DNA of 64,000 nt from Bacteroidota bacterium (GTDB lineage Bacteria; Bacteroidota; Bacteroidia; Cytophagales; Cyclobacteriaceae), in assembly GCA_018266435.1 (NCBI GenBank), contig JAFEAL010000002.1, positions 186,001-250,000 on the forward strand, given 5' to 3'. How positions within the stretch are numbered: position 1 is the first letter of the stretch; each line of letters opens with the position of its first letter. The position numbers and the translations under genes were made by a program. Positions 1-64,000 of the stretch are shown here, piece after piece. Under the pieces are notes generated by a model, which saw only the letters and a program-made list of their open reading frames with translations, did not search any database and was not told the DNA's origin.

Positions 1-1
1 G

Positions 2-913
2 TTATCCATAACCGTGACCATGACGGGAACGCCACCAGTCTCCACGGATGGACTTCAATTTATTCAGGTGTACGCAAGCGAATTTTCAGGAATCGGATCG
101 TCCAATCCCTTGGATCAAAAATCAACCAACATTGGGTCAGCCTCATCTAACTTCAACAGCGGGTCAGCAATAGTTAATTATTCTAACGAATTGATTTACG
201 GTGCCGCCATTGGTGGTAGTATGTCACCCATCAATAAAGGTGCTACTTTTACTTCCATCAACAACAACAATAGCAACCGGATTGAATATAAAAATGTAAC
301 ACCAGCAGGCACCTATAATGCCGACTTTAATCCATCAGCGGGAGGGGGAACATTTGTAGCTGATCTGGCAACTTTCCGCACCTCAACTTCAGTTCTTCCT
401 ATCGAGTTATTAAGTTTCAATGCTGTAGCTTCTGAAAGTGGTGCTGTGTTAATCGATTGGGCAACCGCCTCAGAAATTAATAACGATTACTTTGAAATCC
501 TTCGATCTGTTGATGGAAAAAATTGGGATGCGATAATCCGTCTAAATGGCGCAGGCAATTCAAAATCGTTAATCAATTATTCGGCTCAAGACGATCATCC
601 TCAGCGGGGAGTCAATTACTATCAATTGAAACAGGTAGACTTTGATGGGAAAAGTACGCTTTCAGAAATACGAGCGGTAGAAGTCAAAAATGTATCAATT
701 AGTTTTTATCCAAACCCCACAACAAATTGGCTGACTATTGATGGGCTTTCGTCAAGTTCAACGGTTTTGGTTTTTAATTCTATTGGATCATTGATCAGCG
801 GAGTTCCGATGGAAGAAACCAATGGTGGGGTTAGATTGAATTTCACTCAACTCACTGAAGGTCTGTACCTCATCAAAACACCCAGCCAGTCTGTTAAAAT
901 TTTAAAGAAATAA
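2..913 (+). CDS. T9SS-secreted protein, C-terminal part (5' end outside window)
   Basis: The reading frame is open to the first base of the window, so the N-terminus is missing; the first ATG at 14 is probably internal. The middle holds the fibronectin-III-like module common in Bacteroidota exported proteins (LPIELLSFNA, then WATASEINNDYFEI and NYYQLKQVDFDG). The last ~75 residues form a type IX secretion sorting domain (Por_Secre_tail): FYPNPTTNWLTI, a GLYLIK motif, and a basic end (VKILKK). The family is recognised by the outer-membrane T9SS, cleaved, and released or anchored at the cell surface. The function of the mature protein cannot be told from this fragment. Confidence 0.85.
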   Translation, partial: LSITVTMTGTPPVSTDGLQFIQVYASEFSGIGSSNPLDQKSTNIGSASSNFNSGSAIVNYSNELIYGAAIGGSMSPINKGATFTSINNNNSNRIEYKNVTPAGTYNADFNPSAGGGTFVADLATFRTSTSVLPIELLSFNAVASESGAVLIDWATASEINNDYFEILRSVDGKNWDAIIRLNGAGNSKSLINYSAQDDHPQRGVNYYQLKQVDFDGKSTLSEIRAVEVKNVSISFYPNPTTNWLTIDGLSSSSTVLVFNSIGSLISGVPMEETNGGVRLNFTQLTEGLYLIKTPSQSVKILKK

Positions 914-1007
914 AAACCTTGCCTGCCTCTTAAGCACAACGGTATCAATTTATTCTTTTAGCCCGGCATTACCCACATTAAGAAACGATCTCGAATTAAT
1001 TCACATT

Positions 1008-3137
1008 TCATTCCTTAATTCCCACCAGGTCCAGCATAAATGCTTGGCGCATGGCTTCTTCTTTAATAGCACGGAAACGGCCTGAGGCTCCGCCATGGCC
1101 GGCATCCATGTTGGTGTAGAGCAGCAGCACATTGTGATCGGTTTTCATGGTACGGAGTTTGGCCACCCATTTGGCCGGTTCCCAATACTGCACCTGGCTA
1201 TCGTGCAGACCGGTAGTCACCAACAGGTTAGGATAGTTTTTCTTTTCTACCTGATCATACGGTGAGTAAGAAAGCATGTACTCGTACTGCTCTTTGATGT
1301 TGGGGTTACCCCACTCGCGCCACTCAAAGGTGGTGAGTGGTATGCTCTCGTCCATCATAGTGGTGATTACATCCACAAAGGGCACGGCTGCAATTACGCC
1401 CTTATATAAATCCGGGCGCATGTTGGTAATGGCACCCATTAACAAGCCACCCGCACTGCCACCGTAGGCAAACAGCTTATCTTGAGCTGCATACTTATTG
1501 GCAATTAGGTATTCAGAACAATCAATGAAATCGGTAAATGTGTTTTTTTTGTTCATCATCTTACCGTCTTCATACCATTTGCCGCCCATCTCCTGGCCAC
1601 CGCGAATGTGTGCCAGCGCATATACAAACCCGCGGTTCAATAAACTCAGGCGGTTAGAGCTGAATGAAGCATACGAGGTAGCCCCATACGATCCGTACGC
1701 ATATTGCAGGCACGGATTGGTTCCATCTTTTTTGAATTGGTCTTTGCGGTAAACAATCGAGACAGGCACCATCGCACCATCGCGGGCTTTGGCCATCACG
1801 CGCTCAGTGGCATAATCTTCGGGTTTAAATCCGCCCAATACTTCGCGTTGCTTGAGCAATTTTTTTTCTTTTGTTACGATGTCGTAATCGAAAGTGGAAG
1901 GCGGAGTGGTCATGGATTGATAATTGTACCGGATTACACCGGTCTCCAACTCGGGGTTATTATCGATACCGGCTACATAGGCCGGCTCGCCAAAGTCAAT
2001 CGAGCTTTCTGATTTATCTGACCATTTTATCAATTTTATTTTCGTCAATCCTTCACTCTCTTCTTCTACAGCAAGGTAATCTTTAAAAAGTTCAAAGCCT
2101 CGAAGAAAGACATTGTCTCGGTGAGCCATTAAATCTTTCCAGTTTTCTTTTCCGGGTTTGGAAACAGGGGCTTCCACTAACCGGTAGTTCACGGCATTCA
2201 AATTGGTGCGGATGTAAAATTTATCGCCCAGGTGATCTACATCATATTCTACATCATTCTGCATTGGCTCGATCATCACCGGCTTGCTGTATATATTATC
2301 GGCATCAAGGTATTGGCTGTAGCCTGCATCGGTTCGGCCTGAGCTGATGAAGATATATTTTTTTGATTTTGATTTATTGACGTAGCACGAAAGTGTTTGG
2401 TCTTTCTCTTCATAAATCAGAGGGTCTTTTTCTTTCGAACCAAGTGTGTGACGAAATACTTTGTCGGAGCGAAGGGTATTGGGATCTTGTGTGGAGTAAA
2501 CAACTGTTTTGTTATCATTGGCCCAGGTCAGGTTTCCTGTAGTACCTCCAATTTTATCAGATACTATTTTTCCCGTAGCCATGTCTTTAAACTTGATGGT
2601 ATAAAAACGCCTGCCAACGGTATCCATACACAGCGCTACCAGGTCATGCTTGGGGCTGTTCACCACAAAGAAACTGAAGTATTTTTGGTTTTTGCCCAAC
2701 TCATTTCCATTGGCAATGATTTCTTCGGGCGCATTCATCGATCCTTTTTTGCGGCAATATACCGGGTAGTCGTATCCTTCTTCAAAGCGTGTGTAGTAAT
2801 AAAAGCCTCCGTCTCTATACGGTACAGACTCATCTTTTTCTTTGATACGTCCTTTCATCTCCTCGTACAGTTTTTCGCGGAGCGTCCGGGTATGAGCAGT
2901 CATCGTGTCGAGGTAATTGTTTTCTGCCTTCAGGTAATTGATTACGGACGAGTCTTCACGGTTCTTCAGCCAATAGTAGTTATCCACACGTTTGTGGCCG
3001 TGCTTAGAAACTATTTCAAAAGGTTTAACCGCAGCCACCGGAGGGTTTACATTCGGCCACTGTGCTGTTTCGACTTTCTTAGGTGTGCACGAAATAACTA
3101 ACGCAAAAAGAATGAGAAGGGAAGCGAATGACTTCAT
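1008..3137 (-). CDS. ptrB: Oligopeptidase B-like serine peptidase (S9A), lipoprotein
   Basis: A prolyl-oligopeptidase family protein of 709 aa, a normal length. An N-terminal beta-propeller region (about 40-430) precedes an alpha/beta hydrolase domain. The likely catalytic triad is Ser561 (GGSAGG), Asp646 (LHDSQV) and His681 (AGHGG). These enzymes cleave short peptides after basic residues. The N-terminus is a lipoprotein signal (hydrophobic stretch, then VISC with Cys17), so the enzyme is probably envelope-anchored, unlike cytosolic E. coli PtrB. It stands alone, convergent with the T9SS gene and divergent from ftsK. The exact specificity (oligopeptidase B or prolyl endopeptidase) is inferred from overall resemblance only. 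Confidence 0.88.
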   Translation of the reverse strand: MKSFASLLILFALVISCTPKKVETAQWPNVNPPVAAVKPFEIVSKHGHKRVDNYYWLKNREDSSVINYLKAENNYLDTMTAHTRTLREKLYEEMKGRIKEKDESVPYRDGGFYYYTRFEEGYDYPVYCRKKGSMNAPEEIIANGNELGKNQKYFSFFVVNSPKHDLVALCMDTVGRRFYTIKFKDMATGKIVSDKIGGTTGNLTWANDNKTVVYSTQDPNTLRSDKVFRHTLGSKEKDPLIYEEKDQTLSCYVNKSKSKKYIFISSGRTDAGYSQYLDADNIYSKPVMIEPMQNDVEYDVDHLGDKFYIRTNLNAVNYRLVEAPVSKPGKENWKDLMAHRDNVFLRGFELFKDYLAVEEESEGLTKIKLIKWSDKSESSIDFGEPAYVAGIDNNPELETGVIRYNYQSMTTPPSTFDYDIVTKEKKLLKQREVLGGFKPEDYATERVMAKARDGAMVPVSIVYRKDQFKKDGTNPCLQYAYGSYGATSYASFSSNRLSLLNRGFVYALAHIRGGQEMGGKWYEDGKMMNKKNTFTDFIDCSEYLIANKYAAQDKLFAYGGSAGGLLMGAITNMRPDLYKGVIAAVPFVDVITTMMDESIPLTTFEWREWGNPNIKEQYEYMLSYSPYDQVEKKNYPNLLVTTGLHDSQVQYWEPAKWVAKLRTMKTDHNVLLLYTNMDAGHGGASGRFRAIKEEAMRQAFMLDLVGIKE

Positions 3138-3247
3138 AAACTAAGAATTTAGAGGACGAAGATAGGTGAAACCCGTTACCGGAAAAGTACCGCATAAATA
3201 AATCTTCTGTTGTTTTTACTTAGTTTTACGTTATTTTTTAAACTTCA

Positions 3248-5686
3248 ATGGCCGAGAATACCATTAAAACCAACTCTTTCAAGAAACCTGAAAAAGAAAA
3301 AAAGCCCAAGGCAGGCAAATCTAAATCACGTTTCAGTTTTGATTTTTTCAAAGATCCTCGCTTTGTTTTAGCCTTTGGTTTTTTTCTGATTGTATTATCG
3401 CTTTTTCTGTTCACTTCTTTTGTCTCTTATTTATTTACCGGCAAAGCTGACCAAAGTGTCATTGAAGCCTTAAGTGATACAAGCCTGGCCGATTCGGGAA
3501 AAGAAGTCGGCAACTGGCTGGGTCTTTATGGAGCCATCACTTCTCATTTTATGATCTTCCGGTGGCTGGGTATCTCTGCTTTTTTTATTCCCCCGTTAAT
3601 CTTTTTTCTTGGCTTCCGGCTTGTGTATAAGCGCGATCTGGTCAATTTATTTTCTTCCTTTATTTTATCTGTGTTTGCCGGGCTGTGGCTGAGTTTGCTG
3701 CTGGGTTACATTACACACAGTTTGGCCGGTGCAACTGAAATCAGTTTTTTAAGTGGCGGACTAGGTTATGAGTTGGCCAAAATATCAGATGGGCTCTTCG
3801 GGTGGGGAACGTTTTTGATCTTGGTTCTTACCCTTTTTGTATTCATTATTTATTATTTCAATGTTACGGCTATCCCTACGTTTGTGCGCAACCCAAAGCC
3901 TATGGGCAACGATGCGCTGATTCCCGAAGATGAATCAGTACCGACAACCTATACCGATGATCGTGATAACTGGCCCAAACAGGAAGAAACCCCTGAACCT
4001 GAATTGTTGACAAATAAACTGGTTGAAGAAAAACCTAAGCCAAACATTAAACTAGAGATAGAATCTGAAAAAACCGAGCCTAAAAAACCAGAGCTGGCCT
4101 TGATTGTAGAAGAATCAAAATCCGATACAGAAAAGCTGGCTGAAAAATTGGTTGAGGAAAAAGGGGCGTATGACCCTACCCTGGATTTGAGCAGCTATCG
4201 TTTCCCCCCGCTTGAGTTACTGAACGAGTATGAAACCGGCAAGGTGCAGGTAACGCAAGAAGAGCTTAATGCCAACAAAGACAAGATCGTAGCCACGCTC
4301 ACCAACTTCAAGATCGGCATCAGCAGCATCAAAGCCACCATTGGCCCAACGGTAACACTGTATGAAATCGTACCTGAAGCGGGCATCAAGATTTCGCGTA
4401 TTAAAAACCTGGAAGATGATATTGCATTAAGCCTTGCAGCACTTGGCATTCGCATCATTGCGCCCATTCCCGGAAAAGGAACGATTGGCATTGAAGTACC
4501 TAACAAAAACCGCGAGATGGTAAGCATTCGTTCTGTGCTTTCCAGCCAGGCATTTATCAAGTCAGACCGGGAGTTGCCGATTGCCTTGGGCAAAACCATT
4601 TCCAACGAGTTGTACATCATCGATCTTACTAAAATGCCCCACTTGCTCGTGGCAGGCGCAACAGGCCAGGGAAAATCAGTAGGGTTAAATGTTATCCTTA
4701 CCTCACTCTTATACAAGCGTCATCCCAGTCAATTAAAATTTGTGTTGGTCGATCCAAAAAAAGTGGAGATGAGCTTATTCAGCAAAATCGAGCGGCATTA
4801 TTTGGCTAAACTTCCTAACAGTGAAGAGGCTATCATCACCGACACTAAAAAAGTGGTGTACACGCTCAATTCACTTTGCATCGAAATGGAAAACCGCTAC
4901 GAGATGCTGAAAGATGCGGGAGCAAAAAATTTAAAAGAGTACAACGCCAAGATTATAGGAAGAAAACTAAACCCCAATGACGGCCATCGGTTTTTGCCGT
5001 ACATTATTTTAGTGATTGATGAATTGGCTGACCTGATGATGACCGCAGGTAAAGAAGTTGAAACACCCATAGCCCGGCTGGCCCAATTAGCCCGCGCTAT
5101 TGGCATTCACTTAGTGGTAGCCACTCAGCGTCCTTCGGTAAACGTAATCACGGGTGTGATCAAAGCCAATTTCCCGGCACGGCTTTCCTTCCGTGTAACT
5201 TCTAAAATTGATTCGCGCACCATACTTGATACAGGCGGGGCTGATCAATTGGTAGGCCAAGGAGATATGTTGCTCTCGGCCGGCTCTGAAATCATCCGGT
5301 TGCAGTGTCCGTTTGTTGATACCCCCGAGTTAGACAAAGTTGTAGATTTCATCGGCTCACAGCGCGGGTTTGAATCGGCCTATCAGTTGCCTGAGTTTGA
5401 GGGTGAAGATGAGGGCGGAGCCGCGGCCGTGGATTTATCCGATCGCGATGTGTTGTTTGAAGAAGCCGCTCGATTAATTGTTGCCCATCAGCAGGGAAGC
5501 ACCTCGCTGATTCAACGCAAATTAAAATTAGGATATAACCGTGCCGGCAGATTAATTGACCAATTAGAGGCAGCCGGCATTGTAGGGCCCTTTGAAGGAA
5601 GTAAAGCCCGAGAAGTACTCATTCGTGATGAAATGAGTTTGGAACAATTATTGAAAGCTTTGAAAGAAAAACACAATCAACCCTAA
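3248..5686 (+). CDS. ftsK: DNA translocase FtsK/SpoIIIE
   Basis: A chromosome-segregation motor that pumps DNA through the closing septum and activates XerCD at dif. The 812 aa contain four or five N-terminal membrane helices (about 38-205), a charged Pro/Glu/Lys linker (about 210-310) and the RecA-like motor. The Walker A is GATGQGKS, residues 470-477 with Lys476; the Walker B region is VIDELADLM. A C-terminal winged helix (gamma domain, about 745-812; KLGYNRAGRLIDQLE) would read KOPS-type sequences. The linker is short, closer to SpoIIIE than to E. coli FtsK. The start ATG follows an AT-rich stretch without a Shine-Dalgarno. A lolA-like gene follows after 28 bp, an order common in this phylum. 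Confidence 0.96.
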   Translation: MAENTIKTNSFKKPEKEKKPKAGKSKSRFSFDFFKDPRFVLAFGFFLIVLSLFLFTSFVSYLFTGKADQSVIEALSDTSLADSGKEVGNWLGLYGAITSHFMIFRWLGISAFFIPPLIFFLGFRLVYKRDLVNLFSSFILSVFAGLWLSLLLGYITHSLAGATEISFLSGGLGYELAKISDGLFGWGTFLILVLTLFVFIIYYFNVTAIPTFVRNPKPMGNDALIPEDESVPTTYTDDRDNWPKQEETPEPELLTNKLVEEKPKPNIKLEIESEKTEPKKPELALIVEESKSDTEKLAEKLVEEKGAYDPTLDLSSYRFPPLELLNEYETGKVQVTQEELNANKDKIVATLTNFKIGISSIKATIGPTVTLYEIVPEAGIKISRIKNLEDDIALSLAALGIRIIAPIPGKGTIGIEVPNKNREMVSIRSVLSSQAFIKSDRELPIALGKTISNELYIIDLTKMPHLLVAGATGQGKSVGLNVILTSLLYKRHPSQLKFVLVDPKKVEMSLFSKIERHYLAKLPNSEEAIITDTKKVVYTLNSLCIEMENRYEMLKDAGAKNLKEYNAKIIGRKLNPNDGHRFLPYIILVIDELADLMMTAGKEVETPIARLAQLARAIGIHLVVATQRPSVNVITGVIKANFPARLSFRVTSKIDSRTILDTGGADQLVGQGDMLLSAGSEIIRLQCPFVDTPELDKVVDFIGSQRGFESAYQLPEFEGEDEGGAAAVDLSDRDVLFEEAARLIVAHQQGSTSLIQRKLKLGYNRAGRLIDQLEAAGIVGPFEGSKAREVLIRDEMSLEQLLKALKEKHNQP

Positions 5687-5714
5687 TTATTGAATTTTGA
5701 ATCTTAAACAAATT

Positions 5715-6356
5715 ATGAAACGAACCGTATTTTCTGTACTCTCTGTTATTTTGTCGCACGTTGTTTTTTCGCAGTATGACCCCAAAGCTCTGGAGGTACT
5801 GGAAGCCATGAGCAAAAAATACAAATCCATCACTTCATTTGAGGCCCTGCTCTCTTCTACATTAACCAACGAATCGGCTGGAGTGAAAGACGAATTCAAA
5901 GGGAAGATCACTGTAAAAGGCAATAAATACGTGTTGGCACTACCCGAACAGGAAGTTTACAACAACGGCAAAACCGTGTGGACCTATTTGCCCGAACAAA
6001 AAGAAGTAAACATTGATGACTTCGATCCGAAATCGGACGACCTCAACCCATCCAAAATTTTTGATATGTTTAAAAAGGGCTTCAAATACCTTTTATACGG
6101 GCAGGATACTCAGGGCGGGGTACTTTGCGATGAAATTGACCTGATCCCTGAAAAAAAAGATGCCCAGTATTTCAAAGTAAAAATGTTTATTTCAAAAAAA
6201 GACAAAAGCGTGCAAAGCTGGATCATGTTCGATCGCGGAGGTAACCGCTACAAATACACCATCACCAAGTTTACGCCACACATCAAAGTAGATGATTCGT
6301 TCTTTGAATTTGACCTGAAGAAACATCCGGGAGTAAGCCCCAATGACTTGCGGTAA
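5715..6356 (+). CDS. lolA: Periplasmic lipoprotein carrier, LolA family
   Basis: A 213-aa protein with a signal peptide ending near VVFSQ. The body matches the LolA/LolA-like fold: an N-terminal helix (LEAMSKKYKSITSFEA), then alternating strands with short motifs such as KGNKYVLALPEQEVYNNGKTVW. LolA carries outer-membrane lipoproteins from LolCDE across the periplasm. ATG 5715 is preferred over an in-frame TTG at 5697 because it starts directly at the signal peptide. It probably shares a transcript with ftsK and ends at the hairpin at 6378. In Bacteroidota no LolB is normally found, so the downstream acceptor is unknown. Confidence 0.85.
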   Translation: MKRTVFSVLSVILSHVVFSQYDPKALEVLEAMSKKYKSITSFEALLSSTLTNESAGVKDEFKGKITVKGNKYVLALPEQEVYNNGKTVWTYLPEQKEVNIDDFDPKSDDLNPSKIFDMFKKGFKYLLYGQDTQGGVLCDEIDLIPEKKDAQYFKVKMFISKKDKSVQSWIMFDRGGNRYKYTITKFTPHIKVDDSFFEFDLKKHPGVSPNDLR

Positions 6357-6377
6357 GATTTTATCAACCATTGATAG

Positions 6378-6399
6378 GCCGCTTTATGCGGCTTTTTTT
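6378..6399 (+). terminator. Intrinsic terminator after lolA
   Basis: The stem GCCGC (6378-6382) pairs with GCGGC (6388-6392) around a TTTAT loop, followed by seven T. It ends only 11 bases before the pyrF start codon. The bases just after it, TATTTTTA (6399-6406), match seven of eight positions of the -7 promoter box TAnnTTTG, so pyrF may start a near-leaderless transcript there. Confidence 0.75.
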
Positions 6400-6410
6400 A
6401 TTTTTACCTT

Positions 6411-7229
6411 ATGAACCGCGCCCAACTCTTCGAGCAAATCAAAAAAAAACATTCCTACCTCTGCGTGGGCCTGGATGCCGATATTGAAAAAATTCCAACA
6501 CACTTATTAAAAAGCGATGATCCAATCTTCGAGTTTAACAAACAGATCATTGATGCTACCCGCGATTTTGCCATTGCGTATAAACCCAACATTGCGTTTT
6601 ATGAATCACTCGGGGCCGGTGGCTGGATTAGTTTAAAAAAAACACTCGATTATATTCCCAGCGAATGTTTTAGTATTGCCGATGCCAAGCGCGGAGACAT
6701 TGGCAACACCTCGGCACTGTACGCACGTACTTTTTTTAAGAACATGAATTTTGATGCCATCACTGTGGCCCCCTACATGGGCGAAGATTCGGTAAAACCA
6801 TTTTTGGAATTCAAAGACAAGTGGGTGATTCTTTTGGCTCACACATCTAATCGAGGCAGTGAAGATTTTCAACTTCTCCAGACACGTGATGGAAAATTTG
6901 TTTATGAAGAAGTGATCTTTGCCGGCCAGCGCTGGGCTACGGCTGACCAAATGATGTTTGTGGTAGGGGCTACACACGAAGAAAAAATAGATTCCATCCG
7001 AAGATTGGCACCCGAACATTTTTTTCTGCTTCCTGGTGTGGGTGCGCAAGGGGCAAATCTGGAAGTGGTGTCAAAAGAAGGTATGAATCAACAGTGTGGG
7101 TTGATCATCAATTCTGCCCGGTCAATTATTTATGCTTCACCTAAAGAGGATTTTGCCGAAGCGGCACGTAAGGAAGCCAACAAGCTTCAACAAAGTATGA
7201 GTAACCTGTTGCAGGAATACTGTAAATAA
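6411..7229 (+). CDS. pyrF: Orotidine 5'-phosphate decarboxylase (PyrF, long type)
   Basis: Catalyses OMP to UMP, the last step of pyrimidine synthesis. The protein is 272 aa, the length of the long bacterial PyrF type. The diagnostic motif is [10 protein letters not shown] at 91-100, with Lys93 as the proton-donating lysine and Asp91/Asp96 in the charged network. The N-terminal [10 protein letters not shown] strand and the late LLPGVGAQG phosphate-binding loop also fit. It lies directly behind the lolA terminator. A DUF2851 gene follows after 37 bp and may be cotranscribed. Confidence 0.95.
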
Positions 7230-7266
7230 GGTCATCGTATATTTCGATCTTAATAAATGGTCTTGT

Positions 7267-8544
7267 ATGAACGAATCATTCCTGCATTACCTGTGGCAAT
7301 TTCAATACTTCAATAAAGAAAATTTGTTGACAACCGCTGGTGAACCACTCGTTATATTAAAGACTGGTACCCTAAATGCTCATGCCGGCCCTGATTTTTT
7401 CAATGCTAAAATTACGATAGGAAAATTAGAATGGGTCGGTAACATCGAAATTCATATTAAGAGTTCGGATTGGTATGCCCATCATCACCAAACCGATCAG
7501 GCGTATAAAAATGTGATCTTGCATGTGGTGTGGGATAACGACAGACCCGTAGTCAATGGTAAGGAAATACTTCCCACACTGGAACTAAAAAGCCGTGTGA
7601 GCGAATCGTTGTTGAAAGAGTACAAAAAAATAATCAACAGTTCTGCTTCTGTTGCGTGCGAAAAAATGTTTGCCTCAGTTAATGAATTGATAAAAATTTC
7701 CATGCTCGACAAATCGTTGATGCAACGACTGGAAATAAAAGCAGAAACCGTATTCTCTCTGTTGAAACTCAACAAAGGCGATTGGGAAGAAACGGTGTAT
7801 CAGTTGCTTGCCAAAAATTTTGGGTTTAAAGTGAATGCCGATCCGTTTTTTTTATTGAGCAAATCCTTGCCCTATAAGATTATACAAAAGCAAAGTAAGC
7901 TAGTGCAGGTGGAAGCTTTATTTTTTGGTCAGGCCGGTTTGCTTTCAACCCGAACCAAAGACCCGTACCTTACCTCCTTGTGTAATGAATACAGTTTTTT
8001 AGCTGAAAAATTTTCATTAAAAAAAACTCAGCTGAATATAGGACAGTGGAAATTTTTACGTTTGAGGCCTGCTAATTTTCCCACCCTGCGTATGGCTCAG
8101 TTTGCTTCGTTGTTGTTTAATGTGAAGTCAATTTTTTCAACCATCCTTTCTGCTGGCTCATACCAGGCCTTTCAAAAAATATTTCACAGGCAGACCTCCG
8201 AATACTGGCAAACCCATTATCGTTTTGGAGTAAAGGCCAACCGGAACGTCCCTGAATTAGGCCGGTCCGGTGTAGAAAACCTACTTATCAACACGGTCGT
8301 TCCGTTACTGGTGGCTTACGGAAAACACAAAGATGAACAGCGATACATTGACCGTGCTGTTGACGTACTGCTGAGTTTACCCGCTGAAAATAATTCGATC
8401 ACCCGAAAATGGCACAGCCTTGGCCTGAAGGTAAAAAACGCATTTGATTCGCAGGCCATACTTGAGTTGTACAACCATTTTTGTCAAAGGCGGCAATGCC
8501 TTAATTGCAACATCGGCATTTCTATATTAAAGCCAGACAAGTGA
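7267..8544 (+). CDS. DUF2851 family protein
   Basis: A 425-aa protein of the DUF2851 family, widespread and nearly restricted to Bacteroidota and relatives; no function is established. The conserved N-terminal part is visible: the motif LNAHAGPDFFNAKI (about 36-49), then WVGNIEIHIKSSDWYAHHH (about 58-76). The histidine/aspartate-rich block could suggest a nuclease-like or metal site, but this is inference. There is no signal peptide. A cysteine pair lies near the C-terminus (CLNCNIG). The stop codon overlaps the GTG start of the next gene in a GTGA arrangement, so the two are translationally coupled. Confidence 0.8.
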   Translation: MNESFLHYLWQFQYFNKENLLTTAGEPLVILKTGTLNAHAGPDFFNAKITIGKLEWVGNIEIHIKSSDWYAHHHQTDQAYKNVILHVVWDNDRPVVNGKEILPTLELKSRVSESLLKEYKKIINSSASVACEKMFASVNELIKISMLDKSLMQRLEIKAETVFSLLKLNKGDWEETVYQLLAKNFGFKVNADPFFLLSKSLPYKIIQKQSKLVQVEALFFGQAGLLSTRTKDPYLTSLCNEYSFLAEKFSLKKTQLNIGQWKFLRLRPANFPTLRMAQFASLLFNVKSIFSTILSAGSYQAFQKIFHRQTSEYWQTHYRFGVKANRNVPELGRSGVENLLINTVVPLLVAYGKHKDEQRYIDRAVDVLLSLPAENNSITRKWHSLGLKVKNAFDSQAILELYNHFCQRRQCLNCNIGISILKPDK

Positions 8545-9809
8545 AAATCCTGGTGTACATTATTCATTGTTTCATTGTTTTTTGTTCAGCTTATCTGCTT
8601 TCAAAAAGATGGCGTACCACAACAAGCAAACTTTTTTGGGGCTCACTTTTTGTTCATTTAGGTGGAGGGGTAGCCGTTGGGCTTATCTACTCTCACTATT
8701 ATTCGGCCAATGACACGTGGCAGTTTTTTAACGATGCTACAAAACTCACCTCCATAGCCAAAACGGATTTTATGAGTTATGTCAAGCTTATGGTTGACCT
8801 CAGCGATGATCAGTTATACCCGGGCGTTATTACGGGTGATTTCCGTTCTTTGATTTTTGTAAAAATGCTCAGCGTTTTTTGTTTGATCAGCAGAGACAGT
8901 TATTGGATTTCATCTGTTTATTTTTCATTCATTGCTTTTGCTGCCTCATGGTTTCTGTATCATAAAATGATATGCTATGTACCTCGGTCAGAGCGTGCGG
9001 CTGCATTGGCAATTTTATTTTTTCCTTCTATTGTGTTTTGGAGCAGTGGTATAGAAAAAGAAACACTTACCCTTGCTTCATTATATTTTTTGTCGGGTAT
9101 TTTTTTAGAGTGGGTTTCAGAACAAAAAATTAAAAAATGGTTTTGGCTGCCCACCATTATGGCAAGCTTTGTACTTTGGGCCTTAAAGTATTATTGGGCA
9201 GGTGTTTTTTTTATTAGTGTTTTTTCAGCGTTAATCTTGCTGTTTCTTGCTCAGCGCCTGCCTCAATTAAAAACCCGATTCGTTTCAACCTATGTCATCC
9301 TTTTTATTGTCATTGGTGCAGGCGTAAGCACGCTTCATCCAAATTTTTATATAAACCGCTTTTTAGAAGTGTTGGTTAGTAATCATAACACTTTCGTAAG
9401 CATCTCTCGCGATAACAACCTGATTCATTTTTATGAATTGAAACCAACAATTGTAAGTGTTGTGATCAATTCGCCATTTGCTTTGGTCTCAGGCATTTTT
9501 CGCCCACTGATTGGAGAAGGACAGGGTTGGCTTGGGTTTATCGCTTCGATTGAAAATTTTCTTCTTCTTCTTCTGTTTCTTTCAAAGTTGATGAGTTTGC
9601 GAAAAAATATTTCTACGAGAGTTTCAGTTTTATTTTTGGCCGTGGGCAGCTATTGTGTGGTGCTGTGTGTGTGTTTGGCCCTGTCAACACCTAATTTAGG
9701 AACGCTGTCGCGCTACCGGGTTGGGTTTTTACCTTTTTTGGTCTTTATCATAGCTCATGAAAATCCATTGGTGGATTGGGTTGCAAAAAAATGGAAGGGC
9801 TCAAACTGA
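8541..9809 (+). CDS. Polytopic inner-membrane protein of unknown function
   Basis: A 422-aa protein with roughly ten hydrophobic segments spread over its whole length and short basic loops. The pattern resembles surface-polysaccharide polymerases or GT-C type glycosyltransferases, but no signature motif was recognised. A charged loop near ANDTWQFFNDA after the second helix may be a periplasmic active loop. The start is taken at GTG 8541, which overlaps the TGA of the DUF2851 gene by four bases; an upstream TTG at 8505 would force a 40-base overlap. It is followed by a sugar-type acyltransferase gene, which weakly supports a glycan role. Confidence 0.6.
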   Translation: MKILVYIIHCFIVFCSAYLLSKRWRTTTSKLFWGSLFVHLGGGVAVGLIYSHYYSANDTWQFFNDATKLTSIAKTDFMSYVKLMVDLSDDQLYPGVITGDFRSLIFVKMLSVFCLISRDSYWISSVYFSFIAFAASWFLYHKMICYVPRSERAAALAILFFPSIVFWSSGIEKETLTLASLYFLSGIFLEWVSEQKIKKWFWLPTIMASFVLWALKYYWAGVFFISVFSALILLFLAQRLPQLKTRFVSTYVILFIVIGAGVSTLHPNFYINRFLEVLVSNHNTFVSISRDNNLIHFYELKPTIVSVVINSPFALVSGIFRPLIGEGQGWLGFIASIENFLLLLLFLSKLMSLRKNISTRVSVLFLAVGSYCVVLCVCLALSTPNLGTLSRYRVGFLPFLVFIIAHENPLVDWVAKKWKGSN

Positions 9810-9845
9810 GTTTTTGTAGTTGGCCTTCTATATCTTATTCTGAAT

Positions 9846-9853
9846 TATCTTTG
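9846..9853 (+). promoter_or_regulatory. -7 promoter box for the NeuD-type gene
   Basis: TATCTTTG matches the Bacteroidota -7 element TAnnTTTG exactly. It ends four bases before the ATG at 9858, which would put the transcription start at or next to the start codon. No convincing -33 box lies at the standard distance. Confidence 0.4.
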
Positions 9854-9857
9854 CCGG

Positions 9858-10496
9858 ATGAAAAATCCTGTAATCATTTTTGGGGCGAACTCCATCGGGC
9901 GTGCAGCCAAAGAGTTGTTTGAAAAAAACGAAGTGGTAGTTTATGGCTTTTTAGATGATGACAAAAAACTTCATCAACAAGAAATTGACGAGGCCGTAGT
10001 GCTCGGAGCCACTGATGATGGTGGCTTTTTGAAACTGATCGGAAAAAAATGCGAAGCGTTTGTGGCTACAGACGATAATAAATTGAGAAAGAGCCTGGTG
10101 AAAATGCTTCAAGAAATCAGGCATGTGCAGCCGGTCAATGCCATCCATCCGCAGGCAACGGTATCTTCAAAAGCGGAGATAGGCCATGGAAATTTCATTG
10201 ATGCCGATGCCCGGGTTTCGGTAGGTGCAAAAATAGGAAGTCATTGTATGATTCACGCTAAATCATTTGTAGGCGTGGAAACGAACGTAGGAGATTATGT
10301 ACAAATTGGCGCGGGGGCTCTCATTAACGCGGGGGCTACCATCGAAGACGATGTATTTGTCGGCTCGGGAGTAACCATTGTAAGTGGGGTTACCATCGGC
10401 AAAGGTGCACGCATTGGTGCGGGTTCGGTGGTAATTGCCTCCATAAAGGCGGGTGAAACAGTTTTTGGAAACCCGGCCTCCGTTATCAAAAATTAA
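9858..10496 (+). CDS. NeuD/PglD-family sugar O/N-acyltransferase
   Basis: A 212-aa protein with the two-part NeuD/PglD plan. The N-terminal Rossmann-like domain starts with IIFGANSIGRAAKELF and has the FLDDD motif near 32-36. A C-terminal left-handed beta-helix is built of hexapeptide repeats (about 95-205), such as AEIGHGNFIDADA and ATIEDDVFVGSG. These enzymes use acetyl-CoA to acetylate sialic acids or UDP-4-amino sugars for surface glycans. The substrate here is unknown because no glycan cluster surrounds it. Its stop codon directly abuts that of the convergent DUF3127 gene, with no base between them. Confidence 0.8.
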   Translation: MKNPVIIFGANSIGRAAKELFEKNEVVVYGFLDDDKKLHQQEIDEAVVLGATDDGGFLKLIGKKCEAFVATDDNKLRKSLVKMLQEIRHVQPVNAIHPQATVSSKAEIGHGNFIDADARVSVGAKIGSHCMIHAKSFVGVETNVGDYVQIGAGALINAGATIEDDVFVGSGVTIVSGVTIGKGARIGAGSVVIASIKAGETVFGNPASVIKN

Positions 10497-10847
10497 TCAG
10501 AAGGGCAAGTCATCGGTTGTGCCGGGTTCTGTCACAAACCGGTCATCGGGAGGTGGTGGTTCGTTGCTGTTGCCTTTAGAACTACCCTCTTTTCGGATTT
10601 TCCAAGCCCGCACTTCGGTATACCATCGGCCATTGTATTCTCTGCTTTCAATATTGATGGATGCGGTAATATTATCACCAATAGAAATTTTATTTTCGTC
10701 CACTTTATCACCCCACAGTGAAAGGCAAACTTTTTTTGGATATTGACCCGGTGTTTCCAATATAAACTCCTGTTTTTTCCATGTTCCGTTTTTTCCCTGA
10801 CCACTTTGCAGGGGCAGCAGGCTCACTACTATTCCGTTGATATCCAT
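10497..10847 (-). CDS. DUF3127 protein with SSB-like acidic tail
   Basis: A 116-aa DUF3127 protein; the family is Bacteroidota-centred and has no proven function. The first ~85 residues alternate strands like an OB fold (GIVVSLLPLQSGQ, KKQEFILETPG, DNITASINIESREY). A disordered Pro/Asp/Gly-rich stretch follows, ending in TDDLPF. That end resembles the DDDIPF tip of single-stranded DNA-binding protein, which docks RecQ, PriA and other repair proteins. A ssDNA-linked role is therefore plausible but inferred. It is the last gene of the acs-GNAT-DUF3127 run, 2 bp after the GNAT gene. Confidence 0.75.
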   Translation of the reverse strand: MDINGIVVSLLPLQSGQGKNGTWKKQEFILETPGQYPKKVCLSLWGDKVDENKISIGDNITASINIESREYNGRWYTEVRAWKIRKEGSSKGNSNEPPPPDDRFVTEPGTTDDLPF

Positions 10848-10849
10848 TT

Positions 10850-11362
10850 TCAGTTCAATTTTTTTTCCAAAGTAATAAAATATAAATCGGTTTTGGGAAT
10901 GCCTCCACTCAGATTATCTATCTTCATAGGTACTTTATCGCCTGTTTGCATATATCCGTTTCGGTTGTACCAGGCAATCAATTCTGTTCGGACTGAAATA
11001 ACGGTCATGTAGATCGTCCGGCAATTTTGTTTTAGTGCGTGTTCTTCTGCGGCCAACAAAATTTTTTTTCCAACTCCCTGGCTTTGTACGTCAGGGTCAA
11101 CGGCAAACATACCGAGATAAAGTTTGCTTTCGTGTTTCACCAGGCGCACACATCCAATGATTTTTCCGTTTGCACTGGCTTTTAAAATGGTAGCCCCGGG
11201 TTCATTAAAAAATTCGTGAATAGCAGATTCATCTGTTCGTGTGCCATCCAACAGATCGGCTTCGGTGGTCCAACCTTTGCGTGACGTTTCGCCCCGGTAA
11301 GCGGAGTTGACGAGTTTGTTTAATGACGGAACATCAGCCGGTGTTGCTTGTACAATTTCCAT
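10850..11362 (-). CDS. GNAT family N-acetyltransferase
   Basis: A 170-aa GNAT-fold protein. The acetyl-CoA pyrophosphate-binding loop QxxGxG is at 93-98 (QSQGVG), preceded by the beta4 strand LYLGMFAVDP. The C-terminal part WYNRNGYMQTGD is the usual GNAT beta6-beta7 region. It transfers an acetyl group from acetyl-CoA to an amine; the substrate is unknown. Its ATG overlaps the acs stop by one base (TAATG), so it is translationally coupled to acetyl-CoA synthetase. That makes control of Acs by lysine acetylation an attractive but untested idea. Confidence 0.82.
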   Translation of the reverse strand: MEIVQATPADVPSLNKLVNSAYRGETSRKGWTTEADLLDGTRTDESAIHEFFNEPGATILKASANGKIIGCVRLVKHESKLYLGMFAVDPDVQSQGVGKKILLAAEEHALKQNCRTIYMTVISVRTELIAWYNRNGYMQTGDKVPMKIDNLSGGIPKTDLYFITLEKKLN

Positions 11363-13257
11363 TATTTCAAAGCTCCGTTTTTAATTTCCTCTACCACGCT
11401 GGGGTCTAACAAAGTAGTGGTATCACCCAGATTGGAGGTATCCCGCTCGGCTACTTTCCGCAAAATCCTTCGCATGATTTTTCCTGATCGGGTTTTGGGC
11501 AAGCCGCTCACAAACTGAATCTTGTCGGGCTTGGCGATAGGACCGATAATTTTGGACACCGTATCGCGAATTTCGTTGCGCAATTTTTCTTCTTCATGCG
11601 GTTTTTCATAACAGATTACAAAGGCATAAATGCCTTGCCCTTTGATGTCGTGAGGATACCCTACCACGGCCGACTCGGCCACGGCTGAGTGCTCGTCAAT
11701 TGCACTTTCAATCTCTGCGGTACCCATGTTATGACCTGACACAATGATGATATCATCTACCCTGCCCGTAATGCGGTAATAGCCGTCTTCATCACGTTTG
11801 CATCCATCACCGGTAAAATACTTTCCGGAAAAAGTTGAAAAATAGGTGTCTTTAAACCGTTGATGGTTTCCGTAAATAGTTCGTGCCATTGACGGCCAAG
11901 GAAATTTTATCGCCAACCTTCCTTCAATGGCGTTTTCAGTAAGTTCATTTCCATGTTCATCCATCAGAGCCGGCTGTACTCCGGGCAATGGCAGCGTGGC
12001 AAAAGCCGGTTTGAGTTGGGTTACGCCTGCAATGGGCGAGATCATTATTCCGCCCGTTTCGGTTTGCCACCACGTATCTACAATGGGGCATTTGTCTTTG
12101 CCTATATTTTTATTGTACCACAGCCAGGCTTCTTCATTGATTGGCTCACCCACACTGCCCAACACGTGCAGCGAAGACAAATCATATTTCTCAACAAATT
12201 CCAGTGGTGCAGTTTGCAAAGAGCGTATGGCCGTGGGCGCAGTATAAAAAATATTTATGCGATGTTTTTCAATCACATGCCAAAACCTTCCCATGTCTGG
12301 CCAACTGGGGATGCCCTCAAACATCACGGTGGTTGCCCCGGCAGAGAGCGGACCATAAATAATGTAGGAATGCCCGGTGATCCAACCAACATCGGCTGTA
12401 CACCAATAAATCTGATCAGGCCGGTATTGAAACACTGTTCGGAAAGTATAGTTCATGCAAACCATGTAACCCCCGCACGTGTGCACCATGCCCTTGGGTT
12501 TTCCGGTAGACCCCGAAGTGTATAAAATAAAAAGCACATCTTCCGCATCCATTTCTTCAGCTTCGCTAACCGGTGAAGCTTTTTTTATTTCATCATGCCA
12601 CCATAAGTCACGAGCCGGTTTCATATTGGGGTGCGTTTGAGTGCGCTCCAGCACAATTACTTTTTCAACACTTGGGCAATGAATTAACGCTTCGTCAACG
12701 ATAGCTTTCAGCCCTATTGTTTTGTCTCCGCGAAAAGCACCATCGGCTGTGAGTACCAACCTGCACGCAGAGTCGTTAATACGGTCAACCAGCGAACCAG
12801 ATGAAAAGCCGGCAAACACTGTTGAATGAATTGCCCCAATTCGCGCGCAGCCTAACATGGCATAAGCCACTTCAGGAACCATGGGCATATAGATGCACAC
12901 GCGATCTCCTTTTTTTATACCGTGAGCCTTAAGCATATTGGCCACACGGCCTACTTGTTCAGATAGCTCCCGGTACGTGATTTTCAACGAAGGCTCATTG
13001 GGATTATTGGGTTCCCAAAGAATGGCGGTTTTATTGGATAGTGTGGGCAAATGCCTGTCAATACAGTTTTCAGTAATATTCAGTTTACCCCCGATAAACC
13101 ATTTTACTTCGGGCTTATAAAAATCCCACTCCAGCACCTTATCCCATTTCTTTTTCCACTGAAAATCTTCGGCTACTTCAGACCAAAATTTTTCGGGGGC
13201 GGAAATGCTTTCTTGGTAGGCGCGTAAATACTCAGCCGTGGAGCTTGGAATTTTCAT
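11362..13257 (-). CDS. acs: Acetyl-CoA synthetase (AMP-forming)
   Basis: Activates acetate with ATP and CoA to acetyl-CoA via acetyl-AMP. The 631 aa match the family length (about 650). The N-terminal ACAS_N region (YRAYQESISAPEKFWSEVA type) is followed by the AMP-binding P-loop YTSGSTGKPKG (about 247-257) and the motif VDTWWQTETGG. The C-terminal lid carries LPKTRSGKIMRR with Lys593, the lysine needed for adenylation and acetylated in well-studied Acs enzymes. It is first in an operon with a GNAT gene and a DUF3127 gene, and divergent from the aminotransferase gene. Confidence 0.96.
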   Translation of the reverse strand: MKIPSSTAEYLRAYQESISAPEKFWSEVAEDFQWKKKWDKVLEWDFYKPEVKWFIGGKLNITENCIDRHLPTLSNKTAILWEPNNPNEPSLKITYRELSEQVGRVANMLKAHGIKKGDRVCIYMPMVPEVAYAMLGCARIGAIHSTVFAGFSSGSLVDRINDSACRLVLTADGAFRGDKTIGLKAIVDEALIHCPSVEKVIVLERTQTHPNMKPARDLWWHDEIKKASPVSEAEEMDAEDVLFILYTSGSTGKPKGMVHTCGGYMVCMNYTFRTVFQYRPDQIYWCTADVGWITGHSYIIYGPLSAGATTVMFEGIPSWPDMGRFWHVIEKHRINIFYTAPTAIRSLQTAPLEFVEKYDLSSLHVLGSVGEPINEEAWLWYNKNIGKDKCPIVDTWWQTETGGIMISPIAGVTQLKPAFATLPLPGVQPALMDEHGNELTENAIEGRLAIKFPWPSMARTIYGNHQRFKDTYFSTFSGKYFTGDGCKRDEDGYYRITGRVDDIIIVSGHNMGTAEIESAIDEHSAVAESAVVGYPHDIKGQGIYAFVICYEKPHEEEKLRNEIRDTVSKIIGPIAKPDKIQFVSGLPKTRSGKIMRRILRKVAERDTSNLGDTTTLLDPSVVEEIKNGALK

Positions 13258-13356
13258 ACGGTTTATATTAAGGGTAGGGCAGACTCAAATTACGATTCTA
13301 TTCTGTGAAAAAACAAAAGAAATAAAATGGATTTACGGGTTACCCAAATCATTTCC

Positions 13357-13364
13357 TATTTTTG
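13357..13364 (+). promoter_or_regulatory. -7 promoter box for the aminotransferase gene
   Basis: TATTTTTG is an exact TAnnTTTG match 19 bases before the ATG at 13384. TTTAC at 13332-13336, 20 bases upstream, is a one-mismatch -33 candidate. Confidence 0.5.
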
Positions 13365-13383
13365 ACTCTCAAAATTTACCTGC

Positions 13384-14577
13384 ATGTTACTTTCTAATCG
13401 CATTAATGCTATTGAAGAATCGGCCACATTGGCCATGGCGGCTAAAGCCCGTGAGTTTAAAAACAAAGGAATCGATGTGATCAGCCTGAGCTTAGGCGAG
13501 CCTGATTTTAAAACTCCCCAGCACATTTGCGATGCTGCCAAAAGGGCGATTGATGAAGGGAAATATTTTTCTTACCCGCCTGTGCCGGGCTATCAGGATT
13601 TGCGCGAGGCCATTGCTGCCAAGTACCAAAAAGAAAACAACGTTCCTTACAAAGCAGAAAATATCGTGGTGAGCAACGGAGCCAAACAATCCATTGCCAA
13701 TGTGATGATGGCTTTACTTAACCCGGAGGATGAGGTAATTATTTTTTCTCCATTTTGGGTAAGCTACGATGCGCTGGTGAGATTAGCTGAAGCCAGACCG
13801 GTGTTGGTGAAAGGTACTTTAGAAAATGATTTCAAAGTCACAGCGGCACAGGTTGAAAAAGCTATTACTCCAAAAACCAAGGCCATCATTTTTTCTTCAC
13901 CTTGCAACCCTACCGGCTCTGTCTTTTCAAAAAAAGAACTTGAAGATATTAGTACAGTGGTACTGAAACATCCCAACCTGTTGGTAATTGCCGATGAAAT
14001 TTACGAACACATCAACTTCGTGGGCGACCAAACGAGTATTGCTTCTTTGCCCGGTATGTTTGATCGAACCATTACGGTGAATGGTTTTGCCAAAGGTTTT
14101 GCCATGACGGGCTGGCGCGTAGGCTACATTGCCGCACCAAAATGGATTGCTGACGGCAGCAACAAAGTACAAGGTCAAATCACTTCAGCCAACTGCTCTA
14201 TTTCCCAACGGGGTGCGCTGGCCGCCATCACAGGCGACCTTTCGCCTACAAAAAAAATGGTAGAAGAATATCGCAAACGCAGAGAGTTAGTTTATAATTT
14301 ATTGAAAGAAATACCGGGTGTCAAAGCTAACTACCCGCATGGTGCATTTTACTTTTTCCCCGATGTGAGTTTCTACTTTGGAAAATCAGATGGAGCCACT
14401 ACAATAAAAGACGGAGACGATTTTTGTTTGTGGATGTTGGAAAAGGGCCATGTATCGTTGGTACCGGGTGGGGCATTTGGTGAAGATAAATGTGTGCGGC
14501 TTTCGTACGCAGCTTCTGAAAAAGATTTATTGGAGGCCTTGCGAAGAATGAGAGAAATACTGGCTACGCTGAAATAA
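13384..14577 (+). CDS. aspC: Pyridoxal-phosphate aspartate aminotransferase (class I)
   Basis: A fold-type I aminotransferase of 397 aa. The features are the substrate-binding SLGEPDFKTP (36-44), VVSNGAKQ near 95-102, SSPCNPTG (171-178) with the PLP-contacting Asn, DEIYEHI (204-210), and the Schiff-base Lys237 in NGFAKGFAMTGWRVGY. This is the aspartate aminotransferase Ib type (Thermus-like), which interconverts aspartate and oxaloacetate with 2-oxoglutarate/glutamate and may also accept aromatic or prephenate substrates. The heptose kinase gene follows after 11 bp and may be cotranscribed, though the functions are unrelated. Confidence 0.9.
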   Translation: MLLSNRINAIEESATLAMAAKAREFKNKGIDVISLSLGEPDFKTPQHICDAAKRAIDEGKYFSYPPVPGYQDLREAIAAKYQKENNVPYKAENIVVSNGAKQSIANVMMALLNPEDEVIIFSPFWVSYDALVRLAEARPVLVKGTLENDFKVTAAQVEKAITPKTKAIIFSSPCNPTGSVFSKKELEDISTVVLKHPNLLVIADEIYEHINFVGDQTSIASLPGMFDRTITVNGFAKGFAMTGWRVGYIAAPKWIADGSNKVQGQITSANCSISQRGALAAITGDLSPTKKMVEEYRKRRELVYNLLKEIPGVKANYPHGAFYFFPDVSFYFGKSDGATTIKDGDDFCLWMLEKGHVSLVPGGAFGEDKCVRLSYAASEKDLLEALRRMREILATLK

Positions 14578-14588
14578 TTGCATTACTC

Positions 14589-15569
14589 ATGTCAGCCGAT
14601 CAAATTTTTAATTCATTTTCTAAACTGAATATACTCATCATCGGAGATGTCATGCTCGACAGCCACATCTGGGGTAATGTTGAGCGCATCTCACCCGAAG
14701 CTCCTGTGCCGGTTATTCAGGTAAAGAAAAAAGATTTTCGATTGGGCGGAGCCGGAAATGTGGCGGTGAATATTCATGCGCTCGGTGCATCGCCCGTTTT
14801 GTGTGCTTTGGTTGGACATGATGACGATGGCCAGCGCGTGATGCGGCTGATGCAGGAAAACGGAATGAGCCAATCCGGACTAGTTGTCAGCAAAGACCGG
14901 CCCACTACCGTGAAGACGAGAGTGATAGCCGGACATCAACACGTGGTACGTGTAGATGAGGAATCAGATCGTGAAGCAAATGCCTCCGAAGAAAATGAAT
15001 TATTGCAACGTATTGAAAAACTTTTGCCTCAATGCCAGGCGGTAATCTTTGAAGACTATGACAAAGGCGTGTTAAATGAAAAAATCATTAACCGCACAAC
15101 CGAGTTAGCTGCCCAACACTCAATCCCCACGATTGTCGATCCTAAAAAAAGAAATTTTCTTTTTTACAAAAACATAACACTTTTCAAGCCTAACCTGAAA
15201 GAACTTCGCGAGGGGTTGAAAGTAGAAGTAAATGCCGCTAACCTGAATCAGGTTCAGCAAGCTGTGAGCTTACTGAAAAACAAACTGAATGTGAGGGGTG
15301 TGATGGTCACTCTTTCTGAACATGGTGTGTATATTGATTACAACCAACAAATAAAAATCCCTGCCCATGCCCGCGAAATTGCCGATGTGTCAGGTGCTGG
15401 AGATACTGTGGTAAGTGTGGCTACCTTATGTGTAGCTCTGAAGTTAGAAACAAAAATCATTGCCGAATTGAGCAACCTGGCCGGGGGGCTGGTATGCCAG
15501 CACGTGGGGGTAGTGCCCATTGATAAAGAGGAACTGAAACGTGAAGCCGTACGCCTGGGGTTGAATTGA
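14589..15569 (+). CDS. hldA: D-glycero-beta-D-manno-heptose-7-phosphate kinase
   Basis: A PfkB/ribokinase-fold sugar kinase of 326 aa, equal to the kinase half (RfaE domain I) of HldE; the nucleotidyltransferase half is absent. The signatures are GDVMLDSHIWGNVERISPEAP (19-39), RLGGAGNVAVNI (51-62) and the anion-hole motif DVSGAGDT (266-273) with catalytic Asp272. It phosphorylates heptose-7-phosphate to the 1,7-bisphosphate for ADP-heptose and LPS core synthesis. The partner enzymes (HldC, GmhA, GmhB) are not in the window. Confidence 0.88.
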   Translation: MSADQIFNSFSKLNILIIGDVMLDSHIWGNVERISPEAPVPVIQVKKKDFRLGGAGNVAVNIHALGASPVLCALVGHDDDGQRVMRLMQENGMSQSGLVVSKDRPTTVKTRVIAGHQHVVRVDEESDREANASEENELLQRIEKLLPQCQAVIFEDYDKGVLNEKIINRTTELAAQHSIPTIVDPKKRNFLFYKNITLFKPNLKELREGLKVEVNAANLNQVQQAVSLLKNKLNVRGVMVTLSEHGVYIDYNQQIKIPAHAREIADVSGAGDTVVSVATLCVALKLETKIIAELSNLAGGLVCQHVGVVPIDKEELKREAVRLGLN

Positions 15570-15575
15570 ACCAGC

Positions 15576-16784
15576 CTAATAATCTTTGAATTGCTTTTCC
15601 AGCGGAATTTTCCGTTCTAAATCGTCAATGACTTTTTTATCGAGCGGACTTTCTTTGATTACATTATAATTCTCCCAAAACTCTTTGTTATACGATTGGT
15701 CTTGGTATTGCAAGCCATAATTACGCATCTTTTGCCACAGACCGATACGCCTGACCGGGTTAGGGTAAATATGGTTGATCAGCAGTTGCCGGTTAAGTTC
15801 AGCTTCAAATTTTAATTTTCCTGTTTTATGGTCATACCAGTTTACCTGCGACTCAACCGCGAGGTACTTCAAATAGAATTTTCCCTCAAATAACTTAAAC
15901 TCAATCGTTCGTTTAATTTTAACAAACCGGCTTTCCAGCCCGCGTTTTTTTTCTAATTTTTCCTGATGATCGTTTTCATATTCCAACCGCACGATTCCAT
16001 ACGTTTCTTTATCAACAAATACACGTAGTTTAAAATCTTTGTTTAATGTAATCACAAAAACTTCACGTCCTTCAAAGGAAGTGTTGTTATTCAATTCTAG
16101 ACTTTTAAAGAAAACATCTTCTTCCGGAAATTGCCTGTAGCGGATATTGTTGTTCAGCAATAAATCTTCCAACAGGTTGTCTTTATCAAAAAACGAAGTG
16201 AACTTATTGTCGTAGCCCAGGCTTCTTCGCACCTCCTGAAGCGCTACCCGTTCGCGGAGTTTAAACTTATTGCGTGGAGCTTGATAATTTTCATCATAAA
16301 TTTTTACCGCTGCTTCTAACAGTGAAATATAAGTGCCTCCCAGTTTTTTTACATCGCGATAAAACCCATCTAACTGAAAAGGATGCATCGGATAATTATC
16401 TTCTATTTTTGACAAGGCCAGACGAAGTACCTCACCTGCTTTCAGCGTATCAGAAATAACCACCTCTTTCAGCAGTGTGGCGGCAGCTTGCATTTCAATG
16501 AGTACTGGTTGGTTAGTTGTAACTGACCACACCGGCACTTCATAGGGCAGGTACCCCAGCATATTTACCGAAATTAAATCGTTTCGGTAATCAACAGGTA
16601 TGTGAAAATCAAATTCACCCTGTTCATTGGCTATCAGCCCAATGGGCTTGCCAATGATGCTCACGGTGGCAAAAGGTAAAACTTCTTTGGTGTCGTGGTC
16701 AATTACTTTTCCGGAGATCGTAATCTTTTGAGCCAACAAAAGATTGACCATCAATACTAACCCACAAAATAAAAAACCCTTCAT
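15576..16784 (-). CDS. CarboxypepD_reg-like secreted/outer-envelope protein
   Basis: A 402-aa protein with a signal peptide ending at LLLAQ. A CarboxypepD_reg-like Ig domain (about 20-105) follows, with the typical ISGKVIDHDTKEVLPFATVSI start and ANEQGEFDF repeat motif. The remainder is a DUF5686-like or related Bacteroidota-specific region of beta strands (TIEFKLFEGKFYLKYL, RIGLWQKMRNYG) with no recognised active site. Proteins of this build are usually periplasmic or outer-membrane associated and accompany TonB-type systems; the function is unknown. Its stop is 6 bp from that of the convergent hldA. Confidence 0.7.
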   Translation of the reverse strand: MKGFLFCGLVLMVNLLLAQKITISGKVIDHDTKEVLPFATVSIIGKPIGLIANEQGEFDFHIPVDYRNDLISVNMLGYLPYEVPVWSVTTNQPVLIEMQAAATLLKEVVISDTLKAGEVLRLALSKIEDNYPMHPFQLDGFYRDVKKLGGTYISLLEAAVKIYDENYQAPRNKFKLRERVALQEVRRSLGYDNKFTSFFDKDNLLEDLLLNNNIRYRQFPEEDVFFKSLELNNNTSFEGREVFVITLNKDFKLRVFVDKETYGIVRLEYENDHQEKLEKKRGLESRFVKIKRTIEFKLFEGKFYLKYLAVESQVNWYDHKTGKLKFEAELNRQLLINHIYPNPVRRIGLWQKMRNYGLQYQDQSYNKEFWENYNVIKESPLDKKVIDDLERKIPLEKQFKDY

Positions 16785-16916
16785 CAGCTACGAAAGTTAC
16801 GATTTTGTCAGGTTATCGTATTTTATTGAACCTTTAAAAAGTGCATTTCATCACCACTAAACGCCATTGGGCGGCATCCCAATCAATTCATTAACTTTAG
16901 AAAGCAATTTTGAAGA

Positions 16917-18035
16917 ATGAAGGCCTTAGACAGGATACCTAAAATATGGAAACAAGCCTACGGGCTGATCTGCCTTTGGTATTTTATCAACTTCACATTA
17001 AGTGCTTTGGTTGAGTGGAATTTTGTAAACCCGGCTGCTTATGTTTTGTGGAATGCCCTTTTTCTTTACGAGGCATTGTGCGTGTACATCGTTTTGATTT
17101 TTCTGTGGTCACACTGGCTATCCGATTTTAAAATAGTTGTGCAGGTTATTGGCCACGCTTTTGGGCTGGTGTTTTTTTTTCTAACCATGGGTACGCTTTC
17201 TTATTTTTTTACCGACTACATGGACGGACTTATTTACTTCGATCATTGGAAAGAATATATGCTGGGGCTGCTCAGTTGGGACGCGCTGCGTTTTCATGAC
17301 CAGTACATCATAACGGTAGGTGTGTATTATGTCATCCGCTATTTTCAAGGATTGCAAAAACAAGAACAGGAAAAGAGCGAACTCACCATCAGAAACCGGG
17401 AGATGCAAATTTCATTATTAAAATCTCAGATCAACCCACATTTCCTTTTTAATACCCTCAACTCCATCAGCACATTAGTACATTCAAGCAAGGAGCAAGC
17501 CCGCAAATTGATCACGCAACTATCTGATGTATTTCGTTATGCGCTGGATGCCCACAGCGAGCAAATGGTGGGTCTATCAAAAGAAATAGAGTTCCTTGAA
17601 AATTATGTGCGCATTCAGCAAGTGCGCTTTGACGACCGGCTGCGTTTTGAACGCGATATTGACCCCACATGCCTCAATATACAAGTACCTCCTATGATCT
17701 TGCAACCACTGGTTGAAAATTCTATTAAGTACGGCATTGGCCCCAAACCGGAAGGCGGCACTATTTCGCTGACGGTAAGGCGATCGGGCAGCATCATTTT
17801 TTTTGAAGTGAAAGACAATGGGCTTGGCACAGGTGCTAACAAAGTAATGGACGGAAGTTCGAGCGGCATTGGTATGGCCAACACTGACATGAGGTTGAAA
17901 AGTCATTTTGGATCACAGTCTAAACTGCGGGTGCGGGCCAATGAAAATGGATACGTTGTCAGTTTTTATATTCAAGACAAAGACTATACAATAACCAGCA
18001 AACTATCAGCAAAAGAATTGACTACTTATGAATAA
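16917..18035 (+). CDS. LytS-type sensor histidine kinase (pair 1)
   Basis: A 372-aa His_kinase (PF06580) family protein. The N-terminus has four hydrophobic segments (about 14-35, 44-66, 73-98, 128-142) with no large extracellular domain. A short coiled coil (145-168) leads to the phosphoacceptor box QINPHFLFNTLNS with His175. The HATPase domain follows (LVENSIKYGI, then GIGMANTDMRL). These kinases phosphorylate LytTR-type regulators. The gene overlaps its partner regulator by 8 bases, so the pair is clearly one unit. The signal is unknown; membrane state or a hydrophobic ligand is typical for this architecture. Confidence 0.92.
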   Translation: MKALDRIPKIWKQAYGLICLWYFINFTLSALVEWNFVNPAAYVLWNALFLYEALCVYIVLIFLWSHWLSDFKIVVQVIGHAFGLVFFFLTMGTLSYFFTDYMDGLIYFDHWKEYMLGLLSWDALRFHDQYIITVGVYYVIRYFQGLQKQEQEKSELTIRNREMQISLLKSQINPHFLFNTLNSISTLVHSSKEQARKLITQLSDVFRYALDAHSEQMVGLSKEIEFLENYVRIQQVRFDDRLRFERDIDPTCLNIQVPPMILQPLVENSIKYGIGPKPEGGTISLTVRRSGSIIFFEVKDNGLGTGANKVMDGSSSGIGMANTDMRLKSHFGSQSKLRVRANENGYVVSFYIQDKDYTITSKLSAKELTTYE

Positions 18036-18783
18036 CGAAAAAACAACTTGCGTAATTGTGGACGATGAAAAGCTGGCGCGTGAATTATTGCGCGAGTATC
18101 TTGAAGCATTTCCTGAAATTGAGTTAGTCGGAGAAGCTTCCAATGGAAACGATGCCGTAGCCTTGATTGACAAGCTCAACCCCACCCTGATTTTTTTAGA
18201 TGTACAAATGCCCGGCATGACCGGTTTTGATGTGCTGGATGACATCACCCACGAACCGTATGTTATTTTCGTTACTGCCTACGATCAATACGCTATACAG
18301 GCCTTTGAAAAAAATGCAGTTGACTACCTGCTTAAGCCACTTGATCACGATCGTTTCAACCAGGCTGTGCAGCGAGCTCTGAAACGGAAAAAAACAGAAA
18401 CAGCCAACATCGAAAACCTGTTGGGAGGCTTACGCCCTCAACAAACTCCGGGAAATTTTGAGTCACACGTTTTCGTGCAGAAATCAGAAAAATTATTCAG
18501 CCTCCCAGTAGATGAGATTGTACACCTGGAAGCTTCGGGCGACTATACAATCATCACAACCAAGAGCGATCAGTTTGTGAGTTCATCGGGTATTGGTAAA
18601 CTGGAAGAAATTATGAATCCCGATAAGTTCATCCGGGTGCACCGCTCAACCATAGTGAACATTCATTTTCTCAAAGAGATTGAACGCCACTTTAACGGAA
18701 GCATGGTGGTAAAAATGCAAAACGGCAAGAGTTTTCCGGTAAGCCGAACGTATGCCAAACAGATCAGGAAAAGAGTAGTTTGA
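18028..18783 (+). CDS. LytTR-family response regulator (pair 1)
   Basis: A 251-aa two-domain regulator. The receiver domain (8-125) has the acidic pair Asp12/Asp13, phosphoacceptor Asp58 (FLDVQMPG) and the conserved Lys in DYLLKPLD. The LytTR DNA-binding domain (about 150-250) shows EASGDYTII, the RVHRSTIVN motif and the closing SRTYAKQIRKRVV. LytTR proteins bind direct repeats of about 9-10 bp and often control envelope, secretion or competence genes. It is translated together with the LytS kinase just upstream. Targets are unknown. Confidence 0.92.
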   Translation: MNNEKTTCVIVDDEKLARELLREYLEAFPEIELVGEASNGNDAVALIDKLNPTLIFLDVQMPGMTGFDVLDDITHEPYVIFVTAYDQYAIQAFEKNAVDYLLKPLDHDRFNQAVQRALKRKKTETANIENLLGGLRPQQTPGNFESHVFVQKSEKLFSLPVDEIVHLEASGDYTIITTKSDQFVSSSGIGKLEEIMNPDKFIRVHRSTIVNIHFLKEIERHFNGSMVVKMQNGKSFPVSRTYAKQIRKRVV

Positions 18784-18784
18784 C

Positions 18785-20407
18785 TTATTTTTTATACCCC
18801 GGCCCTCTTACACAGCGCCCCGGCATTGCTCCGGTGTGGTTGCCATTCTTCAACACCAGAATTCCATTCACTAACACATGATGAACTCCCGTGGCATACT
18901 GGTGTGGGTTTTCAAATGTGGCGTGATCTGCAATTTGAGTTGGATCAAACGCCACCACATCGGCATAATTACCAACTTTCAGGCTTCCGCGCTTTTTAAT
19001 TTTTAAGTTCTGTGCAGGTAACGAAGTAAGACGCCTCACGGCTTCTTCTACAGTCATCAATTTTTGCTCACGAACATATTTCCCGAGCAGGCGTGCAAAA
19101 CTTCCATATGCCCGCGGATGTGCCCCCCCATCGGTAAATGGCTTCACCGCTGGAATAGAGGCCGCATCAGAACAAATGCTAACGTATGGTAATCGCAACA
19201 TTCGCTTTACATTTTCTTCCGAGATCAAAAAAAAGATACAAGGTATAGACGAGCGATCAGACGTGATCAGGTCAAGCATGGTTTCGTTTGCATTTTTTTT
19301 GTGGTGACGAGCTATTTCGCTGAGCCGCTTGTTACGGTACAGTTTGTTGAGTGAATCTTTTCTAAACCCCAGCACCATGACATCTTTGGGATCAGAATTG
19401 CGCGAGGGAATACCCAACTCCAAATCGCGTAGTACTTTTTTTCTAACCACGGTATCTTTCAATCGCTTGCATAGCTCGTTCATTCCTCCTTCTTGCACCC
19501 ATGTAGGTAAGCGAGCCGTCAAGCTGGTGCCGCTGGCGTTGTAGGTGTACATGTCTGCCGTAATTTTCAATCCTGATTTTTGAGCGCTGTCAATTTTATA
19601 AATGACTTTGTCTATTTTATCCCAATTCCAGGGGTTGCTGATTTTTAAATGATAGATCTCCGTGGGGATTTCAGCTTCTTGTGAAATGCGAAACGTTTCT
19701 TTCAGTGCCGCAAAGATATGGTCGCTTTCGTTGCGCATGTGGGTAATGTACATGCCTCCGTAAGCGGAAGCAACTTTACACAGTTCAATCAATTCTTCAG
19801 TTGACGCATAATCGGCTGGGGCATAAATCAAAGATGAACCTATGCCCATGGCTCCTTCTTTCATGGCAGTTTCAACCAACGATTTCATTTGGCTCTGCTC
19901 TTGAGCGTTGGGTTTTCTGTTCTCATTTCCCAGTACATAATTTCTAACGGTAGTGGCACCAACAAACGAAGTAAAATTGGTTGATACTCCTTTTTTTTGA
20001 AGGTAGTTGAAATACTCGCCCAGCGTTTCCCATGTTGAATCTTTGGAGTTTCTTTTTTTGCGAGGGCCGGGGCTCCATCCCTCACCAAATACCTCGAGGG
20101 TAACTCCTTGCTTGAGGTCACTCATTGAGCGGCCATCCTGAATCAGCGACTGATCAGCCCAACTGAGCATGTTGATAAACCCTGGAGCAACGGCTAATCC
20201 GATTACATCAATTTCTGTTTTGCCTGTTGCCCTCGATAGGTCGCCAATGAAAGCAATGGTGTCGGCATTGATACCGATATCTGCGTGATAGGGCTTCCCG
20301 CCTAGTCCGTCATATATCAATCCGTGACGAAGAACAATATCAAATTTTTTTCTTTCAGGATTAAAAGAAGAAAATAGCAGAAGCGAGATCAGTAAAAGGA
20401 TACGCAT
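18785..20407 (-). CDS. D-aminoacylase-family amidohydrolase with altered metal site
   Basis: A 540-aa amidohydrolase-superfamily protein of the N-acyl-D-amino-acid deacylase group, with an N-terminal hydrophobic export signal. The beta-sandwich start (DIVLRHGLIYDGLGGKPYHA) and the TIM-barrel are clear, and the second metal-site histidines His223 (YITHMRNE) and His253 (EIYHLKIS) are present, as is the SDAASIP aspartate. The usual HxH after strand 1 is replaced by NMLSW (PGFINMLSWAD, 76-85), and the usual bridging Cys region reads LEVFGEG. It is therefore a divergent subfamily whose activity cannot be assumed. It is last in a run with sucAB and an M15 peptidase, 17 bp after the peptidase gene. 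Confidence 0.78.
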   Translation of the reverse strand: MRILLLISLLLFSSFNPERKKFDIVLRHGLIYDGLGGKPYHADIGINADTIAFIGDLSRATGKTEIDVIGLAVAPGFINMLSWADQSLIQDGRSMSDLKQGVTLEVFGEGWSPGPRKKRNSKDSTWETLGEYFNYLQKKGVSTNFTSFVGATTVRNYVLGNENRKPNAQEQSQMKSLVETAMKEGAMGIGSSLIYAPADYASTEELIELCKVASAYGGMYITHMRNESDHIFAALKETFRISQEAEIPTEIYHLKISNPWNWDKIDKVIYKIDSAQKSGLKITADMYTYNASGTSLTARLPTWVQEGGMNELCKRLKDTVVRKKVLRDLELGIPSRNSDPKDVMVLGFRKDSLNKLYRNKRLSEIARHHKKNANETMLDLITSDRSSIPCIFFLISEENVKRMLRLPYVSICSDAASIPAVKPFTDGGAHPRAYGSFARLLGKYVREQKLMTVEEAVRRLTSLPAQNLKIKKRGSLKVGNYADVVAFDPTQIADHATFENPHQYATGVHHVLVNGILVLKNGNHTGAMPGRCVRGPGYKK

Positions 20408-20424
20408 GAACGAATCTAATCAAT

Positions 20425-21132
20425 TTAGTGACACGCTACACCGTTCACATAGTTTTCAATTGAAGAAACGGCCTGCGCTTGCTCACTTCCTTCAAAGCCT
20501 ATGATATCGGTATAGGTAATTTGTTTTTGGTATTCGTCTAAAAAAATCTTCGACAATGGTAAATATGACCAATGCCATTTCTCTTCTTCGTAGCCGGTTC
20601 GTCCGTGTGATTTATTTGTGTAGGGTTGGCAGAATCCATACTCCGGGGCGTGTGCTGTTAACCATTGATAGATTTTCAACCCTTCATCTTTTTCGAAATA
20701 ATTATTATCCAATGAATTCAAATCCATGTCGGTTCCCCAATGATGACGCGAGGTGCCCGGCATACTGCTGTACAACATGATAAGTCTGGCTCGTTCTTTC
20801 AAATCTGTAACCGTGGTTAAATTTTTTCCCTCTACCATTCTTTTTCCAGTCCACTTATTTTCCCATATATCTTTTTGGCTGTAAAAATTTCGGGTAGCCG
20901 AAATAATTACGAGATGAATGCCCTCCTTCTCTGCGGCAGCTGCCATTTTTTGAAATGCCTGATGTGTTTCTTTACGAAGGAATCCATTCAGCGCGCTGCC
21001 CTTTGCCACTTTAGAATTAAGTTGTACAAAACGGGTATCGGTTGCCGGATCAAACCGGCCAAGCAGATAATTTTTGTCGATTGAGTTTTGTGAAAAAGAA
21101 AAAACCGGTAGCAGAAATAATATAAGTTTCAC
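20425..21132 (-). CDS. M15 (VanY-like) D,D-carboxypeptidase
   Basis: A 235-aa zinc peptidase of MEROPS M15B. The N-terminal signal (FLLPVFSFSQ) sends it to the periplasm. The zinc site matches SxHxxGxxxD at 128-137 (SRHHWGTDMD), giving His130 and Asp137 as ligands. EKWHWSY (184-190) supplies Glu184 as general base and His187 as third ligand. The family trims the terminal D-Ala of peptidoglycan stem peptides or acts as an L,D/D,D-peptidase. It begins with GTG, 17 bp after sucB, and is followed 17 bp on by a D-aminoacylase homologue. Confidence 0.87.
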   Translation of the reverse strand: MKLILFLLPVFSFSQNSIDKNYLLGRFDPATDTRFVQLNSKVAKGSALNGFLRKETHQAFQKMAAAAEKEGIHLVIISATRNFYSQKDIWENKWTGKRMVEGKNLTTVTDLKERARLIMLYSSMPGTSRHHWGTDMDLNSLDNNYFEKDEGLKIYQWLTAHAPEYGFCQPYTNKSHGRTGYEEEKWHWSYLPLSKIFLDEYQKQITYTDIIGFEGSEQAQAVSSIENYVNGVACH

Positions 21133-21149
21133 AACTCGGTTTTTAAAAA

Positions 21150-22670
21150 TTACACTCCCAGAATTAGTCTTCCGGGGTCTTCAAGCATTTCCTTCACGCG
21201 CACCAAGAAACTCACAGACTCGCGACCGTCAATAATGCGATGGTCATACGAAAGTGCCAGGTACATGATTGGTCTTACTACCACCTCACCTTTAATGGCA
21301 ATGGGTCGCTCAACTATGTTGTGCATTCCAAGAATAGCTGCCTGAGGCGGATTAATTATAGGCGTTGAAAGCATGGACCCAAACACGCCACCATTGGTAA
21401 TGGAAAAAGTACCTCCGGTCATTTCTTCAATAGAAAGTTTACCATCGCGGCCTTTGGTAGCCAGGCGCACAACTTCACTTTCAATTTGTGCCATGGTCAA
21501 TGATTCGGCATTGCGAATCACCGGCACAACCAACCCGCGAGGTGTAGAAACGGCTATTGAAATATCGCAGTAGTCGTGGTAAATAATTTCATCTTTATCG
21601 ATAGAGGCATTTACTGCCGGAAAATCTTTTAGTGCTGCACAAATTGCTTTAGTGAAAAAGGACATGAACCCCAGCCCTACTCCATACTTTTCTTTGAATT
21701 GATCTTTGTATTTGCTACGCAAGTCCATCACGGGCTTCATGTCCACTTCATTGAATGTGGTGAGCATGGCCGTTTCATTTTTCACGGCTACCAGCCTGCG
21801 GGCGATGGTTTTGCGCAGTGATGTCATTTTTTCCCTGCGTTCGTTGCGAGTTCCCCCTGACGTAATCACAGGCGGAGCCAACACGGGGGCAGGCTTGCTT
21901 TCTTTTGTTGAGGGTTGTGCTTTTATGGCATCTTCTTTAGTTATCCTTCCGCCTACACCAGATCCTGAAACCTGAGTGGCCGGTATATTTTTCTCATCCA
22001 AAATTTTTGCGGCAGCCGGTGACGGTGTGCCTGAGGCGTACGAAGTGGTGGTACTGGGCTGCACAGTAGTAGCTTGCGCGGTGGGCGTGGGTGTTACGGT
22101 CGGGGCTCCGCCTTCGGTCACCTCAATTTTACAGATCAGCCCACCAATGGGTAATGTGGTTTTTTCCTTAGCAACAATGCGAAGCGTGCCGTTTGCTTCT
22201 GCCGGCAGTTCAAATGTGGCTTTATCTGATTCTACTTCGGCTATGATTTCATCCAGCTTTACAAAGTCACCATCTTTTTTGAGCCAGGTAGAAATTGTTA
22301 CTTCTGTGATAGATTCACCCACGGCTGGCACTTTCATTTCTTTGATTGTTCCGGTTTGCATAGGTTTTGAGGGATTAGTTGGGGTTGCTATTGATGTTGT
22401 GGTTTTGGGTTGTGAAGCAGCCGCGCTTGTTATTGAACTGTCTGCGATTTCACAAATCACGGTTCCAATTGGAACTACATCTCCTTTTTGTTTTATAATT
22501 TTTAGAATTCCGGCTTGTGGCGCAGTAAGCTCAAAGGTCGCTTTATCTGATTCTAGTTCAGCAATCACTTCGTCCATCTTTACCACTTCGCCATCTTTTT
22601 TCAGCCAGTTGGCAAGGGTTACTTCTGAAATCGATTCACCCACCGTTGGAACTTTTACTTGTTGCCCCAT
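21150..22670 (-). CDS. sucB: Dihydrolipoamide succinyltransferase (E2 of 2-oxoglutarate dehydrogenase), two lipoyl domains
   Basis: The E2 core enzyme transferring succinyl groups from lipoyl arms to CoA. The 506 aa include two tandem lipoyl domains, each with the ESDKATFEL motif (lysines Lys43 and Lys150 are lipoylated). Ala/Pro/Thr-rich linkers and a peripheral subunit-binding domain (about 215-250, [13 protein letters not shown]) follow. The catalytic domain (about 280-506) has the active-site motif [11 protein letters not shown] with His477 and Asp481. E. coli SucB has only one lipoyl domain. It sits in one run with sucA, separated from it by a YCII gene. E3 (lpd) is not in the window. 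Confidence 0.94.
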
Positions 22671-22695
22671 AATAATTTTTATTAATGAAAATGGT

Positions 22696-23028
22696 TTAAA
22701 TGACTTCCCTTATTTCTGCAAATCCGCCTCGCTCAAGAATCGGGCAGGTTTTGATAATTTCTGTTGCTTGATCAAGATTATTAGATTTTAATAAAATATA
22801 ACCTCCCACAATTTCTGTCCCTACTTTATAAATATTGTTTTGAGTCTGGCCTTTAGTATCTATCACTTTGCCATTGAGCGACAGTGCACGACCACCCGTA
22901 AGATTTCCATTCTTAACAAGGGACTCCATCCAGCCTTTTACTTTCGATTGATGAGTGAAATTGTCTTCATCCGAATGTTGGTCTGTTCTTCCGTCAGGCT
23001 CCCGAAAAAGAATCAAAAAATCTTTCAT
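22696..23028 (-). CDS. YCII-domain small protein
   Basis: A 110-aa single-domain protein of the YCII (YciI-like, dimeric alpha+beta barrel) family. It begins [12 protein letters not shown], has [16 protein letters not shown] in the middle, and ends with the [18 protein letters not shown] segment and a final strand. YCII proteins are thought to be small enzymes or ligand binders; functions are mostly unknown, and some members accompany sigma factors. Its place between sucA (5 bp upstream) and sucB (25 bp downstream) shows cotranscription with 2-oxoglutarate dehydrogenase, but no link to that complex is known. Confidence 0.8.
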
Positions 23029-23033
23029 TGTGA

Positions 23034-25751
23034 TTAGTCGAGCGCTTGATTAATAATTTTTTGTTGCTCGGCATCATGTACTTTTTTAAAACCCGTAGCA
23101 GGTGAAGCACTGGCTTTGCGCGAAATCAATTCAAGTCCTTGCATATTGCGCAAGATAAACGACCAATAGCCCATATTGGCGGGCTCTTCTTGTACCCAGA
23201 TTAATTTTGCGCCTTTGTATTTTTTCAAAACTACATTGAGTTGTTTTTCGGGGAACGGGTGCATCTGTTCCATTCGCACGATAGCTACTTCTTTGGTTTT
23301 CTTTTTCTGTTGGCCATCGAGCAAATCGTAATATACTTTGCCTGTGCAAAGTATTACTTTTTTCACTGCCTTAGCATCTGCGTTGGGGTCATCGATCACT
23401 TCTTGAAAAGATCCTTTTGTAAAATCTTTCAAAGGAGAAACGACTAATGGATGCCGCAACAATGATTTGGGCGAAAACACCACACAAGGTTTTCTGAAAT
23501 CCCAAGTTACTTGCCTGCGCATTAAATGGAATAGGTTGGCCGGTGTGGTTGGGTTACAAATCACCATATTATACTCGGCACACAGTTGTAAGAAGCGTTC
23601 GGGGCGTGCATTAGAATGCTCAGGACCTTGCCCCTCGTACCCATGAGGAAGCAACAACACAATCCCATTCATTCTTTGCCATTTTGATTCGGCACTGGAA
23701 ATGAACTGATCAATCATTACTTGCGCGCCATTGGCAAAATCTCCAAACTGTGCTTCCCAAATCACCAATGCATAGGGCGATGACATAGCATATCCGTACT
23801 CAAAACCCAACACGCCTAGTTCAGATAATAGTGAGTTGTAGATTTTAAATCGCTGTTGTCCTTCTTCAATATGATCGAGGCCACAATAAGGCTCGTTGGT
23901 ATTGGCATCGAAAAAATAAGCATGACGGTGGCTGAACGTACCCCGTTTTACATCCTGACCAGTCATGCGAATGGGTACTTTTTCATACAAAAGAGAACCG
24001 TAGGCCAGCAATTCAGCTTCTGCCCACCCTAAAATTTTAGTTTCAAAATAGGCTTGTTTGCGGTCTTTCAATAATTTTTCAATTTGCTTGAGTGGTTTAA
24101 ATCCCTCAGGTATTGTGGTTAGTGCTTTGGCTACTTTATCAACCGTGGCTTGTTTGATTCCGGTTTCAGGAGATTGATCAAAATCTTCGGGCTTAGATTT
24201 ACTTAGCTTTTCCCATTCACTCTCTATTTTCTGTGTTTTGTATGGAAGGGGTTTTTGTTTTACTTCGTTGAGGCGGTCTTGCAGAAGATTGCGGAAACTT
24301 TTATCCATCTCATCAGCCAACGTTGCGTCTACATCCCCTCGCTCTATCAATTTCTTTACATAAACCTCACGGGGGTTGGGGTGTTTTGCAATCAGATTAT
24401 AAAGTTTCGGTTGCGTGAATTTGGGTTCATCGCTTTCATTGTGGCCATGTCTTCGGTAGCAAAGCATGTCAATGAAAATGTCTTTGCCAAATTGCTGACG
24501 GTATTCAACAGCTAAGTTGGCGCAGAACGTAACGGCTTCTGCATCATCGCCATTTACATGAAGAATAGGGGCGTCAACAATTTTGGAAATATCCGTACAA
24601 TAAATGCTCGTACGGGCATCGTCATAGTCAGTGGTAAAGCCAATCTGGTTGTTGATAACGAAGTGTATGGTACCCCCTGTGGTGTAGCCCGGCAAGCCCG
24701 ACATTTGAATTACTTCATAGCCGATGCCCTGCCCGGCTATAGCTGCATCGCCATGAATCAGAATAGACATTGCTTTGTTTAAGTCACCCTGGTATTCATC
24801 ATCAATTTGCCCGCGGGTGTAGCCAATTACCAAAGGATTTACTGCCTCAAGGTGTGAGGGATTTGGGGTAAGTTTCACGTAAATTTTATTTCCTGAAGGG
24901 GTATCAATATGGCTTGAATATCCCAAGTGATACTTCACATCACCATCGCCCATGGTAAGGTCAGGGTTGATGTTGCCTTCAAATTCGGTGAAGATTTGTT
25001 CATATACTTTTCCGAGAATATTGGTAAGCACATTCAACCGGCCACGGTGTGCCATACCGATCACTGCTTCTTTTACTCCCAATTCAGCTGCCTTATTGAT
25101 AATGGTTTGAAGTGCGGGGATGGTGTTCTCTCCGCCTTCCAGTGAAAATCTCTTTTGCCCAAGAAACTTGGTGTGTAGAAAATTTTCAAATACTACCGCT
25201 TCGTTCAGTTTATTGAGTATTTTTTTCTTCTCATCTAAACTGGGATTATAATTGATAAACTCTTTTTGAATTTTTGAATAGAACCAAGCCCTAATCTCAT
25301 CGTTGCGGATAAAATTATATTCAAAACCGATTGTACCGAGGTACAGTACCTTTAAACGCTCAATGATTTTTCTCAGAGAGGATTTGGGCATCCCCACTTC
25401 GGCTGCCACATCAAATTCTACATCAAGATCTGCATCGGTCAGTCCAAAATTGGTGTGGTCTAACTTTACTCCGTGATCTCTGCGCTCACGAATTGGGTTG
25501 GTGTTTGCTTTTAAGTGACCAAATGAACGATAAGCAAAAATTAGTGTGCGTACATATGTTTCTTTAATGTTTTGACTATCAGCAACGGGAGAACTTTGGC
25601 CGTTGTCGCCAAAACGTTGAGTGGAAAAATCATACCCCTCAAAGAATTTTTGCCAGGAAATATCTACCCCGCTGGGATTCTGTTTATAACTTCGATAAAG
25701 CTGATCGATATATCCTGCGTCAGCATTGGAGATGTACGAATAGGTATCCAT
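23034..25751 (-). CDS. sucA: 2-oxoglutarate dehydrogenase E1 component
   Basis: A thiamine-diphosphate decarboxylase that oxidatively decarboxylates 2-oxoglutarate and loads succinyl onto E2. The protein is 905 aa, normal for OdhA/SucA. Visible are the N-terminal E2-binding stretch (SNADAGYIDQLYRSY), the substrate motif GMAHRGRLNVL, the TPP-magnesium region HGDAAIAGQG and FVINNQIGFTT, and the transketolase-like C-terminal half. ATG 25751 is chosen: an in-frame TTG at 25772 overlaps the -7 promoter box. The gene opens a five-gene run with a YCII gene, sucB, an M15 peptidase and a D-aminoacylase homologue. Confidence 0.96.
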   Translation of the reverse strand: MDTYSYISNADAGYIDQLYRSYKQNPSGVDISWQKFFEGYDFSTQRFGDNGQSSPVADSQNIKETYVRTLIFAYRSFGHLKANTNPIRERRDHGVKLDHTNFGLTDADLDVEFDVAAEVGMPKSSLRKIIERLKVLYLGTIGFEYNFIRNDEIRAWFYSKIQKEFINYNPSLDEKKKILNKLNEAVVFENFLHTKFLGQKRFSLEGGENTIPALQTIINKAAELGVKEAVIGMAHRGRLNVLTNILGKVYEQIFTEFEGNINPDLTMGDGDVKYHLGYSSHIDTPSGNKIYVKLTPNPSHLEAVNPLVIGYTRGQIDDEYQGDLNKAMSILIHGDAAIAGQGIGYEVIQMSGLPGYTTGGTIHFVINNQIGFTTDYDDARTSIYCTDISKIVDAPILHVNGDDAEAVTFCANLAVEYRQQFGKDIFIDMLCYRRHGHNESDEPKFTQPKLYNLIAKHPNPREVYVKKLIERGDVDATLADEMDKSFRNLLQDRLNEVKQKPLPYKTQKIESEWEKLSKSKPEDFDQSPETGIKQATVDKVAKALTTIPEGFKPLKQIEKLLKDRKQAYFETKILGWAEAELLAYGSLLYEKVPIRMTGQDVKRGTFSHRHAYFFDANTNEPYCGLDHIEEGQQRFKIYNSLLSELGVLGFEYGYAMSSPYALVIWEAQFGDFANGAQVMIDQFISSAESKWQRMNGIVLLLPHGYEGQGPEHSNARPERFLQLCAEYNMVICNPTTPANLFHLMRRQVTWDFRKPCVVFSPKSLLRHPLVVSPLKDFTKGSFQEVIDDPNADAKAVKKVILCTGKVYYDLLDGQQKKKTKEVAIVRMEQMHPFPEKQLNVVLKKYKGAKLIWVQEEPANMGYWSFILRNMQGLELISRKASASPATGFKKVHDAEQQKIINQALD

Positions 25752-25769
25752 ATTATTTGAGAATGTAAT

Positions 25770-25777
25770 CAAACCTA
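25770..25777 (-). promoter_or_regulatory. -7 promoter box for sucA
   Basis: On the minus strand the bases read TAGGTTTG, an exact TAnnTTTG match 19 bases before the sucA ATG. No good -33 element is visible at the expected distance. Confidence 0.45.
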
Positions 25778-25791
25778 ATATGTTTCTTTTA

Positions 25792-25810
25792 ATTATTAAA
25801 ATTTAATAAT
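25792..25810. repeat. 19-bp AT palindrome upstream of sucA
   Basis: ATTATTAAA, a single A, then TTTAATAAT: a perfect inverted repeat of 9+1+9 bases, 15 bases upstream of the sucA -7 box. It could be an operator for the sucA operon. All-AT palindromes also arise by chance in such DNA. Confidence 0.3.
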
Positions 25811-25909
25811 CGTTTATACAAATAAGCTGTATAAATCTTTAAAATAGTTGATTTTATGCCCTTTTGCTCAAATCATTAAAATTTAGTCGGATATAATTCT
25901 TGTTTGGGG

Positions 25910-25939
25910 TTGTCCAAAGTTCAAAAACATTTATTTTTG
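25910..25939 (+). promoter_or_regulatory. rpsP promoter (-33 / -7)
   Basis: TTG at 25910-25912, a 19-base spacer, then TATTTTTG at 25932-25939: both elements of the Bacteroidota promoter at standard spacing. The predicted leader is about 40 bases long before the ATG at 25983. Confidence 0.65.
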
Positions 25940-25982
25940 CAGACTTTTTTTAAATCAGGACGAGATCCAAAACTAAAAACAA

Positions 25983-26501
25983 ATGGTAAAAATCAGATTG
26001 GCCCGAAGAGGCCGCAAAAAACTCGCAATGTATGATGTAGTGGTGGCCGATGCGAGATCCCCACGCGATGGTAAGTTCATCGAAAAAATTGGCACCTACA
26101 ATCCGCTAACTGTTCCTGCTTCTATTGTACTGCAAGACGATCGCGCATTTCACTGGTTAATGGTAGGTGCACAGCCTACAGACACCATTCGCGCCATTCT
26201 TTCTTATCGCGGTGTTATGTACAAAAAGCATTTGCAGGTAGGCGTAAACAAAGGAGCCTTGACTCAGGAACAAGCCGATACAAAACTGAATGATTGGTTA
26301 AAAGCTAAGCAGGAAAAAATTCAGGAAAAAATTAACCATGTAGCAAAATCAAAAGCTGATCAGGCCAAATCTCGCAAAGAAGCAGAAACTAAAATACGCG
26401 AAGCTCGGGCCGAGGCTATTCGCAAAAAAGCAGAAGTTGTTGTTGCCGAGCCAGCCCCTGCACCTTCAACCGAAGAAACTGCAGCTGAGCCCCAGGCATA
26501 A
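25983..26501 (+). CDS. rpsP: 30S ribosomal protein S16 with long C-terminal extension
   Basis: A small-subunit protein. The first ~80 residues are the canonical S16 fold ([29 protein letters not shown], then GTYNPL and [17 protein letters not shown]). The remaining ~90 residues form a Lys/Ala/Glu-rich helical tail ([25 protein letters not shown]), an extension usual in Bacteroidota but absent from the ~82-aa E. coli protein. It is cotranscribed with or next to rimM, whose product matures the 16S head region near S13/S19. Confidence 0.97.
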
Positions 26502-26520
26502 TTTTTATAGTGAAATTCAT

Positions 26521-26550
26521 AAATGCCAGTACATTGTGCTGGCATTTTTT
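26521..26550 (+). terminator. Intrinsic terminator between rpsP and rimM
   Basis: The stem AAATGCCAG (26521-26529) pairs with CTGGCATTT (26539-26547) around a 9-base loop and continues into a run of six T. It ends 6 bases before the rimM ATG, so rimM expression needs read-through or a promoter inside this region. Confidence 0.75.
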
Positions 26551-26556
26551 ATTAGT

Positions 26557-27066
26557 ATGGATATCCCCGGCTATTATAAAATAGGTTATATCGCCAAAAC
26601 TCACGGCCTCCGGGGCGAAGTAACTTCTGTTTTTGAAAATAACTTTGAACTGCATAAAGCCGATTTAATTTTTATTGAATTGGATGGCGGCCTCGTTCCG
26701 TATTGCATTGAACACGCATCTGATCGGGGAGATAAAACATTTTTAAAACTTGATGGCATTGATACACTAGATCAGGCATCTGTCCTTAAAGGGCATGGAG
26801 TTTACGTTGCTAAGGCCAATCGACCAAAACTAAAACGAGGCTTATTCTATGATGATGAAGTACTCGGGTTTTACGCAGAAGACGAAATCGTTGGCCCGCT
26901 GGGAAAAGTATTGGGAGTGCAGAGACAGGGGATGAATAAATTATTGGTTATCCTTACCGAAAAAGGAGAAATTTTGGTGCCCATTCATTCTCCGCTCATC
27001 AAAAGTATAAACAAATCTCAGCAGAGGATAAAATTAAATTTGCCCGAAGGATATTTGGAAATATAA
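26557..27066 (+). CDS. rimM: Ribosome maturation factor RimM
   Basis: A 169-aa protein with the two RimM beta-barrels. The N-terminal domain starts YYKIGYIAKTHGLRGEV, the family signature. The C-terminal PRC-barrel contains LIGFYAEDE-like and VLGVQRQGMNKLLVI segments and ends in VPIHSPLIKSIN. It assists 30S head assembly with S19. The start is set at ATG 26557; the open frame runs further upstream but would read back through the terminator hairpin and rpsP. The rpsP-rimM order matches the widespread rpsP-rimM-trmD-rplS arrangement, although trmD does not follow here. Confidence 0.93.
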   Translation: MDIPGYYKIGYIAKTHGLRGEVTSVFENNFELHKADLIFIELDGGLVPYCIEHASDRGDKTFLKLDGIDTLDQASVLKGHGVYVAKANRPKLKRGLFYDDEVLGFYAEDEIVGPLGKVLGVQRQGMNKLLVILTEKGEILVPIHSPLIKSINKSQQRIKLNLPEGYLEI

Positions 27067-27139
27067 CTTCGCATGTACTGAGAATATATTTCGTGTAAAT
27101 CAAAAAAGCATGAAACCTCTAATTGTGTAATTTCAACAC

Positions 27140-28171
27140 GTGATCAATAACAAAGAGCGATTGTATTGGATTCTGCAAGGAGGCGGGTGGTTTCTGTATG
27201 CCTTTGTGCAAGAGCTAGCAATTATTTGGGTGTCTGGCTCAGACGGAATCCGGTCTCCACGGGCTATTTTCTTTTTTTATGAAGCCCTGCTGTGCTTACT
27301 TATTACGCATACCTATCGTTATTGTATCAATCGGTGGCGATGGATGAATTTAGGAATGATAAAACTCACTGTTTATATAGTTGCTAGTGTACTCTTAATG
27401 GCCACGATAATTGTATTCTTGCGCATTCCGGTGTCCATACCCTTGGGCTTGTATAAGCCACAAACTATCCAGAACGTTGTCGGCCTTATTGCTACATACA
27501 CGGTTATCTTTTTCTTGTGGTCAACTATTTATTTTATATACAATTATTTCGAGCGCTATAACAAATCGCTAAAACTCGAAGCTACCGTTAAGGATATTGA
27601 ATTAAATAACCTCAAGGCTCAATTAAATCCGCACTTCATCTTCAATGCCATGAACAGCATTCGTGCCTTGGTTGATGAAAACCCCGTTAAATCAAAAGAG
27701 GCAATTACAAAGCTTTCCAATATTCTGCGCAATTCACTCGTTACCGAAAAAAAGGGGTTGACTAAATTCAATGATGAATTGAAAATCGTACAGGATTATT
27801 TGAGCCTGGAAAGCATTCGGTTTGAAGAGCGCTTGAAAATTGTTTATGATATTGCCGGAGGCTCAAGTGATTTTTGGGTACCTCCATTCATGATTCAAAC
27901 CTTGGTGGAAAACGGGATCAAACATGGCATTGCTCACCTTACCGAGGGAGGTACCATCTCCATCAAAACCATGATAATAGATGATGAGCTTACAATACAA
28001 ATTGTTAACAGCGGCCGCTATATGAATGGCAAAAAGGGCGGGTTGGGGTTGACCAATACTATTCATCGATTAAAATTGCTCTATGGTGATACCGCTTATC
28101 TCAAAATTGGCAATGAAAAAAATAATTCTGTTTTAACAGAAGTAAAAATTCCTCATCTATACAATATATAA
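27140..28171 (+). CDS. LytS-type sensor histidine kinase (pair 2)
   Basis: A 343-aa His_kinase-family sensor starting at GTG. Four hydrophobic segments (about 10-32, 42-60, 73-95, 110-136) make up the whole sensory part. A coiled stretch (138-160) leads to the phosphoacceptor box QLNPHFIFNAMNS with His165, then the ATPase domain (LVENGIKHGI, KGGLGLTNTIHRL). It is a close architectural paralogue of the kinase at 16917. It is followed by its LytTR regulator after 8 bp. The stimulus is unknown. Confidence 0.92.
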   Translation: MINNKERLYWILQGGGWFLYAFVQELAIIWVSGSDGIRSPRAIFFFYEALLCLLITHTYRYCINRWRWMNLGMIKLTVYIVASVLLMATIIVFLRIPVSIPLGLYKPQTIQNVVGLIATYTVIFFLWSTIYFIYNYFERYNKSLKLEATVKDIELNNLKAQLNPHFIFNAMNSIRALVDENPVKSKEAITKLSNILRNSLVTEKKGLTKFNDELKIVQDYLSLESIRFEERLKIVYDIAGGSSDFWVPPFMIQTLVENGIKHGIAHLTEGGTISIKTMIIDDELTIQIVNSGRYMNGKKGGLGLTNTIHRLKLLYGDTAYLKIGNEKNNSVLTEVKIPHLYNI

Positions 28172-28179
28172 TATTAACC

Positions 28180-28896
28180 ATGAAAGCATTAATAATTGAT
28201 GATGAACGTTTGGCCCGCAAAGAATTGGTAAAGTTGTTGGAGGAACATCCTTCGATTGAAGTAGTGGGGGAAGCCATGAATGCTGACGAGGCTGAAAAAA
28301 TGATCGAAGAGTTGAATCCTGAGTTGCTTTTTCTTGACATTCAAATGCCGGGGAAAAATGGGTTTCAATTGCTTGAATCGCTCGATACTGTTCCCTTCGT
28401 AGTGTTTACCACTGCCTTCGATGAGTTTGCATTAAAAGCCTTTGAAGTGAATGCCTTAGATTACTTGCTCAAGCCCATACAGCCCGAACGGCTAAGCGAA
28501 GCCGTGCATAAAGTTCTTGAAAAAGAAAAAAGTAAAACAGGCAGAAGTCATGAAAAAAAATTGGGACTAGACGATCAGGTATTTGTAAAAGATGGGGAAC
28601 GTTGCTGGTTTGTAAGCTTAGCTAACGTGCGCATGTTCGAGTCAGACGGAAACTATATCAAGGTGTATTTTGAAAACTACAAACCCATGATCCACAAATC
28701 GCTTAACGCGTTGGATGAAAAACTGGATGAGCGGGCCTTTTTCAGGGCCAGCCGTAAACACATTATTAATTTAGGGTGGGTAGAGGGTATTGAAACATGG
28801 TTTAATGGAGGCCTGATGGTAAAACTGCGCGGAGGTGATAAGGTAGAGGTGAGCCGCAGGCAAGCATCAAAATTTAAAGAAATGATGAGTTTGTAA
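28180..28896 (+). CDS. LytTR-family response regulator (pair 2)
   Basis: A 238-aa regulator with a receiver domain (Asp7/Asp8 in LIIDDER, phosphoacceptor Asp53 in FLDIQMPG, the DYLLKPIQ lysine). A charged linker and a LytTR DNA-binding domain follow (about 140-238; FESDGNYIKVY, RASRKHIIN, EVSRRQASKFKEMM). It is paired with the LytS kinase just upstream. Transcription ends at the strong hairpin at 28906. Confidence 0.92.
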   Translation: MKALIIDDERLARKELVKLLEEHPSIEVVGEAMNADEAEKMIEELNPELLFLDIQMPGKNGFQLLESLDTVPFVVFTTAFDEFALKAFEVNALDYLLKPIQPERLSEAVHKVLEKEKSKTGRSHEKKLGLDDQVFVKDGERCWFVSLANVRMFESDGNYIKVYFENYKPMIHKSLNALDEKLDERAFFRASRKHIINLGWVEGIETWFNGGLMVKLRGGDKVEVSRRQASKFKEMMSL

Positions 28897-28905
28897 CCCA
28901 AACAA

Positions 28906-28934
28906 AAGCCCCGTTACCGGGGCTTAAATTTTTT
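28906..28934. terminator. Bidirectional intrinsic terminator
   Basis: An 8-bp stem AAGCCCCG (28906-28913) / CGGGGCTT (28918-28925) with a TTAC loop lies between convergent genes. T-runs occur on the plus side and A-runs on the other, so it can serve both directions. Confidence 0.8.
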
Positions 28935-28955
28935 ATCAAGTAAAATTATTTTTAT

Positions 28956-29777
28956 CTATGCCGTTGCCGTTGACTGTTCTACTTTAGTCTGGCGCTTTAA
29001 CACACCTGATTTTCTGGCTTTATATCCGCAGTAACCGCATTGATAGTGTTTCATTATTTCGCCTTCTTCAGTTTCAGTAGGCTGTTTCACTATTTCTTCT
29101 TTTACAATCTTAAAGGTTTGATAATTACACTCAGGACATTGCAATGCATGCAAGTGACCGGCATATTTTTCAATCTGAGTGTACCCGGTTTCCTGATCTA
29201 TCCACACATCGTAGTCTACGGAGAATACATTTTCCTCTGCCTGCATCCCTTCATCCAAGTACACATCTTCTTCCTCCTCACTTAAAAGTTTCATCGGCTT
29301 TCCTGTTTTTGGAGAAATTCTGGGCTGATAACGAAGCACCTTTAATCTTTTTTCTATGTAAAACGGATAGTAAAATTTCAAAAGGTTTTGAACGATAACT
29401 GCAACGATCAGGGCCATTGCTACGCTGACAAAAATTCTCACACCAATGAGCATGGTGGTGAGGTGCGTAATAGACGAATTAGCAAAAAAGCAACCACCCA
29501 AAATAATAATAATAATGGCCACCCACAGCGAACTAATTTCGTATTTGTTAATGAAATCATATTTGTCTTTGCTTCCCTTAGTGGTGTAGAGCTTAATGAA
29601 ATAACCCAAGGCGATAAGTATGCCTATAGCTGCACAGACCAAGCCAATATTTAGCGCCATGTGATTCCAAGAACTATAGTCCTCGGGTTTCTCCTCTTCC
29701 TCAACTTGGGCAAATACCAAGGTGGGCAGTATTAGTAAGAGAAACATGGAAGTTTTCTTGAGAAATTCTTTGTTCAT
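28956..29777 (-). CDS. Membrane protein with C-terminal zinc ribbon
   Basis: A 273-aa protein not assigned to a named family. A signal-like segment (11-24) is followed by an acidic patch and three membrane helices (about 41-62, 82-98, 107-132), then a soluble C-terminal half. Four cysteines in two CxxC pairs, Cys214/Cys217 (CPECNY) and Cys247/Cys250 (CGYCGY), form a probable zinc ribbon. The arrangement resembles the C-terminal ribbon found next to TPM-type domains, but that domain itself was not seen. Acidic stretches (SEEEEDVYLDEG) separate the helices from the ribbon. It has no obvious operon partner. Confidence 0.6.
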   Translation of the reverse strand: MNKEFLKKTSMFLLLILPTLVFAQVEEEEKPEDYSSWNHMALNIGLVCAAIGILIALGYFIKLYTTKGSKDKYDFINKYEISSLWVAIIIIILGGCFFANSSITHLTTMLIGVRIFVSVAMALIVAVIVQNLLKFYYPFYIEKRLKVLRYQPRISPKTGKPMKLLSEEEEDVYLDEGMQAEENVFSVDYDVWIDQETGYTQIEKYAGHLHALQCPECNYQTFKIVKEEIVKQPTETEEGEIMKHYQCGYCGYKARKSGVLKRQTKVEQSTATA

Positions 29778-29819
29778 AGAGGTTTGTTTGCGGTTTTCTA
29801 TAAAGACATCAAATATAAG

Positions 29820-29843
29820 CTAAAGAAAGTTCATTTTCTTTAG
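29820..29843. repeat. Inverted repeat upstream of the zinc-ribbon membrane gene
   Basis: CTAAAGAAA (29820-29828), six-base loop, TTTCTTTAG (29835-29843): a perfect 9-bp hairpin without a T-run. It sits 43 bases upstream of the ATG at 29777, so it could be a leader structure or an operator. Confidence 0.3.
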
Positions 29844-29914
29844 GGTGAGGACAAAAATAATAAGATTAAACCAAAAAAAAGGGCCCTATCGCTTGCCTGA
29901 TATAGGTTTGCGGT

Positions 29915-30688
29915 TTATTTCCCCCTAAAAATTGGCTGTTGCAAAAAATCAAATAATACCTCTTTTGCCTGATCAAATTGTTCATACATGGCCATGTGGC
30001 CTGTTGTTTTTAAGATTTTGTAAACCGGATGCTTAGCCAATTGGCTCATCTGCAGCATCACTTCTTGGGGGATGATGGGGTCATTATCACCCCCAAGCAA
30101 CAGTACCGGTGCATTAAAGTTTTTCAAAACCTCAACATACGATGGCCTGTCGCGCATAGCAGCCGAGTATGCCGTAATCGCCTCGCTATGGGTTTTGTGG
30201 GCAATACCATAGACCATAGGAATGGCCGGATCTTCTTTTGAATAGAATAACCCCGGAACAAACGTTTCAATAAATGGATGTGCTCCGTTCTTTTTTACAA
30301 ATTCAATAACACGGTTTCGATTGGCTTTCTTTTCTTCCGAGTCAGGAAATGCGGTGGAGTGAAACAATCCAATGGCCGAAAAAATATCTTTTGATTGCAA
30401 AGCCATTTCCAGTGCCACATAGCCCCCCAAAGAATGACCAATTACCGTTGGCCGCACAATATTGTTTTGTTTAATCCAATCTAAAACAATCTGGCCAATA
30501 GTGTTAAGTGAAAATGGAGTGATAGGAAGTGAGCTTTGGCCAAACGCCGGCAAATCAATGATAAAGACTTTATACTGTAACGACAATGCCTTGGCTATTT
30601 CATTCCATATTTCGTGGGTCTCACAAAATCCATGGATTAAAACAACCGGATTACCTGTGCCGAATTGTTGAGTAAAAAGATTTTTCAA
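29915..30688 (-). CDS. Alpha/beta hydrolase
   Basis: A 257-aa alpha/beta-hydrolase fold protein. The oxyanion region VVLIHGFCETHEIW (15-28) precedes the nucleophile elbow GHSLGG with Ser86. The acid is Asp203 (GGDNDPIIP) and the base His231 (TTGHMAMYEQ). It belongs to the broad MenH/BioH-like group, and the substrate cannot be predicted. The start is TTG at 30688, in the same frame as dxs and separated from the dxs stop codon only by TTT; no ATG is available nearby. It is therefore translated by coupling to dxs. Confidence 0.8.
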   Translation of the reverse strand: MKNLFTQQFGTGNPVVLIHGFCETHEIWNEIAKALSLQYKVFIIDLPAFGQSSLPITPFSLNTIGQIVLDWIKQNNIVRPTVIGHSLGGYVALEMALQSKDIFSAIGLFHSTAFPDSEEKKANRNRVIEFVKKNGAHPFIETFVPGLFYSKEDPAIPMVYGIAHKTHSEAITAYSAAMRDRPSYVEVLKNFNAPVLLLGGDNDPIIPQEVMLQMSQLAKHPVYKILKTTGHMAMYEQFDQAKEVLFDFLQQPIFRGK

Positions 30689-30691
30689 AAA

Positions 30692-32611
30692 TCATGCTTT
30701 TGCTGTTTCAAGCATGGCCATTACAGCTTGTTGAATACCGTCCGGATCTATGCCACATTCTCGATGAAGTTCAATCTGTTCGCCATGTTCAATCACGAAG
30801 TCGGGTATCCCGAGCCTTTTCACATCGGCTTGGTAATTACATTCGGCCATGAACTCGAGGATGGCGCTTCCAAAACCTCCCTGAATGCAACCATCTTCAA
30901 GGGTGATTATTTTTTTGAATTTAGCAAACACCTCGTGAAGTAAAACTTCATCCAATGGTTTGACAAACCGGAGATCATAATGAGCAATGCTCACTCCTTG
31001 TTTTTCCATCCGATTGCAAACCTCAACCGCGTAATTTCCGATATGGCCGAGGGTTAAAAGGGCCAGTTCATCACCTTCTTTTATTTTTCTGCCTGTACCA
31101 ATTGCAATTTTTTCAAACGGTGTTCTCCAGTTTGGCATTACGCCTTGCCCTCGTGGGTAACGAATGGAGAAAGCTCTCTCTTTGCGGGGTAACTGAGCTG
31201 TGTACATCAGGTTTCGAAGTTCCTGTTCATTCATAGGTGCCGATACAATCAGGTTGGGCAAGCAACGGAAGTAAGCTAAATCATACGCTCCATGATGTGT
31301 TGGCCCATCGGAACCAGCAAAGCCCGCACGATCTAAACAAAAATTCACTGGCAAATTCTGAATGCACACATCATGAATCACCTGGTCGTAAGCCCGCTGC
31401 ATAAACGAACTGTAGATGTTACAGAATGGAACAAGCCCTTGTGTGGCAAGCCCGGCCGAAAACGTAACCGCATGCTGCTCGGCTATGCCCACATCAATTG
31501 CGCGGTCAGGCATTTCTTTCATCATGATGTTTAATGAAGAACCCGAGGGCATGGCGGGTGTAATACCGAAAATCTTGTCGTTTTGTTTGGCCAGTTCTAC
31601 CAACGTATGCCCAAATACATCCTGGTATTTGGGTGCCTGTGGCTGGGCTGGGGTCTTTTTGTAAATCTCGCCTGTAATTTTATCAAACAAGCCGGGCGAG
31701 TGCCACGTTGTGGCGTTCCCCTTTTCTGCCGGGGCATAACCTTTGCCCTTTACAGTGATGCAATGAAGAATTTTGGGGCCTTTGATTTTTTTCAAATCCT
31801 CAAGTACTGCCGTGAGGTGAGCCACATCATGGCCATCTACGGGGCCAAAGTAGCGCAAGTTGAGTGACTCAAATAAATTGCTTTGGCTGAGCAACGTTGA
31901 CTTAATTCCATTTTCAATTTTTGAAACAATCTCTTGAGCGTTTCTTCCAAACTTAGAAAGTTTGCCCAGAAGTTTCCACACATCATCTTTTAGTTGGTTA
32001 TACGTTTTAGAAGTAGTGATGTCAGTGAGGTAATCCTTCAATGCGCCCACGTTGGGATCTATTGACATGCAATTGTCATTGAGGATAATAAGCAGATTAG
32101 TACCTGATACGCCCGCGTGGTTTAGTCCCTCAAATGCCATGCCTCCCGTGAGTGCACCATCTCCAATAATGGCCACGTGTTGTTTATCAGATAACCCAAG
32201 GTACTTTGATGCATAGGCCATGCCTAATGCTGCCGATACAGAAGTGGACGAATGCCCTACGCCAAACGCATCGTATTCACTTTCTTTCCGTTTAGGAAAT
32301 CCCGAAATGCCTTTGTAAACACGGTTGGTATGAAATGCCTCTCGCCTCCCCGTAAGAATTTTATGACCGTATGCCTGGTGCCCCACATCCCACACCAATT
32401 GATCATAGGGCGAATTAAAGACATAGTGAAGAGCCACGGTCAATTCAACTACACCCAAACTAGCTCCAAAATGCCCGCCATACACTGAAACATTATCAAT
32501 AATAAAATGCCGGAGTTCTTCACAAAGTTGTACAAGTTGAGCCTGGTCTAATTTTTTTAAGTCAGATGGGCTGTTAATTTGAGCCAATAGTTTTCCGGGA
32601 GTTATCAGCAT
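30692..32611 (-). CDS. dxs: 1-deoxy-D-xylulose-5-phosphate synthase
   Basis: A thiamine-dependent enzyme that condenses pyruvate and glyceraldehyde-3-phosphate, opening the MEP isoprenoid pathway and supplying thiamine and pyridoxal precursors. It has 639 aa, a normal length. Key motifs are WDVGHQAYGHKILTGR (74-89), the TPP site GDGALTGG (150-157) with LNDN (177-180), and the transketolase-type motifs VGIAEQHAVTFSAGLA and GPTHHGAYDL. It is followed in frame by an alpha/beta hydrolase and is divergent from scpA. Confidence 0.96.
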   Translation of the reverse strand: MLITPGKLLAQINSPSDLKKLDQAQLVQLCEELRHFIIDNVSVYGGHFGASLGVVELTVALHYVFNSPYDQLVWDVGHQAYGHKILTGRREAFHTNRVYKGISGFPKRKESEYDAFGVGHSSTSVSAALGMAYASKYLGLSDKQHVAIIGDGALTGGMAFEGLNHAGVSGTNLLIILNDNCMSIDPNVGALKDYLTDITTSKTYNQLKDDVWKLLGKLSKFGRNAQEIVSKIENGIKSTLLSQSNLFESLNLRYFGPVDGHDVAHLTAVLEDLKKIKGPKILHCITVKGKGYAPAEKGNATTWHSPGLFDKITGEIYKKTPAQPQAPKYQDVFGHTLVELAKQNDKIFGITPAMPSGSSLNIMMKEMPDRAIDVGIAEQHAVTFSAGLATQGLVPFCNIYSSFMQRAYDQVIHDVCIQNLPVNFCLDRAGFAGSDGPTHHGAYDLAYFRCLPNLIVSAPMNEQELRNLMYTAQLPRKERAFSIRYPRGQGVMPNWRTPFEKIAIGTGRKIKEGDELALLTLGHIGNYAVEVCNRMEKQGVSIAHYDLRFVKPLDEVLLHEVFAKFKKIITLEDGCIQGGFGSAILEFMAECNYQADVKRLGIPDFVIEHGEQIELHRECGIDPDGIQQAVMAMLETAKA

Positions 32612-32723
32612 AGTTGATTAGCACAATGGGTACAAACTATTATTAAAGATATTGGTTTAGCCGAATTTCTGAGCGACAAATTTACTTATTTCAACGGATC
32701 TCAGTTTTATCAATGTATTTAGA

Positions 32724-32731
32724 TATTTTTG
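32724..32731 (+). promoter_or_regulatory. -7 promoter box for scpA
   Basis: TATTTTTG is an exact TAnnTTTG match 19 bases before the scpA ATG. No -33 match was seen at the right distance. Confidence 0.4.
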
Positions 32732-32749
32732 CAGCCTTAAAAAACGTGT

Positions 32750-33517
32750 ATGGTACAGGAAAGCTTTGAAGTACGTTTGCCCTTGTTTGAAGGGCCTTTT
32801 GATCTGTTGCTGTTCTTTATCGAGCGCGATGAACTGGACATCAATGATATTCCCATCTCAAAAATTACTAACGATTTTCTAGAATACATCCACCGGCTCG
32901 AAACGCTGAACATTGAGGTGGCCAGTGAGTTTATTTTGGTAGCTGCCACCCTTATGCGCATCAAATCTAAAATGTTGCTTCCACGGCCTCAAGTGGATGA
33001 ATTGGGAAATGAGATTGATCCGCGCGAAGAATTGGTGAAGCATTTGATGGAATACAAAAAGTACAAGTCAGTAATCGATCAATTCCATAAAATGGAAGAA
33101 ACGGAATTGATGAAAGAAAAGCGAGGTAACCTGATGAAAGAACTTCGCCAGTTGGCCGAAAGCACCAATGTGGAAGCTGAACTTCAGGATGTTGACCTGT
33201 TCAAATTACTGACTGTATTTGAAAAAGTATTGAAACGCCAGGAAGAAGAAAAAAACAGGCCTGTCCATCAGGTCATTCAATACCCCTACACCATTGAAGG
33301 GCAAAAAGAATTTATACTGAATGAGGTCACTACAAAACCGCGCGTAGCCTTTACTGAGCTCTTTGAAAAAGCCCCTACCCGCATTGCGTTAATTTTTAAT
33401 TTTCTGGCTATTCTTGAAATGTTGGCAGCCGGTTTATTAAATATTCAAGTAGGTGAGGGTTTTAATAATTTTTGGGTGTCTGTGCCCGAACAACAGATTG
33501 CCCAGCCTCAAGAATAA
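32750..33517 (+). CDS. scpA: Segregation and condensation protein A
   Basis: The kleisin subunit of the SMC-ScpAB condensin. The 255 aa start with the conserved FEVRLPLFEGPFDLLLFFIE segment and DINDIPISKIT, then ASEFILVAATLMRIKSKMLLP, which binds the SMC neck. The C-terminal winged helix (about 185-245, RVAFTELFEKAPTRIALIFNFLAILEML) binds the SMC head. It acts at the chromosome during segregation. scpB and smc are not in the window. It is convergent with the efflux tolC gene 16 bp downstream. Confidence 0.93.
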   Translation: MVQESFEVRLPLFEGPFDLLLFFIERDELDINDIPISKITNDFLEYIHRLETLNIEVASEFILVAATLMRIKSKMLLPRPQVDELGNEIDPREELVKHLMEYKKYKSVIDQFHKMEETELMKEKRGNLMKELRQLAESTNVEAELQDVDLFKLLTVFEKVLKRQEEEKNRPVHQVIQYPYTIEGQKEFILNEVTTKPRVAFTELFEKAPTRIALIFNFLAILEMLAAGLLNIQVGEGFNNFWVSVPEQQIAQPQE

Positions 33518-33533
33518 GGCAGCTCCATCAGGC

Positions 33534-34934
33534 TCAATACACCAGCAATCCCTGGGCCTTCAGAAAATTGAGTTCACTCAGTTTAGTACTGTAGGCCGCT
33601 TGCGACAATTGATATTGCGCATTTTCATAAGCCTGCTGTACGGTTCGGTATTCAATGTAGTTAGACAATCCTTGTTTAAACCGTTGGGCTGCTATACGCA
33701 GGTTTTCATTGGAAAGATCCACACTTTGTTTTCCCAGATCAATAATTTTCAGGTTGTTTTGAAAACTTAAATAGGCTTTGTACAAATTTGATTTCTCCTG
33801 AAACTCGGATGCCTGCATGCGCGCATGGTCAGAAGCCAACTGAATTTTAGAATTTTTAATGGCTGTGCGTGTAGTCAGGTTATTCAATACTGTCCATGAA
33901 AAAATAAATCCTGCATTGTACCCATAATTTCGGTTCAGTCGCTGAAACCCGATGTCATTAGAAAAATACTGGTAGTTGTAGTTTCCGGTGAGGCCAATTT
34001 TCGGGTAAGCATTTGCCCTGAATTCTTTAATGGTTAACTGATCCATTTCCATCGTTTTTCTTCCGATCAAAATAGAATTGTTGTTTTTATCGGTATTGTC
34101 TAAAGCGCTTGTATATTCTGGTTTTGTTTGGATAATGATCGTATCAGGAACAGTAAACTCTGTATCGGGCGATCGCTTTAGTGTAGTGTTCAGGCTGATC
34201 CGTTGTTCATTGAGCAGGTTTTGTTGCTGGGTAATTTGCACCAGAATGCTGTTGTAATCAATTTGTGTTTGAAGCACATCTACTTTAGAGCCGATGCCAG
34301 CACGCAATTTTTCGTCTGCCAGTTTTTTCTGGTCTTCGCCTAACGCTAAAGAGGTTCTTAGCGATTTAATAAACTGTTGAATGCTAATCATCTGATAATA
34401 CGCGGTAAGTGCAGTAAGTAATGTATTTTCTACCGTTAGCCGGTATTGCAGATTGCTTAGTTCTTCTGCCCGGTTTAATTTCTTTTTTGTGGCAAACATT
34501 TTTAGTCCGTCAAAAAAATACCAGGTGACTACAACCGAGGGGGCATAACTTATTGAATTAAGGGTTTGATCTGTTACGTTTGAAGCCGGATTGGAATACT
34601 TAAGTGTACTGGTTGTTCGGCCAAGACCCAACGGGCCTTGGGGGCTGCCGGCCGCAATGGAAATTTGTGGCAGCATACCGGTGGTTCCTCCCACTACTGT
34701 GCCTCCCGTAGATTGGCCGCCCCCCACCAAGCCTATGTTATTATTATTTTTTGCCACCTGTATATTATTCTTGGCTATTTCAACATCAAAATTATTCTCC
34801 AGTGTTATCCGAATCACATCTTCAACCGAGAGCAAATCCTGTCCTTTGCCAGATAAGGCTAGTAAAAAAACTGGAATAAAAACAAGGGTGTACTTGTGGG
34901 TACGAGATATTATTTTTTTTAGAGCTTTGATCAT
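33534..34934 (-). CDS. TolC-family outer-membrane efflux channel (system 1)
   Basis: A 466-aa protein with a signal peptide (LLALSGKGQ) and two OEP repeats rich in long helices, such as VDVLQTQIDYNSILVQITQQQ and NYIEYRTVQQAYENAQYQLS. It forms the outer-membrane exit duct of a tripartite pump. A Gly/Thr-rich insert near 75-90 is unusual but lies in the presumed loop region. It is the third gene of the adaptor-pump-channel set on the minus strand, 81 bp after the RND gene. Confidence 0.9.
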   Translation of the reverse strand: MIKALKKIISRTHKYTLVFIPVFLLALSGKGQDLLSVEDVIRITLENNFDVEIAKNNIQVAKNNNNIGLVGGGQSTGGTVVGGTTGMLPQISIAAGSPQGPLGLGRTTSTLKYSNPASNVTDQTLNSISYAPSVVVTWYFFDGLKMFATKKKLNRAEELSNLQYRLTVENTLLTALTAYYQMISIQQFIKSLRTSLALGEDQKKLADEKLRAGIGSKVDVLQTQIDYNSILVQITQQQNLLNEQRISLNTTLKRSPDTEFTVPDTIIIQTKPEYTSALDNTDKNNNSILIGRKTMEMDQLTIKEFRANAYPKIGLTGNYNYQYFSNDIGFQRLNRNYGYNAGFIFSWTVLNNLTTRTAIKNSKIQLASDHARMQASEFQEKSNLYKAYLSFQNNLKIIDLGKQSVDLSNENLRIAAQRFKQGLSNYIEYRTVQQAYENAQYQLSQAAYSTKLSELNFLKAQGLLVY

Positions 34935-35015
34935 ATATGTTTACTCCTTCTGTCTTTATGAAATTATTATTGTACTAAAATGTGTGCGATGAAAAATACC
35001 AGGCAACCCCACAGT

Positions 35016-38000
35016 TTATGTGTTAACTAATTCATCGTGTGGTTGTGGTAAGATCGCCTCTGTCAGTTCTTTATCAATGTGCTTGCGGGGACGAGATAAG
35101 TAAGTATACATAGCCGGTATAATGAACAGCGTAAGAATCAGTGAAAACAAAATCCCGCCTACAATTACTATCCCCAGCGGAACACGACTGGTGCTGGCAT
35201 CGCCCAGTGACAGGGCTATGGGCAACGAACCCAGCGCCATGGCCAAACTCGTCATTAAAATTGGGCGGAGGCGCAAGCGGGCTGACTCCAACACGGCATC
35301 AAATTTATTGAGCCCTTCTTCCCTTTTTTGGTTAGCAAATTCTACAATCAAAATTCCGTTTTTTGTTACCAACCCAATGAGCATGATCATGCCGATCTGT
35401 GAAAAAATATTAATTGTTTGATGAAATATCCACAACGAGAGAAACGCTCCACAAATGGCAAGCGGTACCGTAACCATGATGGTGATGGGGTCAATAAAAC
35501 TTTCAAACTGGGCCGCCAACACTAAATAAATCAGAGCCAATGCCAGTAAAAACGCGAACATCGTGTTACCCGAACTCTCCACAAAATCTCGCGATGACCC
35601 CGATAATGACGTGGTAAATGATTCATCCAGCAGTGGCTTTACAATTTCTTGCATAGCTGCTATACCATCGCCTATGGTTTTGCCCGGAGCAAGGCCGGCC
35701 GAAATAGTGGCTGACTTGTATCGGTTAAAATGATATAACGCTGGGGGTGTAGCCGACTCTTCAATTGTTACCACATTGTCAATGGACACTAATTGATTAG
35801 AGCCGGTACGCACGTATAATTTTTTCAAATCTTCAGGATCATCGCGGTCAATGCGCAGCACCTGACCAATCACTTGGTACTGTTTACCTTCGCGCGTAAA
35901 ATACCCAAAGCGAAGATTACTGTAGGCAAGTTGCAGAGTTTGAGAAATATCTTGCACGCTAATGCCCAACTGGGTTGCTTTTAATCGATTAATTTTCACG
36001 CGCAATTCCGGTTTGTTGAATTTCAGGTCCACGTCTACCCCTTGAAGAACATGGCTGGCATTAGCCTCTTCTAAAATTTTAGGGAGCACGGCTTGAATTT
36101 TGTCAAAGTTGTTATTTTGTATTACAAATTGCACGGGCATTCCTCCGCGTCTGTTTACTGAAATGGTTTGCTCTTGCACGGCAAATGCTTTGCCTTGCGG
36201 AAAGCGAGGCAGGTTTTTTGATACCATATCAACAATCTCCTGCTGTGAGCGGTTTCGATATTTTGGGTCAACCAGCGTAGTACGCACAAAGGCTGTGTTT
36301 ACACTGCCGGCCCCAGAAAATGAGGGGGCGGTAACCGAAAGTAAAATACGTGCCTCGGGAATGGAGTCTTCCAAAAAACCCACCAGATTGTCAGTATAGG
36401 CATCCATCAGATCATACGATGTTCCCTCGGGAGCGGAAACCGAAAGCCTGAATTGATTGCGGTCTTCCATTGGGGCCAACTCCGACTTTATGTTTTGGCT
36501 TAAAATATAAATTGTCACCATGCACAGCGCGATAATGAAGAAGGCCATCCACCGCACGTTCATAAATTTTCCTAAAAATTTCCGATAGCCGTTTTCCATT
36601 CCTTCAAAAAAAGGTTCAGACCACCTATAAAATCTTGAATGACCGTGTTTTTCTCGTGTCAACTTTACACTCAGCACGGGTGTTAAGGTGAGTGAAACAA
36701 ACGCTGAGATGAGCACCGCACCAGCCACTACTATTCCAAACTCTCGGAACAACCGGCCTACAAATCCCTGCAAAAACACAATGGGTAAGAATACAACTGC
36801 CAGGGTAATGGATGTGGAAATTACCGCAAAGAAAATTTCTCTTGATCCTTCTTTAGCGGCCCGGTATTTATTCATGCCGCCCTCTAATTTTTTATAAATA
36901 TTTTCAGTTACAACAATGCCATCGTCCACCACCAGGCCTGTTGCCAACACAATCCCAAGCATAGTCAGCACATTGACTGAAAAGCCGCAGAGATACATAA
37001 TAAAAAATGTGGCCGTTAGAGAAACCGGAATATCAATAAGCGGGCGCATGGCGATAAGAAAATCGCGGAAGAACAAATAGATGATCAATACCACCAACAA
37101 AAAAGAAATAATCAAAGTCTCCTGCACTTCTGTAATCGCTCGTTTGATAAATACCGTTTGGTCAAGGGCAATATTTAATTTGATGTCGCTGGGAACTTCA
37201 TTCTTGAGTTGATCCATCCGCTTATAAAATTCATCGGCTATGGACACATAGTTGGCCCCCGGAAGCGGCACCAGTGCCAGTCCTACCATGGGCACACCCC
37301 GGTCTTTTAAAATTGATTCTTCGTTTTCCGGGCCTAATACAGCCTGCCCTACATCTCTTAGCCTGATATTGCCGGTAGAAGCCGCCTTTACAATGGCATT
37401 ATTAAAATCTTCTTCGGTGTACAGTCTTCCAAACGTACGCACAGTAAGTTCTGTGGCATTGCCTGCAATTTTTCCTGAGGGCAATTCAACGTTTTCACGG
37501 ATTAGTGCGTTTTGCACATCCAGCGCTGTGAGGTTATAGGCACTCAGTTTTGATGGGTCAAGCCAAATGCGCATAGCAAATTTTTTTTCGCCCCAAATTT
37601 GTATGCTGCTTACACCCTTAATCGTTTGCAAGCGCTCCACCAAAACATTGGTGGCATACTCGGTAAGTTGATACGGATTTTTTGTACTGCTTTGCACCGT
37701 CATGCTGATGATGGCATCGGAGTTAGCATCGGCTTTAGACACCACGGGTGGCAATGTAAGATCGAGCGGCAAAGAACTGCGTGCCTGCGAAACCTTATCG
37801 CGCACATCGTTGGCGGCTGCTTCGAGGTCTACACCCAGTTCAAACTCAACATTAATGCGGCTCACACCTATGCTCGAGGTAGAGGAAATATTTCGGATAC
37901 CCGCAATGCCGTTAATGGATTTTTCAAGAGGCTCTGTAATTTGTGACTCAATAATATCGGCATTGGCTCCTGAGTAGGTGGTAAACACGTTTACATTAGG

Positions 38001-38126
38001 CGGATCAATGGCGGGGTAATCTCGCACACCTAAAAAAGTAAAACCGATCACCCCAAAAAGCACCAGGATAATGCTCATAACAAACGAGAGCACCGGCCTT
38101 CTTAAACTTAATTCGGAAATGTTCAT
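35016..38126 (-). CDS. RND efflux pump, inner-membrane subunit (system 1)
   Basis: A 1036-aa AcrB/MdtB-type HAE1 transporter. Two halves each carry a membrane helix, a large periplasmic porter/docking loop and five more helices. The first helix follows the RRPVLSFVMSIILVLFG start. The proton-relay motif GLVVDDGIVVTENI in TM4 carries the paired Asp. The TM10 region retains ALIYLVLAAQFESF. It exports drugs, dyes or lipids by proton antiport. It lies 12 bp after its adaptor gene. The substrate is unknown. Confidence 0.95.
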   Translation of the reverse strand: MNISELSLRRPVLSFVMSIILVLFGVIGFTFLGVRDYPAIDPPNVNVFTTYSGANADIIESQITEPLEKSINGIAGIRNISSTSSIGVSRINVEFELGVDLEAAANDVRDKVSQARSSLPLDLTLPPVVSKADANSDAIISMTVQSSTKNPYQLTEYATNVLVERLQTIKGVSSIQIWGEKKFAMRIWLDPSKLSAYNLTALDVQNALIRENVELPSGKIAGNATELTVRTFGRLYTEEDFNNAIVKAASTGNIRLRDVGQAVLGPENEESILKDRGVPMVGLALVPLPGANYVSIADEFYKRMDQLKNEVPSDIKLNIALDQTVFIKRAITEVQETLIISFLLVVLIIYLFFRDFLIAMRPLIDIPVSLTATFFIMYLCGFSVNVLTMLGIVLATGLVVDDGIVVTENIYKKLEGGMNKYRAAKEGSREIFFAVISTSITLAVVFLPIVFLQGFVGRLFREFGIVVAGAVLISAFVSLTLTPVLSVKLTREKHGHSRFYRWSEPFFEGMENGYRKFLGKFMNVRWMAFFIIALCMVTIYILSQNIKSELAPMEDRNQFRLSVSAPEGTSYDLMDAYTDNLVGFLEDSIPEARILLSVTAPSFSGAGSVNTAFVRTTLVDPKYRNRSQQEIVDMVSKNLPRFPQGKAFAVQEQTISVNRRGGMPVQFVIQNNNFDKIQAVLPKILEEANASHVLQGVDVDLKFNKPELRVKINRLKATQLGISVQDISQTLQLAYSNLRFGYFTREGKQYQVIGQVLRIDRDDPEDLKKLYVRTGSNQLVSIDNVVTIEESATPPALYHFNRYKSATISAGLAPGKTIGDGIAAMQEIVKPLLDESFTTSLSGSSRDFVESSGNTMFAFLLALALIYLVLAAQFESFIDPITIMVTVPLAICGAFLSLWIFHQTINIFSQIGMIMLIGLVTKNGILIVEFANQKREEGLNKFDAVLESARLRLRPILMTSLAMALGSLPIALSLGDASTSRVPLGIVIVGGILFSLILTLFIIPAMYTYLSRPRKHIDKELTEAILPQPHDELVNT

Positions 38127-38138
38127 GGCTTTATTACT

Positions 38139-39188
38139 TTACTTACCGTATCGATTGAGTTTGGTAATTTTCACTTTTGATTGTTTTCGGATTGACATCA
38201 ATCCTGTCGTTACAACCGTATCGCCCGCCTTCAGTCCTTTCATAATTTGTACATAAACAGAATCTCGTATGCCGGTTTCTACTTGCAAAAACTGAACGGA
38301 ATCTTTTCTGAGCAAAAGGATTTGTTTACTCCGGGCTTGAGGGATAACGGCCTGCGTAGGTATCATCATGGCATTATCTAAATGGCCGAGTTGCAGCCTG
38401 ATTTTTGCAAATACACCTGGCAATAATTCAGGTGATGATTCTTTCACAATTGCCTTAATCCGCAAGGTTCGGGTTACCTGATCCACGTTGCCTTCCGTGG
38501 CAATCACCGTGGCCACATGATCTTTTTTTCCTCCATCCACTACAAATTTTACTAGGTACCCGGGCGAAATTTCTTTTGCATACTTTTCGGGTATTGAAAA
38601 ATCCAGTTTCAATTGATCCACTTGCCTGACGGTTGTGAGAATATCAGAGGGTGATACGTATGCACCCAGGCTAACAAACCGAAGTCCTAATTTTCCATCG
38701 TAAGGTGCGCGTATCTCGGTCTTTGATATCGAGATTTTTGTGGTTTGTATATCGGCTTTCAAATTATCAACGGCCAGTTCACTTAAATCATAATCTTGCT
38801 GGCTGATGCCGTTGATGGCGAGCAATTCTTTTTGACGTGCGGCTTGCCGTTGAGAAATGTTTAACTGCACTTCCAGTTTCTTTAACTGGGCCAGTAAATC
38901 TTGATCAAAAAGTTTGGCCAACAATGCTCCCTTTTTTATCACCTTGCCCTCCTCGATATTGAGTTGCACTATGCGACCGGTAACCTCGGCACGGATTTGA
39001 GTTTCTTCCACCGGCAAAAGGGAGCCAGGCACCTCTACATTTTCGCTTTCGCTGCGTGGCTCTACAATAAACCCATCGGCCAGTACTAGATTTTGCCTGT
39101 TAGTCGTTGGCAACACAACTACTTTCTTTTTACAGGAAGCTGCCGCCATTAGTATTATCAATGAGATCAAAGGAATTCGCTTACACAT
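38139..39188 (-). CDS. RND periplasmic adaptor (membrane fusion protein), lipoprotein (system 1)
   Basis: A 349-aa adaptor of the HlyD/AcrA type. Its lipoprotein signal ends at AAASC (Cys19), tethering it to the inner membrane. A barrel-sandwich/lipoyl half-motif (VTGRIVQLNIEEGKVIKKG), a short coiled-coil hairpin (LKKLEVQLNISQRQ, about 85-130) and beta-barrel segments (IRAPYDGKLGLRFVSLG) follow. It links the RND pump to TolC. ATG 39188 is preferred to the TTG one codon earlier. It follows coaE after 50 bp and may be read from the same transcript. Confidence 0.93.
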   Translation of the reverse strand: MCKRIPLISLIILMAAASCKKKVVVLPTTNRQNLVLADGFIVEPRSESENVEVPGSLLPVEETQIRAEVTGRIVQLNIEEGKVIKKGALLAKLFDQDLLAQLKKLEVQLNISQRQAARQKELLAINGISQQDYDLSELAVDNLKADIQTTKISISKTEIRAPYDGKLGLRFVSLGAYVSPSDILTTVRQVDQLKLDFSIPEKYAKEISPGYLVKFVVDGGKKDHVATVIATEGNVDQVTRTLRIKAIVKESSPELLPGVFAKIRLQLGHLDNAMMIPTQAVIPQARSKQILLLRKDSVQFLQVETGIRDSVYVQIMKGLKAGDTVVTTGLMSIRKQSKVKITKLNRYGK

Positions 39189-39238
39189 CAATCATAACAG
39201 TTTAAGAATTTAAAATAACGCAATAGAACAGGAGAAGT

Positions 39239-39850
39239 TCATTTTTTGAAATGATGAATGAACCGCTCATGTAATTTCAATACTTGAGGGATGACTAACG
39301 TTCTTTCATCATTGAAGATCAGGTAGTCTGCCCGTCTCATCTTCTCTTCTTCGGATAGTTGGTTCCGTATAATTTTTATCACCTCTTCTCTCGATCGAAA
39401 AGGGTCGCGCTGCATAACCCGTTTCACGCGTGTTTCTTCCGGTGCGGTGACTACAATTATTTTATCTAACTCTTTATACGCACCTGATTCAAATAACAAA
39501 GCTGCTTCTTTTATGAGGTAAGCAAAATTATTATGCTGCCTCATCCATTCGTTGCTGTCTTCACCTACCCTCGGGTGTACCAGTTGGTTGAGTTGTTCTA
39601 ATTTTTCGGGATCGTTAAAAACTTCGTTACTTAAATATTCACGATTCAGTTGACCATTCTTGTATGATTTCTCGCCAAAATATTTTTTTATTTCATGGGT
39701 TAAGTAAGGGTCTTTGTTCATTAATTTTTTTGCCTGGGTGTCGGCATCATAAACCGGAACCCCCAACCCGGCAAAAATCCGGCACACGATGCTTTTGCCG
39801 GCTCCGATGCCTCCCGTAACACCTACCCGAATCGGATCAGTTGAACCCAT
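39239..39850 (-). CDS. coaE: Dephospho-CoA kinase
   Basis: The final step of coenzyme A synthesis, phosphorylating the 3'-hydroxyl of dephospho-CoA. The 203-aa P-loop kinase has Walker A GGIGAGKS (13-20), the substrate motif VPVYDADTQAKKL, and the lid motif RVKRVMQRDPFSRE-like (VKRVMQRDPFRS). ATG 39850 is chosen over TTG 39883, which would overlap ybbR by 19 bases. It belongs to the conserved order nusB-DUF1573-yajC-ybbR-coaE seen in related genomes. Confidence 0.93.
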   Translation of the reverse strand: MGSTDPIRVGVTGGIGAGKSIVCRIFAGLGVPVYDADTQAKKLMNKDPYLTHEIKKYFGEKSYKNGQLNREYLSNEVFNDPEKLEQLNQLVHPRVGEDSNEWMRQHNNFAYLIKEAALLFESGAYKELDKIIVVTAPEETRVKRVMQRDPFRSREEVIKIIRNQLSEEEKMRRADYLIFNDERTLVIPQVLKLHERFIHHFKK

Positions 39851-39864
39851 GCCTGATTTTAGAA

Positions 39865-40800
39865 TTATTTCTGATTTACCCAATGTAGAGAATCAATGCT
39901 CAGCAAACGTGCATACACAGGAACACTCAGTACTTGTGGTACCGGGTTCATGTTTTTTGTTTTCTTTAAATCAACCTGAGCAGAGATTTTTTTTGACTCT
40001 TCGCTAAATTCAGAAAGCTGGGCAGCCGGAATCTGAAAGACAGCCTTTACGCTGTCGTGCAGGAGGTGTGCCTGGCCGGTATTCGTTATCTTCAGTTTCA
40101 TTTCTACTGTTTTTATTTCGGCCACTTCAAACATCACCTGTGCTATTGGCGGGTTGCGCCTCACCATTTCGCTGCCCGGAAAAGTGATTTCTATTTCTTG
40201 CCTAAAGTCTTCGTCAATGGGTTGGCTACTCACTTTTAGTGTGATGGAGTCTGCCAGTGCGTGCAAAATACTTTCGGGACCTTCTATCCGCACAGAATCA
40301 GGAAGCACCACCAGTCGGCTAGTGCGGCCATACCCCTCGCGGAAGCGGAGGCCGGAGATATCGGTTGTCAGCTTATACCGGTGAAAATCTTTTTTATCAA
40401 TTTTTATATGAAGCGTGTCCGTCATTACAAAATTGATGGTAAGGTTGCCAACTTGGCTGGCCAACAAGGGTAATACTGTGCTGCCCACTATTTTGGGTGT
40501 TTCATTGGGGTGTTCCAACGGAACTATTACCGGTGAGACGTTCATTCCAAAATGCTTGCGAAACAAATCCCAGCCGTTTCCGGTTACATTCAGGTTAATG
40601 GATTTCGGAAGCGGCTTAGCAATGGCGTATTTCTCCCCGTCAAATTCAAACAATAAAGGAAAGCGGATGTTGGTGGAGTATTGTTTATTGAGAGCATTAA
40701 AAACCCAAAACACACCTGCCACCAGCACACAGAGGCTTACCGCCCTCCAGTTCGTGCGGTCAAAGCGGAAAAGGTTTAAAAAAAAATTCAGTATTCTCAC
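39865..40800 (-). CDS. YbbR/CdaR-like domain protein
   Basis: A 311-aa protein starting at GTG with one N-terminal membrane helix (about 18-36) and extracytoplasmic YbbR-type beta repeats (KPLPKSINLNVTGNGWDLF, GYGRTSRLVVLPDSVRIEGPE). In Firmicutes YbbR/CdaR regulates the diadenylate cyclase CdaA. In Bacteroidota the gene instead sits with yajC and coaE, and its role is unknown. No cyclase gene is adjacent here. Confidence 0.78.
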   Translation of the reverse strand: MRILNFFLNLFRFDRTNWRAVSLCVLVAGVFWVFNALNKQYSTNIRFPLLFEFDGEKYAIAKPLPKSINLNVTGNGWDLFRKHFGMNVSPVIVPLEHPNETPKIVGSTVLPLLASQVGNLTINFVMTDTLHIKIDKKDFHRYKLTTDISGLRFREGYGRTSRLVVLPDSVRIEGPESILHALADSITLKVSSQPIDEDFRQEIEITFPGSEMVRRNPPIAQVMFEVAEIKTVEMKLKITNTGQAHLLHDSVKAVFQIPAAQLSEFSEESKKISAQVDLKKTKNMNPVPQVLSVPVYARLLSIDSLHWVNQK

Positions 40801-40851
40801 AGCTTCTTGAGGACTTTAAAAATACCCAAACGAAGCCTTCTGATCAACAAC

Positions 40852-41172
40852 CTATTCAGCAAGCTTTTTACCGGCTGCCGCTTTGGTTGAATCCATTGAG
40901 ATGGCTGACTTTGAAAAACGTATGCGCACGCCCCGTTCGGCTTCTAAAATAAACGTGTCACCTTCTAACTCTGCTACCCGGCCATGAGCTCCGCCTATGG
41001 TTACCACATAGTCACCTTTTTTAATTTCTTCGGCAAACTTCTTTTGGTCTTTTGCTTTTTTCTGTTGTGGGCGGATCATGAAAAAATAGAGCACACCAAA
41101 CATGAGTATCATCATAATTGGAAATGCCCATCCTTGACCTTGTTGTTGGGCTTGGAGCAGTATTGAATGCAT
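40852..41172 (-). CDS. yajC: Preprotein translocase subunit YajC
   Basis: A 106-aa SecDF accessory protein. It has one membrane helix (about 16-34, FPIMMILMFGVLYFFMI) followed directly by the family motif RPQQKKAKDQKKF. A small SH3-like barrel (GDYVVTIGGAHGRVAEL) and a short tail ending AAAGKKLAE complete it. It has its own well-formed promoter upstream (41195-41226). Confidence 0.93.
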   Translation of the reverse strand: MHSILLQAQQQGQGWAFPIMMILMFGVLYFFMIRPQQKKAKDQKKFAEEIKKGDYVVTIGGAHGRVAELEGDTFILEAERGVRIRFSKSAISMDSTKAAAGKKLAE

Positions 41173-41194
41173 GGTTAATTTTTTTTTAAGGCCG

Positions 41195-41226
41195 CAAAGT
41201 TATCTCTTTACTACTAACTCACAAAA
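41195..41226 (-). promoter_or_regulatory. yajC promoter (-33 / -7)
   Basis: On the minus strand TTTTG (41226-41222), 19 bases, then TAACTTTG (41202-41195): both Bacteroidota promoter elements at the standard distance, 22 bases before the yajC ATG. Confidence 0.65.
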
Positions 41227-41255
41227 GGATGACGAAACGGAGAGTTTTTTTCAAA

Positions 41256-41801
41256 TCAGTTTGCGGCCGGCCCATTGGCACCGGTTGCTTTAGCCACCAC
41301 CATGGCTTTAAATTTTAAGGTTGAGGTTTTGGGCCACGTGTTAGCGGTAACGGTAATGGTTTTATTTTGTACGCCTGTTTTTCCGTGTGAATCAAATTCG
41401 GCCTTTACAAAACCTGTTCCTCCTACCGCAATAGGTGTCTTAGTCCAATCGGGCACGGTGCACCCGCAACTGGGCTGAGCGTTTTGAATAATCAGAGGAG
41501 CCTTGCCGGTGTTCGTTACTTGGTAAGTGAACACAACTTTTTGGCCCTCGTTTATTGTACCAAAATCATGATCGGTAGTATTGAATGAAATAACGGGCAG
41601 CGGTCCTTCAGGCATTTTTTCTGGCTCGGCAGGTGATGTTGGAGATGGAGCCGCTGGGTTCTGTGTCGGCTGGTTGGCTTTGGTGCCCTCCAGTTGGGAG
41701 ATGCGGCTTTCTAATTCTGCAATTCTTTTTTCTGCGGCCCGATCGCGGCAGGCAGCAAGTGCAAGTGTTAAAATCAGAACAATCGATACTGTGTTTTTCA
41801 T
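41256..41801 (-). CDS. DUF1573 lipoprotein
   Basis: A 181-aa protein. The lipoprotein signal ends LALAAC (Cys18), followed by a short coiled coil (AEKRIAELESRISQLEG), a Pro/Ala-rich linker and one DUF1573 (ASH/MSP-like Ig) domain from about 66 to 165. The domain shows FGTINEGQKVVFTYQVTN and the PSCGCTVP motif. DUF1573 proteins are very common in Bacteroidota and probably act in protein contacts in the periplasm; the function is unproven. ATG 41801 is chosen because it starts the lipoprotein signal. Confidence 0.85.
   Translation of the reverse strand: MKNTVSIVLILTLALAACRDRAAEKRIAELESRISQLEGTKANQPTQNPAAPSPTSPAEPEKMPEGPLPVISFNTTDHDFGTINEGQKVVFTYQVTNTGKAPLIIQNAQPSCGCTVPDWTKTPIAVGGTGFVKAEFDSHGKTGVQNKTITVTANTWPKTSTLKFKAMVVAKATGANGPAAN
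41264..41282 (-). repeat. Copy A of a 19-nt GC-rich repeat
   Basis: CGGCCGGCC, C, then ATTGGCACC; 17 of 19 positions are shared with 42221-42239. Copy A is inside the 3' end of the DUF1573 gene. Two copies ~950 bases apart may be chance or a relict duplication. Confidence 0.3.
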
Positions 41802-41821
41802 AGTCTTTCGGCTAATTTTTT

Positions 41822-41829
41822 CAAAATTA
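41822..41829 (-). promoter_or_regulatory. -7 promoter box for the DUF1573 gene
   Basis: On the minus strand TAATTTTG matches TAnnTTTG exactly, 20 bases before the ATG. The nearest TTG is only 15 bases further upstream, so the -33 element is poor. Confidence 0.4.
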
Positions 41830-41877
41830 CTGCCCGGTTGATTCAACTCAGCGGGGCTTTACTACTTTAACAATTTG

Positions 41878-42186
41878 TTAACTATTCTTTCCTCGTATTT
41901 GCTCCAGCAATTCATCTACATCATCCAACAGTTGCTGTGCTTTTCCTTTGGCTTCAGATACCACCTTTTGTCCTTTTGCATGTGCTTCAGAGGTTAGGGG
42001 TGTCTCTTTTCCGCTCACCAGGTCGTCCACATAGTCCTGAAGCATTTTTTTGTATTTCGATAACTGGAAAGAAAGTTTCTCACGTGTGTTCGATCCTTTA
42101 TCGGGTGCATACAAGATTCCTAAAATTGCGCCTGCGGCTGCGCCCGCTAAAAAGGCCATCAAGGCATTGCTGCTTTTTTTTCCCAT
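41878..42186 (-). CDS. YtxH-domain membrane protein
   Basis: A 102-aa protein with one small Gly/Ala-rich membrane helix (AFLAGAAAGAILGILYAP, about 10-27). The typical YtxH arginine-lysine motif and a long charged amphipathic helix (KLSFQLSKYKKMLQDYVDD, VSEAKGKAQQLLDDVDELLEQ) follow. YtxH proteins are often induced by envelope or general stress; their action is unknown. It has a good promoter of its own. Confidence 0.8.
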   Translation of the reverse strand: MGKKSSNALMAFLAGAAAGAILGILYAPDKGSNTREKLSFQLSKYKKMLQDYVDDLVSGKETPLTSEAHAKGQKVVSEAKGKAQQLLDDVDELLEQIRGKNS

Positions 42187-42207
42187 AGCTTCAATAATTT
42201 AAGGTAA

Positions 42208-42238
42208 CAAAGATAACGGCCGGCCGGCCTATTGGCAA
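42208..42238 (-). promoter_or_regulatory. ytxH-family gene promoter (-33 / -7)
   Basis: On the minus strand TTG (42238-42236), 20 bases, then TATCTTTG (42215-42208), 22 bases before the ATG. A 12-base GC palindrome lies inside the spacer. Confidence 0.6.
42218..42229. repeat. GC-only 12-bp palindrome inside the promoter spacer
   Basis: GGCCGGCCGGCC is self-complementary and occupies the centre of the -33/-7 spacer of the YtxH gene. It overlaps copy B (42221-42239) of the 19-nt repeat also found at 41264. A spacer palindrome could bind a dimeric repressor. Confidence 0.35.
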
Positions 42239-42243
42239 CTGTT

Positions 42244-43368
42244 TTATTTATTGTCCAATAACCCTCGGCCGCTCTTTTTCAACGCGCCCGACTCTTTCAT
42301 TGATTTTGAAATCACATCCAATATACCATTGATGAATGTTCGGCTTTTGGGCGTACTGTAGTCTTTAGACAACTCAATGTACTCGTTAATGGTGACCTTT
42401 ACTGGTATGTTGGGAAAATGGATCATTTCAGCAATGGCCATTTCAATAATCACCCGGTCAGTCAGGGCAAGGCGGTCAACTTCCCAATTACGTGTGTTCT
42501 TGGCAATCAGTTCTCTGTATTGCGGGTCTAACTCTATGGCAGCATTAAAAAGTTTGTTTATAAACTCTTTGTCTTCGTCCCAGTTCAACGATAGCTTCTG
42601 CAGCGTGGTTTTGCCATGATCATAAGATTTGATGGTCTTGTCCACCATACTTTTGATGATGTCTTTATCCTCTGTCCAGCGAATGTTTTGTTCATCGAAA
42701 TAATCATTGATCACCGTTTTTCCCAGAATGATTTTTCGGCTCAGGTGTTTGATAAATTCCTTTTGTGATTCTTCGGATGGGGTTTTTTCGGCAATGAACG
42801 ATTGATACATTTCGTCTTCTTTCACTACCTCTCGAAACCAGGCGCGCACCTTGTCTGTGCGGGTTTCCCAGCCACTGTGCTCGGCACGGATGGATTTATT
42901 CAAGGTTTCGTTTTCACGCCATGAAATGATCCACGGATGTTGTAAAAAATTTTTATTGTCTGTTTTTTTATCTGTTGCAGCTTGGTCTGCCAGAGCTACC
43001 ATTAGGGCAATTACACTATGGTAAAGCGAGGCTAATTTCTCAGCATCGATTAAAATATTTTTACCTAAAAAAATCTGATCTTTTTTTATGGCCTGGTGGT
43101 AGAGGGCGATGGCTTCTTCTACTCGTTTAGCGATGACCGGATCCACTGATTCAGCATCTGATTTTTTCATTTTCTTATCGAAAAACTGAAGTGCCGACTT
43201 CTTTTGTGCGCGAAGTTTTTCTTTGTCTTGTACCTCCATCGAGTTAAGGTCAGGACTGAAGTGTTGCTCTAAGTAATCATGTGCTAACAATAAATCAGCT
43301 TCTTTACATTGCTGGTAGGCAAATAAACTTTGCATGATTTTGATGCGAATGGTGCGCCTGTTGAGCAT
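42244..43368 (-). CDS. nusB: Transcription antitermination factor NusB, extended form
   Basis: An rRNA antitermination protein that joins NusE (S10) on boxA RNA. It has 374 aa against ~140 in E. coli. The N-terminal NusB start motif NRRTIRIKIMQSLFAYQQ is present, and the C-terminal NusB domain lies at about 225-360 (DRVIIEMAIAEMIHFPNIPVKVTINEYIELSKDYS). A long, charged middle region is inserted between, as is usual in Bacteroidota. It heads the run to ytxH, DUF1573, yajC, ybbR and coaE. Confidence 0.93.
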   Translation of the reverse strand: MLNRRTIRIKIMQSLFAYQQCKEADLLLAHDYLEQHFSPDLNSMEVQDKEKLRAQKKSALQFFDKKMKKSDAESVDPVIAKRVEEAIALYHQAIKKDQIFLGKNILIDAEKLASLYHSVIALMVALADQAATDKKTDNKNFLQHPWIISWRENETLNKSIRAEHSGWETRTDKVRAWFREVVKEDEMYQSFIAEKTPSEESQKEFIKHLSRKIILGKTVINDYFDEQNIRWTEDKDIIKSMVDKTIKSYDHGKTTLQKLSLNWDEDKEFINKLFNAAIELDPQYRELIAKNTRNWEVDRLALTDRVIIEMAIAEMIHFPNIPVKVTINEYIELSKDYSTPKSRTFINGILDVISKSMKESGALKKSGRGLLDNK

Positions 43369-43391
43369 GGGGTAAGAACGTTGGTGCGGTG

Positions 43392-43422
43392 CGAAATTAC
43401 ATTCTTGTTATGAAATGCAAAA
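43392..43422 (-). promoter_or_regulatory. nusB promoter candidate
   Basis: On the minus strand TTTTG (43422-43418), 18 bases, then TAATTTCG (43399-43392), a one-mismatch -7 box, 24 bases before the nusB ATG. Confidence 0.45.
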
Positions 43423-43502
43423 GTCTTTGATGGATAAGGATGTAATGGCGAACTTGCCGGCTCAACTACTCGTTACAACACGTCAATCGTTTCGGCTCAA
43501 TC

Positions 43503-45308
43503 ATGAAAGAACTTCTTTACCTCAATAAATACCTCATCAAATACAAATGGCGTCTGATCTGGGGAACCGTGTTTGTGCTTATCTCCAACGTCTTTCAGAT
43601 TTGGCCCGCACAATTGGTGCGGCACTCAATTGATTTGGTGGTGGATAACATCAAGGTATACCGGTCACTTGACGGAAGCCTCCTTCAGACCGATTACTTT
43701 GGTATTTTTTCTCATGGCATTTTAGTGTATGCCCTGCTGATTCTGATGATGGCTTTGCTTCGTGGGGTGTTTCTTTATTTTGTGCGGCAGACACTGATTG
43801 TGATGAGCCGCCTGGTAGAGTATGATTTAAAAAACGAAATCTTCGAACATTACCAATCTCTTCCACTCAGTTTTTATCGCAGAAACAACACCGGAGATCT
43901 GATGAACCGCATCAGCGAAGATGTGGGGCGGGTGCGCATGTACGTGGGGCCATCCATCATGTACGGGTTACAATTGGTCAGTCTGTTTGCCATGCTGGTG
44001 CCGGTAATGTATGGTGTTAGCCCTACGTTAACTATTTATGCGTTGTTGCCCTTACCGTTTTTATCAGTCGGAATTTTTTATGTGAACACCATCATTGAAA
44101 AAAGAAGTGAAGAAATTCAGCAGAGCCAATCTCGGCTGAGCACATTTGTGCAAGAGGCTTTTTCAGGAATCCGTGTGTTGAAGTCGTTTGCCCGTGAATC
44201 TGAGTCAGCCGCCAGTTTTGCTAAAGAAAGTGAAGCCTACAAGCACCAATCCATCCGGCTTACAAAAGTGGATGCACTGTTTTACCCCATTGTGCTGTCC
44301 CTAGTCGGTATGAGCATTGTGCTCACCGTCTATGTGGGAAGTGTAGAGGTCATCAACGGAAGTCTTTCCATTGGAAATATTGCTGAGTTCATCATTTACG
44401 TAAACATATTAACCTGGCCGGTAACTCTGCTCGGATGGACCACCAGCCAGGTAAAGCGGGCAGAGGCCTCTCAAAAAAGAATCAATGAATTTTTAAAACA
44501 AAAGACCAACATTGTTTCACAAAAAAACAAGGAGCATGAAATTGCCGGGGCAATCACTTTTGCCGATGTTTGCTTCACTTACCCCGATACGGGCATTCAG
44601 GCGCTGAAAAATATTTCGTTTGCGCTTAACCCGGGCGAATCGTTGGGCATCATTGGCACAACGGGTTCAGGCAAGAGCACGTTGGCCAGTTTAATTTCGC
44701 GTTTATACGATGCCAACTCGGGCGAGATTTGCATCGATTCCATACCCATACAAGATTACAATTTAGTTTCGTTGCGCAGACAAGTGGGCGTGGTGCCGCA
44801 AGATGTTTTTCTCTTCAGCGACACCATCTTCAACAACATTGGGTTTGGTCTGACGGAACCAAACGAAGCTCAAATTAATCTGGCGGCTAAAAATGCCGAT
44901 GTATATGATACCATACAAGCATTTCCGCAAGGCTTCGCCACTCGGGTGGGCGAGCGTGGCATCACATTGTCAGGCGGGCAGAAACAACGTGTGTCCATCG
45001 CGCGGGCTATTGCACGCGAACCAAAAATTTTGATTCTGGATGACTCCCTCTCAGCCGTTGACACTAAAACAGAAAACAACATTCTTAACAGTCTGAAAAA
45101 AATAATGACCGGCCGCACGACAATCATTATTTCGCATCGTGTTTCATCGGCAAAACTAGCCAGTCAGATTCTGGTAATTGATGAGGGGATGATTGTGGAG
45201 GAGGGAACACATGAAAGCCTGTTGGCCAAAGGGGGTACCTACAAAGGGTTGTTTGAAAAGCAGATGCTGGCAGAAGAGGTTGAAACCAAATCAGAAGACA
45301 TACCGTAA
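43503..45308 (+). CDS. ABC exporter half-transporter with degenerate catalytic site
   Basis: A 601-aa fused TMD-NBD exporter of the MsbA/BmrC type. Six membrane helices (about 15-315) precede the nucleotide domain. Walker A is GTTGSGKS (385-392), the Q-loop VVPQDVF, the signature LSGGQ (489-493) and Walker B ILILDD (Asp513). The next residue is Asp514, where canonical exporters have the catalytic Glu. The H-loop is ISHRVSS. An Asp there marks the degenerate half of heterodimeric exporters. The other exporter gene at 46091 has the complementary motifs. The 3' end overlaps the convergent outer-membrane protein gene by 18 bases. Confidence 0.92.
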   Translation: MKELLYLNKYLIKYKWRLIWGTVFVLISNVFQIWPAQLVRHSIDLVVDNIKVYRSLDGSLLQTDYFGIFSHGILVYALLILMMALLRGVFLYFVRQTLIVMSRLVEYDLKNEIFEHYQSLPLSFYRRNNTGDLMNRISEDVGRVRMYVGPSIMYGLQLVSLFAMLVPVMYGVSPTLTIYALLPLPFLSVGIFYVNTIIEKRSEEIQQSQSRLSTFVQEAFSGIRVLKSFARESESAASFAKESEAYKHQSIRLTKVDALFYPIVLSLVGMSIVLTVYVGSVEVINGSLSIGNIAEFIIYVNILTWPVTLLGWTTSQVKRAEASQKRINEFLKQKTNIVSQKNKEHEIAGAITFADVCFTYPDTGIQALKNISFALNPGESLGIIGTTGSGKSTLASLISRLYDANSGEICIDSIPIQDYNLVSLRRQVGVVPQDVFLFSDTIFNNIGFGLTEPNEAQINLAAKNADVYDTIQAFPQGFATRVGERGITLSGGQKQRVSIARAIAREPKILILDDSLSAVDTKTENNILNSLKKIMTGRTTIIISHRVSSAKLASQILVIDEGMIVEEGTHESLLAKGGTYKGLFEKQMLAEEVETKSEDIP

Positions 45309-46025
45309 GCCTACTCCGCCCTGAAATCTTCGGTAACCCGGATCAACGAGTGCATCCGTAAACATCTCCACTTCAATGAATGCCGAAACCGGCAATGAAA
45401 AATAAGAATACTCAAACCCAACTAAAACTACCGGCCCATACGTAAACCTGTTTTTAGTAAACCCACCAAACCGGTTATCTCCAAATGAGCCCGCTTGTTG
45501 GTAGTTATACTCATACCGTAACACCGTGTTGCGCCATTGCCACCCGGCTCCTCCGTAGAGCATCAGTCCTTTTGAAATTTTTGATGCATCCCATTGATAC
45601 AAAAACTTGGCTTCTAAAAACCAGTCGCTTAAAACTTTATGCGTGTAGTAACTCAGGGTCGATTTTTCTCCCGAAATATTGTCAACGCTTAGGGTGTCCT
45701 TATTTACCAGGTTATTAAATAGCCCCCGGTAATAATTGTTGTATAACCCGCTGGCTGCTTTGCCGGCATCTACAGCAAACGACCAGTTTTTTGATGGATA
45801 AAATTTGTAAGTTAGTGCAAACGGATCTCCTACTTTAAAGCCAATTCCCTGGTAAGGATATTGGCTCTGCTCAAAAACCGGGCATACTACCTTGGCTTTG
45901 CTGTGAGACACATGGGGAACAGAGTACCTGCTGCTTTTAATGCTCTTCTTTACCTGAGCCCAAGAAGTATGACCCAACCATAAGAAAGAAATAACCAATA
46001 AAAAATGTGTTTTTAATAAGTGCAT
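45291..46025 (-). CDS. Probable outer-membrane beta-barrel protein
   Basis: A 244-aa protein with a signal peptide (LLVISFLWLGHTSWAQ). The rest is built of alternating aromatic strands (YAFALTYKFYPSKNWSFAVDAG-like, LSYYTHKVLSDWFLEAKFLYQW) and ends in GGVGLRYVF, with the terminal Phe typical of barrels folded by BAM. No family was recognised. ATG 46025 is chosen over a GTG at 46082 because it begins the signal peptide. It follows the second ABC exporter gene by 65 bases on the same strand and overlaps the other exporter gene by 18 bases at its 3' end. Confidence 0.6.
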   Translation of the reverse strand: MHLLKTHFLLVISFLWLGHTSWAQVKKSIKSSRYSVPHVSHSKAKVVCPVFEQSQYPYQGIGFKVGDPFALTYKFYPSKNWSFAVDAGKAASGLYNNYYRGLFNNLVNKDTLSVDNISGEKSTLSYYTHKVLSDWFLEAKFLYQWDASKISKGLMLYGGAGWQWRNTVLRYEYNYQQAGSFGDNRFGGFTKNRFTYGPVVLVGFEYSYFSLPVSAFIEVEMFTDALVDPGYRRFQGGVGLRYVF

Positions 46026-46090
46026 TAAAGCAAATATAACCCTTTTGCACAAACGGATATATACTGCCCGCTTAACCTTCACATCAATCG

Positions 46091-47863
46091 CTAAACTGCT
46101 TCTTTGTACTGCATTTGGTAGAGTTGAGTATAAAACCCATTCTTCTCCAGCAATTCGTTGTGGTTGCCCATTTCTTTAATCTCTCCTTTGTCAAGCACTA
46201 TAATTTTGTTGGCATGCTGAATCGTTGACAGCCGATGAGCAATAACAATGGAGGTTCTGCCCGCCATCATTTTAGTCATGGCATTTTGCACCAGTTGCTC
46301 CGTTTCTGAATCGATGGATGAAGTGGCTTCATCCAGTACTAAAATTTTGGGGTCGTACACCATGGCCCGGATAAAGGAAAGCAATTGGCGCTGACCTAAT
46401 GAAAGTGTAGCTCCCCGCTCCATCACATTAAAATCAAGCTGACCGGGAAGACGTTCGATGAATTTTTTTGCATCAACTAGCTCAGCCGCTTGCCAAATGC
46501 GTTCATCGGTTACATCCGGGCTACCCAGCGTAATGTTGTTGCGAATGGTATCGGAAAACAAAAAAACGTCTTGCAGCACCACTCCAATATTTCTACGCAA
46601 AACAGCCAGGTCAAATTCTTTGATATTAACTCCGTCCACCAAAATAGATCCCCGGTTAATTTCATAAAACCGATTCAGCAAATTGATGACCGAGGATTTT
46701 CCGGCACCGGTTGCCCCAACCAACGCAATGGTTTCACCGGGCTGAATGCTCAACTGAAAATTGCGCAGCACATAATTGGCATCGTTGTAAGCAAACCAAA
46801 CATGGTCAAAATCTACCCGGCCTTTGATTTGGTCAGGCTTGTACTTCCCGTTGTCGGAAATAAATTCGGGGTCATTCAATAGGTTCATGATACGCGAGGA
46901 GCTGACTATGCCCATTTGCAAAGTGTTGTACCGGTCGGCAATCATCCGGATAGGGCGGAAAAAAAGTTGAATAAACATGATGAATGAAATCAGTTTGCCA
47001 AGTGTAACTCCGGTTATTACTTCGTTGATGGCTCCCTTTGCTCCCCACCACACCAGTAAACCCGTGCCCATAGCGGCAATGATTTCAGCTACCGGAAAAT
47101 AAACCGAATAGTATAGCACAGATTTGAGATGAGCATGCCGGTGCTCGCGGTTGATTTCTTTAAATTTTTCAAACTCTCTTTTTTCACTTCCAAAAAGTTG
47201 TACAATGCGCATGCCTGTAATATGTTCCTGTACAAAGGCATTCAGGTTGGAAACTGCATTTCGCACATCATTAAATGCCACTTTAATTTTTTCTTTGAAA
47301 ATATAGGTGGCCAATAGCATCAGCGGAATAGTGGACAGGCTTACCAAGGCCAACCGCCAGTCGACATAAAACATGAATGCCAAAATGAAAACGATCTGAA
47401 GCAAGTCGCTGGCCATGGCGGCCAACCCTTCGCTAAATACATCGGCCAGGGTCTCTACATCTGAAATGATACGCGTAACCAACCGGCCGATAGGGGTCTT
47501 ATCAAAGAACCGAAGCCGTAGCCGCACCAGGTGATTATATAATTTCACACGAATGTCTCGCAAAACAAATTGAGCCACCAAACCCGAAACATAGGTGTGG
47601 GCATATTGAAAAATAGTTTGAACCACCAGCAACACGGTGATCCAAATCATAATCTTCACCATTCCGTGATAATCGCCATACTGCACATGATGATCAATGG
47701 TATATTGAATGAGCAAGGGACGCAGGGGAGATAAAAGGCCCAGGACGAGTGTTAAAAAAATGACGAAATAAAAGCGACCCCGGTAAGGCTTCACAAATTT
47801 CATCAGTTGCCGCAGCACTTTTAAATCAATGATGTTGCCGCTGCTTACGCTTTCTTTTTCCAT
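46091..47863 (-). CDS. ABC exporter half-transporter with canonical catalytic Glu
   Basis: A 590-aa fused TMD-NBD exporter of the BmrD/MsbA type. Six helices (about 30-310) precede an NBD with Walker A GATGAGKS (383-390), Q-loop VVLQDVF, signature LSLGQ (487-491; deviates from LSGGQ) and Walker B LVLDE with catalytic Glu512. The H-loop is IAHRLST. The canonical Glu together with the non-canonical signature is the mirror image of the exporter at 43503, which suggests the two form an asymmetric heterodimer. The outer-membrane protein gene follows on the same strand. Confidence 0.92.
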   Translation of the reverse strand: MEKESVSSGNIIDLKVLRQLMKFVKPYRGRFYFVIFLTLVLGLLSPLRPLLIQYTIDHHVQYGDYHGMVKIMIWITVLLVVQTIFQYAHTYVSGLVAQFVLRDIRVKLYNHLVRLRLRFFDKTPIGRLVTRIISDVETLADVFSEGLAAMASDLLQIVFILAFMFYVDWRLALVSLSTIPLMLLATYIFKEKIKVAFNDVRNAVSNLNAFVQEHITGMRIVQLFGSEKREFEKFKEINREHRHAHLKSVLYYSVYFPVAEIIAAMGTGLLVWWGAKGAINEVITGVTLGKLISFIMFIQLFFRPIRMIADRYNTLQMGIVSSSRIMNLLNDPEFISDNGKYKPDQIKGRVDFDHVWFAYNDANYVLRNFQLSIQPGETIALVGATGAGKSSVINLLNRFYEINRGSILVDGVNIKEFDLAVLRRNIGVVLQDVFLFSDTIRNNITLGSPDVTDERIWQAAELVDAKKFIERLPGQLDFNVMERGATLSLGQRQLLSFIRAMVYDPKILVLDEATSSIDSETEQLVQNAMTKMMAGRTSIVIAHRLSTIQHANKIIVLDKGEIKEMGNHNELLEKNGFYTQLYQMQYKEAV

Positions 47864-48027
47864 AAACTGTAAATAACTGCATTTTTAAGATAAGGTTCAG
47901 AAAAATGAAAAAACAACCGGTTATACTTAATTATCTGATAATTAGCACCGTTCAGTGTGACCAAATTGTTAGCAAAATGTGTGAAACATTTAATTCAAAA
48001 AAGATGAATAGTAGCAGACAATTAAGA

Positions 48028-48035
48028 TATTTTTG
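48028..48035 (+). promoter_or_regulatory. -7 promoter box for the TonB-dependent receptor gene
   Basis: TATTTTTG is an exact TAnnTTTG match 32 bases before the chosen ATG at 48067. No -33 element is recognisable. A promoter here also argues against the upstream in-frame start at 47905. Confidence 0.45.
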
Positions 48036-48066
48036 CCGGAGAAAATCACAACCTAAAACTAACTCT

Positions 48067-51000
48067 ATGATTAAAAAATTACTCATGCTATTTACCTTGG
48101 CGTTCGCAACGGTCGCTGGGTTGCGCGCACAAGGGGTAACAACCGCTACTTTCATTGGCTTCGTGAAAGATGCTAAAGGAGACGCATTGCCAGGAGCTAA
48201 CGTTGTGGCGGTTCATACCCCCTCCGGCACACAATACGGTACGATTTCCCGCACGGACGGACGCTATGTAATTCCTAACGCCCGTGTAGGCGGCCCTTAC
48301 AAACTCACCGTTTCTTTTCTGGGTTATAAAACTTTAGAGCAAAACAACCTGTTTCTCGAACTCGGCAATACAACCAATGCCGATTTTGCTATGGTTGAAG
48401 ACGCTTCACAACTGGCCGAAGTTGTTGTTAGCGGTGCTGTTGATCCTGTGCTTAATTCAGGAAGAACAGGAGCATCTACAAACATTTCTAATAAAGTTAT
48501 CACTCGTCTGCCCACCATCAGCCGTAGCTTCAATGACTATGTGCGCATGACACCGCAAGCCAATGGCAATGGCTTTGCCGGGCGTAGCGATGGCTATAAC
48601 AACATTACCATTGATGGCGCTCTCTTTAATAATGCTTTTGGTTTATCGGGTACCGTGGGCGGCCAAACCAGTGCCCAACCTATAAGCCTGGATGCGGTAG
48701 ATCAGATCACTACCTCAATAGCTCCCTACGATGTAACGCAAGGAAGTTTTACGGGCGCGGGCGTTAACGTGGTTACCCGAAGCGGTACCAACGATGTAAC
48801 GGGTTCAGTCTATTATTTTACCCGCAACCAAAATTTGGTGGGTAGTAATGTTGGTGGCAACTCAAATCCCTACAGTAACTTTTCTTTCAATAATATGGGT
48901 GTGCGTTTGGGCGCACCAATCATCAAAAACAAATTGTTCATTTTTGGTAGCTACGAGCGCGAACGCCAAACGCTACCCGGTACTACGTACTCAGCCGCAA
49001 CAGCCAGTGACCCCTTTGTTTCAGGCGGCACAGTTTCTCAGGTGCGGGCATCAACATTAGATTCGTTATCCAATTTTCTAAAATCAAATTACGGCTACAA
49101 TACCGGCCCGTATCAAAATTACAACCTGTTGCAAAACAGTGACAAGGCTACTGTTAAGCTTGACTGGAACATCAGCTCCAATCATAAGTTTTCCATCAAA
49201 TACAATTACTTAAAATCGTACAAAGACCAAGTGCCCAGCGGAAGTGGCAACATGTTTGGTGGCAGCCGAAGTGCAAGCCAATTTGGCCTTCCTTTTTTGG
49301 GAGCTTACTATCGTATTAACAATAACCTGAACTCTGTTATTGCTGAGTTGAACAGCACATTTGGCAGTGGGTTTACCAACAAATTCCAGATTGGGTATAC
49401 CGCTTTCCGCGATTTCAGGGGCACCCCCAATGGCGGTGGCCCATTTCCGTTGGTTGATATCGGAAATGGTTCAGGGCAAAACCTGACTTCGTTTGGCTAT
49501 GAACCTTTCTCGGCCAATAATATTCTCAACACGAACGTGTTCCAGTTCTCCGACAACTTTGATATCTACAAAGGCAAACACACTTTCACACTGGGAACAT
49601 ACAATGAGTTTTATCATTTTGAAAATGGCTTTGATCCAAATTATTATGGAGCTTATTCCTTTAATAGTTTGTCTGATTTTTATGCAAGCGCGGCTGGAAC
49701 AGTGGGCTCTATCAAACAATACCAATTGGGGTACTCAACCGCTGCTGATGGCTCATTTCCCATGGTCAAAGTAGATGCTTTTCAATTAGGCCTTTACGGT
49801 CAAGATAAATATGAAGTCAACAGTCGCCTGAACATCACGCTTGGATTGCGTGCTGATATGCCGGTGATTGATTCGAAAATTGCTCAAAATACTCAAGCGG
49901 CAGGGTACACCTTTTCCGGAGGATCAACCATTAACACCAGCCAGGTTCAAAAAGCTCAGGTGCTATGGTCTCCTCGCATAGGGTTTAATTACGATCTGAA
50001 AGGCGACCGGTCAACACAAATCCGTGGTGGAACCGGTATATTCACCGGTCGTGTTCCTTACGTATGGATATCTAACCAGGCCAGTAACAACGGATTGTTG
50101 TTTAACTCTAAACAATACTCGCAAACCAATGCCACAGCCGCAGGCTTAGTGTTTAGCCCAAATGTAGACGCTTACCGTCCGGGCAAAGGATCAAACCCTC
50201 CGCCCTCAGCAAGTCCCTCGTATAATCTGGCTGTTACTGACCGTAACTTTAAGTTTCCTCAGGTATGGCGTACAAGCATTGCCATTGACCAAAAATTACC
50301 GTGGGGTGTGATTGGCTCCCTGGATTTGGTTTTCACCAAAGACCTCAATGCGGTTTACGTGCGCAACATTAATTTGCCTGATCCTACATTGACAGCAAAT
50401 GGTGCCGACAACCGACCAATCTACTATAAGGCGTTCCCGTCTGGCACTTCCAATAGCACAACCAACACACGTATCAATCCAAACGTAACCGATGCAGAGT
50501 TGATGAGCAACACCAGCAAAGGATATAGCTACTTTGGTACGATTCAATTCAAAAAAGCATTTAACAATGGACTGGATGCTATGGTAGCTTATACGTATAC
50601 ACAAGCACAGTCTGTGAATGATGGAGGCTCGATTGCACAATCGGTATGGCGCGATCGGTATGTATCCGGTAACCCCAACGCCAACGTGTTGAGTTACTCC
50701 AGCTACTTGTTGCAAAACAGAATTATTGCTTCGTTAAACTATCGCAAGGAATATGCGGGTCATTTTGCCACTTCGGTGGGTATGTTTTATTCACTGGCTC
50801 AATCCGGTCGCTTCTCTTACTCCTATTCGGGAGACATGAATGGAGATAACAGCGGTGGCACCAATGATCTTATTTATATACCCCGTAACCCAAGCGAAAT
50901 CAAATTAGTCGACATTACTGGTATGGACGGCAGTGGTAACCCCTATACTTATACTGCCGCTCAACAATGGGCCGACCTGGATAAATACATCAGCCAAGAC

Positions 51001-51381
51001 AAATACCTGAGCGGCCGCAGGGGTATGTATGCCGAACGCAATGGTGGCATCCAGCCGTGGAGAGGTCAATTGGATTTGCGCATCCTGCAGGATTTTTATG
51101 TGTACGTGGGTAAAGAAAAAAAGAAACGCAATACGCTGCAGTTGAGCCTGGATATATTTAACGTGGGCAACTTGATCAATAATAATTGGGGTCTATACCA
51201 AGTACCTAATCGTTCCTCGCTGCTTACGTTCAAAGGGTATGATGCCACTGGCACGCCTACATTCCAATATCCCTATCTTAACTCCTCAACCAAAACTCCG
51301 CTTACCAGCACCTTTAGAAATGACCTGGGCTTGCTTTCACGCTGGCAAATGCAACTTGGTGTAAGGTATATTTTTGATTGA
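48067..51381 (+). CDS. Oar-like TonB-dependent outer-membrane receptor
   Basis: A protein of 1104 aa with a signal peptide (FATVAGLRAQ). A CarboxypepD_reg domain (about 22-105; FVKDAKGDALPGANVVAV, GRYVIPNARVGGPYKLTV) precedes the plug domain (RTGASTNISNKVITRLPT, ITIDGALFNNAFGL) and a long 22-strand barrel ending MQLGVRYIFD. It resembles Myxococcus Oar and related receptors rather than SusC: no SusD gene is adjacent. The substrate is unknown. ATG 48067 is preferred over 47905 because the extra 54 residues lack signal-peptide character. Confidence 0.9.
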   Translation: MIKKLLMLFTLAFATVAGLRAQGVTTATFIGFVKDAKGDALPGANVVAVHTPSGTQYGTISRTDGRYVIPNARVGGPYKLTVSFLGYKTLEQNNLFLELGNTTNADFAMVEDASQLAEVVVSGAVDPVLNSGRTGASTNISNKVITRLPTISRSFNDYVRMTPQANGNGFAGRSDGYNNITIDGALFNNAFGLSGTVGGQTSAQPISLDAVDQITTSIAPYDVTQGSFTGAGVNVVTRSGTNDVTGSVYYFTRNQNLVGSNVGGNSNPYSNFSFNNMGVRLGAPIIKNKLFIFGSYERERQTLPGTTYSAATASDPFVSGGTVSQVRASTLDSLSNFLKSNYGYNTGPYQNYNLLQNSDKATVKLDWNISSNHKFSIKYNYLKSYKDQVPSGSGNMFGGSRSASQFGLPFLGAYYRINNNLNSVIAELNSTFGSGFTNKFQIGYTAFRDFRGTPNGGGPFPLVDIGNGSGQNLTSFGYEPFSANNILNTNVFQFSDNFDIYKGKHTFTLGTYNEFYHFENGFDPNYYGAYSFNSLSDFYASAAGTVGSIKQYQLGYSTAADGSFPMVKVDAFQLGLYGQDKYEVNSRLNITLGLRADMPVIDSKIAQNTQAAGYTFSGGSTINTSQVQKAQVLWSPRIGFNYDLKGDRSTQIRGGTGIFTGRVPYVWISNQASNNGLLFNSKQYSQTNATAAGLVFSPNVDAYRPGKGSNPPPSASPSYNLAVTDRNFKFPQVWRTSIAIDQKLPWGVIGSLDLVFTKDLNAVYVRNINLPDPTLTANGADNRPIYYKAFPSGTSNSTTNTRINPNVTDAELMSNTSKGYSYFGTIQFKKAFNNGLDAMVAYTYTQAQSVNDGGSIAQSVWRDRYVSGNPNANVLSYSSYLLQNRIIASLNYRKEYAGHFATSVGMFYSLAQSGRFSYSYSGDMNGDNSGGTNDLIYIPRNPSEIKLVDITGMDGSGNPYTYTAAQQWADLDKYISQDKYLSGRRGMYAERNGGIQPWRGQLDLRILQDFYVYVGKEKKKRNTLQLSLDIFNVGNLINNNWGLYQVPNRSSLLTFKGYDATGTPTFQYPYLNSSTKTPLTSTFRNDLGLLSRWQMQLGVRYIFD

Positions 51382-51396
51382 TTTTTTGTTCTTACT

Positions 51397-51429
51397 AAAA
51401 AAGGCTGCCCTTTTGAGGCAGCCTTTTTT
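51397..51429 (+). terminator. Intrinsic terminator after the Oar-like receptor gene
   Basis: A 9-bp stem AAGGCTGCC (51401-51409) / GGCAGCCTT (51417-51425), extended by A-T pairs, precedes a T-run. It lies 28 bases before the next ATG and inside the longer reading frame of that gene, which supports ATG 51458 as the true start. Confidence 0.85.
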
Positions 51430-51457
51430 ATTTTCCCGCAAATTTTTACCTTCCCCA

Positions 51458-52885
51458 ATGGCCGGAAGGATTCTTTGCATTCTTTTCTTGGTTAGCTGCA
51501 TCAGTTGCCATAAAAAAACAAGAGAAATTACTTTCTCTCCCCAACCTCTATTGCAGCGCGACCTAAAAGACATTCAGAAACGCGGCTACCTCGAAGCCAT
51601 CATCGACAACAACTCTGTCAGCTACTTCATTTACAAAGGTCGTACCATGGGTTTTGAATACGAATTGCTTCAGCGGCTGGCCAGCGCAATGCATGTCGAT
51701 TTAAAGATACAAGTCATCGCAGGTATTGACGAAGCCCTTGATAAACTGAATAAGGGCGAGGGAGACATTGTGGCCTTTCCGCTCACCCTTACACAAGAAC
51801 GCGAACAATACCTTTCGTTCAGCAATGCATTGTTTCAAACACAACAAGTGCTGGTGCAAAAAAAGCCCCCGCATTGGCGCATGCTTCCGTCAGACATCGT
51901 AGAAAAAAAATTATTGCGAAACCCCGTGGATCTGATCGGCAAAGAAGTACATGTAAAAAACGGATCGGCCTTTATCGATCGGCTCGAAAATCTTTCAGCT
52001 GAAACTGGTGGAGAAATTATCATCCACGAAGACAGTGCCGATGCTGAAACTGAATCGTTGATACAAAAAGTTGCTCTGGGCGAAATCCAATACACAGTAG
52101 CAGACCAGATGATTGCGCACGTTAACGAATTATATTTCCCTAACCTTGATATCAATACCCTGATCAGTTTGCCTCAGCAAATCGGATGGGCTATGCGAAA
52201 AAACTCTCCCGAGTTGCTGGCCACAGTTAACCAATGGCTCGCTGAAGTAAAAAAGCAAGGCATCTTTCAGGTGATCTATGACCGGTATTTTAATAGTCCA
52301 CGCTTTTTGGTAACCATGATGTCTCCTGATTTTACGTCATTGAAATCCAACCATCTTTCTCCTTACGATGAGCAACTCAAAAAAGGGGCCACCCAGTTGG
52401 GGTGGGATTGGCGGCTGCTGGCTTCCCTTGTTTTTCAGGAATCAAATTTTAATCCGCGAGTCGAATCCTGGGCCGGGGCCATCGGTCTGATGCAAGTAAT
52501 GCCCGAAACCGGCCAACACTTTGGCATCACCAATTTGTGGGACCCCAACCAAAACATTTTAGTGGGGGTGCGTTTTTTAAAATTTCTTGATGACTACTGG
52601 AAGAAGACTGTAATGGATGACCGCGTGCGCATAAAATTTATTCTTGCTTCTTACAACGTTGGCCTGACTCATGTGATCGATGCACAAAAACTGGCTAAAA
52701 AATATGGAAAAAAGACCGATGCGTGGGAAGACAACGTAGGATTTTATCTCACCCAAAAATCCAATCCTAAATACTATCGCGATGCAGTTGTTTCAGCGGG
52801 TTACTGCCGGTGCGATGGCCCGGTAATTTATGTTAAACAGGTATTGCAGCGCTATGAAGAGTACAAGATCAGAATCAATGCGTAA
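51458..52885 (+). CDS. mltF: MltF-like lytic transglycosylase (SBP_bac_3 + SLT)
   Basis: A 475-aa lipoprotein (lipobox LVSC, Cys14; a second Cys17 follows). An extracellular solute-binding type-3 domain (about 40-290; GFEYELLQRLASAMHVDL, LTLTQEREQYLSFSN) serves as regulatory module. The SLT/GH23 lysozyme-like domain follows (about 300-430) with catalytic Glu328 in FQESNFNPRVESWAGAIGLMQVMPETG. It cleaves peptidoglycan glycan strands, forming 1,6-anhydro ends. The domain order equals that of E. coli MltF, which is a lipoprotein there too. Confidence 0.9.
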   Translation: MAGRILCILFLVSCISCHKKTREITFSPQPLLQRDLKDIQKRGYLEAIIDNNSVSYFIYKGRTMGFEYELLQRLASAMHVDLKIQVIAGIDEALDKLNKGEGDIVAFPLTLTQEREQYLSFSNALFQTQQVLVQKKPPHWRMLPSDIVEKKLLRNPVDLIGKEVHVKNGSAFIDRLENLSAETGGEIIIHEDSADAETESLIQKVALGEIQYTVADQMIAHVNELYFPNLDINTLISLPQQIGWAMRKNSPELLATVNQWLAEVKKQGIFQVIYDRYFNSPRFLVTMMSPDFTSLKSNHLSPYDEQLKKGATQLGWDWRLLASLVFQESNFNPRVESWAGAIGLMQVMPETGQHFGITNLWDPNQNILVGVRFLKFLDDYWKKTVMDDRVRIKFILASYNVGLTHVIDAQKLAKKYGKKTDAWEDNVGFYLTQKSNPKYYRDAVVSAGYCRCDGPVIYVKQVLQRYEEYKIRINA

Positions 52886-52925
52886 GCAAACTGAATCCGG
52901 TTTTCCATTGTAATGTGTAATTCAG

Positions 52926-55900
52926 TTATTCCAAAGGAATATCTCCCGGCTGCTCACCTATTACTACTACTTTTGGCGGAAGCAGTTTATACATTACCGG
53001 AGTAACTAATCGCGAGAGTAAGGTAGAACTGATTAACCCACCGATAATTACTAAAGCCAGCGGGGAGTACAGCGGATTGCCTTCGATGGCCAATGGAATC
53101 AACCCGCCAATGGCGGTGAGCGAAGTGAGCACAATGGGCACGAAACGGATTTCTCCGGCATGTTCAATGGCCTCATCCAGCGGCACTCCCCGCTCACGAA
53201 GCTGGTGCGTAAAATCAACGAGCAAAATAGAATTTTTCACTTCTATTCCTGCTAAAGCAATTAACCCAACCACAGCAACAAACGAGAGTGGGTTGCCTGT
53301 GATAAACAGCATTGTTACCGCACCGATTACCCCCAGCGGAATGACTGACAACACAATCAGCGTACTTTTAAAATTGCCAAACTCCAGAACCAGCACTGCA
53401 ATAAATCCAAAGGCGGTAATCATGATGATTGTGCCAAGTCCTCCAAACGATTCTTGTTTGTTCTCCACCTCACCGGCTGCCGTATAGCGGTAGCCATTCG
53501 GAAAAGAGTACTTATCCAGTTTTTTCAGTACTTCGTTAGTTACGTCTTCGTACAAATATCCGTTTTTTACAAAAGCCGTTACTGTAGAGAAACGGTCTTT
53601 ATCATAGTGCCGTACTAAATTGGTTGAGGTTTCAAATTCTATTGTAGCTAATTGTTTCAGTGGAATGGCCTGACCTAACGCTGAGTTGATAAAAAGTTTA
53701 TCAAACACCTCAAAGGAGGCAAATTTTTCTTTAGGCAGCGTAACGTTAATGTTGATCGCATCTTCCCCTTCTGCAGGCGTAAACTTGCCCACATTTAAGC
53801 CGGCTACCCCCAACCGAACTGCTTTGTCAATGTCACTGACGGCTACACCCAGCAAACCGGCTTTTTCTTTGTTGATCTTTACCTGAAGATTGGTTTGCTG
53901 GTTGGCAATCGGGTTATTAACATATATCGTTCCCTCTGTTTTTTTTAAAATGTCTTCCACGTCCATTGAAATTTTTCTGAGGGTGTCCAGGTTTTCGCCA
54001 AACAAACGCAGGGCAATGGGTGCTTCCAGGGGCGGGCCTTGTTCAAAATCTTTCACTTCAATTTTAGCGTTGGCATAGTAAAAGAACTTCTCCCGAAGGT
54101 TATCAATCAACTTGGTTTTTTCTTCAGGAGTAAGGTTATTCAGTTGAACAAAAAGCTGGGCAAAGTTGGGTGATTCACTTCGGGCGATCACGTTGTAATA
54201 AATGCGTGGATTGCCTTTGCCTACGTTAGTGGTGAAGTAGGTGATGTCTTTTTCTTTTTTTAATTCACTTTCCACATAGCGTGCCACACGATCAGTTTCA
54301 CGTAAGCTGGTGCTAACCGGCATTTCAATGTTGATGAGAAACTGGGGTTTCTCCGATTTTGGAAATAAACTGAATCCCACAATGGGGAATAACGAGAGAC
54401 TGAAAACAAACAACACCAATGCAATGGCCAGCGTTGACCACGGATGGCGAAGTGACCAATGTAATACCCGTGTGTAAGTTCCACTGATTATTTTTTTTAA
54501 TGCCCGCAGAAAAATATTTCCCTCTTTGGAAGTATGTGTTTTCAATAAGCGGCTTGACAAAAAAGGCACAATGGTGAGCGATACCACCAGCGAAGCCAGC
54601 ACCGTGGTAATTACAGCCATTGGCAAACTACGGATAAAATCTCCGGCCTGCTCAGGAAGAAAAGCCAAAGGCAAAAATGCAAGGATCAATGTAGTGGTGC
54701 AACCAAGCACCGCCAAGCCAATTTGCTGGGTCGCTTCAATGGCCGCTTCTTTTTTTGATTTACCCGCGCGCAAGTAACGCTCAATATTTTCGATGACTAC
54801 GATGGAGTCATCTACAAGAATACCCAACGCTACAATTAAGCCGACAATACTTAATTGATTAATGGAATAGCCCAACGTATCGAGCATAAACAAACCTGTG
54901 AAAATAGAAAGGGGAATAGAGATCATCACAACCAGAGCCGCCCGGTTGCCTAACGGCAGCAGAGTGACCGACACCAGCAAAATGGCAATCACAAAATCTT
55001 TGGCAAACCGCGATAATCTTTTTTGCACACTTTTAGCCTGCTCAAAATTTTTAATCATTTTAATATTGGTCGGCAACTCTTTTTCGAATTGTGAAAGAAC
55101 TGGAGAGACGGCTTCATCCACGGCAAATATGTTTTGCTGATCTTTTTGAGCGGCTGTGAGCAACACGCTTCTATAACCATTAAGACGCGTGAGGTATGTT
55201 TCGTCTTGGTATCCGTTTTCTACTTCAGCAATGTCTTTGAGGTAAACTATTTTTCCGTTGCCCGAATAAACGATCGTGTTTTTGATTTCGTTAATGTTTT
55301 TGTATTCCCCACTTGTTTTGACATTGAATCTGCGTGTGCCCATTTCAATGTTTCCACCGGGTATGTTTACATTCTCACTTTGCAAGGCACCGATGATGTA
55401 GGGTAGCGCAATGTGTTGCTGTGCCAGCTTCTCAAGGTTCACTGACACGCGCACGTTTTGTTCGGGGTATCCGTGGGTTTCAATTTTTTTCAGGCTTTTA
55501 ACTTTTTCCAGCCGGTTCTCCAGCAGCTTTACCTGCTTTTCCAGTTCGTAGTACGGTGCCGTTTCAGACACCAGTGCAAGCTGAAGAATATTTACATCGG
55601 TAGAAGAAAATTTGATGATGCGTATGTCAAAAATATCCTGGGGCAATTCGCTGCGAAGCGAATTCACTTCACGAATGATTTCCTGATGTTTTTCTTCAGG
55701 GTTCATTTCATGTTTGTAGTCCACGCGAATGGAGGCCAGTCCATCGTACACGTCAGAAGTAATTCGTTTGATGTTCTCCAGTCCGTTGATTCTTTTTTCC
55801 ATCGGGTCAACCACCAGTTTTTCCATATCAATCGGGCTGGTACCCGGATAGACTACCACAATGGCAAATGAAGGAGCGGTGGTTTCAGGGTCTTCGCCAC

Positions 55901-56000
55901 GGGGCATATTGAGTAAGGAGTTCAACCCCAGGGCAACCATCAGCACAAACAGGATGAGCATGAACTGCCAATTCTTGACCGAGAACGCTGCGATTTTCAT
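52926..56000 (-). CDS. RND efflux pump, inner-membrane subunit (system 2)
   Basis: A 1024-aa HAE1/MMPL-like RND transporter. The N-terminus NWQFMLILFVLMVALGLNSL starts helix 1. TM4 carries GILVDDSIVVIENIERYL with the Asp pair for proton relay, and ALAGIEVKNSILLVDF lies at TM10. Two large periplasmic loops and 12 helices are inferred. It is the last of four genes: tetR, tolC, adaptor, pump. It shares little with system 1 beyond the family. Confidence 0.93.
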   Translation of the reverse strand: MKIAAFSVKNWQFMLILFVLMVALGLNSLLNMPRGEDPETTAPSFAIVVVYPGTSPIDMEKLVVDPMEKRINGLENIKRITSDVYDGLASIRVDYKHEMNPEEKHQEIIREVNSLRSELPQDIFDIRIIKFSSTDVNILQLALVSETAPYYELEKQVKLLENRLEKVKSLKKIETHGYPEQNVRVSVNLEKLAQQHIALPYIIGALQSENVNIPGGNIEMGTRRFNVKTSGEYKNINEIKNTIVYSGNGKIVYLKDIAEVENGYQDETYLTRLNGYRSVLLTAAQKDQQNIFAVDEAVSPVLSQFEKELPTNIKMIKNFEQAKSVQKRLSRFAKDFVIAILLVSVTLLPLGNRAALVVMISIPLSIFTGLFMLDTLGYSINQLSIVGLIVALGILVDDSIVVIENIERYLRAGKSKKEAAIEATQQIGLAVLGCTTTLILAFLPLAFLPEQAGDFIRSLPMAVITTVLASLVVSLTIVPFLSSRLLKTHTSKEGNIFLRALKKIISGTYTRVLHWSLRHPWSTLAIALVLFVFSLSLFPIVGFSLFPKSEKPQFLINIEMPVSTSLRETDRVARYVESELKKEKDITYFTTNVGKGNPRIYYNVIARSESPNFAQLFVQLNNLTPEEKTKLIDNLREKFFYYANAKIEVKDFEQGPPLEAPIALRLFGENLDTLRKISMDVEDILKKTEGTIYVNNPIANQQTNLQVKINKEKAGLLGVAVSDIDKAVRLGVAGLNVGKFTPAEGEDAININVTLPKEKFASFEVFDKLFINSALGQAIPLKQLATIEFETSTNLVRHYDKDRFSTVTAFVKNGYLYEDVTNEVLKKLDKYSFPNGYRYTAAGEVENKQESFGGLGTIIMITAFGFIAVLVLEFGNFKSTLIVLSVIPLGVIGAVTMLFITGNPLSFVAVVGLIALAGIEVKNSILLVDFTHQLRERGVPLDEAIEHAGEIRFVPIVLTSLTAIGGLIPLAIEGNPLYSPLALVIIGGLISSTLLSRLVTPVMYKLLPPKVVVIGEQPGDIPLE

Positions 56001-56011
56001 GGGTTAGTTTT

Positions 56012-57073
56012 TTAGTGTTGGTTGATTTTTACTGAACTGTTTTCAGTGAGAAAACCGGAACCTCCCGCAACTACTTCGTGAATGGAGTCTAACCCTTGTG
56101 AAATATAAGCCAGTTTGTTTTCCAGGTGTGCAATTACAATGGGAACTTTTCGCACGGATGTTTGATCATCGTTTACTACAAATACAAATGCATGTTGACC
56201 CTGGCCTTCTACAACGGCTTCAACCGGAATCGTCATTAGTTTTTTCTTGGCTGACGGCATAATCTCCACTTTAGCAAATAAACCGGAAGCCAGTTTTTTG
56301 TTTCCAGGAATTATTTTCACTTCGGCCTGGTAGAGACCGGTTACCGGGTCTGCTCCCTCGTTAATAACATTCAACTCTCCTTCAATGGGCTCGTTGGGGT
56401 AAGCATCTGTGGTGATGGTGGCGCGGTCTTCTTTTTTTACACGCACCCAGTCCACATCAGGCAAACCGATTTTTACGATCCATTCATTTTGTGCCGCGGA
56501 GTTGAGTATTAACACGGGGCTTCCGGCCATAACCAATTCACCTGCATTCAAAAATTTTCGTATAATTTTCCCCGACTGGTTGGCATGGATGGTTGAAAAT
56601 TGCTGATTGAACACCGCTATGCGATAGCTATCGTTAGCTACCTGGTATGCGGTTTGTAAATTCTGGATTTGTTCTTGCGTAGCGGCAGAGTCTTTCAGCA
56701 AGCGCTTGCCCCGATCAAGGTCGCGCTGAGCTTTGATGAGATTGTTTTTTGCTTGCGATACTTGCGCGTTTACTTCTGTTAAATCAAGTGACGCAAGAAG
56801 TTGTCCTTTGCTGACGGATTCGCCTTCTTTTACAAAAATTCTGGAGATGATACCGCTCACTTTGAAAGAGAGTTTTGATTCTGTCTCGGTACTGATCAAC
56901 CCCGAACTGATTACCGGCAAACTATATTCCACATACTTGACGGGTGCCACTTGCACGGCAATGGCCGATTCATCAAGTACAGAGTGGCCGGTTTGTTTTT
57001 CTTTTTTGCCACACGCGTTTAATAGAATTTCTATTGTGAAAAGTCCGATGAAAACAGCTAAATTTTTTTTCAT
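56012..57073 (-). CDS. RND periplasmic adaptor, lipoprotein (system 2)
   Basis: A 353-aa membrane-fusion protein. Its lipoprotein signal ends ILLNAC. Lipoyl half-motifs (SGIISRIFVKEGESVSKGQLL), a coiled-coil hairpin (about 75-115, VNAQVSQAKNNLIKAQRDLDRG) and beta-barrel domains (AEVKIIPGNKKLASGLFAKVEI) follow. ATG 57073 is chosen over 57136 because it starts the signal peptide; the stop of tolC lies at 57084. It is 11 bp upstream of the pump gene. Confidence 0.92.
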   Translation of the reverse strand: MKKNLAVFIGLFTIEILLNACGKKEKQTGHSVLDESAIAVQVAPVKYVEYSLPVISSGLISTETESKLSFKVSGIISRIFVKEGESVSKGQLLASLDLTEVNAQVSQAKNNLIKAQRDLDRGKRLLKDSAATQEQIQNLQTAYQVANDSYRIAVFNQQFSTIHANQSGKIIRKFLNAGELVMAGSPVLILNSAAQNEWIVKIGLPDVDWVRVKKEDRATITTDAYPNEPIEGELNVINEGADPVTGLYQAEVKIIPGNKKLASGLFAKVEIMPSAKKKLMTIPVEAVVEGQGQHAFVFVVNDDQTSVRKVPIVIAHLENKLAYISQGLDSIHEVVAGGSGFLTENSSVKINQH

Positions 57074-57083
57074 GGATGGGGGA

Positions 57084-58451
57084 TTATAAGTTACTGATGG
57101 TTTTTTGTAAGGCCGCAGCTTTGCGCAGCAGTTCATATCGGTTAATGGAGTGGGTTAACCGCGCAGTAGTGTATTTGTTTTCGGCATCTAAAAATTCGAT
57201 TAGCAGGGCAGCACCTTCGTTGTATTTGGATTGGATGATTTGAAATGATTTTTCTGCGCTTCGCATTCCGCTTTGCGAAGCCTGGTAGGCTAGCCTGGCC
57301 GATTTTAATTCATAGTGCGATTGGATTACCTGAAGTTCAATCTGCTTTTTTGTTTGCTCCATTTTATTTTCCATCACCTGGTAATCGATACGGGCTTGCT
57401 GCACGCGTGTTCGTTTTTCTCCGCCTTTAAAAAGGTCCCACGTCAACCCAAACTGTACGAGCCAATATTGCTGATCACTGCCAAAAGTGTAGTAATACCC
57501 CTGGTAGCCCACATCGCCTACGACATTAATTTTAGGAAGCAGCGCATTGCCTTTATTCAAGTAAATTATTTGTTCGCTGGCACGCATTCCATTTTGAAGT
57601 TGTGCCAATTCCTGGCGTTGGCGTAAAGCAGTTTGTGTTATAGATGTCAAGTCTTGTTGTTCGAGTGAGGGTTCTGAAAGAGTAGAGTCTTTAATAATCG
57701 TAGAGTTCAATTCACGGTTGAGTAGAAAATTGAAATAAGACTGAGTTACTTCTACATTTTTTTCATTCTCAGCAAGTTGTTGCTCGGTTTTGTTCAATTC
57801 GTATTCTGTACTAAGCACTACATCTTTAGTAGCTTTTGAATTGGCTACCCATGACTGGTTAACCTTGAGCAGTTGAAGGAGAATTTCGTGTGTATTTTTT
57901 AAAACCTGAACGGCATCCTGGCTTTGCAAAAATTGAAAATAGGCCGAAGTAATTTCGTATTTAAGTTGGTTTTCGTAGGCTTTCTTTTGTGCTTGCTGCA
58001 CCGTAATCAATTCTTTTTGTGCTTTGTAGTTGAAATATATTTCCGGGTTAAACAGGGGTTGAATTACACGCACTTTAGTGTCGTGAAAATTGGTGGCCAA
58101 AAAATTGGTTGATTGATTGGCAATGAGCGGATACTGAGGAGCACCATTATGCAAAGCTGCATTGATGGCATTGAGGTTTTGATAAACCGGGTTGACCAAG
58201 TCCCCTACCGGTACTAAGATTTTACGGCCACCATCGGCAAACTGGTAAGAGGCATTGATGCCCGCATACGGAAGAAACAATGCCCGGGCCTGGGCTAAGT
58301 TCTCTACGCTTCGCTCATAGTTGAGTTGTTCTTGCTGTAATTGCAGATTACTTTTCAGTGCCAGTTGAATGTAACTCTCCAGCACCGACTGAGTTTTAGC
58401 CCGCACACTTGCGAAAAAAAAGAGAAGAAGACAAAGTGCTTTTATTTTCAT
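57084..58451 (-). CDS. TolC-family outer-membrane channel (system 2)
   Basis: A 455-aa outer-membrane efflux protein. The signal peptide ends near FFASVRAKTQ. Two OEP repeats carry long amphipathic helices (LQQEQLNYERSVENLAQARA, YHELKSARLAYQAS region) and the motif ALLIEFLDAENKYTTARLT near the C-terminus. It is the first structural gene after tetR and has an AACAGTGTT operator candidate just upstream of its ATG. Confidence 0.9.
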   Translation of the reverse strand: MKIKALCLLLFFFASVRAKTQSVLESYIQLALKSNLQLQQEQLNYERSVENLAQARALFLPYAGINASYQFADGGRKILVPVGDLVNPVYQNLNAINAALHNGAPQYPLIANQSTNFLATNFHDTKVRVIQPLFNPEIYFNYKAQKELITVQQAQKKAYENQLKYEITSAYFQFLQSQDAVQVLKNTHEILLQLLKVNQSWVANSKATKDVVLSTEYELNKTEQQLAENEKNVEVTQSYFNFLLNRELNSTIIKDSTLSEPSLEQQDLTSITQTALRQRQELAQLQNGMRASEQIIYLNKGNALLPKINVVGDVGYQGYYYTFGSDQQYWLVQFGLTWDLFKGGEKRTRVQQARIDYQVMENKMEQTKKQIELQVIQSHYELKSARLAYQASQSGMRSAEKSFQIIQSKYNEGAALLIEFLDAENKYTTARLTHSINRYELLRKAAALQKTISNL

Positions 58452-58464
58452 CGTTAAATAAATT

Positions 58465-58473
58465 AACAGTGTT
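58465..58473. promoter_or_regulatory. Operator candidate between tetR and tolC
   Basis: AACAGTGTT is a perfect AACA-N-TGTT palindrome, 14 bases upstream of the tolC ATG. The same core occurs twice upstream of tetR, so it is a plausible TetR binding site. Confidence 0.5.
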
Positions 58474-58493
58474 TATTTTAGTGACAAAAAATT

Positions 58494-59132
58494 TTATTTT
58501 TTTAGTTTCTCTATGGCCAGGGTGAATGTCTTTAGGGTTTCATCCATAATCTGGTCTAGTTTTTTATTACTCTCCCGCTCTTCTTTTACGCGCCCCAGGT
58601 GGCCACTGAGGCGTAATGCACACAGGCCGTGGATAAAACTCCAGATTGTCATAGAAAATTGATGGGTATCCAGGTTTTTAAAATATCCTAGTTGCTGGCA
58701 TTGAGCTACGGTTTGAACCAGAGCATCAAATGCCCGGTCGCCTTCATCCCAATCTTGGTTTTGACAACTGGCCAAGTGCTCCATCGGCTCGGAGCGTATG
58801 AACAACAACTTGTACATCTCTGAATTTTTGATGGCAAACTTGATGTACGCTCTGCCCATTTCGCACAGGCGGTCAAAGGGATTATTAATTTTAAAAAGAG
58901 GCTGAAACAGTTTGTTCAACAAACTAAAGCCTTGACGATGCAAGGCATGAATGATTTCGTTTTTGTCTTTAAAATAGAGGTAGATTGTAGCCGGACTATA
59001 CTCAATGGCTTCGGCTACATTGCGTATGCTCACGTCATCAAAGCCTTTATCCACAAATAAACGATAAGCTGATTTTAAAATCGTGCCGCGCATTTCCTGA
59101 CGCTCGCGTTCTTTCCTTTCTTTCAGTCCCAT
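58494..59132 (-). CDS. TetR-family regulator of RND system 2
   Basis: A 212-aa one-component regulator. The N-terminal helix-turn-helix (about 14-58) shows KGFDDVSIRNVAEAIEYSPATIY and LYFKDKNEIIHALHRQG. The C-terminal TetR_C-type ligand-binding helices vary. It is first in the operon and probably represses it and itself, with efflux substrates as likely inducers. Three operator candidates with core AACA-N-TGTT surround the gene. Confidence 0.9.
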   Translation of the reverse strand: MGLKERKERERQEMRGTILKSAYRLFVDKGFDDVSIRNVAEAIEYSPATIYLYFKDKNEIIHALHRQGFSLLNKLFQPLFKINNPFDRLCEMGRAYIKFAIKNSEMYKLLFIRSEPMEHLASCQNQDWDEGDRAFDALVQTVAQCQQLGYFKNLDTHQFSMTIWSFIHGLCALRLSGHLGRVKEERESNKKLDQIMDETLKTFTLAIEKLKK

Positions 59133-59154
59133 GGTGCAAATAACGATAAAAAAA

Positions 59155-59167
59155 TGAACAGTGTTCA
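59155..59167. promoter_or_regulatory. Operator candidate 1 upstream of tetR
   Basis: TGAACA-G-TGTTCA is a palindrome of 6+1+6 bases, 23 bases upstream of the tetR ATG. Its centre is 18 bases from that of the neighbouring candidate. Confidence 0.5.
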
Positions 59168-59174
59168 GTATTTT

Positions 59175-59183
59175 AACATTGTT
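59175..59183. promoter_or_regulatory. Operator candidate 2 upstream of tetR
   Basis: AACATTGTT is a perfect AACA-N-TGTT palindrome with the same core as 59155-59167 and 58465-58473. Confidence 0.4.
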
Positions 59184-59274
59184 TATTAATAAAAAATATG
59201 CAACCCATTGAAAATCAGTGAAGAAACATACCCGTGAACATTAAGTTAAACCATCCGTTCTTTATCTAATGTTT

Positions 59275-59291
59275 CTTAAGAATGTCTTAAG
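59275..59291 (+). promoter_or_regulatory. Direct-repeat box CTTAAG-N5-CTTAAG
   Basis: CTTAAG at 59275-59280 and again at 59286-59291, an exact 11-base period, 30 bases upstream of the ATG of the secreted protein gene. The form equals the head-to-tail binding sites of OmpR/PhoB-family regulators (for example the PmrA box YTTAAK-N5-YTTAAK). A near-copy lies upstream of the OmpR-type regulator gene at 61361. Confidence 0.6.
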
Positions 59292-59321
59292 AATCTTCCG
59301 GCAAATTTACCGAGCTAAAAA

Positions 59322-61157
59322 ATGAGGGGATTCATTGTTTCAGTATGTTTACTGGTAAGCCTGACCGAGGGGTTTGGCCAGCAGTTAATTCTCCATACTC
59401 CATACCGGGTTGAAGCCTCACTATTTCAGCCAGTTTCTGTAAGGATTGAAGTCAACGGTATTAAAAAATACACAGTTACTCTTCAGGGGCAGCCATCGGG
59501 TTCTACATTTACCGATAGCCATTTTGTATGGACTCCCCAGCCTTCTGACAAACGATATTATTTAGTCACGTTTAGTTTGCTCGACTCGCTCGGCAACAGA
59601 AAAAATGAAATTAGCCTTGAGTTATTTGTGCGCCCACGCAAGCAATCTCCCTCCATAGAATTTGACCGACAGCTGAGCGATACAATACCCGTAGAAGAAA
59701 GCAAACCTTTTTATTTATCGGCCCGGTTGATAAACGGCTCGCGTGCAAACCAGCCTATAACCCCCTATTTTATTTTTAACGAAAACACTGGCCTTCGTTC
59801 GTTTGACAGTTGCCGCATTGAACAAATGGGCGACCAGTTGTTGTTTCGGTGGGTTCCTTCAAATGCAGAAGCCGAGAGAAAATATGCGCGGCTTAGAATT
59901 ACGTTACTTGGTTCTGACAGTTCAGTAGCCAGCCGTGTACTTACATTCAAAATAAAAAATATAGATTCTCCGCCCTCATTCCGATATCCGATTCCCGACA
60001 CAGTAATATTGGAGCGGAGCAAAGAAACGGTGCTGGATTTTACTGCAGACGATGACGAACAAAAAAAACTGAGCTACGACTATCATCCTAAGCGCAGCCT
60101 TTACCGCATGAGCGGCAGCAAAATAATTTTTTCGGCTGCAGGCCTGGATGATTCGCCCGGCACGGTTGCCCCTATTCCACTGACCGTTACGGTAAGTGAC
60201 GGCACCCACCCGATTACAAAAAAAATCTGGATAATCCTGCAAAAGAAAAACCGCTCAATAGTATTGGGCGATTTTACCCGGAAAGATTTTGAAGAAGGCG
60301 ACTCGCTCATTACTTACCTCAACGTATCAGGAGATGACCTCGATAAATATGATTTTAACCTGAATGACCTGGCGCTGCCTCCCGGCACCGAAAGCCTGGC
60401 AAAAAAATTGGTGCTGCAGAAAAATAGTTCTTTCATCAAAGTAAAATCAACTGGTGTATTGCCTTATACCTTAGTGGACAAGGATTATATTTTTAACCTT
60501 GCCTTCACCGCAACAGACAAAAACGATACACGCAAACATTATTATAAAGTAGTTGAACTTTCGGTTAAAGACCGACCCGACCCAACTCATATCGGTAAGC
60601 AAAAAGACTCGTTATTATTTGTGGTTGATACTTTTCTAAAAACCGAAACAATTTATAAAAGCATGCTGGATAAAATGCAGGGACAAATAAACAGGCCGTG
60701 GTGGAAAAAGGCCGCAGTAATAACCGGAGCCCTTTCGGGTGTGATTGGGCTCGTGCAAAGTCAGGAACAAAACAAATCAATCAGTGCAATTGCTGCGGTA
60801 ATCTCGCTGGCCTCTATTACTGTAACCAACCTGCCCAGCCTGACCGAAAAGACCCTTTCTGAGCTCACCGACAAAATTGCCAACTCTAAAGGCCGGATTG
60901 ACCAGCTTCAGGAAAGTGAATCGGCATTTCGTGCTTCTTTATTAACAACCATCGATCAAACCACTTTTTACAGGCTGAAGTCAGGCCTCAGCGAAAAATT
61001 AACAAAAGCACAACTACAAAGAAGCGAAGACATCTGCTCGCTATGGAGCAATAATGCCGTGAAACGAAGAATTATTCAACTGCTGAAGTCATCTTCGCCA
61101 CACACCAAAAACGGAATTGACATGAAAAAACTGTTTTTCTGTGCTGACCAAAAATAA
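59322..61157 (+). CDS. Secreted Ig/cadherin-like protein with C-terminal membrane hairpin
   Basis: A 611-aa protein of unknown function. A signal peptide (1-20, ending TEGFGQ) precedes about four beta-rich repeats (25-410). These look like Ig/cadherin-like modules: TFTDSHFVWTPQPSD, LLFRWVPSNAEAERKYARLRI and IPLTVTVSDGTHPITKKIWI. Then come two hydrophobic segments (463-479 and 487-504) and a helical tail (505-535). There is no T9SS sorting domain. It is therefore probably an envelope-attached protein. It shares a direct-repeat box with the two-component system downstream and likely belongs to that regulon. Confidence 0.65.
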   Translation: MRGFIVSVCLLVSLTEGFGQQLILHTPYRVEASLFQPVSVRIEVNGIKKYTVTLQGQPSGSTFTDSHFVWTPQPSDKRYYLVTFSLLDSLGNRKNEISLELFVRPRKQSPSIEFDRQLSDTIPVEESKPFYLSARLINGSRANQPITPYFIFNENTGLRSFDSCRIEQMGDQLLFRWVPSNAEAERKYARLRITLLGSDSSVASRVLTFKIKNIDSPPSFRYPIPDTVILERSKETVLDFTADDDEQKKLSYDYHPKRSLYRMSGSKIIFSAAGLDDSPGTVAPIPLTVTVSDGTHPITKKIWIILQKKNRSIVLGDFTRKDFEEGDSLITYLNVSGDDLDKYDFNLNDLALPPGTESLAKKLVLQKNSSFIKVKSTGVLPYTLVDKDYIFNLAFTATDKNDTRKHYYKVVELSVKDRPDPTHIGKQKDSLLFVVDTFLKTETIYKSMLDKMQGQINRPWWKKAAVITGALSGVIGLVQSQEQNKSISAIAAVISLASITVTNLPSLTEKTLSELTDKIANSKGRIDQLQESESAFRASLLTTIDQTTFYRLKSGLSEKLTKAQLQRSEDICSLWSNNAVKRRIIQLLKSSSPHTKNGIDMKKLFFCADQK

Positions 61158-61176
61158 TTTTTATTTGGCGTTGGTT

Positions 61177-61193
61177 CTTAAGAATCACTGAAG
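61177..61193 (+). promoter_or_regulatory. Direct-repeat box CTTAAG-N5-CTGAAG
   Basis: CTTAAG at 61177-61182, five bases, then CTGAAG at 61188-61193: an 11-base period and one mismatch to the box at 59275. It lies 168 bases upstream of the regulator gene, suggesting autoregulation. Confidence 0.55.
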
Positions 61194-61319
61194 AATTGCC
61201 CGGTATCTTTCGGTCGTTGTTAGGGAGAACCAATGCATATCAGGTAAGGCCTTTATCGCGCACAACTGATAAATGAAAATATGTATGTGGGTAATTTGTT
61301 TGTTAGGTTTAGGTAACTT

Positions 61320-61350
61320 GGTCAGCCGTTTTTACGGCTGGCCATTTTTT
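61320..61350 (+). terminator. Hairpin-T-run in the leader of the two-component operon
   Basis: GGTCAGCCG (61320-61328) pairs with CGGCTGGCC (61335-61343), one G-U pair, loop of six bases, followed by A and six T. It ends 11 bases before the ATG of the regulator gene. It could terminate the transcript of the 59322 gene or act as an attenuator for the regulator. Confidence 0.75.
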
Positions 61351-61360
61351 CTAAAGAGAA

Positions 61361-62038
61361 ATGAAAATTCTGATCATCGAAGACGAACATGAGTTACAAT
61401 CGGCTATTACCGGTTACCTAAAATCTGAAGGCTACATCTGTGAACAAGCCATTTCATTCAAAGAAGCTTCTGAAAAAATTGATATCTACGTTTATGACTG
61501 TGTACTGGTTGACATTGGGCTGCCCGATGGCAGCGGCCTGCAACTGGTAGAGATGCTGAAAAAAAAATTAAAAAATTCGGGAGTCATCATCATCACAGCA
61601 AAAAACTCACTCGAAGACAAAATCAGCGGGCTTGATATCGGAGCCGATGATTACTTAACCAAACCCTTCAATCTTTCTGAGCTTAACGCCCGCATCCGTT
61701 CTGTGTTGCGTAGAAGAAAATTTGAAGGCCAGAAAGAAATTGAGTTCAACGAGATTCGTGTCAACCCGGAAATCCTTCAGGCGCACGTGTTGGGAAAGCC
61801 GGTTTCATTAACTAAAAAAGAATTTGATTTGCTTCTTTTTTTTCTCTCAAATCAAAAGAAAGTGCTCACTAAAGAATCCATTGCCGAGCACCTTTGGGGT
61901 GATTACATTGACTCGGCCGATAATTTCGATTTTATTTATGTGCACATCAGTAATTTACGAAAAAAACTGGTGGAGCACGGTGCCCGCGATTATCTTCACA
62001 CCGTGTATGGGGTGGGGTACAAATTTGCCGACACATGA
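61361..62038 (+). CDS. OmpR-family response regulator
   Basis: A 225-aa receiver-winged-helix regulator. The receiver (1-115) has Glu7/Asp8 in LIIEDEHE, phosphoacceptor Asp51 (VLVDIGLPDG) and the conserved Lys in DYLTKPFN. The Trans_reg_C winged helix (about 128-222) shows SLTKKEFDLLLFFLSNQ, VLTKESIAEHLWGDY and VHISNLRKKL. It overlaps the kinase gene by four bases (ATGA). It probably binds the CTTAAG-N5 direct repeats upstream of itself and of the gene at 59322. Confidence 0.95.
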   Translation: MKILIIEDEHELQSAITGYLKSEGYICEQAISFKEASEKIDIYVYDCVLVDIGLPDGSGLQLVEMLKKKLKNSGVIIITAKNSLEDKISGLDIGADDYLTKPFNLSELNARIRSVLRRRKFEGQKEIEFNEIRVNPEILQAHVLGKPVSLTKKEFDLLLFFLSNQKKVLTKESIAEHLWGDYIDSADNFDFIYVHISNLRKKLVEHGARDYLHTVYGVGYKFADT

Positions 62039-63303
62039 AGTTGCTCAATAAAACAACTCTTTATTTTATCAGCGTTTCATTGGTTATTTTTTGTTTAGGA
62101 GGCATTCTCTTCTACACATTTTTTGATCTGATCATTGACCGTGACATTGCCCATAAACTTAACGAACGGAAAATCTACAGCCTGAAACAACTAGAAAAAA
62201 CAGACAGCTTGTTGCTGTATCAAAAATACTCGGCCAACATACTTCACCTCAGGCTCACTTCTCAACCTGAAACTACTCCCGAAACTTTTTCAGACACCAC
62301 CATTTATGATGATGTGCTGGAAGAACCCATCATGTACCGGCAACTTTCGTTTGTTAAAAAGATTGATGGTAAAAATTATTTTATTCAAGTAAGAAGGGCA
62401 GCGATAGAACATAAATCTTTGCTCGAGGGTGTCATTCTGCTGGAGGGCTTGCTCTTCCTGGCTTTTGTAACCGTGCTTACCTTGGTGAATAACAAAGTCT
62501 CCAAGCGTATCTGGCAACCGTTTTATCTCATCCTTGATAAAATTGGGCGGTATCAGGTAGACCTGGCTCAAAGTATGGTCTTGCCCAAAAGCGCGATTGA
62601 TGAGTTTAACGAACTGGCCAAGACAATTGAAACCATGACCGACAAGATCAACCGCGAGTTTAATATTCTCAAAGAGTTTACAGAAAACGCCTCTCATGAA
62701 ATTCAAACTCCTTTAGCAATTGTAAAAAACAAACTCGAAATTCTGCTTCAATCTCCTGATCTTTCCAGTGAACAAATGAACCTGATCAACTCTGCTTCTC
62801 TTGCGGCCAACCGATTATCAAAACTCAACGAAGCACTAATCATCCTTTCAAAGATTGAAAACCGGCAGTTTCATGAAACCACCAATTTGTGCGTCAATGA
62901 TGAAATAGACCGCCTTTACGCCAATTTGGATGAATTGATCAAAATGAAAGGGCTGCAAATAGAGAAAAACTATGCGCAACCGATGGTTATAAAAATGAAC
63001 ACTCATTTGCTGGGTGTCTTGCTTGAAAATATTATCACTAACTCAATTAAGCACAATATTACCGGAGGTAATATCCATATTGCCATTACAGACCAGACAT
63101 TAACAGTAAGTAACACGGGTGAGCCCCTGAAAATCGCTTCTGAAAAATTATTTCAGCGGTTTGTTAAATCGAATGTTAAATCTCAATCATTGGGCCTGGG
63201 GCTTTCGATTATAAAAGCCATTTGCAACACGTATTCATTTTATGTTACCTATGTAGAAGAAGGCGGGTGGCACACCATTTCCATACAAACTGATCAGGTA
63301 TAA
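62035..63303 (+). CDS. Sensor histidine kinase partner
   Basis: A 422-aa HisKA/HATPase kinase. Two membrane helices (about 9-30 and 133-151) flank a periplasmic domain of about 100 residues. The dimerisation box ENASHEIQTPLAIVKNKLEIL carries phosphoacceptor His221. The N, G1 and G2 boxes are LLENIITNSIKHN, GEPLKIASEKLF and GLGLSIIKAI. It phosphorylates the upstream regulator; the ligand of its periplasmic domain is unknown. It resembles the RprXY type of Bacteroidota two-component system. Confidence 0.94.
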   Translation: MKLLNKTTLYFISVSLVIFCLGGILFYTFFDLIIDRDIAHKLNERKIYSLKQLEKTDSLLLYQKYSANILHLRLTSQPETTPETFSDTTIYDDVLEEPIMYRQLSFVKKIDGKNYFIQVRRAAIEHKSLLEGVILLEGLLFLAFVTVLTLVNNKVSKRIWQPFYLILDKIGRYQVDLAQSMVLPKSAIDEFNELAKTIETMTDKINREFNILKEFTENASHEIQTPLAIVKNKLEILLQSPDLSSEQMNLINSASLAANRLSKLNEALIILSKIENRQFHETTNLCVNDEIDRLYANLDELIKMKGLQIEKNYAQPMVIKMNTHLLGVLLENIITNSIKHNITGGNIHIAITDQTLTVSNTGEPLKIASEKLFQRFVKSNVKSQSLGLGLSIIKAICNTYSFYVTYVEEGGWHTISIQTDQV

Positions 63304-63465
63304 CCGTTGAAAAATAATCATCATATCAAATCTTAAGCCGCCCGTATGAACCGGGGTGGTTAAAATTATGCTCCGGAGTCTTTCGTTAATAAGCCTGGTA
63401 GTACAACCGGTATAGTACTTGTTTGCTGGCTTCTGAAATAGAATAAACAGTATGCCCTTATACGC

Positions 63466-63493
63466 AAAAAACCTCAGAGGTTATCTGAGGTTT
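63466..63493 (-). terminator. Terminator downstream of tRNA-Val
   Basis: A perfect 10-bp stem (AAACCTCAGA / TCTGAGGTTT, 63469-63493, loop of five bases). On the minus strand it is followed by a run of six T and lies just after the tRNA 3' end. Confidence 0.75.
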
Positions 63494-63496
63494 GAG

Positions 63497-63571
63497 TGGG
63501 AGCTGAGGGGTTCGAACCCCCGACCCTCTGCTTGTAAGGCAGATGCTCTGAACCAGCTGAGCTAAGCTCCC
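63497..63571 (-). tRNA. tRNA-Val (anticodon UAC)
   Basis: A 75-nt cloverleaf on the minus strand. The acceptor stem GGGAGCT pairs with AGCTCCC and the discriminator base is A. The D-arm is TAGCTCAGCTGGTTCAGAGCA. The anticodon loop CTTACAA holds TAC between TCTGC and GCAGA. The T-arm carries GTTCGAA. No 3' CCA is encoded, so it must be added post-transcriptionally. It decodes GUN valine codons, chiefly GUA and GUG. Confidence 0.96.
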
Positions 63572-63585
63572 TTTTTTAAGGACTG

Positions 63586-63618
63586 CAAAGGTAATGCAGA
63601 ATTTCAATTGACCAAAAA
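63586..63618 (-). promoter_or_regulatory. tRNA-Val promoter (-33 / -7)
   Basis: On the minus strand TTTTTG (63618-63613), 19 bases, then TACCTTTG (63593-63586): full match to the Bacteroidota consensus, 15 bases before the tRNA 5' end. Confidence 0.7.
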
Positions 63619-63632
63619 GGAATTAAAAAATC

Positions 63633-64000
63633 CTATCCGCTGATTTTTCTAAACAAGTCTGAGGCTTCAAGCACTAATAGTTTAGAGCCTGAACCAAACT
63701 GAATATTAGCCACGGTGTCTTTTCCCATTTTTTTTACAAAATTCACTTTGCCTTTGCCGTGGTGCAGGTGAAATAGTTCACTGCCCGTTTTAAGTTTGAG
63801 CAACTGCTCTTGGGTATAGGGTTCTGCCACATAATCGGGTAACGGTGAAATGATGGGCAGGTGTGTTTCTTGAGGTATTTCTTGAATTGCCTCGTTGTGT
63901 TGTGGCTCGGGCGGTGTTTCTGTTGTTACCACTAGCTTAGGAAGTCCGATTGCCAATCGGTTGAGCACAGCATTGCGCGCTTGTTTATTTTCAACTGCTT
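63633..64000 (-). CDS. C-terminal fragment of an unknown protein (5' end outside window)
   Basis: The frame is open to the window edge; the GTG at 63968 is probably internal because upstream codons continue without stop (ENKQARNAV just before it). A Pro/Glu-rich linker leads to a small beta-barrel-like end (SELFHLHHGKGKVNFVKKMG, then ANIQFGSGSKLLVLEASDL). That end resembles the Tudor-like tail found after UvrD/PcrA helicases, but this is a weak match by eye. The function cannot be assigned. Confidence 0.5.
   Translation of the reverse strand, partial: AVENKQARNAVLNRLAIGLPKLVVTTETPPEPQHNEAIQEIPQETHLPIISPLPDYVAEPYTQEQLLKLKTGSELFHLHHGKGKVNFVKKMGKDTVANIQFGSGSKLLVLEASDLFRKISG

Follow-up and report, generated by a model that had tools for sequence, protein, structure and literature searches.

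Two short and closely similar direct repeats in the genome of a bacterium of the Cyclobacteriaceae (Bacteroidota) raise the question of whether a sensor kinase and its response regulator control a neighbouring envelope protein, their own operon, or both. The repeats lie on the plus strand of the window, the 64,000-nucleotide stretch of contig JAFEAL010000002.1 analyzed here. Box1, CTTAAGAAT-GT-CTTAAGAAT (59275-59294), the proposed regulator site, precedes a gene for an Ig-like protein (59322-61157), and box2, CTTAAGAAT-CA-CTGAAGAAT (61177-61196), lies upstream of a response regulator gene (61361-62038). Both repeats read as originally predicted, CTTAAGAATGTCTTAAG at 59275-59291 and CTTAAGAATCACTGAAG at 61177-61193; of the distances to the next gene given for these shorter boxes, 30 bases is correct, whereas 168 was measured as 167. 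The likeness between the boxes runs three bases beyond those limits, giving a 20-bp site, CTTAAGAAT-NN-CTKAAGAAT, and leaving 27 bases between box1 and the ATG at 59322 and 164 between box2 and the one at 61361.

The 12-base core is by itself not striking. With up to two mismatches it occurs three times in the window against 2.3 expected, and with up to one mismatch the genome holds five forward matches against four in a reversed control. The PmrA consensus YTTAAK-N5-YTTAAK falls at one place in the window, a count reached by 7 of 100 shuffles, and this single place is counted on both strands because the core is palindromic. The 20-bp form is unusual. When the genome (24 contigs, 3.48 Mb) was searched with CTTAAGAATNNCTTAAGAAT (CTTAAGAAT-NN-CTTAAGAAT), box1 and box2 were the only matches with up to two mismatches, against none in the reversed control; five further matches appeared at three mismatches, one of them box1 read backwards, against two in the control. 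With that backward reading excluded, six of the nine weaker genomic sites listed lie inside open reading frames of at least 150 codons; given these positions and the near-control core counts, a large regulon in this genome is unsupported. Among the matches listed in a search of the literature on Bacteroidota regulators, the titles and opening lines of abstracts contained no description of a TTAAGAAT/TTCAGAAT box, which is weak evidence of absence.

The original prediction of an OmpR-type two-component system is borne out by the domain content of the adjoining genes, both on the plus strand. The regulator combines a receiver domain (Response_reg, PF00072, 93.4 bits) with a winged-helix Trans_reg_C domain (PF00486, 78.5 bits), as in the OmpR/PhoB type, and its gene is overlapped by four bases by that of a sensor histidine kinase (62035-63303), which exceeds the cut-off of the NCBIfam PorY family (NF052314, 423.1 bits, cut-off 350). 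The top two PDB matches of the regulator are PmrA/BasR, with DrrD almost equal (listed as "DNA binding response regulator D" and named DrrD in the portion of PMC4660055 available). The claim that the first box equals the PmrA consensus holds as a likeness of half-site and geometry. Box1 fits YTTAAK-N5-YTTAAK, and box2 and the other 14 sites compared below fail in at least one half (CTGAAG, CTAAAG, CTTCAG). It does not extend to family membership, as the NCBIfam scores reach only 170.7 of 330 bits for PmrA and 67.6 of 314 for PmrB. A role in PorXY signalling or type IX secretion is likewise unsupported, the adjacent partner of the kinase being an OmpR-type regulator and not PorX. By these sequence measures, the pair does not qualify as PmrA/PmrB, and the partner of the kinase sets it apart from PorX/PorY.

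To assess the association between boxes and pair, we compared related genomes. The Ig-like gene was found in 4 of the 58 genomes searched, its own included (G000, G001, G002 and G033), and a 12-row profile run over 62 genomes of the genus again recovered only these four. All four keep both boxes, with 0+1, 2+2, 2+3 and 1+2 mismatches, and the comparison of orthologous loci that had been proposed as a check places them at the same positions in the three relatives. Further out in the genus, close relatives of the kinase occur in G807 (60%), G819 (56%), G023 (54%) and G015 (51%). A degenerate pattern, CTNMAGANTNNCTNMAGANT, was fixed on six genomes, namely the window clade together with G015 and G023; the pairs of G807 and G819 were found only afterwards and thus served as a blind test, in which all five exact matches lay at the kinase–regulator locus. 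In the survey of 62 genus genomes, with the pair called by a kinase match at E<=1e-75, the exact pattern was present in all eight pair-bearing genomes, where 15 of 15 matches fell within 8 kb of the pair, and in 7 of the 54 others (eight matches). The reversed pattern gave no match in the eight and eight matches in the 54. The chance of all eight pair genomes falling among the 15 positive genomes is 1.9e-6, a figure to be read with the fact that only G807 and G819 are independent, because the pattern was drawn from the other six. Within the window clade itself, three of the eight boxes miss the pattern, by 1, 2 and 1 letters. As with tandem sites of the OmpR/PhoB type, an 11-bp direct repeat thus lies at the regulator's own locus and is conserved in relatives. 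The regulatory link, previously only inferred, is well supported by this comparison, in which the predicted sites track the pair across the genus; the two boxes are very probably docking sites of the neighbouring regulator.

Three of the eight matches outside the pair-bearing genomes (G020, G028 and G030) lie less than 5 kb from a more distantly related pair with this type of kinase. The box stands 19 bases (G020) or 20 bases (G028) upstream of a sulfatase-family gene leading into regulator and kinase genes, with one gene intervening between the two parts in G028; in G030 it is on the strand opposite the regulator gene. A fourth match, in G810 (C754), adjoins another regulator–kinase pair and an outer-membrane efflux gene, and the other four were not linked to such a pair. 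Exact boxes near these distant pairs suggest that the site type predates the window clade. In most distant pairs, no site was found close to the regulator gene: when 18 more distant kinase loci (L051-L068) were searched with a stricter form of the pattern, on the coding strand and as far as 600 bases ahead of the regulator, a site with at most two mismatches was found in only three, and among order-level loci one of five had a site within 800 bases upstream. The G020 and G028 loci (L133:3721-7639 and L134:3685-8597) each comprise an exact box, a membrane sulfatase-family gene, an OmpR-type regulator and a kinase, and this order of enzyme, regulator and kinase recalls pmrCAB. The enzyme reaches no NCBIfam cut-off, the best model being LtaS at 69.7 and 67.8 of 970 bits. 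The G020 paralogue, which is partnered with an OmpR-type regulator, is likewise assigned to the PorY family by the NCBIfam model.

Judged by the genes behind the boxes, the predicted outputs vary by species and include the Ig-like protein, a coiled-coil protein and a TolC-RND efflux operon. In G015, three copies of CTAAAGAATTGCTAAAGAAT lie in repeated noncoding DNA upstream of the regulator gene, the last of them 20 bases from the ATG; a fourth box of slightly different sequence stands 7.6 kb away from the kinase gene and 41 bases upstream of a row of TolC, RND, membrane-fusion and outer-membrane-like genes (TolC checked with Pfam, the others by our reading). G819 carries one box 109 bases before the regulator gene and a second exact box that overlaps the end of the kinase open reading frame, 234 bases upstream of a TolC-RND-membrane-fusion row (Pfam). 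The single box of G023 lies 125 bases upstream of the regulator gene. In G807, exact boxes precede a coiled-coil gene, a gene for a protein that we read as secreted and that has a TPR match below the Pfam cut-off, and two very small membrane open reading frames.

The boxes also share a fixed position relative to a putative promoter element. In Flavobacterium psychrophilum, TAnnTTTG spans -12 to -5, according to the part of PMC9723704 available. Candidate elements of this kind, CAAATTTA (59302-59309) and TATCTTTC (61204-61211), both on the plus strand, begin seven bases past box1 and box2, respectively. Across 16 sites from eight genomes (two of the three G015 repeat copies and the G807 near-miss sites being excluded), the match to TAnnTTTG peaks at offset 7, with a mean of 4.25 of 6 letters against at most 2.44 at other offsets from 0 to 25. 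At this offset 13 of the 16 sites score at least 4 and seven at least 5; none of 2000 shuffles reached the observed mean, the highest shuffled maximum being 2.94. Ten less related sites give a mean of 4.2, and the boxes near the distant pairs score 4 (G020), 3 (G028) and 5 (G030) at the same spacing. The three repeat copies of G015 (L044:5380-5822) are 230 and 117 bases apart, and a good -7 element accompanies only the gene-proximal one. If the flavobacterial positions apply, the repeat would therefore sit at -39 to -20, and transcription of the Ig-like gene is predicted to start at 59314, eight bases upstream of the ATG; for box2 the corresponding predicted start is about 61216. For comparison, PmrA binds tandem half-sites head to tail (PMC4660055, PMC3973317), and at its pbgP promoter the -35 element lies at half-site 1 (PMC4660055), as described in the excerpts of these papers. 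By this analogy, a box followed by seven bases and a -7-like element would have the geometry of PmrA/PhoB-type activation, and activation is likelier than repression.

For box2, the comparison uncovers a lost gene. In G002 and G033, an open reading frame for a 269-aa protein lies between box2 and the regulator gene, starting 67 and 65 bases downstream of the box, and is followed by a hairpin and T run (folded for the window, G001 and G033). By our reading, a hydrophobic segment at the N terminus of the protein is followed by a long middle part with a heptad-like pattern; the protein has no Pfam match. The order of box, coiled-coil gene, hairpin and regulator gene recurs in G807, whose coiled-coil protein shares 30% identity with the 269-aa one across 173 aligned columns; in that assembly the gene is interrupted by a frame change (L118). 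In the window and in G001, the coiled-coil gene is lost save for a noncoding 3' remnant (about 61229-61318, plus strand), and the terminator-like hairpin is kept (61319-61350, plus strand; 11 pairs, -20.5 kcal/mol, with a T run). This hairpin is the longest of nine terminator-like sites in 58000-64000, where 6.2 are expected. The gene order in G002, G033 and G807 indicates that box2 descends from the promoter box of this putative envelope gene.

These findings alter the proposed autoregulated circuit. In G015, G023 and G819, the box is found immediately in front of the regulator gene, in the position of an own-operon promoter. In the window, autoregulation is possible but would be indirect, since the remnant and the hairpin intervene, and would need read-through or a second promoter. 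An alternative, which we rate at somewhat below an even chance, is that box2 is a relic of the coiled-coil gene and that the pair is transcribed here from a box-independent promoter in or near 61286-61321, with no autoregulation. The loss of the gene with retention of the hairpin is in line with this reading, and 61286-61321, though noncoding, is identical at 36 of 36 positions between G000 and G001, compared with 37 of 57 just before it, in a stretch that was picked after the alignment was viewed. It adjoins the stable hairpin and holds, by our reading, near-matches to TAnnTTTG, TAGGTTTA and TAACTTGG, so that a second promoter or a leader for the regulator genes is possible there. However, in G000 and G001 box2 and its -7-like element have stayed intact despite the loss of the gene, which suggests continued use; relatives with the box directly before the regulator gene also speak against a mere relic, and the interval from hairpin to ATG, where only 30 of 43 positions are identical between G000 and G001, does not share the conservation.

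The gene behind box1 (plus strand) encodes a 611-aa protein with a signal peptide, by our reading, and about four Ig/cadherin-like domains in its predicted structure. Neither Pfam nor NCBIfam offers a family match at E<=0.001. Among 5.8 billion proteins, with the best 7999 candidates scored, at least 13 matches were obtained, the protein itself included, and homologues at 42-50% are among the matches listed. In the AlphaFold2 model (mean pLDDT 65.7), a string of beta-sandwich domains is followed by a poorly modelled helical part: ten-residue blocks from 20 to 416 are mostly above 70, and nearly all residues of 418-567 fall below 50. The C-terminal part contains two hydrophobic segments (our reading). 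The best Foldseek matches in the PDB are titin Ig domains and cadherin ectodomain repeats, with whole-length TM-scores of only about 0.2. The original prediction had named an uncharacterised envelope protein as the output of the circuit; the modelled Ig/cadherin-like tandem agrees with this, whereas the idea of a single output does not survive the TolC-RND operons behind the box in G015 and G819. More distant Ig-like homologues (614-618 aa) in a sister genus (L106-L109; G389, G343, G401 and G355) follow a transporter-like gene and have other neighbours, and in four of four the 300 bases upstream hold no 11-bp repeat (7 of 8 letters).

A minus-strand row (52926-59132), running away from the Ig-like gene, encodes a TetR-type regulator, TolC, a membrane-fusion protein and an RND permease (Pfam), in an order that G001 and G002 share. 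Close to the TetR gene, words resembling AACAGTGTT are, by our reading, possible TetR operators. Box1 appears poorly placed to serve these divergent genes, as the minus-strand letters at the same spacing match TAnnTTTG at only two of six positions. It is nevertheless conceivable, if unlikely, that the boxes serve another regulator, either another OmpR-type protein or the TetR-type repressor (58494-59132), with the adjoining pair a mere neighbour. A first kinase search found 30 candidates in this genome, which makes other regulators likely, and box1 is situated between the divergently oriented TetR and Ig-like genes and has a palindromic core, so that its geometry alone is no proof of a direct-repeat binder. 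Most boxes in relatives are, however, non-palindromic (CTAAAG, CTTCAG) yet keep the 11-bp period, and across the 62 genomes the exact boxes track the pair and stay at its locus where other neighbours differ, including G015, G023, G807 and G819, which have no Ig-like match at E<=1e-8. That the repeats are functionless products of chance is very improbable: the unenriched core and near-expected window counts would allow it, and the location of most weaker genomic sites inside open reading frames, the unique 20-bp form, the recovery of sites in two genomes tested blind and the constant distance to the -7-like element argue against it.

We favour a model, to which we assign a probability of about 80%, in which both boxes bind the regulator at 61361-62038, activated by phosphorylation. 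The kinase (62035-63303) would phosphorylate the regulator, a dimer of which would occupy both half-sites in head-to-tail orientation, from about -39 to -20 and across the -33 region, and recruit RNA polymerase to the -7 element seven bases downstream. At box1, this would switch on the Ig-like envelope protein. Box2 would originally have driven the coiled-coil envelope gene, whose terminator would have separated it from the regulator and kinase genes downstream; since the gene is lost here, transcription from box2 would now run through the remnant and hairpin towards the pair, and such read-through would provide at most attenuated autoregulation. A broader interpretation, which we offer tentatively and hold to be more doubtful than not, is that of a cassette in which a promoter module (11-bp repeat, seven bases and -7 element) and the sensor–regulator pair stay fixed and the neighbouring outputs are swapped, among them an RND efflux pump, a coiled-coil protein, a cadherin-like protein and a secreted protein with a weak TPR match. 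In one branch, the regulator genes would have come to lie behind an output gene's terminator, and, with that gene lost, its promoter and terminator would have become a leader for attenuated autoregulation.

The general design of such a sensor–regulator switch is already familiar. CusRS, BaeSR and AdeRS are two-component systems that control efflux. The exact boxes before TolC-RND-membrane-fusion rows in G015 and G819 resemble this arrangement, whereas the window-clade box precedes the Ig-like gene and the RND row of the window is divergent, behind the TetR gene. With PmrA/PmrB (BasR/BasS) the pair shares an OmpR/PhoB-type regulator, head-to-tail hexamers and a site over the -35/-33 region; in the parts of the sources available, the PmrA half-sites are CTTAAT and CCTAAG in Klebsiella pneumoniae (PMC3973317) and YTTAAK repeats in Salmonella (PMC10927774), and the site lies over the -35 region (PMC4660055). 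It differs in its longer CTNMAGANT repeat, promoter type and target genes. Among the base-contacting residues of PmrA named in the excerpt of PMC4660055 (T187, N188, V192, H195, N196 and R210), V192 and N196 are kept, H195 is S and R210 is Y by our reading, which makes two of the four residues aligned without a gap changed, positions 187-188 adjoining an alignment gap. OmpR/PhoB-type regulators such as Mycobacterium tuberculosis PhoP, described in the accessible text of PMC4832192 as binding 7-bp repeats with a 4-bp spacer, share the 11-bp period, the direct repeat and the two domains, and differ in recognized sequence and regulon. The kinase's PorY-family score points to a likeness with PorX/PorY of type IX secretion; PorX, however, combines CheY-like and PglZ domains, and porX and porY occupy separate loci in Porphyromonas gingivalis (PMC10951265, in the part available), whereas the kinase here is partnered with an OmpR-type regulator in an overlapping gene.

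For this little-studied lineage of Bacteroidota, the analysis provides a sequence-defined regulon, with a regulator, its likely site to the base, a promoter geometry and, across eight species, candidate target genes. The analysis also bears on automatic annotation, in that it indicates that kinases labelled as PorY-family can partner OmpR-type regulators at loci with envelope and efflux genes. The locus illustrates clearly how, in nature, outputs can change while the regulator stays fixed, and it ties an unnamed family of Ig/cadherin-like envelope proteins to a probably inducible promoter, opening a route to its function.
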